Origin: Helicobacteraceae bacterium
GTDB taxonomy: Bacteria; Campylobacterota; Campylobacteria; Campylobacterales; SZUA-545
Reading direction: 5' to 3'
DNA length: 34,146 nucleotides
NCBI GenBank assembly: GCA_031286325.1
Contig: JAITUT010000031.1
Coordinates: 1-34,146 of the forward strand
Both the position numbers and the translations under genes were made by a program. Of this stretch, positions 1 through 34,146 are shown in pieces; within the stretch, counting starts at the first letter, position 1; the number at the start of each line of letters is the position of its first letter. Below the pieces are notes generated by a model, which had not been told where the DNA came from, ran no database searches, and was given only the letters and a program-made list of their open reading frames with translations.

Positions 1-314
1 TTCGCCACAAAAAAATCTTCGCGCGAGGAGTTAAACAAAATCACCATAAGTTCGCCGCGATAGTCGCTATCTACGGTGCCAGGGGTATTCAAAACCGTTA
101 CGCCGTGTTTGAGCGCGAGACTGCTGCGCGGGCGCACTTGCAGCTCAAAACCAATCGGCAGCGCGATCGCAAGCCCCGTTTTGACCAAGCCGCGCTCGCC
201 CGCGCGAATTTCTAAATCATCAATCGCGTGCAAGTCAAAACCTGCCGCCTGCTCGCTCTGATATTGCGGCAGGATCGCGTCTTCGCGCAGTTTTTTTACT
301 TTAATGTTAGTCAA
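1..314 (-). CDS. dut: dUTP diphosphatase, C-terminus beyond window edge
   Basis: Hydrolyses dUTP to dUMP and pyrophosphate, keeping uracil out of DNA and feeding dTMP synthesis; cytoplasmic homotrimer. The reverse strand encodes MTNIKVKKLREDAILPQYQS, then family motif 1 (AGFDLHA), motif 2 (RPRSSLALKHG) and motif 3 (GTVDSDYRGEL). The C-terminal part with the glycine-rich motif 5 lies outside the window. I chose the TTG start at 312-314 because AAGGAGA lies about 7 nt upstream and no ATG or GTG fits. The start overlaps the greA stop by 8 nt, so the two are probably translationally coupled. Identification is from conserved motifs and is secure; only the start codon is inferred. Confidence 0.93.
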   Translation of the reverse strand, partial: MTNIKVKKLREDAILPQYQSEQAAGFDLHAIDDLEIRAGERGLVKTGLAIALPIGFELQVRPRSSLALKHGVTVLNTPGTVDSDYRGELMVILFNSSREDFFVA

Positions 315-798
315 AGTCTATCTCCTTATATTCCACGCTTTTAATTTCGTATTCTTTAATGCCGCTTGGCAGATCGGCTACGATGTCCGCGCCGATCTCT
401 TTGCCCACGAGCGCGCGCGCCAGCGGCGATCCTATAGAGATCAAACCTTTCGCGGCGTCGCTTTCTACGCTGCCTACGATCGTATAGACGATCTCTTTGT
501 CGGTTTCAAGATCAATTAAAGTAACGGTGGAGCCGAAGCTAACGCGCTTGTGCGGCAGGGCGGAGGGGTCTATAACTTGCGCGCGCGCCACAAAGCCCTC
601 TAGTAACGCCACGCGCTTTTCAAGGTGATCTAAACGTTCTTTCGCGGCGTGGTACTCGGCGTTTTCTTTGAGATCGCCAAGCTGCGCGGCGATCTGGATA
701 TCGTGCGCCGCTTTCGCGCGCTCTACATTTTTGAGTTGCTCTAATTCTTTTGAGACGCGCTCGAAACCCTTTGGCGTCATAGGCTCTTTATCCAACAT
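307..798 (-). CDS. greA: Transcription elongation factor GreA
   Basis: Binds the RNA polymerase secondary channel and stimulates cleavage of backtracked transcripts. The 163-residue product has the usual family length. It has an N-terminal coiled coil whose acidic tip is carried by GDLKENAEYHAAKER, where the Asp and Glu residues act at the polymerase active site, and a C-terminal FKBP-like domain containing ISIGSPLARALVGKEIGD-type sequence (here ending in KEIGAD). The start is well placed: TAAGGAG lies a few bases upstream of ATG. It overlaps the downstream dut start, which suggests a two-gene unit. Confidence 0.97.
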   Translation of the reverse strand: MLDKEPMTPKGFERVSKELEQLKNVERAKAAHDIQIAAQLGDLKENAEYHAAKERLDHLEKRVALLEGFVARAQVIDPSALPHKRVSFGSTVTLIDLETDKEIVYTIVGSVESDAAKGLISIGSPLARALVGKEIGADIVADLPSGIKEYEIKSVEYKEIDFD

Positions 799-841
799 AA
801 TCCGCTCCTTAAAGGCGGATCATACACGCGCGAGGCTTAAC

Positions 842-1567
842 CTATCGCGCCGCTTCTTTGCGGCTTAAAGCCGATAGATAAACGCGATCGTCTTTGTGTT
901 CGGCGAGGAGCGTTTTCGCTTCGGGAACCAAATTCATCACAAGAGTTACATATTCTTTGTTGAACGGGCAGTAAATCGGCGCGATAAATTCCAAAAACGC
1001 GCGCTCGCTAAAAGCGCGTTTGCGCCAGCCTTTATACGGGTGGCGATCCAAAAAGAGCCAGAAACCCTCTATAAAATCCTCAGGCGATCCAAATCGGCAG
1101 TAGTAATCGTAGCCGTCGCTCGCGCCGTAATAGACTTTGCCCGCGAATTTGGAGAGCTCCGGGCGGTATTTAAGCCCGCCGAAGTTGTTGTGTTTGCGGG
1201 CGAGATCGGAGTTGCCGCGCCCGCTTTCAAGCAACATCATAGCCAAAGTTACGGCTTTTAATTGTTCAAATTCAATGGGGCTGTTCGCGTATGATTTCGC
1301 GAGGCGGATAAAAGAATTGTCATAAGAGGTTTTGGCGATCTTTGCTTCCTCTTTTTTGCTGTTGCGCGCGTTTTTGTTGCTCTTTGAGGCGGGGGTATGC
1401 ATGCGGATAAACTCGTCCGCGCCTTTGATGTGAAACCTCGCGCCGATCGTGATCGGCTCTTTAACCGTGCCGAATGGCTTGACCAAAATGTCGCGACTCA
1501 CAAACTCTTCGCCGTTCGCCGTTACCGCCGCTACCAATATGGTAGCCAGCGAGAGAAGTTTTAACAT
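842..1567 (-). CDS. Secreted glucosaminidase-domain (GH73/Bax-like) protein
   Basis: Probable peptidoglycan hydrolase of the mannosyl-glycoprotein endo-beta-N-acetylglucosaminidase fold shared by Bax and FlgJ C-domains. Residues 1-19 form a hydrophobic signal peptide ending near ANG-EE. A basic, Ser/Lys-rich linker (about 60-80) leads to the catalytic domain. This shows LAMMLLESGRGNSDLARKHN, with the presumed catalytic Glu in LESG, then NNFGGLKY, and a Tyr-rich C-terminal half with two Cys residues. It should act in the periplasm on cell-wall glycan. It lies 43 nt from greA on the same strand. Substrate and bond specificity are inferred from family only. There is no flagellar rod domain, so it is not a complete FlgJ. 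Confidence 0.82.
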   Translation of the reverse strand: MLKLLSLATILVAAVTANGEEFVSRDILVKPFGTVKEPITIGARFHIKGADEFIRMHTPASKSNKNARNSKKEEAKIAKTSYDNSFIRLAKSYANSPIEFEQLKAVTLAMMLLESGRGNSDLARKHNNFGGLKYRPELSKFAGKVYYGASDGYDYYCRFGSPEDFIEGFWLFLDRHPYKGWRKRAFSERAFLEFIAPIYCPFNKEYVTLVMNLVPEAKTLLAEHKDDRVYLSALSRKEAAR

Positions 1568-1644
1568 CTTTTATCCTACGCGCGATGTGCGCTGAACGCA
1601 GGAATAAACAAGCAATTTTTATGCCAAATTGCGGGAAATGAAGA

Positions 1645-1662
1645 GCTCCCCAAAAGGGGAGC
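1645..1662 (-). terminator. Terminator hairpin after the PPIase gene
   Basis: A perfect 7-bp stem, GCTCCCC / GGGGAGC, has an AAAA loop on the plus strand. It lies 12 nt beyond the stop of the leftward peptidyl-prolyl isomerase gene. On the minus strand it is followed by a moderately T-rich run (TCTTCATTT), so it would work as a weak intrinsic terminator for that gene. Confidence 0.6.
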
Positions 1663-1673
1663 AAAACAGGGAG

Positions 1674-2480
1674 TTATTTGGTGATTTTCGCTTTGTCTTT
1701 GATGTCTTTGAGCTCTTTTTCCATTAGCTTTTCAAATTTTTGCGCCTTGACATTTTGTTTAAGTTGCTCGGCGACATCGGCGTAGGGTACTAAACCGGCT
1801 TTTTTGCTATCCACAACATATATAATGTGGTAGCCAAAGTCGCTTTTAATGGGTTTTTTGCTCACTTCGCCGACTTTTTGGCTGAAAGCCGCTTGCGAAA
1901 ACTCTTTTACCATATCCTTTTCCGTAAAGTAGCCCAGATCGCCGCCTCTAACCGCGCTGCCCGCGTCTTTGGATTTTTCTTTGGCGAGTTTCTCAAACTC
2001 ATCTTCCAAATCCTTACCCTTTTTCTTGGAAAGCGCGTCTATAATTGACTTCGCGTCTCCCTCTTTTTCTACCAAAATGTGGCGCGCGCGCACTTGGGCG
2101 GGCTGGCTAAATTTGTCTTTGCTCTCCTCGTAGAGCTTCTTCGTCTCGGCTTCGCTCGCCGTGATCGCGTCGAATTTCTCGCGGATATAGAAATCGGTGG
2201 CGATCTGCTCGCTCACAATAGCGAGAGCTCTCTTGTAATCTTCCTTTTTCTCTACGCCCGCTTTTTTAGCCGCTTGCGACACAAGTTTGCGTTCTATTAC
2301 CTGATCGAGAAGCTGCTCTTGCTGTTCTTTGGACAGTTTGTCATAAGACGCGCCCTGTTGCTTCAAAATGACATTGATATCTTCGCTGTCTATTTTTTCG
2401 CCATTGACCGTAGCCAACGTAGCCGCGTTCGCCGCCATTGCTAGCGCCGCGATGAGCGCCGCTCTTGCCAAATTTTTCAT
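1674..2480 (-). CDS. Periplasmic peptidyl-prolyl isomerase, parvulin type (PEB4/SurA-like)
   Basis: Periplasmic chaperone and prolyl isomerase that assists folding of outer-membrane proteins. The 268-residue product has a signal peptide (MKNLARAALIAALAMAANA), an N-terminal SurA-like helical chaperone region, and a parvulin domain from about residue 135. The parvulin domain is marked by ARHILVEKEGDA, RGGDLGYF and SDFGYHIIYV. The layout matches the Campylobacter PEB4/Cj0596 family. The reading frame is open 29 codons further upstream, but I place the start at the ATG at 2478-2480. It is preceded by AAAAGGAGCGGGT, and the signal peptide begins directly there. It stands alone between a hairpin on the 3' side and the cytochrome gene. 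Confidence 0.92.
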   Translation of the reverse strand: MKNLARAALIAALAMAANAATLATVNGEKIDSEDINVILKQQGASYDKLSKEQQEQLLDQVIERKLVSQAAKKAGVEKKEDYKRALAIVSEQIATDFYIREKFDAITASEAETKKLYEESKDKFSQPAQVRARHILVEKEGDAKSIIDALSKKKGKDLEDEFEKLAKEKSKDAGSAVRGGDLGYFTEKDMVKEFSQAAFSQKVGEVSKKPIKSDFGYHIIYVVDSKKAGLVPYADVAEQLKQNVKAQKFEKLMEKELKDIKDKAKITK

Positions 2481-2575
2481 ACCCGCTCCTTTTGCGTCTA
2501 GAATTAAGCGGAGGATTGTAGCGAAATTAAGTTTGAGGGTTTGCCCCGCGATCAAGACGCGGAGCAATATGGCTT

Positions 2576-3148
2576 TTAGAGGGATTTAATGTATTTAGCC
2601 ACAGAATACATATCGCCTTCGCTGAGCGTTTTGGCGTTGCCGGACATTAAAGCGCCGACCTGATAGACATTGCGCGAACCCGCTTTGTAGTCTTTGAGCG
2701 CCTGCACGATCTCTTTTTCAGCCATTTCCCTAGGCGGTTTTACCTTGTTTAGGTAAACCTTTTCCGCTTTTGGTCCGTGGCAAACTACGCAGGTTTTGAA
2801 TACAACTTCGCCGTCTCTGCCAGGGGGAACATCGGCGGGTTTTTCCGCAACCGCCAAGTTCTCTTTCGCGGTTTTTGCCGTTTTTTCAGCTTTTTCCACC
2901 GCTTTTGTCGTTTTTTCAGCCGCTTTGTCAGCCGCTTTTTCAACTTTTGCCGCTGTTTCGGGCGCGTTTTCTTTCACGACTTTTGCCACTTGTTCAGCTT
3001 TTTCCACCGCTTTCTGCGCGGGCGTTTGCTTTGTCTCTGTCGTCGCCGGCGTTTGCTTTGCGTTTGTCGTAGACGCGGGCGTATCCGCGCCGCACGCCGT
3101 TACAAAAGTCGCCGCGCAGACTGCGAGAGCCAGAAGAACTTTTCTCAT
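2576..3148 (-). CDS. Lipid-anchored monohaem class I cytochrome c with Lys/Ala-rich linker
   Basis: Likely electron carrier tethered to a membrane on the periplasmic side. The 190-residue product starts with a lipoprotein signal whose lipobox VTAC puts the acylated Cys at residue 19. A Thr/Lys/Ala-rich segment of about 85 residues follows, with repeated AEKxxK/AAEK units likely to form a helix. The haem domain has CVVCH at 120-124 and a probable distal Met in GALMSG (Met168). The AxKYIKSL ending is typical of c553-type domains. The ATG at 3146-3148 has AGGAGG just upstream; an ATG 11 codons earlier has no such site. The linker would let the haem domain reach partners at a distance; this is inference. 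The partner (oxidase or peroxidase) is unknown. Confidence 0.87.
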   Translation of the reverse strand: MRKVLLALAVCAATFVTACGADTPASTTNAKQTPATTETKQTPAQKAVEKAEQVAKVVKENAPETAAKVEKAADKAAEKTTKAVEKAEKTAKTAKENLAVAEKPADVPPGRDGEVVFKTCVVCHGPKAEKVYLNKVKPPREMAEKEIVQALKDYKAGSRNVYQVGALMSGNAKTLSEGDMYSVAKYIKSL

Positions 3149-3180
3149 AAGGAACCTCCTACCTGTTAAAATGTGGCGCA

Positions 3181-3186
3181 ATTATA
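3181..3186 (-). promoter_or_regulatory. Probable -10 element for the cytochrome c gene
   Basis: TATAAT on the minus strand, about 33 nt upstream of the cytochrome start. No good -35 box is visible, which is normal for Campylobacterota sigma-70 promoters. Confidence 0.45.
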
Positions 3187-3311
3187 GCCGAAGTCTTACT
3201 GCGTTTTAGAGCTTCCCTGCGGCTACGGCAGTAGTTTAGCATATTAAGAATATAAATTGGTTTGACTTAAATCAGATTTTTGCGAAAATATCGTAAATTA
3301 AAGGGGTCAAG

Positions 3312-3830
3312 ATGCCTAATAAAGCGTTATTTTTGGATAGAGACGGCGTGATTAACGAGGATTTTGGCTATGTTTGGGCGCGCGAAAACTTCTTTTTTAA
3401 GAAAGGGATTTTCGAGGTTTTGGAGGCGGCGCGCGATCTGGGGTATAAAATTATAGTCGTTACGAATCAATCTGGAATAGGGCGCGGAATGTATAGCGAA
3501 AACGATGTCAAAACCTTGACGCGCTGGTTTTTGTCGGTTTTGGCTAAGCGTGGTATCGCGATCGCGGCGGTCTATTATTGCCCGCACGCGCCTAGCGAAA
3601 ATTGCGAGTGCCGCAAGCCTAAAAGCGGAATGTTTGAGGATGCGATCAAGGCGTTTTGTTTAGACCCCGCGAAATCTGTGATGATTGGCGATAAAGAGAG
3701 CGATATAGAAGCCGCGCTGGGCGCTGGAGTGGGCAAAACGATCTTGCTCAAAAGCAAGTACTATCCATCGCCTAATACGAAAGCGAATTGCAGGATCAAG
3801 AAACTTCGCGAGGCTGTTAAGTTGTTGTAA
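3312..3830 (+). CDS. gmhB: D-glycero-D-manno-heptose 1,7-bisphosphate 7-phosphatase
   Basis: HAD-superfamily phosphatase of ADP-heptose synthesis, supplying LPS/LOS inner-core or capsule heptose. The 172-residue protein has the nucleophile motif FLDRDGVIN at residues 7-15 (DxD), motif II VVTNQSGIGRG, and the family zinc-binding loop CPHAPSENCECRKP, whose Cys/His pattern separates GmhB from histidinol phosphatase. HAD motif IV is MIGDKESDIEAA. AAAGGGGTC precedes the ATG. It is divergently transcribed from the cytochrome gene, and no other heptose genes are in the window. Identification is secure at family level; anomer specificity (alpha or beta) cannot be read from sequence by eye. Confidence 0.92.
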   Translation: MPNKALFLDRDGVINEDFGYVWARENFFFKKGIFEVLEAARDLGYKIIVVTNQSGIGRGMYSENDVKTLTRWFLSVLAKRGIAIAAVYYCPHAPSENCECRKPKSGMFEDAIKAFCLDPAKSVMIGDKESDIEAALGAGVGKTILLKSKYYPSPNTKANCRIKKLREAVKLL

Positions 3831-3944
3831 AGGATCGCGAAATCGCGCTTTAGCTAAAAATCCGCGTGAAAATCCGCAAATTCAAGGAGCGCGAAATTAA
3901 GCGGCGATTTAGCCGCGATCGGTCGGCGATCTAACTGTGATCGG

Positions 3945-4074
3945 TAAAAGAGCGGGTTAAGCGAAGCGGCGCAAATTCTCGCGACCCTGCTTCGGTCGTT
4001 AATTTTCAAGGAACATAGCGATTTATTATCTTTGTTTATTCGCTATTTTCCGCAATTTGCAACCCGCTCTTTTA
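3945..4074. repeat. Long-range inverted repeat in the gmhB-TPR gap
   Basis: Perfect 14-nt arms TAAAAGAGCGGGTT (3945-3958) and AACCCGCTCTTTTA (4061-4074) flank about 100 nt. A second pair lies inside (GCAAATT near 3972 with AATTTGC near 4054-4060), and a third nearer the centre (AGCGA with TCGCT). RNA across it could fold into one long branched hairpin. It sits in an otherwise gene-free 264-nt gap between convergent genes. It could be a bidirectional terminator, a small RNA or a short non-autonomous element; the sequence does not decide. Confidence 0.5.
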
Positions 4075-4094
4075 TCCTTTTAATTTTTTACTTT

Positions 4095-4652
4095 TTACTT
4101 TCGCAAAAGATTTTTATCTTTCATTAGATAGAACAATATGCAATCGTAAAGATCGCACGCTTTTCTAGCGTCTTTGCTTGCATTATTATAATCGCCTAAC
4201 CTGTAGTAAACTAATCCGCGACCCTCGTAAGCGTTTCCATAATTCGGGTCAATCTTAATCGCTTTTGTGAAATCCGCAATCGCTTTATTATAATCTCCTA
4301 AATGACGGTAAGCCTTTCCGCGACCATTATAAGCTTCCGCAAAATTCTGGTTAATCTTAATCGCTTTTGTGAAATCCGCAATCGCTTTATTATAGTCATC
4401 TAACTCATAGTAAGCGTCTCCGCGACTACTATAAGCTCCCGCAAAATTTGGGTCAATTTTAATCGCTTTTGTAAACTCACTTACGGCTGTCTGGAAATCT
4501 CCAGCTTCAAGAGCCTTGTTTCCACTATCAATGAAAGTATCAAAGTTATTGTTCGCGCCGCAAACGTTACTGAAAAGCAATACGGTGATTGCGATTAAAA
4601 AAGCGAACTTTCTCGCGGTTAAAAAGAAACGGCGGCTAGGCGTGCTGTGCAT
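4095..4652 (-). CDS. Exported TPR-repeat protein
   Basis: A 185-residue protein with a basic N-terminus (MHSTPSRRFF), one hydrophobic signal or anchor segment (about 13-33), then four 34-residue tetratricopeptide repeats. Each repeat is of the type DYNKAIADFTKAIKIxPNxx. TPR arrays mediate protein-protein contacts, so this is probably a periplasmic or membrane-anchored scaffold; no catalytic motif is visible. AAGGAGATCATA precedes the ATG. The gene is richer in AT than the neighbouring genes. Two adjacent repeats are nearly identical at DNA level, a sign of recent repeat expansion. The first residues resemble those of the pentamer-repeat ORF at 28039-28191, suggesting a family of such proteins in this genome. 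Confidence 0.8.
   Translation of the reverse strand: MHSTPSRRFFLTARKFAFLIAITVLLFSNVCGANNNFDTFIDSGNKALEAGDFQTAVSEFTKAIKIDPNFAGAYSSRGDAYYELDDYNKAIADFTKAIKINQNFAEAYNGRGKAYRHLGDYNKAIADFTKAIKIDPNYGNAYEGRGLVYYRLGDYNNASKDARKACDLYDCILFYLMKDKNLLRK
4251..4394 (-). repeat. Direct repeats inside the TPR gene
   Basis: Forty-two nucleotides are identical between 4251-4292 and 4353-4394, exactly 102 nt (34 codons) apart. This equals one TPR unit and points to recent in-frame duplication. Confidence 0.8.
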
Positions 4653-4758
4653 TATGATCTCCTTAATAAAGACTATATGAAATTTTACAAAACCAAAGCT
4701 TAAGCAAGTTCGCGAAACTAGACAAATTCGCGCCTAAGTTAGGAAGTAAAGAATCGGT

Positions 4759-4764
4759 TATAAT
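4759..4764 (+). promoter_or_regulatory. Probable -10 element for the DUF2156 gene
   Basis: A perfect TATAAT ends 20 nt before the ATG at 4785. Because only 27 nt separate the DUF2156 gene from nuoA, this may also be a promoter for the nuo operon. Confidence 0.5.
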
Positions 4765-4784
4765 CCATCTTTTTTAAGGCAATT

Positions 4785-5702
4785 ATGGACTTCGGGGGAA
4801 TTATGGAGTTTGAAGAGTTAAACTTTAAACATCAAAAACTATTTGACGCCGCGCTTAAAATTGGGGAGCATTACTCGGCGGACGCGCTCTTTTCCAACCT
4901 CTATCTCTGGCGTTTCGCGCGAAAAATTGAGATCGCTAGCGACCCTGATTTTATTTTCGTAAAGCAAACGTCAAAAGAGGCGGGGAAGTATTTTCTCGCG
5001 CCGATCGCGCTTAACGCGAACGCCGATCTGAAAAACGCCCTTGAAATTCTGAAAAATTACGCTGGTAAAGCGGGATTTCGCTTGGTTTTCCGCGCCGTAA
5101 CCGCAACGCAAAAAGAGGCGATCCAAAACGCCCTTTCGCAAGAATTTGAGTTTGAGTTTGACCGCGATCATAGCGATTATATTTATTCTGTTTCAGATTT
5201 GATTAATCTGAAAGGCCGCGTTTATCACGGCAAAAAAAATTTCGTAAATCGCTTCGCTATGCTCTACGGCGAGAATTACGAGCGAATTTCCGCCGCGAAT
5301 TTAGCCGAAGCCGCGAAGTTCGCGGAGGAGTGGTTTAAGCGATCGCCGTACGGCTCAAACGAGGAAAAACTAGGGATTTTAGCGGTTTTGGCGGAGTTCG
5401 AGCGTTTTAATTTGCGAGGCGGGCTTTTACGCGCGCAAAACGAGATCGCCGCGATCACGATTAGCGAAAAACTTTCTAAGGATCGCGCGGTGATCCATAT
5501 AGAAAAGGCGAACGCCGAATTTCAGGGCGCGTATCAGGCGATCAATTACGCGCACCTCGCGAACGAATACGCCGATTTCGCGAGCGTAAATCGCGAGGAA
5601 GATTTAGGAATTGAGGGGTTGCGCAAGGCAAAACTCTCATATCACCCCGCGCAAATTCTAGAAAAATTCACGGCGCGACAAAATAAAGATAATCTTTGTT
5701 AA
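4785..5702 (+). CDS. DUF2156 protein (phosphatidylglycerol lysyltransferase C-domain-like)
   Basis: A 305-residue cytoplasmic protein of the DUF2156 family, whose fold is a tandem GNAT domain like the catalytic part of aminoacyl-phosphatidylglycerol synthases. Family-typical features are SDALFSNLYLWR-like sequence near residue 35 (here SADALFSNLYLWR), DLINLKGRVYHGKKNFVNRF (about 138-157), and the C-terminal block NREEDLGIEGLRKAKLSYHP. It lacks the N-terminal membrane flippase domain of MprF, so the substrate is unknown. Two starts are possible: ATG 4785 (AAGG upstream) and ATG 4803 (GGGGG upstream). The second gives a family-like MEFEELNF N-terminus. It ends 27 nt before nuoA and is probably cotranscribed with it. 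Confidence 0.8.
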   Translation: MDFGGIMEFEELNFKHQKLFDAALKIGEHYSADALFSNLYLWRFARKIEIASDPDFIFVKQTSKEAGKYFLAPIALNANADLKNALEILKNYAGKAGFRLVFRAVTATQKEAIQNALSQEFEFEFDRDHSDYIYSVSDLINLKGRVYHGKKNFVNRFAMLYGENYERISAANLAEAAKFAEEWFKRSPYGSNEEKLGILAVLAEFERFNLRGGLLRAQNEIAAITISEKLSKDRAVIHIEKANAEFQGAYQAINYAHLANEYADFASVNREEDLGIEGLRKAKLSYHPAQILEKFTARQNKDNLC

Positions 5703-5729
5703 AGTTAGCCAAAATGAAAAGGGGTTAGA

Positions 5730-6116
5730 ATGGCTTCCTACTTCGGCGCGTTTTTTTTGTTGCTTTTGACGTTCGGCGCATTCACGGCGACTGTCGCGCT
5801 CTCGGCGTGGCTCTTTAATACGAGATCGCTTAGAAACGATCTCAAACTCAAGCTTTCGGTCTATGAGTGCGGTCCGGAAACCTCGTTGCAGCCGAACCGC
5901 ATTAGTTTGCAGTTCTACCTTTACGCGCTCTTATTCATTTTGTTTGATGTGGAGATTATCTTTATGTTCCCGTGGGCGGTAGCGTTTAAGGATTTATCTT
6001 CAAGCGGCGAGGGGGCGGCGGCGTTCTGGGGAATGATTATCTTTTTGGGAATACTTGCGATCGGATTCATCTACGAGTGGAAAAAAGGAGCGTTAAATTG
6101 GCACAACATCAAGTAA
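5730..6116 (+). CDS. nuoA: NADH-quinone oxidoreductase subunit A
   Basis: Small membrane subunit of complex I beside the quinone channel, with three membrane helices. The 128-residue product has the conserved [20 protein letters not shown] segment and the following [13 protein letters not shown] helix with its Asp/Glu pair. AAAAGGGG precedes the ATG. It is the first gene of the nuo operon and overlaps nuoB by 19 nt. Confidence 0.97.
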
Positions 6117-6607
6117 ATTACGCGGCTTCGGCGGGGCTGCCTGTGGCGCTTACAATGGCGGATACTTTGGTAAATTGGGGGCGATCAAACTCGCTTTGGT
6201 ATCTCACATACGGGCTTGCGTGTTGCGCGATTGAGATGATGGCGGTCGGCGGCGGGCGCTTTGACTTTGACAGGCTGGGCACGATCTTTCGCGCTTCGCC
6301 GCGCCAAGCGGAGGTAATGTGCGTGGCGGGTACCGTGAGCAAAAAGCACGCGCCGTTCCTGCGCCGCCTTTATGAGCAAATGGCGGAGCCTAAGTGGGTA
6401 ATATCAATGGGCAGTTGCGCCAACACAGGCGGGCTTTTTAACACCTATTCAACGGTGCAAGGCGTGGATCGCATAATTCCTGTGGATATTTATCTGCCCG
6501 GTTGCGCGCCCCGCCCCGACACATTGATTTACGCAGGAATGATGCTCCAGCGCAAAATCCGCTCCGAGAAGATGGATCGCCGCGTTAGCGCGAAAAGGTT
6601 TGTCTGA
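6098..6607 (+). CDS. nuoB: NADH-quinone oxidoreductase subunit B
   Basis: Hydrophilic connecting subunit carrying cluster N2, which passes electrons to quinone. Visible ligands are the adjacent Cys pair in [11 protein letters not shown], the Cys in MGSCANTGG, and the Cys in [11 protein letters not shown] start it at TTG 6098-6100. GGAG lies 7 nt upstream, and the resulting [15 protein letters not shown] matches the N-terminus expected of Campylobacterota NuoB; an upstream in-frame ATG at 6077 would add seven residues inside nuoA. Length is 169 residues. The stop overlaps the nuoC start (TGATG). Confidence 0.95.
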
Positions 6608-7398
6608 TGTATAGAAAATACACCCCCAAAGGCGATGTGCAGAAAAAGTCCTATCACACCGATCGCTTCTACGCGCCGAAAGAGATCGTAAAAGAGGCGA
6701 TTGAAGATTCGGCAGTGAAAGCCGACATTGACGCCTTGACGGCAAAAACGGGCGTGGAGAAATCTTTCTTTATGCGCGGCGAGGCGATCGTCTATGTGGC
6801 GTCGGAGAAGGTCAAAGAAGCCCTGCGCTTTTTGCAATCTTGCGGCTGGACGCAACTAATGGAGATGAGCGCGGTAGATTACCTCGCGGAGCGCGGCGAA
6901 TTTGAGCTTTTTTACGAGCTTCTTAGCGTGGAGAAAAACCGCCGTATGCGCCTTAAAACGATCGTGAGAGACGGCGAGGCGATCGAGAGCGTAGCCGATC
7001 TGTGGCGATCGGCTAATTGGTCGGAGCGCGAGTGTTACGATATGTTTGGTATTATTTTTAACAACCACCCGCATTTGCGCAGGATTTTAATGCCCGACGA
7101 TTGGGTTGGCTTTCCGCTCCGCAGAAGTTATCCGTTGCAGGGCGACGAGCACGCGCGGTGGTATGAGGTGGATAAAATTTTCGGCAAAGAGTTTCGCGAC
7201 AAAATCGGTCCTGAAAACCGCGATCCCGCGCGCGTAGATCGCGACGATACGATCAACTTCGCGCGGCTTGGCTACGAGGTGAAATCAGGCGAGCCGCCCA
7301 AAGACGAGCCCACGCCGATCACATACCTTGAAAAGCCCTCTATTCTCTACTCGGACTTTGACCCGAAAAAGCAAAAAGTGCTGGATAAAAGGAAGTAA
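6607..7398 (+). CDS. nuoC: NADH-quinone oxidoreductase subunit C
   Basis: The 30-kDa peripheral-arm subunit that packs against NuoD. The 263-residue protein has a long N-terminal extension before the core fold, the family signature [16 protein letters not shown], and [19 protein letters not shown] charged C-terminal tail of about 70 residues follows. It is a separate polypeptide, not fused to NuoD as in E. coli. The start overlaps the nuoB stop by one base. Confidence 0.95.
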
Positions 7399-7399
7399 A

Positions 7400-8629
7400 A
7401 TGAGGCAATTTCCGAACAGATTAGAGCCGTTTTACGAGAACATCGCCTTTGATCGCGACGACAACACAATGATCTTGAATTTCGGTCCGCAGCACCCCAG
7501 CGCGCACGGGCAGTTAAATTTGATTTTAGAGTTGCGCGGCGAGGAGATCATTAAATCGCGCCCGAATATTGGCTTCTTGCACCGCGGCGTAGAGAAAATG
7601 GCGGAAAATATGATCTACAACGAGTTCTTGCCCGTAACCGATCGTATTGATTACATTAACGCCACGTCAAACAACTACGGCTTTGCTTTGGCGGTTGAAA
7701 AGCTGCTGGGCATTGAGGCGCCGCGCCGCGCGCAAGCGATCAGAATGGTTTTGTTGGAGTTAAGCCGCATTACGAGCCATTTGTTATTCCTCGCGACCCA
7801 CGCCCTTGACGTCGGCGCGATGAGTATGTTTCTCTACCCTTTCCGCGATCGCGAATACGCGCTTGATTTGTTTGAGGAGTATTGCGGGGCGAGATTTACG
7901 CACAATTCGATCAGAATCGGCGGCGTCCCTCTTGACTTCACGGAGGATTGGATCAAGCAGTGCCTCGCGTATGTGGAGAGCTTGCCGAAAGAAATTGAGA
8001 TGTATGACGCGCTCCTCAAAGAGAACCGCATTTGGCGTATGCGCCTTGAGGGGATCGGCTTGGTGAGCAAAGAGCTGGCGATGAGCTGGGGTTTAAGCGG
8101 CGTGCTCTTGCGCGGCAGCGGCGCGCAATGGGATTTGCGCAAAGAGCAACCATACTGCCTCTACAACGAAGTTGATTTTGAGGTGCCGTTCGCTACGGAG
8201 GGCGACTGTTACGCGCGTTACCGCCTCTATATTGAGGAGATGTGGCAGTCGATTAGCATCATTAAGCAAGCTCTGAAAATTTACGAGGATACCCCGCCCG
8301 AAATTATGGCGCGCGCCCCCGAATACATCAGCGCGCCCAAAGAGCAATTGATGACGCAAAATTACTCGTTAATGCAGCATTTTGCGCTCATTACGCAAGG
8401 AATGCGCCCGCCCAAAGGCGAAATTTATGTCGCCACCGAATCGCCCAAAGGCGAGCTGGGCTTTTACATTACGAGCGACGGAAGTCCGTATCCGCGCCGC
8501 GTGAAAGTGCGGGGACCTAGCTTTTTTCATTGCGGGCTTTTGGAGGATTTGTTGGTAGGACACCAGTTGGCGGACGCGGTGGCGATCATCGGCAACACGA
8601 ACATAATTTTCGGCGAGATAGATAGGTGA
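7400..8629 (+). CDS. nuoD: NADH-quinone oxidoreductase subunit D
   Basis: The 49-kDa subunit, related to [NiFe]-hydrogenase large subunits, that forms the quinone pocket with NuoB. Core motifs are [12 protein letters not shown] near the N-terminus, [12 protein letters not shown], and the C-terminal [19 protein letters not shown] ending GEIDR. The ATG at 7400 follows AAGGAAGTAAA and lies 1 nt after the nuoC stop. The frame is open further upstream but only as a shadow of nuoC. Length is 409 residues, normal for an unfused NuoD. Confidence 0.97.
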
Positions 8630-8633
8630 GGCT

Positions 8634-8870
8634 ATGAAACGATTTGATTTGCGGCGGGCGGAAAATGTGATGGAGCGTTTGCAACGCATTATTATAGACG
8701 ATGTGGATCAAGGCGAGGCGGCGATCTTTATTTACGAGGTCGCGGAGAATTTCGCTCTCGTCCAAGAGAGCGCGGATTTAATCAAAAAGTTGGATTTTGA
8801 GCTAATTAACTCGCTGAAATACAATGAGGTAGATTGGACGATCTGCGTGCGCAAACCAATTAGGCGTTAG
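8634..8870 (+). CDS. Small NuoE-position protein (Cj1575c-like)
   Basis: A 78-residue protein in the slot where nuoE normally sits. It resembles from memory the Campylobacter Cj1575c family: a short acidic/helical protein ending in NSLKYNEVDWTICVRK. It has one Cys only and none of the four Cys that bind cluster N1a in true NuoE, so it cannot be a standard 24-kDa subunit. GGTGAGG precedes the ATG, and spacing to nuoD and the next gene is 4 nt each. It probably stabilises or docks the alternative electron-input module; this is inferred from position only. Confidence 0.8.
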   Translation: MKRFDLRRAENVMERLQRIIIDDVDQGEAAIFIYEVAENFALVQESADLIKKLDFELINSLKYNEVDWTICVRKPIRR

Positions 8871-8874
8871 AAGA

Positions 8875-10872
8875 ATGACGGCTCCTTGGTTTAGTTCATG
8901 GCGCGGCAAAGTGGTGGATAATCGCGCGCGCGAAACCGCGGATTACGAACGCTCCGAGTTGCGTTTGCCCGCGCAATTTGACGGCGATCGCAAGGCTAGG
9001 GCGTTTATAGGCTGGGACGGCGTGGGCGTCTTTGACCCCGAAATTGACATTCTGCGCTTAGCGAGCGAGTACGTTTCGCAATACCAAAACTACTCCGAAG
9101 CGTGCGGACGTTGTATGCCGGGTCGCGCGGGCGGCAGGATTTTGTTCGACATTTTAGACAAGATCGCGCGCGGCGAGGGCGAAAAAGAGGACCTTGAAAA
9201 GTTACGATCCGCGATCGGCGTTATGAAGCTTTCAGCCAAATGCGAGATCGGGCGCACTGTGCCAAACGCGATAGATCACCTATTAACGCACTTTGGCGCG
9301 GAGTTTGATCAAGCGATCCGCGAGAAAAAACGGGGTAAAGAATATGGCAAACGATTTGAATACGCCGCCAAAATCACCGCGCCGTGCGTAGACGCTTGCC
9401 CTGATCGCGTGGATATTCCGGCGTTTATCGAGGGGGTACGCGATCGCAATCCGCTCGCCAGCCTCGCCGCCACGCGGAAATTTATGCCGCTCGCGCATAC
9501 TTGCGGCAGAGTTTGTCCGCACCCGTGCGAGGACAGTTGCAGGCGCGGGAATTTGGACGCGCCGCTATCAATTATGGAGCTCAAAAGAATCGGCGCGGAC
9601 TACGAAGATCGCTACATCGGCGGGATAAATCACGCGATTCGCAAAAAGCCTCCGATCGGCAAAAAAGTAGCGATCGTGGGCGCGGGACCCGCAGGCTTGA
9701 CCGCGGGATATTATTTGGCGATGAACGGCGCGGAGTGCGATATTTTTGAGGCGTTGCCTGTCGCGGGCGGCGAAGTAATGGTAGGCGTACCCGAATACAG
9801 AATGCCCGTCAAAAAATATTTGGCGGACATCAAACTCGTAGAGGATAGCGGGGCGAAAATTCACTTAAATTCGCATATTGATTCCGCGAAACTGCTGAAA
9901 ATGGAAAAAGAATACGACGCGATCTTGCTCGCGTATGGCGCGAGAATCTCGAAGAAACTTCATTGCGAAAATGAAAACGAGAAGTTAAAGGGCTATTGGA
10001 GCGCGATAAATTTCTTAGATCAAATTAACTTATACGAAAAGTTCGGCATCGGCGAGAAAGTAGATTTCACGGGCAAGACGATCGTCTGCGTCGGCGGCGG
10101 CTTTACAAGCATAGACGTCGTCCGCTGCGCGATCCGCGCAAACGCGAAGCGCGTGATAATGCTCTACCGCCGCAGCGAAAAAGTGATTATCCAAAACACA
10201 AGCGCCGAGGAGTACCACGAAGCCGTAGAAGAGGGCGTGGAGTTTATGTTTAGATCGGCGATCGCGAAGATCATTGACGAAAAGGGCGTAATCAAGCGCG
10301 TTTTATGCAACAAATTTAAGATGATAGAGGACCCAAACGGCGGCAGACCGCAACTTACGAAATTAGAGGGCGCGGACTTTGAGATTAAATGCGATTATGT
10401 GATCCCCGCCGTGAGCCAAGAGTCGGACAATTCAATTTTGCCGCCCGAATGGGAGATTGAGCTAACGAGCTGGGGGACGATCAAGACGGACGGCAAAACT
10501 TACGCCACCAACAAAAAGGGCGTATTCAGCGCGGGCGACTGCGAGTACGGTCCTATGACGATCGTTAATGCCGTAGGGCAGGGCAGGCGCGCGGCGAATG
10601 TCGCGTTAAATTACCTGCAAACGGGCGAGATTAAACGACAAAACGACGAGGTAATGGAGGATTTGCTAAGAACGTTTAGGGTCTTTCATAAAGACGAAAA
10701 AATTTCGGGCTATTTAGGCGGCGCGAAACGCGGCGAGAGCGCGAAGCTATCGGTAAAGGAGCGCAAAGACAACCACCGCGAAGTCAAATTCGCCTTAGAC
10801 GCGGCGACGGCTTACGAAGAAGCCTCGCGCTGTATGCGCTGCTACTATATCGCGATGGTGGCTCTGCGATGA
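8875..10872 (+). CDS. NuoF C-domain / GltD-like NAD(P)H oxidoreductase fusion
   Basis: A 665-residue electron-input flavoprotein replacing NuoF. Residues 1-145 resemble only the C-terminal iron-sulfur part of NuoF: EACGRCMPGRAGG (Cys77, Cys80) and a later Cys123. The FMN/NADH-binding domain is missing. Residues about 165-255 are a glutamate-synthase-beta/DPD-type helical 4Fe-4S domain (Cys171, 175, 210, 214, 218, 222). Residues 265-580 form the two-dinucleotide-fold oxidoreductase: FAD site VAIVGAGPAGLTAG, NAD(P) site VCVGGGFTSID followed by YRRSEK, whose Arg pair is like NADPH-using GltD, and GVFSAGDCEYGP. The tail carries CMRC (653-656). It starts 4 nt after the NuoE-like gene and overlaps nuoG by 4 nt. 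Its donor (NADPH, NADH or ferredoxin) is not proven. Confidence 0.85.
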   Translation: MTAPWFSSWRGKVVDNRARETADYERSELRLPAQFDGDRKARAFIGWDGVGVFDPEIDILRLASEYVSQYQNYSEACGRCMPGRAGGRILFDILDKIARGEGEKEDLEKLRSAIGVMKLSAKCEIGRTVPNAIDHLLTHFGAEFDQAIREKKRGKEYGKRFEYAAKITAPCVDACPDRVDIPAFIEGVRDRNPLASLAATRKFMPLAHTCGRVCPHPCEDSCRRGNLDAPLSIMELKRIGADYEDRYIGGINHAIRKKPPIGKKVAIVGAGPAGLTAGYYLAMNGAECDIFEALPVAGGEVMVGVPEYRMPVKKYLADIKLVEDSGAKIHLNSHIDSAKLLKMEKEYDAILLAYGARISKKLHCENENEKLKGYWSAINFLDQINLYEKFGIGEKVDFTGKTIVCVGGGFTSIDVVRCAIRANAKRVIMLYRRSEKVIIQNTSAEEYHEAVEEGVEFMFRSAIAKIIDEKGVIKRVLCNKFKMIEDPNGGRPQLTKLEGADFEIKCDYVIPAVSQESDNSILPPEWEIELTSWGTIKTDGKTYATNKKGVFSAGDCEYGPMTIVNAVGQGRRAANVALNYLQTGEIKRQNDEVMEDLLRTFRVFHKDEKISGYLGGAKRGESAKLSVKERKDNHREVKFALDAATAYEEASRCMRCYYIAMVALR

Positions 10873-12950
10873 TAAATTTCACGATTGACGGCGTTGCGGT
10901 TACGGCGCGGGGAGACGAAACGATTTTGCAAGCCGCGCGCGCGAACGGCATTTATATCCCGACTTTGTGTTACCTCGCCAAATTAACTCCCGCAGGATCG
11001 TGCCGCTTGTGCGTGGTAGAAATTGACGGCGTGGAGGGTTTCGCCCTTTCGTGTCAAACGAAAGTCGCGAAAGGAATCAACGTGCGCGTTCAAAGCGCGG
11101 CGTTAAACGACGTCCGCCGAAAAGTTACGCAAATGATGTGCGTCAATCACCCGCTCCAATGCGGCGTTTGCGACAAATCGGGCGAGTGCGAGCTGCAGGA
11201 CAAAATTCTGGAGTTCAAAGTAACCGAGCAAATTTTCTCCGCCAAAGAACAGCCGCGCAAGAATGAAAGCTGGCAATTTTTATCATACGATCCGTTTTTG
11301 TGTATTTTGTGCGAGCGGTGCGCGCGATCTTGCAACGAAGTCGTGGGCAGCGCGGCGCTTTTCGTTACGCGCGGCGGCTACAACTCCAAAATCAACTACA
11401 ACACCGCGCGTTGTATTAAATGCGGCGAGTGCGCGGCGGTTTGCCCCACGGGCGCGATCGTTACGAAGGATTTCAAATACCGCGCGAACGCTTGGGAGCT
11501 TGCCAAAACGCCAAGCGTTTGCCTCCATTGCCCGATCGCCTGCAATGTTGCGATCGAGACTAAACGCGGCGCGATCGTTAGGATCGCGGGCGACGTGGAA
11601 AATTCCGCCCTCTGCGGAATGGGTAGATTTTCGTTTCACCACAACGCGTTCGGCGAATTTTCAAGCGATCTTTTGCGCGGCGTGAAAACCGTGTTAATTA
11701 ACGGCGACGAGACGAATGAAGAGGCTTTTTTGTTGCAAAAGATCGCCGATAAATTAAATTTTACGATCGTGAATAATCGGATCGCCTCTTTCGCGGAGTT
11801 TTTGCGAATTTACGGCGAGGCGAGCGGCGAATCGCTCTACAACGCGACTTTAGCCAATTTAGCGAACGCTGATAAAATTTGGGTTTTCGCGCCGAGTTTA
11901 TGCGATGAAGCACCGTTAATACGCGGCGCGATCTCGCAGGCGAATTTGAAACGTCACGCCGAAGCCGCGCTGTTCAGCCCGATTGAAGATCAACGTTTAA
12001 CGCGCCTTTTGACGAAGATCGTGCGTTATGAAGCGGGGGCGGAGGAAGGCGTGTTTGCTTTATTGCTTAACGCCGTCTCTCGTAATTGCGGAGTTGAGCC
12101 GCGATCTCGCAAAGAGCTAAAAAAATGGCTCGCGGAGCTTGACGCTGGCAATATCAGCGCGGAGTCAAGCGCGGGCGAAGAGGAGTTTGAAAACTTCAGG
12201 ATCGCGCAAGGCAAAACCGTGATTGTCGTCGGCAGCGAGATTTATTCGCACGATCGCGCGGCAAATATTGCGGTAACGCTCGGCGTTTTGCGCTCTCTTG
12301 GCGCGGATATTTTGATGATTCCGCCGACTGCGAACGCGCTTGGAATTATTTTAAGCGGCGTGAAAGTAGAGCGCGGCGCGGCGGAGGTCGCGTTGCCTAA
12401 CGCGCCGTTTGAGGCGAAAGAGGGCACGATCGTGAATATGAGCAAAAAACTTCTGCCGCTGAACGCCGCCATTGATTATCACGGCGAGAGTATTCCGCAG
12501 GCGGCGAAAAAACTCGGCGCGGCGGAGATTAAATACGCGATTGATATTACGCCGAAGTTGCCGTTTAACAAGCTAAAATTTGATGAAATTCCGCAAAGCG
12601 GCGTTGAGATCGCGCCCGCCGCAACGCAAATCACGCGAAAAGCGCCGGGCAAAATCGAAGCGATCGGCGAATTTAACGGCGCGGTCGCGCACTTTACATT
12701 CGCGCGAGCCCCTTTCGCCGAAAAAGGTCGCTTGGTGGGTTCGCCGCAATTCGCCGCCGCGAATAAACTCACAAACGGCGATGAAACGGTCATTGAGACA
12801 AATCGTGGCAAAATAATCAGAAAGTTTGCCGTGTCGCAAACTATGAAAGGGACGATCGCGAAATTAGAGGCGTTTGATCTGACAAACGCTATAAAGGACG
12901 CGGCGGGTTATCGATTTGAGGCGGTAAAGATCGGGAGGCAAAATGGCTGA
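10869..12950 (+). CDS. nuoG: NADH-quinone oxidoreductase subunit G, first paralogue
   Basis: A 693-residue peripheral-arm subunit that wires electrons from the flavoprotein towards NuoI. Ligands seen: N1b [2Fe-2S] Cys34, 45, 48, 62; N5 His94, Cys98, 101, 107 (HPLQCGVCDKSGEC); a full ferredoxin pair, CILCERCARSC (145-155) and CIKCGECAAVCP (182-192); and an N7-type set, Cys218, 221, 225 and 249. Most NuoG proteins keep a single N4 cluster in the ferredoxin-like domain, so this one has an extra cluster. A reduced molybdopterin-oxidoreductase-like domain without clear cofactor motifs fills the rest. The ATG overlaps the flavoprotein stop (ATGA). It is followed by a second nuoG overlapping by 8 nt. 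Confidence 0.93.
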   Translation: MINFTIDGVAVTARGDETILQAARANGIYIPTLCYLAKLTPAGSCRLCVVEIDGVEGFALSCQTKVAKGINVRVQSAALNDVRRKVTQMMCVNHPLQCGVCDKSGECELQDKILEFKVTEQIFSAKEQPRKNESWQFLSYDPFLCILCERCARSCNEVVGSAALFVTRGGYNSKINYNTARCIKCGECAAVCPTGAIVTKDFKYRANAWELAKTPSVCLHCPIACNVAIETKRGAIVRIAGDVENSALCGMGRFSFHHNAFGEFSSDLLRGVKTVLINGDETNEEAFLLQKIADKLNFTIVNNRIASFAEFLRIYGEASGESLYNATLANLANADKIWVFAPSLCDEAPLIRGAISQANLKRHAEAALFSPIEDQRLTRLLTKIVRYEAGAEEGVFALLLNAVSRNCGVEPRSRKELKKWLAELDAGNISAESSAGEEEFENFRIAQGKTVIVVGSEIYSHDRAANIAVTLGVLRSLGADILMIPPTANALGIILSGVKVERGAAEVALPNAPFEAKEGTIVNMSKKLLPLNAAIDYHGESIPQAAKKLGAAEIKYAIDITPKLPFNKLKFDEIPQSGVEIAPAATQITRKAPGKIEAIGEFNGAVAHFTFARAPFAEKGRLVGSPQFAAANKLTNGDETVIETNRGKIIRKFAVSQTMKGTIAKLEAFDLTNAIKDAAGYRFEAVKIGRQNG

Positions 12951-14787
12951 AGTCAAATTTACGATAGACGATCGCGCAATTGTCGCGAATGACGGCGATA
13001 GCGTCTTAAACATCGCCCGCGCCAACGGCATTTACATACCCGCGATCTGCTACCTAACGCGTTGCTCGCCGACTTTGGCGTGCCGCTTGTGTATGGCGGA
13101 GGCGGACGGCAAGCGCGTCTATACCTGCAACGCGAAACCAAAAGAGGCGATGGTAGTCAAAACTTCCACCCCCGAAATTGAGGCGGAGAGGCGCGAAATT
13201 ATGCAGGCTTACATAGTCAATCACCCGCTCCAATGCGGCGTTTGCGACAAATCGGGCGAGTGCGAGCTGCAGAATAACGCCCTTTTTCAGGAAGTCAGCG
13301 AGCAGCTTTACGCGATCAAAGATACTCCGCGCAAAGCTATTTCGCGGGGCAAAACGCGCTACGATCCCGCGCTTTGTATTGTTTGCGAACGTTGCGTAAC
13401 TGTCTGCAAAGATATGATCGGCGTAGCGGCTCTCGCGACTACGCCGCGCGGCGGCGATCCTCTGCCTGAAAGCTACAAAGAAACTATGGGCAAAGACGCC
13501 TATACGATTTGGAATAAAGCGAACAAATCTCTGATCGGTCATTCGGCAAGAGGCGATCTGTGCGACAATTGCGGCGAGTGCGCGGCGGTTTGCCCGACAG
13601 GCGCGATGATAGCCGGCGACTTTCAATACAAATCCAACGCTTGGGAGCTAACCCGCGTCCCTAGCTCGTGCGCCCACTGTCCGTCCGTTTGCGAAATTTT
13701 CTACGAGGTCAAGCAAGGCGGCATTGACGATCCAGAGGGCAAAATTTACCGCGTTACAAACGACTTTCATTTCCAGTCGCTCTGCGGCAAAGGACGTTTT
13801 GACTTCGCGGGCGCGGTCGCGGCGCAAAAAGACAAGGCGAAACTCGCCGCGGCGATCGAGGCGTTTAAGCGCGCGAAGACGATTATTTTCACATCAAAAG
13901 CGACAAATGAGGAGATCGCGATCTTAAACCGCCTTAAACAGAGATTAAAAGCGCGATTGGTAAATGACGACGCCTTTAAGTTAGCGAATTTTTTAAGCGC
14001 GTTTGAGGCGGCGAGCGGCAAAAAAACGCCTAGCGGCGAGCGCAAAAACATTGAGGGTTTAATTCTTTCTTTAGGTCTAAATCTCTCCGCGGATAACGCG
14101 AATTTGCGCTACGCCGTGAATAACGCGCTGGTTATTAAGAAATCCGCCGCGATAGATTTTCACCATTTAAGCGATCCAGTTACCGACGCGATGCACAAAA
14201 ACTTTGCGCCGATGAGGGCGAAAGAGGGCGAAGAAGAGATTGTGATCGCGAAAGTTCTAAACCATTTCGCGAGCGATCTTCCCGCGGAGATTAAAAAGCG
14301 GATCGCAAAAAATGTTTTCAGCGATGCCGAAATCGAGCAAATTAACAAACTTTCCGAAGGCAAAACAACTTTCGCTTTTATAGCGGGCGGCGAGCTTTAT
14401 ACCCACAAAGAGGCGGAAAATATCGCGAAACTTTTGGGGTTGCTGGAAAAATATACGAAATTTAAGGTGATTTTGTCGCCGAAATACGCGAATAGTTTGG
14501 GCGCGGCTCTTTACGCGCGTTTAGACGAAAAGGCTGACGGTTTTACGATCGGCTTTGAGACGAAAGGAGACTTCACATTGGGCGCGGACGGCGATCTCGC
14601 AATGCCGCACATTACGCAAAAAGAGGGGACGATGATAGGAGTCGGCAAACATCTCGCGGTACTCGGCGCCGCGCTGGATTACGCGGGGTACGATCTTGTA
14701 GATATTTACTCGGAACTTACGGGCAATGCGGTGGAGAGCGTTACGGAGCTCTCAAACGATTTCGGCGAAATCGCGAGAAAAGGGTAA
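12943..14787 (+). CDS. nuoG: NADH-quinone oxidoreductase subunit G, second paralogue
   Basis: A second NuoG of 614 residues, directly downstream of the first. Cluster ligands mirror it: Cys36, 47, 50, 62 (N1b); His94, Cys98, 101, 107 (N5); CIVCERCVTVC (145-155); CDNCGECAAVCP (207-217); and Cys243, 246, 250, 281 (N7-like). The two ferredoxin motifs are separated by an insertion of about 25 residues relative to the first paralogue. GGGAGG lies 7 nt before the ATG, within the end of the first nuoG. All clusters look intact, so both are likely functional. Whether both sit in one complex or form alternative complexes cannot be seen. Confidence 0.92.
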   Translation: MAEVKFTIDDRAIVANDGDSVLNIARANGIYIPAICYLTRCSPTLACRLCMAEADGKRVYTCNAKPKEAMVVKTSTPEIEAERREIMQAYIVNHPLQCGVCDKSGECELQNNALFQEVSEQLYAIKDTPRKAISRGKTRYDPALCIVCERCVTVCKDMIGVAALATTPRGGDPLPESYKETMGKDAYTIWNKANKSLIGHSARGDLCDNCGECAAVCPTGAMIAGDFQYKSNAWELTRVPSSCAHCPSVCEIFYEVKQGGIDDPEGKIYRVTNDFHFQSLCGKGRFDFAGAVAAQKDKAKLAAAIEAFKRAKTIIFTSKATNEEIAILNRLKQRLKARLVNDDAFKLANFLSAFEAASGKKTPSGERKNIEGLILSLGLNLSADNANLRYAVNNALVIKKSAAIDFHHLSDPVTDAMHKNFAPMRAKEGEEEIVIAKVLNHFASDLPAEIKKRIAKNVFSDAEIEQINKLSEGKTTFAFIAGGELYTHKEAENIAKLLGLLEKYTKFKVILSPKYANSLGAALYARLDEKADGFTIGFETKGDFTLGADGDLAMPHITQKEGTMIGVGKHLAVLGAALDYAGYDLVDIYSELTGNAVESVTELSNDFGEIARKG

Positions 14788-14790
14788 AAG

Positions 14791-15786
14791 ATGGGCGAAA
14801 TGACGATAGATATAATCGCCACGATCGTAAAAGCGGTGATCGTGGTCTTGGTATTTTCCGCTTTGGCAGGGTACGGCACCTACATTGAGCGGCGCGTTCT
14901 GGCGTTTATCCAGCGCAGAAAGGGTCCTATGCACGTAGGACCGCTGGGGCTCTTGCAGATCGTAGCGGACGGGATCAAGATGTTTACAAAAGAGAACATT
15001 ATCCCGCGCCGCGCCTTTAAGCCTATATTTTTTATCGCGCCGATTATTACCGTAGCGACCGCGTTTGTCGCGATGAGCGCGGTGCCGCTTTTGCCGCCGT
15101 TTACGATATTTGGCTACGAAGTCAAGCCGATCGTAGCGGACGTGAATGTCGGGGTTTTATTTGTAATGGGCGTAATGGCGGCGGGGCTTTACGGACCGCT
15201 TTTGGGCGGCATCGCCTCTATGAACAAATATTCGCTGCTCGGCGGCGCGCGCGTGGCGATTCAGCTAATCAGTTACGAAGTAGTTTCAGGTCTCGCGATA
15301 ATGGCGCCAGTTTTGCTCGTAGGATCGCTGTCTTTAATTAACATTAACGACTATCAAGCGGGCGGGATTACCGATTGGCTTCTTTGGAAGCAGCCTTTGG
15401 CGTTCGCGTTATTTATGATGGCTGGTTACGCCGAGACAAACCGCACCCCGTTTGATTTAATGGAGCACGAGGCGGAGATCGTAGTCGGTTACGCCACCGA
15501 GTATTCGGGGATTCATTGGGGTTTGTTCGCGATCGGCGAATACGCCAATATGTTCACAATGAGCTTCTTAATTTCGCTGTTGTTTTTGGGCGGCTACAAC
15601 GACTTTTATTTTATACCGGGCGCGATCGCGATCATCTGCAAAGTTGCGTTCTTTTTCTTTTTCTTTATTTTGGTGCGCGGCGCGTGGCCCCACGTGCGCC
15701 CCGACCAACTGATGTGGCTGTGCTGGAAAGTCTTGATGCCGCTTGCGGTAATCAATGTGTTAATCACCGCTTTCGCGGTTTTTTAA
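14791..15786 (+). CDS. nuoH: NADH-quinone oxidoreductase subunit H
   Basis: Membrane subunit linking the peripheral and membrane arms and forming much of the quinone tunnel; about eight helices. The 331-residue protein shows ERRVLAFIQRRKGPMHVGP, LLQIVADGIKMFTKE, NRTPFDLMEHEAEIVVGY with its conserved acidic residues, and a C-terminal RGAWPHVRPDQLM. The ATG follows AAAAGGG and lies 3 nt after the nuoG stop. Confidence 0.97.
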   Translation: MGEMTIDIIATIVKAVIVVLVFSALAGYGTYIERRVLAFIQRRKGPMHVGPLGLLQIVADGIKMFTKENIIPRRAFKPIFFIAPIITVATAFVAMSAVPLLPPFTIFGYEVKPIVADVNVGVLFVMGVMAAGLYGPLLGGIASMNKYSLLGGARVAIQLISYEVVSGLAIMAPVLLVGSLSLININDYQAGGITDWLLWKQPLAFALFMMAGYAETNRTPFDLMEHEAEIVVGYATEYSGIHWGLFAIGEYANMFTMSFLISLLFLGGYNDFYFIPGAIAIICKVAFFFFFFILVRGAWPHVRPDQLMWLCWKVLMPLAVINVLITAFAVF

Positions 15787-15795
15787 GGAGCGCAA

Positions 15796-16380
15796 GTGGA
15801 AGCTAAGCAAGGTTATTTTCAAGTAAAGATCGCGCCGTATCCCACGACAAATTTGGGGCGTTTTAAGCAAGTCGTAAGGCGATCGCTGGGTATTGAATTA
15901 CTCATCGGGCTTTGGCGCGTCTTTAAGGTAATGGTAAAAGACCCTACGCACACCACAATCTACCCTATGGAGCGTTTGCCGTTATCTAAACGATACCGCG
16001 CGATCCACAAACTATTGCGCTTGTTGGAGAGCGACGGGGAACGTTGCATTGGTTGCGGCTTGTGCGAAAAAATTTGCCCCGCGAATTGTATACGAATGGA
16101 TACGGAGCGAGGCGCTGATTCGCGCAAGAAAGTCAGAGACTACACGATCAACTTCGGACGTTGTATCTATTGCGGCTTGTGCGCGGAAGTCTGCCCCGAA
16201 ATCGCGATCGTGCACGGCGACCGCTTTGAGAATGCGAGCGAGCAGCGCGCGCACTTTAGCCTTAAAGAAGATATGCTGACTTTGCCCGAGGGGGTGAAGC
16301 TGCAAAAAGAGTTTGACGGCTTTGGCTCGCTTAGCAAAGACGCGGACAAAAATCTTAAAAAGACGCCCACGGCGTATTAG
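15796..16380 (+). CDS. nuoI: NADH-quinone oxidoreductase subunit I
   Basis: Peripheral-arm 8Fe ferredoxin subunit carrying clusters N6a and N6b, which pass electrons to NuoB. Both 4Fe-4S motifs are intact: CIGCGLCEKICPANC and CIYCGLCAEVCPE. The start is GTG at 15796-15798 with AAGGAG 5 nt upstream. Length is 194 residues, with an N-terminal amphipathic region and a hydrophilic tail. Confidence 0.96.
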   Translation: MEAKQGYFQVKIAPYPTTNLGRFKQVVRRSLGIELLIGLWRVFKVMVKDPTHTTIYPMERLPLSKRYRAIHKLLRLLESDGERCIGCGLCEKICPANCIRMDTERGADSRKKVRDYTINFGRCIYCGLCAEVCPEIAIVHGDRFENASEQRAHFSLKEDMLTLPEGVKLQKEFDGFGSLSKDADKNLKKTPTAY

Positions 16381-16388
16381 GAGCAAAG

Positions 16389-16904
16389 ATGTTTGAGGCA
16401 GTGGGTTTTTATTTTTTCGGCTTCGTAACGGCGGCGGCGTTTTTGGCGGCGATATTGGCGCGCCAGCCTATCTACGCCTTTACCGCGCTGGCGACGGGAA
16501 TGATCTTTGTCGGCGGCTTGTTTTTCACGCTCGGCGCGGATTTTATGGGCGTGGTGCAGATCGTAGTCTATACGGGCGCGGTAATGGCGCTATATGTCTT
16601 CGGTATGATGTTCTTTGACACATCAAAAATGGTCGAAGAGGAGATCAAAAATCAAAAGCTAGTCGTCTTTTTGAGCGTGGCGATCGCGCTTTTCGCGGTG
16701 CTTGCGATATGCGGCGCGAATATGGCGTTTAACTCTCCGCCCGCATCCGAAGACAACACAAAAGCTATCGGATTTACGATCTTTAAGGAGTATATTTTAC
16801 CCTTTGAAATTTCAGGCTTGTTGCTCTTGACGGCGATGATCGCGGGGATCGTACTCGCTAGCAAAAAAATGGAATATAGCGTGGCGGAGGAGCGTAAGAA
16901 ATGA
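16389..16904 (+). CDS. nuoJ: NADH-quinone oxidoreductase subunit J
   Basis: Membrane subunit with about five helices beside NuoH and NuoK. The 171-residue protein has the diagnostic VVQIVVYTGAVMALYVFGMM helix with its pi-bulge region. The start follows TAGGAGCAAAG. Its stop overlaps the ATG of a 37-codon intergenic ORF (ATGA). Confidence 0.95.
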   Translation: MFEAVGFYFFGFVTAAAFLAAILARQPIYAFTALATGMIFVGGLFFTLGADFMGVVQIVVYTGAVMALYVFGMMFFDTSKMVEEEIKNQKLVVFLSVAIALFAVLAICGANMAFNSPPASEDNTKAIGFTIFKEYILPFEISGLLLLTAMIAGIVLASKKMEYSVAEERKK

Positions 16905-17014
16905 GAAATCTTTCGCTTGCAAATGAAACCTTGAAACCCGCCGCCCGTCATTGCGGCGAAACCCTCGAGTCCGCAATGACGCGATCGGCGCGAGAAATTA
17001 AAGGATCGAAATAA
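16901..17014 (+). CDS. 37-residue ORF filling the nuoJ-nuoK gap (doubtful)
   Basis: The whole gap between nuoJ and nuoK is an open frame. Its ATG overlaps the nuoJ stop (ATGA) and its TAA overlaps the nuoK ATG (TAATG). The product begins MRNLSLANETLKPAARHCGE and is basic, with no known domain. The central part encodes an inverted repeat, so the ORF may be a by-product of a repeat insertion kept in frame. The opening (ANETL) resembles that of the ORF between nuoK and nuoL (ANKTL). I would not assume it makes a functional protein. Confidence 0.3.
   Translation: MRNLSLANETLKPAARHCGETLESAMTRSAREIKGSK
16946..16981. repeat. Palindromic repeat between nuoJ and nuoK
   Basis: Perfect 11-nt arms CGTCATTGCGG (16946-16956) and CCGCAATGACG (16971-16981) with a 14-nt loop. 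This is the form of a dispersed extragenic palindrome. There is no T-run after it, so it is not a clear terminator; it could modulate mRNA stability between nuoJ and nuoK. Confidence 0.7.
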
Positions 17015-17319
17015 TGGAAATTACCTTAAATCACTATCTCGTTTTAAGCGCGGTTTTATTCGCGATCGGCTTGACGGGCGTAATGCGGCGGCAGAATTTG
17101 CTAATGCTCTTTTTCGCCACCGAAATCCTCTTGAACGCCGTGAATGTCGGCTTAGTCGCCGCCTCGCGCTATTTGGGCAATATGGACGGGCAGATGTTCG
17201 CCTTTTTTATTGTGGCGATCGCGGCGGCGGAGGTCGCGGTGGGGCTTGGGCTTTTAATTTTGCTCTACAAACGCAAGGGATCGCTCGATCTCAATGTGAT
17301 TAAGAATATGAGAGGCTGA
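17014..17319 (+). CDS. nuoK: NADH-quinone oxidoreductase subunit K
   Basis: Small antiporter-like (MrpC-related) membrane subunit with three helices. The 101-residue product has the two conserved membrane Glu residues expected of the family, in ATEILLNAVNVG and AIAAAEVAVGLGL. AAAGGATCGAAATA precedes the ATG. It is flanked on both sides by short-ORF insertions, unlike the tight spacing elsewhere in the operon. Confidence 0.95.
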   Translation: MEITLNHYLVLSAVLFAIGLTGVMRRQNLLMLFFATEILLNAVNVGLVAASRYLGNMDGQMFAFFIVAIAAAEVAVGLGLLILLYKRKGSLDLNVIKNMRG

Positions 17320-17321
17320 AA

Positions 17322-17531
17322 ATGAGAAGCGAGTTGTTTGCAAACAAAACCTTATGTTCCAGCCGCGATCGCGGCAATACAGCGGCGATGAGCAGCGCGG
17401 CGGGCGAAAATCGCGCGACTGGGCGCAGCGGCAAATTTCAAGGTTTCCAAAGGCGAGGGGGCGAAGAAACGCGAACCGTCTTGCGGAGCTCTTTGATCGC
17501 AGCGGGAATTTTATCCCCGCGAGAAGTTTAG
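17322..17531 (+). CDS. 69-residue ORF in the nuoK-nuoL gap (doubtful)
   Basis: Starts 2 nt after the nuoK stop with GAGG 8 nt upstream, so it is placed for coupled translation. The product starts MRSELFANKTLCSSRDRG and is Ser/Arg/Gly-rich, with no membrane segment or recognised domain. Its end supplies GGAGGG, which serves as the nuoL ribosome site. The same ORF type recurs, decayed, before the YwqK lipoprotein (same-frame GFQRQ versus GFQRR), so it belongs to a dispersed repeat family. It may be coding or only tolerated spacer. Confidence 0.35.
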   Translation: MRSELFANKTLCSSRDRGNTAAMSSAAGENRATGRSGKFQGFQRRGGEETRTVLRSSLIAAGILSPREV

Positions 17532-17544
17532 GAGGGAAGCTTAA
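17322..17544 (+). repeat. Short-ORF repeat element, copy A (nuoK-nuoL)
   Basis: Shares with copy B (27792-28020, minus strand), in the same order, CCTTATGTTCC, then a GGCAAATTT/GGCAATTTG segment running into AGGTTTCCAAAGGC, then a GAAGTTT...GGAAGC ending just before the next gene's ATG. The element fills the gap completely. Confidence 0.6.
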
Positions 17545-19419
17545 ATGGAAGCGCTTGTTCTCATAGCATTATTTTCTCCGCTCGCGGGATCGCTCTTTGC
17601 GGGGCTATTCTTCGGCTCGCGCGAGAAAAACCCGATCGCCGGCGTTGTGCCGTGCCTGCTTCTGGGCGTTTCAATGATCGCCTCGTTTATCCTGCTTGCG
17701 CATATTTACACAAGCGGCGAGGCGGTGCGCGTCAAACTCTTTGACTGGATCAACTCAGGGCATCTAAACCTCGCTTTCGGTTTCGCCGCCGATCAAATCA
17801 GCGTAGTAATGATGGCGGTCGTTACGATCGTCTCTACGATCGTGCACGTTTATTCCGTAGGCTATATGGCGCACGACAAAGGCTTTAACCGCTTTTTCAG
17901 TTACCTCAGCGCGTTTGTTTTCTCAATGATGACGCTCGTAATGAGCGACAACTTTTTGGGGCTTTTTATAGGCTGGGAGGGCGTTGGGCTCTGCTCATAT
18001 CTGCTCATTGGCTTCTGGTATCACAAGCCGTTCGCCTCTTGGGCGGCGAACGAGGCGTTTATTATGAACCGTATCGCCGATCTGGGAATGCTCTTGGGTA
18101 TTTTCTTAATTTATTGGCACACGGGGTCGCTTGAATACACAACAGTCTTTGACAGAATGCGCGAACTTGAGATCGGTATCTTGCAGTGGATCGCGATCTT
18201 GCTCTTTATAGGCGCAATGGGCAAATCGGCGCAATTTCCTTTGCACACTTGGCTTGCGAACGCGATGGAGGGTCCTACGCCCGTTTCCGCGCTAATCCAC
18301 GCCGCTACGATGGTTACGGCGGGGGTTTATCTTTTGGTGCGCGCCAGCCCGCTTTACACGATCACAAGCGATGTGAGTTTATTTGTCGCGCATTTGGGGG
18401 CGTTTGTCGCGTTTTTCGCGGCGAGTATGGCGTTGGTGGCAACCGACCTTAAACGGATTATCGCCTACTCCACGCTCTCGCAGCTTGGCTATATGTTTGT
18501 CGCGGCTGGGCTTGGTTACTATTGGATCGCGCTCTTTCACCTAATGACGCACGCGTTTTTCAAGGCGCTGCTCTTTTTGGGCGCGGGCAACGTAATGCAC
18601 GCGATGCACGACGAGCTTAACATTCGCAAAATGGGCCGCCTCTACGCGGCGATGAAGCCCACGGCGATAATGATGACGATCGCGTCAGTCGCGCTCGCGG
18701 GGATTTATCCTTTCGCGGGCTTTTTCTCAAAAGACAAAATCCTTGAAGTCGCTTTCGGCAGCGGTAATGCTTTAATCTGGGCAGTTTTACTTACGACCGC
18801 GGCTATGACGGCGTTTTATAGCTTCCGCGTAGTGATGATGGTATTTTTCGGCAAAGAAGCGAACTACGAAAAACTCCACATTCACCCGCACGAAGCGCCG
18901 AAATTTATGCTGGTAGCGATCGCGCCGCTGGCGATTCTCGCTGTGATCGCGGGATTTTTCGAGCATTTTTACAGCGATCTTGTGAGCAAAATGCTCAAAG
19001 TCAATATGCCCGAAATGGATCACTCAATCGCGATCGGCTTGATATTTTTGACCCTCGCGATCGTGCTGGCTTCAATAGGTTTCGCCGTCTGGCGTTACCA
19101 ATTTAAGGGCGGTTTTGCCAAAAGCTGGCAACAAAACCCAGTATTCAAATTCCTCTCAAACGAGTGGTTTATACCTGCGCTCTACAAAAAGGCGATTATC
19201 GCGCCGTATATGAAGTTGAGCGAAATCGCGTGGATTAAAATGGACTTAAAGGCGGTGGATTTTATGGTGGATATGGTCGCAAAACTCGTGATGACGGCGA
19301 GCGGCAAACTCAGAGAGACCCACACGGGGAGCCTCTCTTATATGTTGCGTTGGATGGGCGCGGGCGTTACCGCGCTGCTCGCGATCGTCTTTATCGCGCG
19401 ATTTTTTAAAGGAGTGTAA
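17545..19419 (+). CDS. nuoL: NADH-quinone oxidoreductase subunit L
   Basis: Distal antiporter-like proton-pumping subunit with a lateral helix at its C-terminus. The 624-residue protein has GWEGVGLCSYLLIGFWY with the conserved Glu, the helix-7 region AQFPLHTWLANAMEGPTPVS with Lys just upstream (MGKSAQF), and FFKALLFLGAGNVMHA. AGGAGGGAAGC precedes the ATG. Length is normal for the family. Confidence 0.97.
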   Translation: MEALVLIALFSPLAGSLFAGLFFGSREKNPIAGVVPCLLLGVSMIASFILLAHIYTSGEAVRVKLFDWINSGHLNLAFGFAADQISVVMMAVVTIVSTIVHVYSVGYMAHDKGFNRFFSYLSAFVFSMMTLVMSDNFLGLFIGWEGVGLCSYLLIGFWYHKPFASWAANEAFIMNRIADLGMLLGIFLIYWHTGSLEYTTVFDRMRELEIGILQWIAILLFIGAMGKSAQFPLHTWLANAMEGPTPVSALIHAATMVTAGVYLLVRASPLYTITSDVSLFVAHLGAFVAFFAASMALVATDLKRIIAYSTLSQLGYMFVAAGLGYYWIALFHLMTHAFFKALLFLGAGNVMHAMHDELNIRKMGRLYAAMKPTAIMMTIASVALAGIYPFAGFFSKDKILEVAFGSGNALIWAVLLTTAAMTAFYSFRVVMMVFFGKEANYEKLHIHPHEAPKFMLVAIAPLAILAVIAGFFEHFYSDLVSKMLKVNMPEMDHSIAIGLIFLTLAIVLASIGFAVWRYQFKGGFAKSWQQNPVFKFLSNEWFIPALYKKAIIAPYMKLSEIAWIKMDLKAVDFMVDMVAKLVMTASGKLRETHTGSLSYMLRWMGAGVTALLAIVFIARFFKGV

Positions 19420-20958
19420 GTGTCTAATATCTTGACAATTCTGATATTTCTGCCGCTAATAGCCGCGATCCTATGCTTTTTCATACCCAAAGAGCAGATC
19501 AGGCTTTACGCGATCGGCGTGGCGGCGGTGGAGCTTTTTATCGCGCTTAGTCTGTGGTGTCTCTTTGACTACAACGCGGCGCAAGATTTGCAATTTGTGA
19601 AGCAAGTAACGATCATAGAGCCGCTCGGCATAAGTTATTATGTCGGCGTTGACGGCATTTCGTTATTTTTAGTCGTCCTAAGCGCCTTTATTACGCTAAT
19701 TGCGATCGTGGGCTTGGGCGATTTGGAGCGGCTCAAAAACCTTACGGCGTCAATTTTCGTGCTGGAAATGACGATGATCGGCGTATTTTGCGCTATGGAC
19801 GTCATTTTGTTTTACTTTTTCTGGGAGTTTTCGCTCGTGCCGATGCTATACATTATCGGCGCGTGGGGGAGCGGCAACAGAATTTACGCGGCGGTTAAAT
19901 TTTTCCTATATACCTTTATCGGATCGCTCTTTTTGTTGCTCGCGATCATTTATTTAGCGTGGTTTTTCTACTCGCAGACGGGTGTAATTACATTCAATTT
20001 GCTCGAATGGTATCGCCTCGCTACGCCATACGAGCTGCAACTCTGGCTCTTTATCGCAATGGGCATAGGCTTCGCGGTGAAAGTTCCGATGTTCCCGTTT
20101 CACACTTGGCTGCCTTACGCGCACGGGCAAGCGCCCACGATCGGCTCCGTGTTGCTGGCGGCGGTACTCTTGAAAATGGGAACTTACGGTTTTGTTAGGT
20201 TTAGCTTGCCGCTCTTTCCAGACGCCTCCGTCTATTTTGCGCCGTTTATGGGCTGGCTTGGAATTATAATGGTGATCTACGCCGCGATGATCGCGTTCGC
20301 GCAAAAAGACATCAAACAAGTTATCGCTTACAGCTCAATTAGTCATATGGGCGTAATTATCTTGGGAACTTTCGCGCTGAACCCCGAGGGAATCGGCGGC
20401 TCGGTCTTTTTTATGTTAAGCCACGGGATCATTTCGGGCGCTTTGTTTATGCTAGTCGGCGTGATCTACGATCGCCGCCATACGAAGCAGATGAGCGAAT
20501 TTGGCGGGATCGCGAGCGTGATGCCTATATATTCGGCGATCTTTATGTTTATGGCTATGGCTTCGGCGGGCTTGCCGCTCACAATGGGCTTTATCGGCGA
20601 GTTTTTGTCGCTGCTGGGTTATTTTAGGTCAAGCCCCGTAATGGCGTTGCTCGCGGGCACTTCAATAATTTTGGGCGCGGTCTATATGCTCAACCTCTAT
20701 CGCAAAACTTTCTACGGCGCGGTTGTCGTTGAAGAGAACAAGAATCTCAAAGACTTAAACCGCCGCGAGCTTTTCGCCCTTGTGCCGCTCGTCTTGGTCG
20801 TGGCGTGGCTGGGGATTTACCCCAAGCCCGTGCTTGCGCCGATTGACGCGGCGAGTAAAAGTATCGTGCAAATTATGTATATGCGCGCTACCGATAACAG
20901 GGACGCGACAAAGGATCGTCTGGCGCAAGTTAATCAGCCTATGGTAGGGGGACGATAA
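19420..20958 (+). CDS. nuoM: NADH-quinone oxidoreductase subunit M
   Basis: Middle antiporter-like proton-pumping subunit. The 512-residue protein has the conserved Glu in FFWEFSLVPMLYIIGAWG, Lys in GFAVKVPMFPFHTWLP, and HGQAPTIGSVLLAAVLLKMG. The start is GTG at 19420 with AAAGGAG upstream, directly after the nuoL TAA. Confidence 0.97.
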   Translation: MSNILTILIFLPLIAAILCFFIPKEQIRLYAIGVAAVELFIALSLWCLFDYNAAQDLQFVKQVTIIEPLGISYYVGVDGISLFLVVLSAFITLIAIVGLGDLERLKNLTASIFVLEMTMIGVFCAMDVILFYFFWEFSLVPMLYIIGAWGSGNRIYAAVKFFLYTFIGSLFLLLAIIYLAWFFYSQTGVITFNLLEWYRLATPYELQLWLFIAMGIGFAVKVPMFPFHTWLPYAHGQAPTIGSVLLAAVLLKMGTYGFVRFSLPLFPDASVYFAPFMGWLGIIMVIYAAMIAFAQKDIKQVIAYSSISHMGVIILGTFALNPEGIGGSVFFMLSHGIISGALFMLVGVIYDRRHTKQMSEFGGIASVMPIYSAIFMFMAMASAGLPLTMGFIGEFLSLLGYFRSSPVMALLAGTSIILGAVYMLNLYRKTFYGAVVVEENKNLKDLNRRELFALVPLVLVVAWLGIYPKPVLAPIDAASKSIVQIMYMRATDNRDATKDRLAQVNQPMVGGR

Positions 20959-22421
20959 TGCTTCAATTTGACTTTACCTTGCTTTTGCCTGTTTTGGCGT
21001 TGGTTTTGGGCGGTATCGCGATCTTGGCGATTGACCTGTTTGTCAAGGATGTTCAGCGCGGATTTTTTGTGGCGGTTACGATGATCTCGCTTATCGTGAG
21101 TTTGGCGTTGCTATTTTTTGTGGATTTAGCGCGCGATAGTTTCTATAATATGCTCCTCATTGACGGCTTAACGCAGGCTTCGCAGTGGATTATTATCGGC
21201 GCTTCATTGCTCTTTATCCCGCTCGCGTTAACAGGCGTGAGGTTTTTAGAGTATCAATTCGCGGAATTTTACGCGCTATTTTTGTTTATGGTCGCGGGAT
21301 TCGCCCTTATGGTTTCGAGCAACAACCTCGTGATGATTATGCTGGGGCTTGAAACCGCCTCCCTCGCTTTATACGCGATCATCAGTATGCACCGCCGCGA
21401 CAAATCGCTGGAATCGGCGATCAAGTATTTCACAATGGGCGCGCTGGCGGCGGGGCTTATGGCGTTCGGCGCGATGCTCCTCTACGCGGCGACTGGCAGC
21501 TTAAATCTCGCCGAAATTGAGCGCGTCTTTATAAACAGAGGCGGCTCGGATACCGCGCTAATTCTCGCCGCAAGCGCGTTTCTGCTGGCGGGAATCGGCT
21601 TCAAACTTTCAGTCGTGCCCTTTCACACTTGGACGCCCGATGTCTATGAGGGATCAAGCGCGCCAATGGCTGGCTATATGTCGATCGTGCCGAAGATCGC
21701 GGGTTTTGCCGTAGCGATCCGCGTCTTTGACTTTTTGGCGGACAGCGGCGATCAGATCGTTTATATGCTGTTGTTTCTCGCCGCCGCCGCCACGATGACA
21801 ATCGGCAACTTACTGGCGCTCGTGCAAGACGGCGTAAAGCGAATGTTAGCTTACAGCAGCGTTTCGCACGCGGGGTTCGTAATCGGCGCTTTGGTAATTT
21901 CCACAACGGAAGCGCACATCGGCTTATTCCTCTACTGGACGCTCTTTTTATTCACAAACCTCGGCGCCTTTTCTATGCTCTGGCTCACGCGCCATTCAAG
22001 CAAAGTCTGGGATATTCGCTACGATCACCCATACACGAAATTCGCGGGAATGGTCAAAATCAGCCCAATGGGCGCGGTGATAATGGCGATCTTTATGCTT
22101 TCGCTCGCGGGAATCCCGCCGTTCGCGCTCTTTTTCGGCAAAATTTACCTAATCGGCGAGGCGCTCCGCACCGATCACATCTGGCTCGCGATAATAATGC
22201 TCGTCAATAGCGCGATCGCGGTCTATTACTATTTGAAGCTCATCGTCTTTATGTTCCTGCGCGATCCTACGGAAAATGACGGCACGATCTACTACCAAAA
22301 CGGTACGCTCGCGCTGAAATTGGTACTCGGCGTTGCGGCGTTCGCGGTCGTAACTTCGGCGTTTTGGACGGGCGCTTTCATAGATAATCTCGCGCCGATC
22401 TTGGCGGCGGCAGGGTTTTGA
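20958..22421 (+). CDS. nuoN: NADH-quinone oxidoreductase subunit N
   Basis: Antiporter-like proton-pumping subunit next to NuoK. The 487-residue protein has GLETASLALYAIISMHRRD (conserved Glu), GFKLSVVPFHTWTPDVYEGS (Lys), and KRMLAYSSVSHAGF. The ATG overlaps the nuoM stop by one base (TAATG). Its own stop overlaps the nadE TTG start. Confidence 0.96.
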   Translation: MLQFDFTLLLPVLALVLGGIAILAIDLFVKDVQRGFFVAVTMISLIVSLALLFFVDLARDSFYNMLLIDGLTQASQWIIIGASLLFIPLALTGVRFLEYQFAEFYALFLFMVAGFALMVSSNNLVMIMLGLETASLALYAIISMHRRDKSLESAIKYFTMGALAAGLMAFGAMLLYAATGSLNLAEIERVFINRGGSDTALILAASAFLLAGIGFKLSVVPFHTWTPDVYEGSSAPMAGYMSIVPKIAGFAVAIRVFDFLADSGDQIVYMLLFLAAAATMTIGNLLALVQDGVKRMLAYSSVSHAGFVIGALVISTTEAHIGLFLYWTLFLFTNLGAFSMLWLTRHSSKVWDIRYDHPYTKFAGMVKISPMGAVIMAIFMLSLAGIPPFALFFGKIYLIGEALRTDHIWLAIIMLVNSAIAVYYYLKLIVFMFLRDPTENDGTIYYQNGTLALKLVLGVAAFAVVTSAFWTGAFIDNLAPILAAAGF

Positions 22422-24124
22422 AGACCTTAAAAATCGCGCTGGCGCAACTTGATTTTGCGGTAGGCGCGATCGGCGAAAACACATCTAAAATTCTTGCCGC
22501 GATCGCCGCCGCTCGCGAGTTAGGCGCTAGCCTCGCGATCTTTCCCGAACTTGCGATCACAGGTTATCCGCCTGAGGATTTACTTTTCAAGCCCGACTTT
22601 ATCGCGCAAAATCTCGCGGCTTTGCGAGCGATCGCCGCCGAAACGCGCCAAATCGCCGCGATCGTAGGTTTCGTAGATCGCGAGGGCGATATTTTTAACG
22701 CCGCCGCGCTTTTGGCGGAGGGCGAAATTAAGGCGGTTTATCGCAAACGCGCGTTGCCGAATTACGGGGTTTTTGACGAGGAGCGATATTTCGCGCGCGG
22801 GTCGCGATCGCTAGTTTTTGAGGCTTGCGGCGCGAAATTTGCCGTGCTTATTTGCGAGGATTTGTGGGATAACCGCGTTTTGGCGCAAATTGACGCGGCG
22901 GACGCGCTAATTACGATCAACGCGTCGCCATTTAGCGCGGCGAAAACGGCGGCGCGGCGCGAACTGATCGCTTCGCGCGCGCGCGATTTAAGATCGTTTT
23001 TGATTTACGCGAATCTTGTCGGCGCACAAGACGAGCTTGTTTTCGCGGGTGAAAGCGGGATCGCGAACCCGCGCGGCGAGTGCGTGGCGCGGGCAAAGAG
23101 TTTCGCGGAGGATTTGCTGATCGCGGAGATTGATTTGGAGGAGAGTTTCAGGGCGCGTTTGAAAGACGCGCGGGCGAGATCGGCGGGTAAAGATTCCGAT
23201 CCGCTAATCGCGCGCGATCAAATTAAATTAAACTTAAATTTCTCCGAAACCCCTGCGGCTCTGAATAGAATAGAAGCAGTTCCAGACGAGATCGCCGCGA
23301 TCTATGAAGCGCTTAAATTAGGCTTAAAAGACTACGCGGCAAAGAACGGCTTCACAAGCGCGGTTTTGGGTTTGAGCGGCGGCATTGACAGCGCGCTTAC
23401 AGCCGCGATCGCCTCAGACGCGCTGGGCGCGGAAAATGTTTTGGGTGTTTTAATGCCCTCAAAATTCAGTTCGCGGGGCAGCATTGACGATTCGCTCGCA
23501 TTAGCCGCGAATCTGAAAATCCGCGCCGAAACGATCGCGATAAACGATCTAGCGAACGCCTATGATCGCGCGTTAGCCCCGCTTTTTACTGGTACGCAAG
23601 CGGGCTTGGCGGAGGAAAATTTGCAGGCGAGAATCCGCGCCGCGATTCTAATGGCGATCAGCAACAAATTCGGGCATTTGTTGCTCTCGACTGGCAACAA
23701 GAGCGAGATCGCGGTCGGTTACGCCACGCTCTACGGCGATATGGCGGGCGGTTTCGCGCCGATCAAAGACGCCTTAAAAACTATGGTCTATGACCTCGCG
23801 CGGTATCGCAATTCTTTGGGCGCGGCGATTCCCGAAGCGACTTTGACGAAACCGCCCAGCGCGGAGTTGCGAGAGGGGCAAAAAGACAGCGACGAACTGC
23901 CCGAATACGAGGTTTTAGACCCGATAATTAAGCTTTTGGTGGAGGAGGATTATTCCACTAACGAGGTCGCGGCGATGGGTTACGACCTAGAGATCGCCGA
24001 AAAAGTCGCGCGAATGATCAAGCGCAACGAATATAAGAGATCGCAAGCGGCGATCGGTACGAAAATCTCCGATCGCGCGTTCGGGCGCGATCGGCGAATG
24101 CCAATTACCTCAAAGGCGAAATGA
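22418..24124 (+). CDS. nadE: Glutamine-dependent NAD+ synthetase
   Basis: Makes NAD+ from deamido-NAD using ATP and glutamine. The 568-residue protein has an N-terminal nitrilase-type glutaminase with its triad: Glu in FPELAITGYP, Lys in YRKRALPNYGVF, Cys in LICEDLWD. The C-terminal synthetase domain has the P-loop GLSGGIDSALTAA and STGNKSEIAVGYATLYGDMA. The start is TTG at 22418-22420 overlapping the nuoN stop (TTGA), with GGCAGGG upstream. The tight coupling places it in the nuo transcript. Unlike the short ammonia-dependent NadE of some relatives, this form carries its own glutaminase. Confidence 0.95.
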   Translation: MKTLKIALAQLDFAVGAIGENTSKILAAIAAARELGASLAIFPELAITGYPPEDLLFKPDFIAQNLAALRAIAAETRQIAAIVGFVDREGDIFNAAALLAEGEIKAVYRKRALPNYGVFDEERYFARGSRSLVFEACGAKFAVLICEDLWDNRVLAQIDAADALITINASPFSAAKTAARRELIASRARDLRSFLIYANLVGAQDELVFAGESGIANPRGECVARAKSFAEDLLIAEIDLEESFRARLKDARARSAGKDSDPLIARDQIKLNLNFSETPAALNRIEAVPDEIAAIYEALKLGLKDYAAKNGFTSAVLGLSGGIDSALTAAIASDALGAENVLGVLMPSKFSSRGSIDDSLALAANLKIRAETIAINDLANAYDRALAPLFTGTQAGLAEENLQARIRAAILMAISNKFGHLLLSTGNKSEIAVGYATLYGDMAGGFAPIKDALKTMVYDLARYRNSLGAAIPEATLTKPPSAELREGQKDSDELPEYEVLDPIIKLLVEEDYSTNEVAAMGYDLEIAEKVARMIKRNEYKRSQAAIGTKISDRAFGRDRRMPITSKAK

Positions 24125-24228
24125 CCCTGTATCTTGCTCGGTTGCCGCCGAACTATTGCGCCGTATATGGGTCTTGCGGCTTTGTTGAAAACTGTTTTTT
24201 GCCAGAAGATACGGGAAAGCTGTTGTAA
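24121..24228 (+). CDS. 35-residue ORF overlapping the nadE stop (doubtful)
   Basis: The ATG overlaps the nadE TGA (ATGA), as at real coupled junctions in this operon. The product MTLYLARLPPNYCAVYGSCG continues for 15 residues (three Cys in all) and ends EDTGKLL. No domain is recognised. A hairpin-like repeat follows at 24238-24266. It could be a genuine microprotein or chance. Confidence 0.3.
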   Translation: MTLYLARLPPNYCAVYGSCGFVENCFLPEDTGKLL

Positions 24229-24237
24229 TTGTTGATA

Positions 24238-24266
24238 AACGCGTTCTCACATATTGGGAGCGCGTT
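24238..24266 (+). terminator. Possible terminator after the nuo-nadE operon
   Basis: AACGCG and CGCGTT, with an extra CTC/GAG pairing next to the loop, form an imperfect hairpin. It is followed by CTAAACTTTTCC, only weakly T-rich. No better 3' end for the operon is visible before the next gene. Confidence 0.35.
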
Positions 24267-24454
24267 CTAAACTTTTCCGCGCCCGTTTTGCCTCTTTGCG
24301 GCGATCTTCTAAGAACTTACCGCAAACGTAAGCTAAAATTCAATTTGTTTTATACCAATTTAATAAAAAATATCTTCACAGGAGAGATAGTTGTATGGTA
24401 TTATAAACAGATTATGGGAATCGCAAAAGAATCCAATAAACAAGGAGAGGAGCT

Positions 24455-25036
24455 ATGAGAAGTTTCACTACATTAGACTTGCAGTACGCCCATAGGTTTT
24501 ACGGGTTCAAAGGCGAGGCGCAGTATTTGCACGGGCATACGGGAATACTGACGATTGAAGTTGAAGATACTGTTAATACGGGGGTCAATATGGTATTCCC
24601 GTGTAATGAGATTAGGAAAATCGCTTGGGAAGTTTTACAAAACTTTGACCACGCTCTAGTTTTAAGGGAGGACGACCCGTTGCTTCCAGCGATCCTTAGC
24701 GTTTATGAAGCGCAAGGCATTAAGAACGGGGCGCCAAGCAATAAACAAAAAGGTCCCGCTTTCAAGACGGAACTCGCGACGGCGTATCCGGAGTGTCGTT
24801 TGGTTGTTACAAAAGAAACGATGACCGTTGAGGGTATGATCAAAATCGTTTACGATCTGCTGAAAGACAAACTTAACATTGTTAAACTCACTTTCACGAG
24901 CGGAGTAAACGGCGCTACGCAGGAATACGGGAAAGAGCAGCTAAAAGAGCGGCTAACGGAAAAAGATCGTTGCCCGTTATGCGGCATTGCGTTAGACGCG
25001 AATGGCGCGTGTCAAAAATGCGGATACAAAAAATAG
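24455..25036 (+). CDS. QueD/PTPS-like protein with C-terminal zinc ribbon
   Basis: A 193-residue protein of the 6-pyruvoyl/6-carboxytetrahydropterin synthase fold. The three zinc-binding His are present (AHR at His13; LHGH at His26 and His28), as are FDHALVL and VTKETMTVEG, matching the catalytic Asp-His and Glu regions. The catalytic Cys expected four residues before HGH is absent (EAQYLHGH), so QueD activity is doubtful. It is longer than QueD (about 120-140), with an insertion around residues 73-108 and a C-terminal ribbon CPLC...CQKC (173-189). AAGGAGAGGAG precedes the ATG. It is a single gene with a hairpin terminator. Pterin or deazapurine chemistry is inferred from fold only. Confidence 0.72.
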   Translation: MRSFTTLDLQYAHRFYGFKGEAQYLHGHTGILTIEVEDTVNTGVNMVFPCNEIRKIAWEVLQNFDHALVLREDDPLLPAILSVYEAQGIKNGAPSNKQKGPAFKTELATAYPECRLVVTKETMTVEGMIKIVYDLLKDKLNIVKLTFTSGVNGATQEYGKEQLKERLTEKDRCPLCGIALDANGACQKCGYKK

Positions 25037-25565
25037 TTTGAGCGTTGGTTTCAAATACGCGAAAAACACAAGCAAGTAAGCGCTTCGGGCAAGCGGCAAG
25101 CCCAACCGTAGCGCTTACGTTTACTCTTTTTACGCAAAAATTAATGAATGATATAATAAAAACATAATATAACGTAGTTGAAAAGCCAAACGGCATATAA
25201 ATGTCTGCAAGCGCCTCGCTACCTTACGGCGGATCAGGCTACGCAAAATCGTGTTCTGGTTTGCGCCCCTCCGCATAGTTTTGCTCCGCCGCATTTTTTT
25301 ACGCCCGTAAAAACGCCAACTCTTTCTCATTAGGCGCGGCGTTAGTTACGGCTGAAAAACAGATTGGTTGATGAGCGCGTTTGCTTAAAGGCGATCTTGC
25401 GAATAAAACAGATGAAACAAATAGCGCGGAGGCAAAAATCGTCTAAAATGACCTTAAAATAACGTTAAAAAATCTTAAAGTTACTATGAAAACGCCGCCT
25501 CGTCATTAACCTTTCAAGAAACCCATATTTTCTAGGCTCTTAAAAGGTCTAGCGGCGGAAAGCGG
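25037..25565. other. Gene-poor gap between the QueD-like gene and fliL
   Basis: Apart from the terminator at its left end I see no gene with a credible ribosome site and family match. A 66-codon basic frame on the minus strand (25130-25330) and short AT-rich patches with TATAAT-like sequence (near 25152) are the only structure. It may be degenerate coding sequence. Confidence 0.5.
25076..25131 (+). terminator. Terminator after the QueD-like gene
   Basis: A 9-bp stem GTAAGCGCT (25076-25084) / AGCGCTTAC (25110-25118) encloses an inner GGGC/GCCC pair and is followed by TTTACTCTTTTTA. This is the form of an intrinsic terminator. Confidence 0.65.
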
Positions 25566-26084
25566 CTATTGAATCACAAAATCAGTGAAAAATATATCTT
25601 TCACCTGTCCGTCAATCAAATAGCGGTTGATGTTGTTTTTCAGCTCCTCGCGCAGGCGCGTTTTGCCCGTCTCCGTTGAAATTTCGTCAAAACGTTTAGA
25701 CGAAAGCTGCTGAATGATCACATCGCGGATTTTTGGCGTTTTGTTGGTGAACTCCTCGCCCACGCTTTTGTTGGAAAGCTCCACCGAAATCCGCACTTTC
25801 AGATAACGCCGCCCGTCATTGCCGAGCAAATTGACGATGAATTGGTCTTTCAAATCCGCGATCGGACCTAAATTTCCCTCCACCCCCGGAGCCACGCCGG
25901 GCGCCATTCTAGGTAGCGTACCGCCCCCTCCGGGTGATTGTTGCTGGTTGCCGCCGCTGAACACGAGCAATATCGCCACAAGCAAAACTATCATTACCAG
26001 CGCGACCGCGCCGATGATAATTAAAAGCATCGGACTTTTTTTGGGCGCGGCTTGTTGCGGTTGCTCTTCGTCTTTTTCAGCCAT
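25566..26084 (-). CDS. fliL: Flagellar basal body-associated protein FliL
   Basis: Inner-membrane protein that surrounds the stator units and supports flagellar torque. The 172-residue product has a charged cytoplasmic tail, one membrane helix (about 19-43, MLLIIIGAVALVMIVLLVAI), a Gly/Pro-rich linker, and the periplasmic FliL domain: DQFIVNLLGNDGRRYLKVRI, RDVIIQQLSSK, and a C-terminal VKDIFFTDFVIQ. AAAGGT lies 6 nt before the ATG. No other flagellar gene is in the window, which is common in Campylobacterota, where flagellar genes are scattered. Confidence 0.93.
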   Translation of the reverse strand: MAEKDEEQPQQAAPKKSPMLLIIIGAVALVMIVLLVAILLVFSGGNQQQSPGGGGTLPRMAPGVAPGVEGNLGPIADLKDQFIVNLLGNDGRRYLKVRISVELSNKSVGEEFTNKTPKIRDVIIQQLSSKRFDEISTETGKTRLREELKNNINRYLIDGQVKDIFFTDFVIQ

Positions 26085-26183
26085 TGTTTTACCTTTTAGG
26101 TTTATTTCAAAATCGGCAATTTTATCTAATTTTGCAAAATGTTAAAATCCGCGTAAATTAGCGCGGGAAATGATCGGGAAGAC

Positions 26184-26990
26184 ATGTTTGAAAAATTTTT
26201 ATACGCTCTTGGAAAACCATTCGCGGCGGCGGCGCGCCTCATAGTCGCTTACCTGATCGCGATCGGCGCTTTCACGATCTTTCAGGCGCGATTTCTGCCG
26301 ATATTTTTCACGCCGCCCTTGCGCCACAAACTCTTTGCGCGGCAAATTGAGGCGATCGGCGCGAATAGCCTTGTCGTGGTTATTATGACCGCCGCTTTTA
26401 CTGGAATGGTGATGTCAATCCAGCTCTATGGCGCCTTTCACCAATTCGGCGCGGAAAATATGATGGGTTACGCGATATTTCTCGCGATCGGGCGCGAATT
26501 AGGACCCGTTTTCACCGCGCTAATGCTAATCAGCCGCGCCGCGAGCGCAATGGCGGCGGAATTAGGCACGATGCGCGTTACGGAGCAAATTGACGCGATT
26601 GAGGCGCTTTCGGTAAATTCCAAAGCCTACTTGATCGCGCCGCGCGTCTTGGCGGCGTTTATCTCCGCGCCGATTTTGGTCGCCGTCTTTGACCTCGTGG
26701 CGAATTACTGCGCCTACGCTCTAGCCTCTTACGCTCTGGGCGTGAATCCAACCGCGTATATGCGCACGATCTATGCCTACGCGCAGGTCGGCGATTTTTT
26801 GCAAGGCTGCGTTAAAGGTTTGGTCTTCGGATATTTGATCGCCGCGATCGCGACATATATCGGCTACCACGCGAAAGGCGGCGCAAAGGGCGTGGGGCTC
26901 GCCACGACGCAAGCGGTTGTGAGCGCATCGGTCGCGTTATTTCTCGCGAATTATTTTTTGTCTTCGCTGTTTTTATTGTTAAATTGGTAA
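26184..26990 (+). CDS. mlaE: MlaE-family ABC transporter permease
   Basis: Inner-membrane permease of the Mla-type phospholipid transporter that maintains outer-membrane lipid asymmetry. The 268-residue protein has five or six hydrophobic segments and the family core: FTGMVMSIQLYGAFHQFGAE, AIGRELGPVFTALMLISRAA, AELGTMRVTEQIDAIEALSV, and a C-terminal VVSASVALFLANYFLSS. GGGAAGAC precedes the ATG. The ATPase (MlaF) and substrate-binding (MlaD) genes that often follow are not here, so partners must be encoded elsewhere. Confidence 0.9.
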   Translation: MFEKFLYALGKPFAAAARLIVAYLIAIGAFTIFQARFLPIFFTPPLRHKLFARQIEAIGANSLVVVIMTAAFTGMVMSIQLYGAFHQFGAENMMGYAIFLAIGRELGPVFTALMLISRAASAMAAELGTMRVTEQIDAIEALSVNSKAYLIAPRVLAAFISAPILVAVFDLVANYCAYALASYALGVNPTAYMRTIYAYAQVGDFLQGCVKGLVFGYLIAAIATYIGYHAKGGAKGVGLATTQAVVSASVALFLANYFLSSLFLLLNW

Positions 26991-27008
26991 GCAGCTCTCA
27001 TTACTTCT

Positions 27009-27099
27009 CGCGGAAACGCGACAAAAGGGCGATCGCCCTGATATTGTGGGGGGCGAACTGTGTTCGCCCAGCGGTAAAGCGTTTTTGTCGCGTTTCGCG
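27009..27099. repeat. Nested palindromic element after mlaE
   Basis: The outer arms are CGCG plus AAACGCGACAAAA (27009-27026, one bulged G) and TTTTGTCGCGTTT plus CGCG (27083-27099). They enclose a perfect 12-nt palindrome GGGCGATCGCCC (27027-27038) and a hairpin GGGCGAAC-TGT-GTTCGCCC (27051-27069). It lies between convergent mlaE and the YwqK-like gene. It looks like one palindromic repeat inserted in another; a terminator role is possible. Confidence 0.65.
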
Positions 27100-27152
27100 T
27101 TTTGAACTATAGATCGCAAACCAACGTTTTGCGGCGACAACCATCGCGCGAC

Positions 27153-27791
27153 TCAATCGCAAGTTATAGATCCTCCCCTATTCCAATTCTCTAACTCAAC
27201 CCCTGTTAAAGGGACTTTTTGACCGTTCGTTAAATGGCAAACGCCGCTTATCGCTTTGTCCTTTTTGTATGTAACTACGGCAAAAAATTTGCCGTTTTCC
27301 CTGAAAACTTTCGCTTCGCCCTCTTTCGCGCCATTTTTCCACGCGACCTCTTGCTTTAACCTACCGTCGTACCAGTCATAAGTTTTGACAATCCCGTCCG
27401 TAACGCCATTTTTGTATGGTCTCTCTTCTTTAAGTAGCCCGTTATTGTAGTCGTAGAAAGTCTTCTTTACCCCTTCGCGTTTACCGTTTTTTAATGGTAC
27501 GGTGGAGCCCCGCACACCGTCCTTATAGTATAAATGTTGCTCTATTGCCTCGCCGTCAATACAAAGTCTTACGCGCATATCACCGTATTTGTCGACTTCT
27601 TGCACCTTCGCTTTGCCGGGGAGCAAATTACCGTTCATATCCATACACTTGCCGCTCTCCTTATCAAAACGAGCCGTTTTATCCAATATATAAACTTTGT
27701 AATCTGGGTTTTCGTTACTCGCCTTTGGGCTTGAGCACCCCGTCGCCAGCAAAGCCGTCGCCGATAAAATAGCGATCAAAATCCTTTTCAT
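27153..27791 (-). CDS. YwqK-like MORN-repeat lipoprotein
   Basis: A 212-residue exported protein. MKRILIAILSATALLATGCS is a lipoprotein signal with lipobox ATGC. The mature part carries consecutive MORN/YwqK-type units (NGKREGVKKTFYDYNNG, KNGVTDGIVKTYDWYDG, KNGAKEGEAKVFRENG). The family is often labelled 'toxin-antitoxin YwqK antitoxin', but no toxin partner is adjacent and the lipid anchor points to an envelope role. The ATG at 27789-27791 has AAAGGAAG upstream. The frame stays open 26 codons further, through repeat element copy B. Any promoter probably lies beyond that element, perhaps at 28223-28228. Confidence 0.75.
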   Translation of the reverse strand: MKRILIAILSATALLATGCSSPKASNENPDYKVYILDKTARFDKESGKCMDMNGNLLPGKAKVQEVDKYGDMRVRLCIDGEAIEQHLYYKDGVRGSTVPLKNGKREGVKKTFYDYNNGLLKEERPYKNGVTDGIVKTYDWYDGRLKQEVAWKNGAKEGEAKVFRENGKFFAVVTYKKDKAISGVCHLTNGQKVPLTGVELENWNRGGSITCD

Positions 27792-28020
27792 TTGCTTCCT
27801 TTCAAAAACTTCGCAGACGAGCAAAGCTCGTCCTTGCGACCAAAGGCTTTGCCTTTGGAAACCTCGCAAATTGCCGTTCAGCCCTGCTGGACAATTTGCG
27901 CCCGTTGCGCTTAACGCAACGGGAACATAAGGCTTTACGGCGAACGCTTGCTATCGCAAAACGCGAAATCGGGCGAACCGTAGGGGCGAACTGTGTTCGC
28001 CCGTTGCCCCTACATAACAA
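27792..28020 (-). repeat. Short-ORF repeat element, copy B, with stacked hairpins
   Basis: Related to copy A at nuoK-nuoL: on the minus strand it has CCTTATGTTCC, then GGCAATTTGCGAGGTTTCCAAAGGC, then GCGAAGTTTTTGAAAGGAAGC ending at the lipoprotein ATG. It contains a series of perfect hairpins, read on the plus strand: GACGAGC/GCTCGTC, CCAAAGG/CCTTTGG, CCCGTTGCG/CGCAACGGG and the GGGCGAAC/GTTCGCCC palindrome (27984-28002). The ORF is decayed here (an in-frame TAG lies upstream). Confidence 0.6.
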
Positions 28021-28038
28021 AACGACGTGATTTGGGAT

Positions 28039-28191
28039 TTATCTCATATAAGCCCCCTTATATGAGATTGAATTGAAGAGAGAAAAAATCGTTGGTATAA
28101 AGTATAAAGAGCGGCTAGTTGTGCCGCGCCGCGTTACGTTGTGCTGTGCTGTGCTGTGCTGTGCTGTGCTGTGCTGTGCTGTGCTGTGCAT
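28039..28191 (-). CDS. 50-residue ORF opening with pentamer-encoded HSTAQ repeats
   Basis: The ATG at 28189-28191 is followed directly by an (AGCAC) tract that encodes MHSTAQHSTAQHSTAQH, then 33 residues with a weakly hydrophobic patch (LYFIPTIFSLF). TAGG lies about 8 nt upstream and a perfect TATAAT is at 28223-28228. Five is not a multiple of three, so gain or loss of one unit shifts the frame; in the other two frames stops follow at once. The N-terminus resembles MHSTPSRRFF of the exported TPR protein. It is probably the 5' remnant or short relative of such a gene. No downstream TPR coding remains here. Confidence 0.45.
   Translation of the reverse strand: MHSTAQHSTAQHSTAQHNVTRRGTTSRSLYFIPTIFSLFNSISYKGAYMR
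28041..28068. repeat. Perfect 12-bp hairpin
   Basis: ATCTCATATAAG (28041-28052) and CTTATATGAGAT (28057-28068) with a CCCC loop. It overlaps the end of the pentamer-repeat ORF. There is no T-run on either strand, so it is not a standard terminator. Confidence 0.75.
28141..28190. repeat. Pentanucleotide microsatellite (GTGCT)9-GTGCA
   Basis: Ten consecutive 5-nt units, the last with a final A. On the minus strand it is (AGCAC)n immediately after an ATG, the classic layout of a slipped-strand contingency locus. Confidence 0.95.
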
Positions 28192-28596
28192 ATTAAAACC
28201 TAACATTAAAATTTAAACGTTTATTATACCAAAATTTCCATTAAATTAACTGCCGATCCCCGCGCTTATTTGAAAAAATAAACGCTTAAATTCGCGAAAG
28301 AATCAGCGCGGCGTTAGCGGGCTTACAACTTTCGCGGCAACTTCCTGATCGCCGATCGCAAAGAAAATGATAATTCAAGCGGCATAACGGCGATCACAGA
28401 GACGGGCGAACGCAGTTCGCCCCTACTACCGCGATTACGGCGGGAACAATAGGTTTTTTATTTGGGTTTCGTAGCTCTTAAATGCCGCGCGATCACAAAC
28501 AGATCGCGTTATTGCTAGCATTTAGCGAGGGCATTACCCATTGACCCCTCGAAGATCGCGGTTACTTTTCCGTTTCGCTCAAAAGCTCTGATCTTC
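28192..28596. other. Non-coding accessory gap
   Basis: No credible gene. It holds a minus-strand promoter-like TATAAT at 28223-28228, the palindrome GGGCGAAC-GCA-GTTCGCCC at 28404-28422, and a loose inverted repeat CGAGGG/CCCTCG near 28530-28555. Confidence 0.5.
28223..28228 (-). promoter_or_regulatory. Probable -10 element for the pentamer-repeat ORF
   Basis: TATAAT on the minus strand, with TTTTGG directly upstream, lies about 31 nt before the ATG of the pentamer ORF. It could also drive the YwqK-like lipoprotein further down. Confidence 0.45.
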
Positions 28597-29397
28597 TTAC
28601 TTGCGATCCTCAAATTTGCGGCTGCTGCTTTGGTAGAGTTTCACAAGCTGCGTAATTTTGCCTTCGGCGCGTCCGGCGCGACCCAGCGCGGCGACGACCA
28701 TTAAAAAGAGCAAAAGAATAAAGCCCAAAAGCCCTAAAATAAAATATTCCAAATGCTGTTTCGTGAATGAAAAATACTCCTCAAATGGCATACCGCTCAT
28801 CACGCCGCCTGTTTTCAGCAACTTTACAAACGAATCAAGGCGGCTCTCAATGTCCGCGACCTTCATCTCCAACATCGGATCAACTTCTTGCGTTTCGCCG
28901 TCCGTTCCCGCGTTTTTCGGAGTGTGCGCGATTTTGTCGGCGAGGGCGCGAACCGCGCTTTTAAGCCCGTTAATATCGTTTTCAATGTTGTCGAGCCGCC
29001 CCGCTACATCATCGCCGATCCCTTGTACGATCGTATTTCTAGGCGGAGTTTTAGCTTTTGAGGACGTTTTTTGCGAGGGTTCGGGAGCCGACATCACGAT
29101 CGTGGTTTTTTGTCTGGCGATACCCGCGATCCTCGCGTTTTGCGCCGCGATCTCGCCCTGCAAACGTTCAATTTGCGCCAAAAGCATATTTGTTTTTTCG
29201 CCCGCCGCCGCGTTGCGCCGCGCCAAATCATCGCGCTCGTTTTGCAAGTTCGCCGACTGTCCCTTTAATTGCCCTATTTCGCGTTCAAGCCGTTCTATGC
29301 GATCGTTCATAGCCTTGTTTGCTTGATAGTCAAAGATGAAGTTGTCCTTGCCAAACGCAACTAGCGCCAGCAAAAGCCCAAAAAACAGCGCGCGCAT
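28597..29397 (-). CDS. Coiled-coil membrane protein of unknown function
   Basis: A 266-residue protein not assigned to a named family. A signal peptide-like N-terminus (MRALFFGLLLALVAFG) is followed by a long heptad-rich coiled coil (about 30-95, ERLEREIGQLKGQ and IERLQGEIAAQNARI), a Ser/Lys/Pro linker, and a second coiled coil (about 130-190). One strong membrane helix follows near 218-240 (FILGLLGFILLLFLMVVAAL), with a short basic C-terminal tail. The topology is therefore periplasmic coiled coil with a C-terminal anchor. AAAGGA lies 5 nt before the ATG. A spacer or scaffold role in the envelope is inference. It is divergent from the adenylyltransferase gene. Confidence 0.65.
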   Translation of the reverse strand: MRALFFGLLLALVAFGKDNFIFDYQANKAMNDRIERLEREIGQLKGQSANLQNERDDLARRNAAAGEKTNMLLAQIERLQGEIAAQNARIAGIARQKTTIVMSAPEPSQKTSSKAKTPPRNTIVQGIGDDVAGRLDNIENDINGLKSAVRALADKIAHTPKNAGTDGETQEVDPMLEMKVADIESRLDSFVKLLKTGGVMSGMPFEEYFSFTKQHLEYFILGLLGFILLLFLMVVAALGRAGRAEGKITQLVKLYQSSSRKFEDRK

Positions 29398-29452
29398 TCA
29401 TATCCTTTCTGTGGAAGCGAAAAATTACAATAAATAAGCAAGCACTATTCCA

Positions 29453-29458
29453 TATAAT
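29453..29458 (+). promoter_or_regulatory. -10 element very close to a start codon
   Basis: A perfect TATAAT ends 7 nt before the ATG at 29466. Transcription would therefore begin at or beside the start codon. Confidence 0.5.
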
Positions 29459-29465
29459 ACGCGCT

Positions 29466-29972
29466 ATGAAAAAAACCGCGCTTGGGGTTATGCGTTTACA
29501 GCCGCTTCATAACGGACACCGCCTTTTGATCGCGCGAATGTTGGCGCGACGCGAAACGGCGATTGCGGCGATTGGTTCCGCGGGCAAAATTGACGAGCGA
29601 AATATTTTCAGCGACGATGAGCGACGGGAGATGATCGAGGCGGTTTTTCCCGCCGAGATCGCAAGCGGACGTTTGAAAATTTTGGTGATACGCGACATCG
29701 GCGCGAAGACAAAACGCGAGTGGGCGGAGTTTGTCTTAGCCCAGATCGCGGCGCGAAATTTGCCCGCGCCCAATATATATTTTGCGGGCAGCGCGGAGGA
29801 CGCGAGCTGGTTTGAGGGGGTTTTGCCGTTAGAGATTGTAGATCGTAAGACTTTGGGCGGCAAAATTAACGCTACTGAAATTCGCGCCGCGCTCGCCGAC
29901 GGGCGCGATCTATCAACTCTTGCGATCCCCGCTGAAATACAGAACATAATCAAGCGGCGCGGGCGGCAATAA
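29466..29972 (+). CDS. NadM-like nicotinamide-nucleotide adenylyltransferase family protein
   Basis: A 168-residue nucleotidyltransferase of the HxGH family. Motif 1 is MRLQPLHNGHRLLIARML (HNGH) and the C-terminal nucleotide motif is KINATEIRAAL, in place of the usual ISxTxIR. Between them lie FSDDERREMIEAV and a Rossmann-like alternation. The layout is closer to archaeal-type NadM (NMN to NAD) than to bacterial NadD; NadD-like or pantetheine-phosphate adenylyltransferase activity is less likely. No ribosome site is visible and the -10 box nearly abuts the ATG, so the mRNA may be leaderless. With nadE in the same window this would be a second NAD-synthesis gene, but that link is inferred. Confidence 0.75.
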   Translation: MKKTALGVMRLQPLHNGHRLLIARMLARRETAIAAIGSAGKIDERNIFSDDERREMIEAVFPAEIASGRLKILVIRDIGAKTKREWAEFVLAQIAARNLPAPNIYFAGSAEDASWFEGVLPLEIVDRKTLGGKINATEIRAALADGRDLSTLAIPAEIQNIIKRRGRQ

Positions 29973-30009
29973 ATTTAAGAATTGAAATTTACCTCTTGAT
30001 AAAACAGCC

Positions 30010-30803
30010 TCATTTTTTGCCTTTTTCGCCAAATAATTTCAATGAACGGTCTGATGATTTTTTAATATCTTCCGGAATAATTTCTCTGATAGAAGATAAA
30101 GTAGATTTTCTGGCAACCTTGCCGCTCGCATTCTTTTCGCTTTCCCATAAGTCAACATAATCGCTTTGCAAGACTTCCAATTTTTCAGGTATTGCCTTTA
30201 TTTTCTTAGAAACTGCGTAAATTAAAAACGGGTTTTTTGTGGCGCAAGGCAAATCAACGCGGCGTTTTATCTCTTTTGGGTTTTTAATTCTGAACCATCG
30301 CGAAGAATCATTTTGCGCAAAAATCCGCGTTTCCGTAAAACCGTTTCTTTCATTTAAGAGAGAGAAAAACAGTTCTGGAGAAAATTGATAAAATCCGTGC
30401 CCGAACCAATTATTTGACGGAGTAATTAAAATCAAATGTCCGCTTGTTTGAACCATTTCCATACAATTTCTAATCGCCGCGGGATAGTTGAACACGTGTT
30501 CTAATGTTCCCCCGTCTATAACGACGGAAAACTTTTCCTTTAGATTTTCGCTTATAGGCAAATTCATATCGTGGATAATGCCGGCTTGCTGATAGTCGCT
30601 ATAATCTATGCTTTCTACATTTTTTGCTCCAAGAAACCGAAAAAACGGTTCGGCAAAATCGCCAGACTTTATCCATTCTCCCCCCCCCCCAATTCAGAGG
30701 AGAAATCGCAATTTTGCCTGCCTATTTGCGCAGTGTTTTCAAAATTAACGCCGTTTTCCTTGCAATGGCGCAAGAATTGAGCCGCGTTTTGATCTATGCC
30801 CAT
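30010..30803 (-). CDS. Poly-G phase-variable SAM methyltransferase, out of frame here
   Basis: Probable class I SAM-dependent methyltransferase. From ATG 30801-30803 (AGGAG 6 nt upstream) the frame reads MGIDQNAAQFLRHC and runs into 11 consecutive G, after which it meets TAA: a 44-residue product. After the tract the other frame continues EWIKSGDFAEPFFRFLGAKN, then the core VVIDGGTLEHVF and HLILITPSNNWFGHGF, to the stop at 30010. Twelve (or nine) G would give 264 residues. The uninterrupted part begins at the internal ATG 30567 but would lack the N-terminal SAM-binding half. The gene is AT-rich relative to its neighbours. In Campylobacter, such poly-G genes often modify surface glycans; the substrate here is unknown. 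Confidence 0.8.
30680..30690 (-). repeat. Homopolymeric G11 tract (C11 on plus strand)
   Basis: Eleven identical bases inside the methyltransferase coding region, at the exact point where the frame is lost. This is the typical slipped-strand switch of Campylobacterota. Confidence 0.93.
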
Positions 30804-30989
30804 TTTATTCTCCTGTTCGTTAAAAGACGCGATACTATCACAATAATATTTAATTAAATAAAAAATTACTTTTTGGCGTATTGCTTATACGCAACTTAAG
30901 AAAAATCACAGAACTTACGGCGATTGTTTATTTAGTAAATGTTGGGCAAAATTCCGTCGAAGAAAGCAAGATAGTGTTAAAACAAAGCT

Positions 30990-30995
30990 TATAAT
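30990..30995 (+). promoter_or_regulatory. Probable -10 element for the orphan gene at 31074
   Basis: TATAAT lies 78 nt upstream of the GTG start. It is followed within the leader by a small hairpin, CCGCCAT-TT-ATGGCGG (30998-31013). Confidence 0.45.
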
Positions 30996-31073
30996 TTCCG
31001 CCATTTATGGCGGCGGCTTTCTTGCCGCGAGAAATAAAACGAGCGAGAGCGATGCTTTCGCAAGGAGTTAATC

Positions 31074-31517
31074 GTGTCCTATAAAAACATCTTCGCCGCG
31101 CTTTTTGGCAATGACGATCGCATAGATTTTTACGCCAAAATTTTCGCCGCGCTGGTAGCCTCAGGCGAGCAAATAGGCGATACAAACGCCAAAATCAAAG
31201 CGGCGGGCGAAATTCAATTCACCGACAATGACGATCGCAAATTTTTCGCCGAGCGCGTGCTTTTTTACCTAGCCGCATACGCCGCGAACTACGCTGTAAT
31301 CAACAAAATTATCCGACGGATCGCGCACTTTCACAAACTCTACCCCAGCTGGATTTTAGAGGCGCGGCGCGAATTTTTGGAGGTCGCGAGGTGTGCGAAT
31401 GACGGGCTGCAAGACAGAGTTTATGAGTTTGTATCAAGGATGCAGAGCGATCATTTGCCGCCGCCGACTGAGGAGCGTTTGGGCGCGGAAGAACGTGTTG
31501 ACGTCGAGCCGTTTTAG
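31074..31517 (+). CDS. Hypothetical protein
   Basis: A 147-residue protein I do not recognise. It starts at GTG 31074 with AAGGAG 6 nt upstream, which is convincing. It is predicted soluble and mainly helical: an N-terminal MSYKNIFAALFGNDDRIDFY, a central Tyr/Ala-rich helix (VLFYLAAYAANYAVINKIIRR), then an acidic C-terminal tail rich in Glu and Pro. There is no signal peptide, membrane helix or metal-binding motif. Codon use, rich in GCG and ATC-GC steps, matches the core genes, so it is likely resident. It converges on queA and overlaps its end by 4 nt. Confidence 0.65.
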   Translation: MSYKNIFAALFGNDDRIDFYAKIFAALVASGEQIGDTNAKIKAAGEIQFTDNDDRKFFAERVLFYLAAYAANYAVINKIIRRIAHFHKLYPSWILEARREFLEVARCANDGLQDRVYEFVSRMQSDHLPPPTEERLGAEERVDVEPF

Positions 31518-32527
31518 ATTATCAGCATTGCGTCTCCGTAGCTAAAAAAGCGATATTTATTTGCGATCGCCGCGGCGTAAATTTCGCGCGTTTTTTCGAG
31601 CCCGATCATAGACGAAATCAATATAAATAATGTAGATTTGGGCAAGTGAAAATTTGTCATTAAAGCGTTTATTCTTTTTGGGGGATTTTCTGGATTTAAG
31701 AATAGATCGCATTCGCCAGAAAGCTCTTTGTTTCTGAAATAAAATTCCGTAGCGCGGCAAGCTGTCGTGCCGATAGCTAAAATTTGTTGATCCGAGTTAA
31801 TAATTTCCGCCGCTTTTTCGCTTATAAAATAACTTTCAAAGTGCATTTTATGATCGCGAATATCATTCGCTTCTATATTCGCGAAAGTACCTAAACCAAT
31901 ATGCAAAGTGATCTCCGCGAAGTTATGATTTTTTCGTAGAGTTTCCAATAGGTTTTGATCAAAGTGCAAAGACGCCGTAGGAGCCGCCGCGCTCCCGTAA
32001 ATTTTCGCAAAACAGCTTTGATAAGAATCTATGTCTTTAATTTCCGCCGCGCGTTTAATATACGGAGGCAGAGGGACCACGCCGATCTTATCGGTAATTT
32101 CTATTAAGCGCGCGAAATTTATAGCATTTTCGTTTTCAAAGAATTTTAGAACGCGATCGCCGTTGTCAAAAGTTTCCGCAACGATCGCCGTTAAATTTGC
32201 CGCGAAAACTAGGCGCGATCCTACGCGCACTTTGCCTTTCACGCGCGATAACACGCCGTTTGAGGTATCCCGCGCGATCAAAATCTCTATTTTTCCGCCG
32301 CTTGACTTTTCACCGAAAATTCTTGCTTTTATTACTTTGGAATTATTAAAAATTAAAGCGTGCTCGCGCGGGATAAATTGATCAATTTCGCGCACGATCG
32401 TATGCGTAATTTCATCGTTTTTTCTATTATATACGAGTAATTTTGACGAAGCGCGATCGGCGAGCGGGTAATTCGCGATTAAATTATTCGGCAAATAGTA
32501 ATCGTAATCTTCTAAATTAAACGACAA
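31514..32527 (-). CDS. queA: S-adenosylmethionine:tRNA ribosyltransferase-isomerase
   Basis: Transfers and isomerises the ribosyl part of SAM onto preQ1 in tRNA to give epoxyqueuosine. The 337-residue protein shows DYDYYLPNNLIANYPLADR, NNSKVIKARIFGEK, TASLHFDQNLL, HIGLGTFANIE, the HKMHFESYFI segment and NFHLPKSTLFILISSMIG. The start is TTG at 32525-32527, just past the tatC stop, with a weak AAGAG site. It is the last gene of a tatB-tatC-queA unit. A QueD-like gene is elsewhere in the window but not linked. Confidence 0.95.
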   Translation of the reverse strand: MSFNLEDYDYYLPNNLIANYPLADRASSKLLVYNRKNDEITHTIVREIDQFIPREHALIFNNSKVIKARIFGEKSSGGKIEILIARDTSNGVLSRVKGKVRVGSRLVFAANLTAIVAETFDNGDRVLKFFENENAINFARLIEITDKIGVVPLPPYIKRAAEIKDIDSYQSCFAKIYGSAAAPTASLHFDQNLLETLRKNHNFAEITLHIGLGTFANIEANDIRDHKMHFESYFISEKAAEIINSDQQILAIGTTACRATEFYFRNKELSGECDLFLNPENPPKRINALMTNFHLPKSTLFILISSMIGLEKTREIYAAAIANKYRFFSYGDAMLII

Positions 32528-32528
32528 A

Positions 32529-33248
32529 TTACTCTTCGTCTTTATATGGATTTACCATTCTGACAATTATAATCGAAACGCCGTATAAAGTAATTAGCGG
32601 CAACGCCATTAAAACTTGCGTTAAAACATCGGGCGGCGTTAAGATCGCCGCGAATATAAAAATGAGGACGATCGCGTAACGAAAAAATTCTTTCAAAGCG
32701 CGATCTGTAATTAAACCGATTTTTGCTAAAAAAAAGCAAAACACTGGAAGCTCAAAAGAGACTCCAAAACCAAATATAAGTTTTAGGAAAAATCCCAAAT
32801 ACTCGCCTATGCTGATTTTTGCGGTAACGATCTCTTGCCCAAAATTCACAAGGTATTCAAAACCAAACGGAAAAACAATATAGTACGCGAACGCCGCGCC
32901 GAGCAAAAACATTATAGTAGCCCCCAGCACGAATGGGATTACGAATTTTTTCTCGTTCGCGTATAATCCGGGCGCGACAAACGCCCAAATTTGGTAGAAA
33001 ATTACAGGCAAACTAATTAAAAGCGCGCTGAAAAACGAGACTAAAATCGCCGTGAAAAACTGCTCGCCCATTTTGTAGGCGATGACCTCGCTTGAACCCG
33101 AAAGCGCGTTTTTAAGAGGCTGTGAAATCCACTCCAAAATCGGTTGCCAAAAGACAAAACATAGGACAAATGTGATGAAAAGCGCGGCGCAGATTTTAAT
33201 CAGGCGGCTGCGGAGCTCCTCAATGTGCGGGCGCAAGTCTTCAAGCAT
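32529..33248 (-). CDS. tatC: Sec-independent protein translocase TatC
   Basis: Six-helix receptor subunit of the Tat pathway, which exports folded proteins such as cofactor-bearing respiratory enzymes. The 239-residue protein begins MLEDLRPHIEELRSRLIKIC, the signal-peptide-binding N-terminus, and has FYQIWAFVAPGLYANEKKFV and SFELPVFCFFLAKIGLI with the conserved acidic residue. The start lies within the end of tatB (8-nt overlap). Confidence 0.96.
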   Translation of the reverse strand: MLEDLRPHIEELRSRLIKICAALFITFVLCFVFWQPILEWISQPLKNALSGSSEVIAYKMGEQFFTAILVSFFSALLISLPVIFYQIWAFVAPGLYANEKKFVIPFVLGATIMFLLGAAFAYYIVFPFGFEYLVNFGQEIVTAKISIGEYLGFFLKLIFGFGVSFELPVFCFFLAKIGLITDRALKEFFRYAIVLIFIFAAILTPPDVLTQVLMALPLITLYGVSIIIVRMVNPYKDEE

Positions 33249-33582
33249 TAGAAGCCTTTTCTTTTTTGTTCAGATCGCTTAGATCGCCGAACAAATCTTT
33301 GATTTCGCGCCCCGTTTCGGCGACGCTTTTGATTTCTGAAGGCGGAGTCGCGGCGGCGTTTACTTCTTTTTTAAGTTTTTCTTTGTATTCCAGCGCGTCG
33401 CTTTTAAGCTCGCTTAAATTTATCTCGCTGTCAATCGCGGCTTTTGCTTCCGTCAAATGCTTTTTGACGGCGCGGAAAAATTTGGCGGTCTTGACCATAG
33501 CGTTCGGCAATTTGTCCGGACCCAGAAAGACAATCGCGATTAGCGCGATAAACAAAACTTCGCCAAAACCCATTCCGAACAT
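33241..33582 (-). CDS. tatB: Sec-independent protein translocase TatB
   Basis: Single-span Tat subunit that forms the receptor with TatC. The 113-residue protein has the TatA/B signature MGFGEVLFIALIAIVFLGPDKLP, with the conserved Glu in the helix and the FLGPDKLP hinge, then an amphipathic helix and a long charged tail ending KKEKASNA. The length and the position upstream of tatC favour TatB over TatA. AAAAGGCAAACG precedes the ATG. Confidence 0.94.
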   Translation of the reverse strand: MFGMGFGEVLFIALIAIVFLGPDKLPNAMVKTAKFFRAVKKHLTEAKAAIDSEINLSELKSDALEYKEKLKKEVNAAATPPSEIKSVAETGREIKDLFGDLSDLNKKEKASNA

Positions 33583-33701
33583 CGTTTGCCTTTTAAGTCG
33601 TCAAAAATTTCGTAATGGTATGAAAATAAGCCTTTAACCCAAAAGCGGCGAGTTTGGCATATTTTTTGCTTAATTTTTTTCAAACCAAAGAGAGGCAAGA
33701 G

Positions 33702-34139
33702 ATGAGAGTCGCCACCATTCGCAAGGACATTCCCGTAGGCGTGATCCGCCGCACTATCAAGAACACAAATGACGGCGTATTCCGCTTGCGTTTGATGATC
33801 GTTGAAAAACTTTTGAGCGAGCCTGATATGAGTTTGCAGGCGATCGCGGAATCGCTGATCGTCAATCGCGAAACCGTTACAAAGTGTTTGAACCTCTTTA
33901 ATCAAGGCGGTCTTGAAATGTTGCGCCCCAAACGCGCTGGTCGCAAAGAGGGCAACCCCAAATACGACAGCGGAATTTTCTCCGATCTAATCCGCGTTTT
34001 AGGCGAAAGCCGCGAAGAATGGTCTGTCTATAAAATGCAAGATTATATCCGCGATCGCCACGAAGTAACCGTGCCAGAATCCACAATCTACTATCGCATC
34101 GCCAAATTAGGCTTCGCAAAGAGGGCTAGGAGGGTGTGA
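33702..34139 (+). CDS. IS630-like helix-turn-helix protein (first ORF of a transposase)
   Basis: A 145-residue DNA-binding protein. An N-terminal helix-turn-helix (SLQAIAESLIVNRETVTKCL) is followed by the Gly-rich linker FNQGGLEMLRPKRAGRKEG and a second winged helix (YKMQDYIRDRHEVTVPESTI...RIAKLGF). This order is that of OrfA of IS630-family elements. The stop overlaps a new ATG (TGATG) at the right edge, where a second ORF (DDE domain) would begin outside the window. I chose ATG 33702, preceded by AGAGGCAAGAG, rather than the ATG 16 codons upstream. Terminal inverted repeats are not identified. A two-winged-helix regulator is the alternative. Confidence 0.6.
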   Translation: MRVATIRKDIPVGVIRRTIKNTNDGVFRLRLMIVEKLLSEPDMSLQAIAESLIVNRETVTKCLNLFNQGGLEMLRPKRAGRKEGNPKYDSGIFSDLIRVLGESREEWSVYKMQDYIRDRHEVTVPESTIYYRIAKLGFAKRARRV

Positions 34140-34146
34140 TGAGTCG

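Follow-up and report, generated by a model that had tools for sequence, protein, structure and literature searches.

A NuoF–GltD fusion protein in Campylobacterota complex I operons as a candidate NADP(H) port, and the apparent NuoG1 ancestry of the Helicobacter pylori 'NuoF'

The complex I operon in the window (the whole 34,146-nucleotide stretch of DNA analysed here, from a Helicobacteraceae bacterium) encodes, in its 'nuoF' slot, a 665-residue protein in which the C-terminal Fe–S domain of NuoF is fused to a GltD-type module (hereafter named FUS). Our analysis suggests that FUS probably belongs to a proton-pumping complex I as one of its subunits and forms the NADP(H) port of that complex, in a reversible NADP(H):menaquinone reaction without bifurcation. 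Complexes I with alternative front ends are already known, namely the NuoX/NuoY type, an 11-subunit form (PMC11238625) and Nuo-Bfu. In a literature search run without subscription papers on Sulfurimonas and Campylobacter genomes, FUS in complex I was nowhere described, an earlier mention being possible. The same search found no description of a NuoG1 origin for NuoY, the name used here for the protein occupying the nuoF slot in genomes without FUS. If true, an NADP(H) module in complex I would provide free-living Campylobacterota, those with the rTCA cycle among them, with a way to connect NADPH and the quinone pool.

The window contains a complete nuoA–N operon, with nuoA–D and nuoH–N all present as in NDH-1 (Table 1). 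The gene order is nuoABCD, nuoX (the 78-residue gene in the 'nuoE' slot), FUS, two nuoG genes and nuoH to nuoN. The FUS and nuoG1 frames show an ATGA-type overlap (10869-10872), and the reading frames of nuoG1 and nuoG2 overlap as well. Neither PF01257 nor PF01512 was found in the nuo operon, which thus encodes no canonical NuoE (N1a) or NuoF (FMN, four-cysteine N3). A 69-codon ORF without a Pfam match lies between nuoK and nuoL (17322-17531).

Table 1. Features of the nuo operon in the window (positions are those of the window)
Feature	Position	Strand	Remarks
nuoA	5730-6116	+	
nuoB	6077-6607	+	
nuoC	6607-7398	+	
nuoD	7400-8629	+	in-frame ATG at 7400 within listed ORF 7328-8629
nuoX ('nuoE' slot), 78 aa	8634-8870	+	PF16514; relative of H. 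pylori HP1264 (2LXR); no N1a ligands
FUS ('nuoF' slot), 665 aa	8875-10872	+	NuoF C-terminal Fe–S domain plus GltD/StnC-type Fe–S, FAD and likely NADP(H) module
FUS NuoF-C (N3) domain	9094-9312	+	PF10589; Cys77, Cys80 and Cys123 retained, Gly83 for the third ligand
FUS Fer4_20 double-cluster domain	9376-9609	+	Cys171, 175, 210, 214, 218, 222; Lys237
FUS FAD and NAD(P)H Rossmann domains	9661-10584	+	PF07992; Arg309; Y-R432-R433 in the nucleotide Rossmann fold
FUS C-terminal Cys653-x2-Cys656	10831-10842	+	alignment with CxxC of NfnL (4ylf_B) and 9bov_A
nuoG1, 693 aa	10869-12950	+	conserved ligand sets; C-terminal part homologous to H. pylori 'NuoF/NuoY'
nuoG2, 614 aa	12943-14787	+	NuoG kept by lineages without FUS
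nuoH	14791-15786	+	
nuoI	15796-16380	+	two 4Fe–4S
nuoJ	16389-16904	+	
nuoK	17014-17319	+	
nuoL	17545-19419	+	
nuoM	19420-20958	+	
nuoN	20958-22421	+	

A Pfam search of FUS returned PF10589 (the NuoF Fe–S region; residues 74-146), PF14691 (residues 168-245) and PF07992 (residues 263-570), and no PF01512 FMN domain. Residue conservation was scored in an alignment of 87 FUS homologues. Within the N3 motif CGRC-x-PG-R...C, Cys77, Cys80 and Cys123 were invariant, and the position of the third ligand cysteine was occupied by Gly83 in 87/87 sequences, showing that the N3 site has three cysteines. In the 'nuoE' slot, the 78 residues of NuoX match PF16514 (NADH-UOR_E) across their full length (E = 8.6e-26); this is the Pfam family of the epsilonproteobacterial 'NuoE', and an NMR structure (2LXR) is available for its H. 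pylori member, HP1264. The single cysteine of NuoX, C71, is conserved in only 1/98 sequences, so NuoX offers no N1a ligands, and its cysteine was ruled out as donor of the missing N3 ligand for the same reason. HP1264 was reported to bind FMN in vitro despite having no conserved cysteines (PMC6269979), and thus there may be a second flavin site at NuoX besides the FAD of FUS. The original prediction, made from the DNA letters, of a 665-residue NuoF-C/GltD fusion that has lost the FMN domain, preceded by a 78-residue protein without N1a ligands and next to two NuoG proteins, was therefore borne out; its further statement that the C-terminal Fe–S part of NuoF is kept holds for the domain but not for the third N3 cysteine.

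We then considered the GltD part, which contains Cys171, Cys175, Cys210, Cys214, Cys218 and Cys222, with Cys653 and Cys656 at the C-terminus of the protein. The FUS cluster cysteines, Lys237, Arg309, Arg432 and Arg433 are invariant in the 87 sequences, the end bearing Cys653/Cys656 being missing in one row. The nearest solved relatives, by sequence and by the fold of an AlphaFold2 model (pLDDT 77, pTM 0.72; weak around the clusters), are the GltD–NuoG subunits of NfnABC/StnABC (9bov_A, 9n5u_A and 8oh5_C). The C-terminal CxxC of FUS aligns with a CxxC that NfnL (4ylf_B) has upstream of the domain and 9bov_A has downstream of it, and we propose that Cys653-x2-Cys656 completes the distal cluster. 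The cysteines may be divided between two clusters after the pattern of dihydropyrimidine dehydrogenase and NfnL. Arg309 lies at the position of StnC Arg239 and NfnB R201, and R432-R433 sit where NADPH-dependent relatives have YRR. Lys237 aligns with StnC Lys170 and with NfnL Glu126; this register was extended three or four residues beyond the printed ends of the 8oh5_C and 5jca_L alignments, with no gap there, and is concordant with the longer 9bov_A alignment. Because of Lys237, R309, R432-R433 and the fold matches, the GltD module can be assigned to the StnC/NfnABC type, and its nucleotide is likely to be NADP(H).

StnC (8OH5, 9BOV and 9N5U) thus shares with FUS the two-cluster Fer4_20 domain, the FAD and NADP Rossmann folds, the lysine (K170), the arginine (R239) and a CxxC after the module (as in 9bov_A). 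The two proteins differ in context. The GltD module of StnC is an insertion within a NuoG and feeds NuoG-type clusters and the soluble bifurcating StnAB, whereas in FUS it is fused to a NuoF-C remnant within a membrane complex I operon; the FMN core of StnA/StnB (HydC/HydB-like) is absent here. In Stn, the electrons of NADPH take a linear path from FAD via C7 and C6 to the NuoG clusters, the FAD is described as non-bifurcating, and Lys170 coordinates the flavin-proximal cluster in one state, a mutation showing its importance for activity (PMC10482914). In NfnL the ligand to the proximal cluster is a glutamate, which has been linked to the coupling of both branches (PMC9503767), whereas FUS has lysine in 87/87. 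Having the StnC-type Lys237 instead of the NfnL glutamate speaks for linear NADPH chemistry and against bifurcation at the FUS FAD.

In the mechanism that we favour, NADPH and the FAD in the GltD module would exchange a hydride, and the electrons would pass one at a time to the flavin-proximal 4Fe–4S cluster (Cys175, Cys214, Cys218 and probably Lys237). From there they would move to the distal 4Fe–4S cluster (Cys171, Cys222, Cys653 and Cys656) and then through NuoG1, NuoG2, NuoI and NuoB to menaquinone, no bifurcation taking place at the FUS FAD. Electron relay through N3 is doubtful since the site lacks one ligand; it might hold a modified cluster, or the relay might no longer be obligatory, and the NuoF-C domain would be retained mainly for docking the module onto a NuoG. 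The reaction would be reversible, with NADPH oxidation running downhill or NADP+ reduction from menaquinol being driven by the proton-motive force. The absence of a PntB transhydrogenase from the window genome and the presence there of two POR-type 2-oxoacid oxidoreductases support such an NADP(H) port.

The same genome (2.05 Mb, 98% complete) was searched for other NuoE and NuoF proteins. One strong NuoE-type and one FMN-domain NuoF-type protein were found, adjacent on contig C64, and the single PF01512 match of the genome lies in hoxF, HoxF being its only FMN-domain protein. Next to the pair are encoded a HoxU-like protein, a protein resembling hydrogenase small subunits and the large subunit of a nickel hydrogenase, indicating that the pair belongs to a HoxEFUYH hydrogenase and not to complex I. 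A nuoE/nuoF pair elsewhere in the genome, which the original prediction had named as evidence against itself, hence exists in letter only. The hydrogenase cluster is of the NAD-linked [NiFe] HoxEFUYH type (genome G000, contig C64, L003:3453-8255, - strand).

A protein search detected FUS in 81/298 sampled Campylobacterota genomes. The window's own copy counted in, 65 of the 81 are full length with 56-100% identity; of the others, eight have a shorter N-terminus, one is partial and matches residues 258-663 only, and seven carry an insert between NuoF-C and GltD. An insert of about 50-290 residues at this place was seen in four loci (L171, L172, L174 and L175; family f2, genera g41 and g19), and that of L174 has no Pfam match. 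An alignment-based scan of a GTDB collection, not all of whose hits were inspected, gave 401 stretches encoding FUS relatives. The best 80 of these 401 include Sulfurimonas, Sulfuricurvum, Hydrogenimonas, Nitratiruptor and Thiovulum, and 54 of the 80 loci have the order nuoABCD-nuoX-FUS-nuoG1-nuoG2-HI, the rest being mostly cut by contig ends. Among the same best 80, the nearest relatives are MAGs labelled Helicobacteraceae, whose names resemble those of termite-gut studies. On this genomic distribution, the FUS design is standard in sulfur- and hydrogen-oxidizing relatives of Campylobacter, across many Campylobacterota families. The prediction had allowed that the fusion might prove to be a standard and characterized form; it is standard in many families, but no characterization was found in the literature searched.

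ATP citrate lyase is present in 62/81 genomes with FUS versus 13/217 without it, as expected if FUS supplies NADPH for autotrophs, and the association follows family lines. The lyase is absent from the window's family and from the FUS-bearing f2 genomes. A strict tie of FUS to rTCA autotrophy was ruled out, since families f1 and f2 have FUS without ATP citrate lyase.

Several other readings of FUS have to be weighed. A bifurcating or confurcating input, in which the FAD couples NADPH with ferredoxin/flavodoxin (or NADH) in an NfnL-like or Nuo-Bfu-like manner, is unlikely. The GltD-type modules of NfnSL do bifurcate and R309 is found at the NfnB R201 position, but the invariant lysine is that of the non-bifurcating StnC rather than NfnL Glu126, the operon has no NfnS partner, and the FMN core that bifurcates in Stn and Bfu is missing. 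A precedent is the Nuo-Bfu proposed in Geobacter, with BfuABC as a bifurcating input (PMC9304861). As in the FUS complex I, the NADH module is swapped there for another redox module; BfuABC, however, has retained the FMN core, with NADH and ferredoxin as its predicted substrates, whereas no Bfu subunit, and in particular no BfuB with an FMN domain, is encoded in the FUS operon. The original prediction had proposed NADPH, or a bifurcation-like reaction, as electron entry; NADPH stands as the likely nucleotide, but Lys237 in 87/87 and the lack of a HydB/BfuB-type FMN core argue against the second half. That the nucleotide is instead NADH, within an otherwise identical architecture, seems very improbable. 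The second Rossmann motif of FUS reads GGGFTS, not GxGxxA, and so differs from the textbook NADP motif, but R432-R433 are invariant at the YRR position of NADPH-dependent relatives, and in the closest solved relatives the corresponding module works with NADP(H).

We also give little credence to the idea that FUS is a soluble NADPH:acceptor oxidoreductase, like SfrAB or Nso, merely encoded within the nuo operon. The NuoF-type domain contacts NuoG in complex I, and FUS has retained such a domain; it also holds a fixed position between nuoX and nuoG1, overlaps nuoG1 in the ATGA manner, and has been lost jointly with the Fe–S half of NuoG1. In favour of a soluble enzyme, the GltD–NuoG pairing is known from the soluble StnABC, NsoABC and SfrAB, the last being a GltD-like plus NuoG-like pair from Geobacter that acts as an NADPH:Fe(III) oxidoreductase (PMC7483475). 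SfrAB is set apart from FUS by its description as a soluble two-subunit enzyme with no complex I. Finally, as in Campylobacter, all electrons could in truth come from ferredoxin or flavodoxin, with a GltD module that is vestigial or regulatory. Weerakoon and Olson reportedly found in 2008 that the C. jejuni complex I uses flavodoxin (as related in PMC6682613 and PMC4178425), and the two POR-type enzymes would fit such a donor. This reading is nevertheless highly doubtful, as none of the FAD, nucleotide and cluster residues varies among the 87 sequences, and the flavodoxin-using kind of lineage has lost the GltD module.

The NADP(H)-port reading involves two NuoG proteins, and NuoG1 and NuoG2 both keep the ligand sets for N1b, N5 (His plus three Cys), two ferredoxin-type 4Fe–4S clusters and N7. 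NuoG2 of the window is clearly shorter than most of its relatives (about 740-850 codons), although its frame is open and meets nuoH directly. The NuoX/NuoY complex I (C. jejuni Cj1575c/Cj1574c, H. pylori HP1264/HP1265) shares with the FUS operon the slot, the NuoX family PF16514 and the lack of an NADH module, but it lacks a GltD module and has a single full NuoG. The window has NuoX in its nuoE slot but not NuoY in its nuoF slot. NuoY was compared at 11 loci: L167:989-2038 (H. pylori), L165, L168, L170, L173 and L176-L181. The NuoX of L167 is identical to 2LXR over 75 residues, identifying the locus as H. pylori or a very near strain and its nuoF-slot protein as HP1265.

The NuoY genes span 219-361 codons between stops. 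In 11/11 loci NuoY matched the NuoG1 profile (31-219 bits, versus 4-80 bits for NuoG2), and no match to FUS was obtained at these loci; 2200 shuffled control sequences reached at most 5.3 bits. In the reverse search the NuoY profile matched 69/69 NuoG1 proteins, with a median of 195 bits. The match is confined to the C-terminal part of NuoG1, the Fe–S domains being gone. Judged from these profile matches, HP1265, the 'NuoF' of H. pylori, descends by truncation from NuoG1, as do its counterparts, and they are neither NuoF nor fusions. Such an ancestry accounts for a subunit that had long gone unexplained and assigns the 'NuoF' implicated in flavodoxin oxidation to another part of the enzyme. 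A clear structural prediction for the Campylobacter and Helicobacter enzymes follows from it.

Both FUS and the Fe–S part of NuoG1 are missing in 11/11 NuoY loci. In a tree of the NuoG1 C-terminal part a single NuoY clade was rejected (p-AU 0.001, several NuoY rows being long branches), and with it a single origin of NuoY; the NuoG2 tree intermixes the FUS and NuoY states, requiring at least six changes. The simplest account would be that the combination of FUS with a full NuoG1 predates the NuoY state in this order, and that FUS disappeared jointly with the Fe–S half of NuoG1 at least twice. The exact number of losses is uncertain because some branches are long and nuo genes may have been transferred. 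A wider scheme can be offered tentatively: the complex I of most free-living Campylobacterota might be a three-way hub that, under the proton-motive force, connects NADP(H), ferredoxin/flavodoxin and menaquinone via two NuoG in series. The flavodoxin type of Campylobacter and Helicobacter would then be derived from it, the NADP(H) branch having been lost repeatedly and a NuoG1 relic, annotated as NuoF, having stayed behind. NADP(H) would enter via FUS and NuoG1, low-potential carriers near NuoG2/NuoX, and the NADP(H) branch may be dispensable in host-associated heterotrophs.

Two minor observations concern the NuoY lineages. The N7 ligand cysteines are absent from more than half of the NuoG rows compared; C243 is present in 5/12 of these rows (the window included), whereas NuoG2 adjoining FUS retains the N7 cysteines in 63/64. 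One genome (G056, family f10; locus L170) encodes, in addition to NuoX/NuoY, a full-length canonical NuoF elsewhere, and perhaps has two complexes I.

Follow-up and report, generated by a model that had tools for sequence, protein, structure and literature searches.

A pentamer-repeat leader predicted to switch exported-protein genes in a Helicobacteraceae bacterium

The window analysed here is a stretch of 34,146 nucleotides from a Helicobacteraceae bacterium. On its minus strand lies a short open reading frame (ORF) that opens with a five-base repeat and ends in a hairpin. This feature is probably the leader of a phase-variable expression cassette, which would be switched by the length of the leader ORF. 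The cassette consists of a promoter, a leader ORF opening with a pentamer tract, a 12-bp hairpin, a spacer, and a Shine-Dalgarno (SD) site. Its many copies suggest that a large set of surface proteins in this bacterium is turned ON and OFF at random through the gain and loss of five-base repeats.

The Leader Locus

The features of the locus are listed in Table 1. The sequence-only reading described an (AGCAC)n tract directly after an ATG, giving an HSTAQ repeat, with a TATAAT promoter and a ribosome site upstream, and the sequence and its translation agree with this. On the minus strand the locus reads TGGTATAATAAACGTTTAAATTTTAATGTTAGGTTTTAATATG, followed by (GCACA)10. The ORF translates as MHSTAQHSTAQHSTAQHNVTRRGTTSRSLYFIPTIFSLFNSISYKGAYMR, and its stop codon (28041-28039) lies at the 3' foot of the perfect hairpin. 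Whichever of the three frames is read, the hairpin itself contains a stop codon.

A change of one repeat unit was expected to lead into early stops. Phase analysis gives this result, with 20 amino acids for n+1 and 23 for n-1. These two off-phases stop 55-75 nt before the hairpin.

The leader ORF ends 247 nt before the start of the lipoprotein gene, and no TATAAT-like site was scored in the spacer between them. The spacers (27820-28020 in the window, and the equivalent regions elsewhere) are strings of small palindromes such as GGGCGAACACAGTTCGCCC and CCAAAGGCAAAGCCTTTGG, which recur throughout the genome in varying combinations. The hairpin also contains a mini-ORF, AUG-AGA-UAA, behind an AAGGNG site; this is probably a by-product of the palindrome.

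Table 1. Features of the leader locus and related genes in the window.
Feature	Positions	Strand	Basis
Extended -10 promoter TGG-TATAAT of the cassette	28223..28231	-	sequence; block conserved in alignment
Leader ribosome-binding site TTAGG, 7-8 nt before ATG	28199..28203	-	sequence; TAGG conserved in most copies
Leader start codon	28191-28189	-	sequence
Leader ORF, 50 codons, long phase at n=10, predicted ON	28039..28191	-	translation, phase analysis
Phase-switch tract, perfect (GCACA)10, codes for HSTAQ repeats	28140..28189	-	sequence; some copies have other units
CTAGCCGC motif, Ser-Arg in the long phase, common to the TPR-gene class	28111..28118	-	sequence comparison
Pyrimidine-rich, G-poor conserved stretch ahead of the hairpin; RNA proposed to be exposed in OFF phases	28066..28088	-	
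Perfect 12-bp hairpin ATCTCATATAAG-GGGG-CTTATATGAGAT, about -14 kcal/mol, no U-run after it	28041..28068	-	sequence, folding
Spacer from hairpin to lipoprotein gene, many small palindromes; ends in GTTTTTGAAAGGA ribosome site	27792..28038	-	
Controlled gene (predicted): MORN/YwqK-like repeat lipoprotein, 212 aa, MKRILIAILSATALLATGC lipobox	27153..27791	-	
TPR exported protein, remnant (GCACA)1.8 start, CTAGCCGCCG	4095..4652	-	sequence

Copies Across the Genome

The genome comprises 2.05 Mb in 96 contigs, and its NuoG fits PRK08493, probably a family of Campylobacterota type. Fifteen sites in the genome carry tracts of four or more GCACA units, and none of 39 relatives does, six congeners among them, so chance can be excluded. 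The leader had been proposed to belong to a family of repeats that lie near start codons, shift the frame, and are linked to exported proteins, and other members with the same leader were to be sought in the genome. Many were found, and together with the phase analysis they support such a family. The pentamer tracts fall into two classes, one at the 5' end of TPR-protein genes and the other in a short leader ORF with a hairpin at its end.

Tracts of the first class are part of the coding sequence (n=19 in C1, 6 in C57, 16 in C88, and 6 in C92). In the assembly all four of these genes are out of frame, and adding or removing a single unit opens frames of 249, 232, >500, and 201 codons, respectively. 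Three further genes have related signal peptides with the tract absent or reduced to a remnant, and all three are in frame. One of these is the TPR gene of the window, which opens with ATGCACAGCAC...CTAGCCGC and, as had been noticed from the sequence, has its start in common with the window leader. Because only a 1.8-unit remnant is left, this gene appears to be fixed ON, and its sequence makes it look like a fixed-ON relative of the tract-in-gene class. The window leader had also been taken for a truncated member of the TPR family. That part was not upheld: the leader is an ORF in its own right, with a separate promoter and a terminal hairpin, and is present in at least 16 copies.

A search with the cassette DNA returned 33 matching pieces, a few of them from the first class. 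Those of the second class amount to 10 complete copies, 6 of which only the promoter-tract part is assembled, and 5 of which only the hairpin part is, and all of the cuts are contig ends in or near the tract. Together they represent at least 16 loci. With up to three mismatches allowed, the promoter core GGTATAATAAACGTTTAAATTTTAATGTTAGGTTTTA has 11 matches in the genome.

In the alignment the order of elements is constant: extended -10, TAGG, ATG, tract, the Ser-Arg motif CTAGCCGC, a G-poor pyrimidine stretch, hairpin, and stop. The exception is C92b, which has a TPR-class promoter. This chimera (C92 14075-14104) joins the promoter and ribosome site of the TPR class at the tract to the body and hairpin of a leader, and recombination at the tract therefore probably occurs.

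The hairpin takes the form ATCTCATATAAG-N4-CTTATATGAGAT and has 12 perfect base pairs in all complete copies, with a stability of about -13 to -14 kcal/mol. Changes in its arms in C26, C31, C71, and C60 keep the pairing through G-U. The sequences that follow it (TAAATCCC, TAAACCTC, TAACTTCA, and similar ones) contain no U-run.

The hairpin pattern had no match in collections of genome contigs and viral contigs, and an Rfam search of the region gave no family above threshold.

Repeat Units

The unit is GCACA in most copies, GACAC in C45, AACGC in C65, C71, and C79, and GTTCA in C58, C35, and C94. Runs of GCACG are found in C84 and C26b. The peptides encoded by the different units are HSTAQ, TRHDT, NATQR, and FSSVQ. 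Since the units differ between copies, so does the encoded peptide; the period of five and the flanks are kept. To judge from these sequences, this indicates that the pentamer period, and not the peptide, is what is maintained.

The number of units per copy ranges from 2 to 24. Two paralogous copies with identical 79-nt downstream flanks have 16 and 8 units. In C84 (6-94), two tracts, (GCACA)7 and (GCACG)10, abut within one cassette, showing how a single base change can create and spread a new unit.

Reading Phases

If the leader is read through the tract, the phase decides where translation ends. None of the ten complete copies has a stop in the Ser-Arg frame between the tract and the 3' arm of the hairpin, and in each of them one or more of the other phases run into a stop 46-131 nt before the hairpin. 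For this pre-specified frame to be open in all ten, the product over shuffled sequences, calculated from mean open frames, is about 1.5e-4, which is indicative only because the copies are related. An open frame of any kind between tract and hairpin is unremarkable against shuffles (product 0.14), and the openness of some frame alone was rejected as proof of coding.

Of the ten complete copies, just two are assembled in the long phase, the window copy (n=10) and C60 (n=2). The assembly most likely captures the window copy in the ON state and most other copies in the OFF state.

The tract might instead act as RNA or DNA in the 5' untranslated region (UTR), through length, stability, or promoter spacing, as 5'-UTR repeats do in other genera. 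A tract that lies within the transcribed leader and varies from copy to copy would fit this idea. However, in every copy it lies 3' of the promoter and ribosome site, at the ATG or a few codons after it; its period is always five and never three or six; and the phases sort into those that pass through the hairpin and those that stop early. An action independent of frame is accordingly improbable.

Genes Downstream of the Cassette

Downstream genes were surveyed for the 15 copies whose 3' side is assembled. In all 15, a gene for an exported protein follows 88-374 nt downstream on the same strand, and several unrelated families are represented. Ten of these genes encode beta-barrel outer membrane proteins (OMPs), three MORN-type lipoproteins (the one in the window among them), one a TPR lipoprotein, and one a protein of another family. 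The sequence-only reading had also raised the gating of the lipoprotein downstream of the leader. Judged by the placement of the cassette ahead of exported-protein genes, such gating is most likely its main function.

This placement also bears on the idea that the leader ORFs are decayed N-termini of TPR-type genes, neutral repeats, or a MITE-like element, with no control over the next gene. The ATG-tract-CTAGCCGC start is indeed common to both classes, and the C92b chimera and the recombination it makes probable would suit such an origin. Yet orientation and position before exported-protein genes are constant in 15 of 15 copies, and promoter and hairpin are conserved. No terminal inverted repeats were seen in the cassette, and a DNA search found it in none of 14 family relatives. 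We regard this origin as unlikely. A mobile repeat of the MITE or insertion type was rejected on the internal hairpin, the only inverted repeat seen, and the fixed orientation.

The OMPs behind the cassette are paralogous and resemble opacity proteins and OmpA. They match the Pfam family OMP_b-brl, and one is above the cut-off for Opacity (PF02462). A search of the genome with the OMP alignment recovered the same ten and one diverged member, so that all ten close paralogs carry the cassette. The family was not found in six congeners, and in the genome-contig collection the alignment matched only weak Legionella barrels.

The diverged eleventh paralog (C32:2887-3483) has a C16 homopolymer at its 5' end and is out of frame by one base. 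It represents a poly-C contingency gene of the classical kind, alongside the pentamer system. In C55, the OMP gene has a frameshift in the signal-peptide codons relative to its paralogs, and its normal ATG frame stops early; this is either decay or a further switch.

The window lipoprotein is labelled MORN/YwqK-like from its repeated KNG motif; a Pfam search with it gave no match. Lipoproteins of this type are expanded in the genome (52 match pieces), and elsewhere in the genus matches come from one other genome only (G005), all of them weak. The inspected MORN paralogs without a cassette have another upstream region and ribosome site in common. The three MORN genes with a cassette have the GAAAGGA ribosome site of the OMP leaders, which suggests that the cassette has replaced their native promoter.

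Proposed Mechanism

The model builds on the anatomy of the cassette, its copy number, its constant flanks with changing units, its phases, and its placement before exported-protein genes. Its predicted parts are slippage of the tract, translation of the leader, an ON/OFF effect, and a step that involves Rho. An mRNA would start at the extended -10 promoter, and its first ORF would open with the pentamer tract. When units are gained or lost by strand slippage, ribosomes would leave the tract in a different frame. Ribosomes in the ON phase would translate across the G-poor, C/U-rich stretch and on into the hairpin, which they would melt while shielding the RNA. Those in the OFF phases would come off 46-131 nt sooner, leaving the hairpin free to fold and the stretch exposed. 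Transcription would then end ahead of the surface-protein gene 88-374 nt downstream. The leader peptide itself is probably unimportant, and its length is what would count.

The hairpin was rejected as an intrinsic terminator, having no U-run after it. For the same reason, Rho would most likely be the terminating factor. C exceeds G before the hairpin by about 8.5 per 40 nt (mean of ten copies), against a background of 0 +/- 4.4; the excess is high in most copies and not in C92b. The sequence after the hairpin is CA-rich. By its base composition, a G-poor, C-rich stretch with CA-rich sequence on its 3' side may suit Rho loading in the OFF phases.

Translational attenuation would place the switch at the ribosome site instead. 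The pyrimidine stretch of the leader would pair with the GAAAGGA site and block it, and ribosomes in the long phase would set it free. Partition folding does pair the downstream site with the pyrimidine stretch in C60, C55, and C26b, and with ribosomes modelled up to the long stop the mean unpaired probability of the site rises from 0.37 to 0.57. The duplex is, however, no stronger than with a dinucleotide-shuffled leader or site (P 0.36-0.98), and the pairing partners differ between copies. SD/anti-SD pairing as the switch was rejected, not being above shuffles, and attenuation is an unlikely account overall.

A broader form of the model is put forward more tentatively. Here, a portable phase-switch cassette, running from promoter to ribosome site, would have been put before unrelated families of surface proteins, forming at least 16 independently randomised loci. 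Phase would be read through ribosome coverage of a Rho-type termination zone instead of an intrinsic terminator, and the pentamer units would be freely exchangeable.

Significance

A combinatorial surface is predicted for this bacterium. Annotation pipelines can miss switching of this type because the tract lies outside the gene it would control. With sixteen near-replicate leaders carrying different units, the link from repeat phase through leader translation to downstream transcription can be tested directly.

Comparison with Known Systems

The best-supported reading is that the cassette would work like pil1 of Streptococcus gallolyticus, by analogy with that system. In pil1, GCAGA repeats lie in a leader ORF, and a stem-loop precedes the pilus genes (PMC3894217). 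The short phase ends 49 bp before the stem-loop, and the long phases reach it (ON). The model is backed by mutants of the start codon and the stem-loop, and terminator activity is lost when its six T are deleted (PMC3894217).

As in pil1 and pil3, a pentamer tract lies in a leader ORF with its own promoter, ribosome-binding site, and ATG. Like pil1, the cassette has a stem-loop between leader tract and surface gene, and one phase stops well before the stem-loop while another extends to it or past it, as seen here in each of the ten complete copies. Unlike the intrinsic terminator of pil1 with its six T, the hairpin has no U-run, so intrinsic termination is not expected here. The intrinsic-terminator feature was looked for and is absent; the cassette is therefore not an exact member of the pil1 type.

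The scale differs as well. Whereas pil1 and pil3 are two pilus operons in a Firmicute, at least 16 loci with several pentamers are found here in a genome that encodes outer membrane proteins. The predicted targets are Opa-like OMPs and lipoproteins instead of pilus operons. A literature search found leader-peptide phase variation only for two pilus loci of one streptococcus, and nothing that combines Rho, a leader, and repeats. The logic of pil1 would here be found in a genome with an outer membrane, genome-wide, and apparently over the whole opacity-like OMP repertoire and lipoproteins.

In Neisseria opa, the CTCTT pentamers are part of the OMP gene, within the codons of its signal sequence (PMC13183285). 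Both systems have many outer-membrane beta-barrel loci with pentamers, switching independently in opa and predicted to do so here. The window tract, in contrast, lies in a separate upstream ORF, and only the TPR-protein class has, in kind, an Opa-like tract within the gene.

The poly-G/C contingency genes of Campylobacter have mostly homopolymer tracts inside coding frames (PhasomeIt, PMC6321876). Repeat-driven ON/OFF switching of surface-related genes is common to them and, as predicted, to the present system, and the eleventh OMP with its C16 tract resembles them directly. The present system differs from them in its pentamer leader cassettes.
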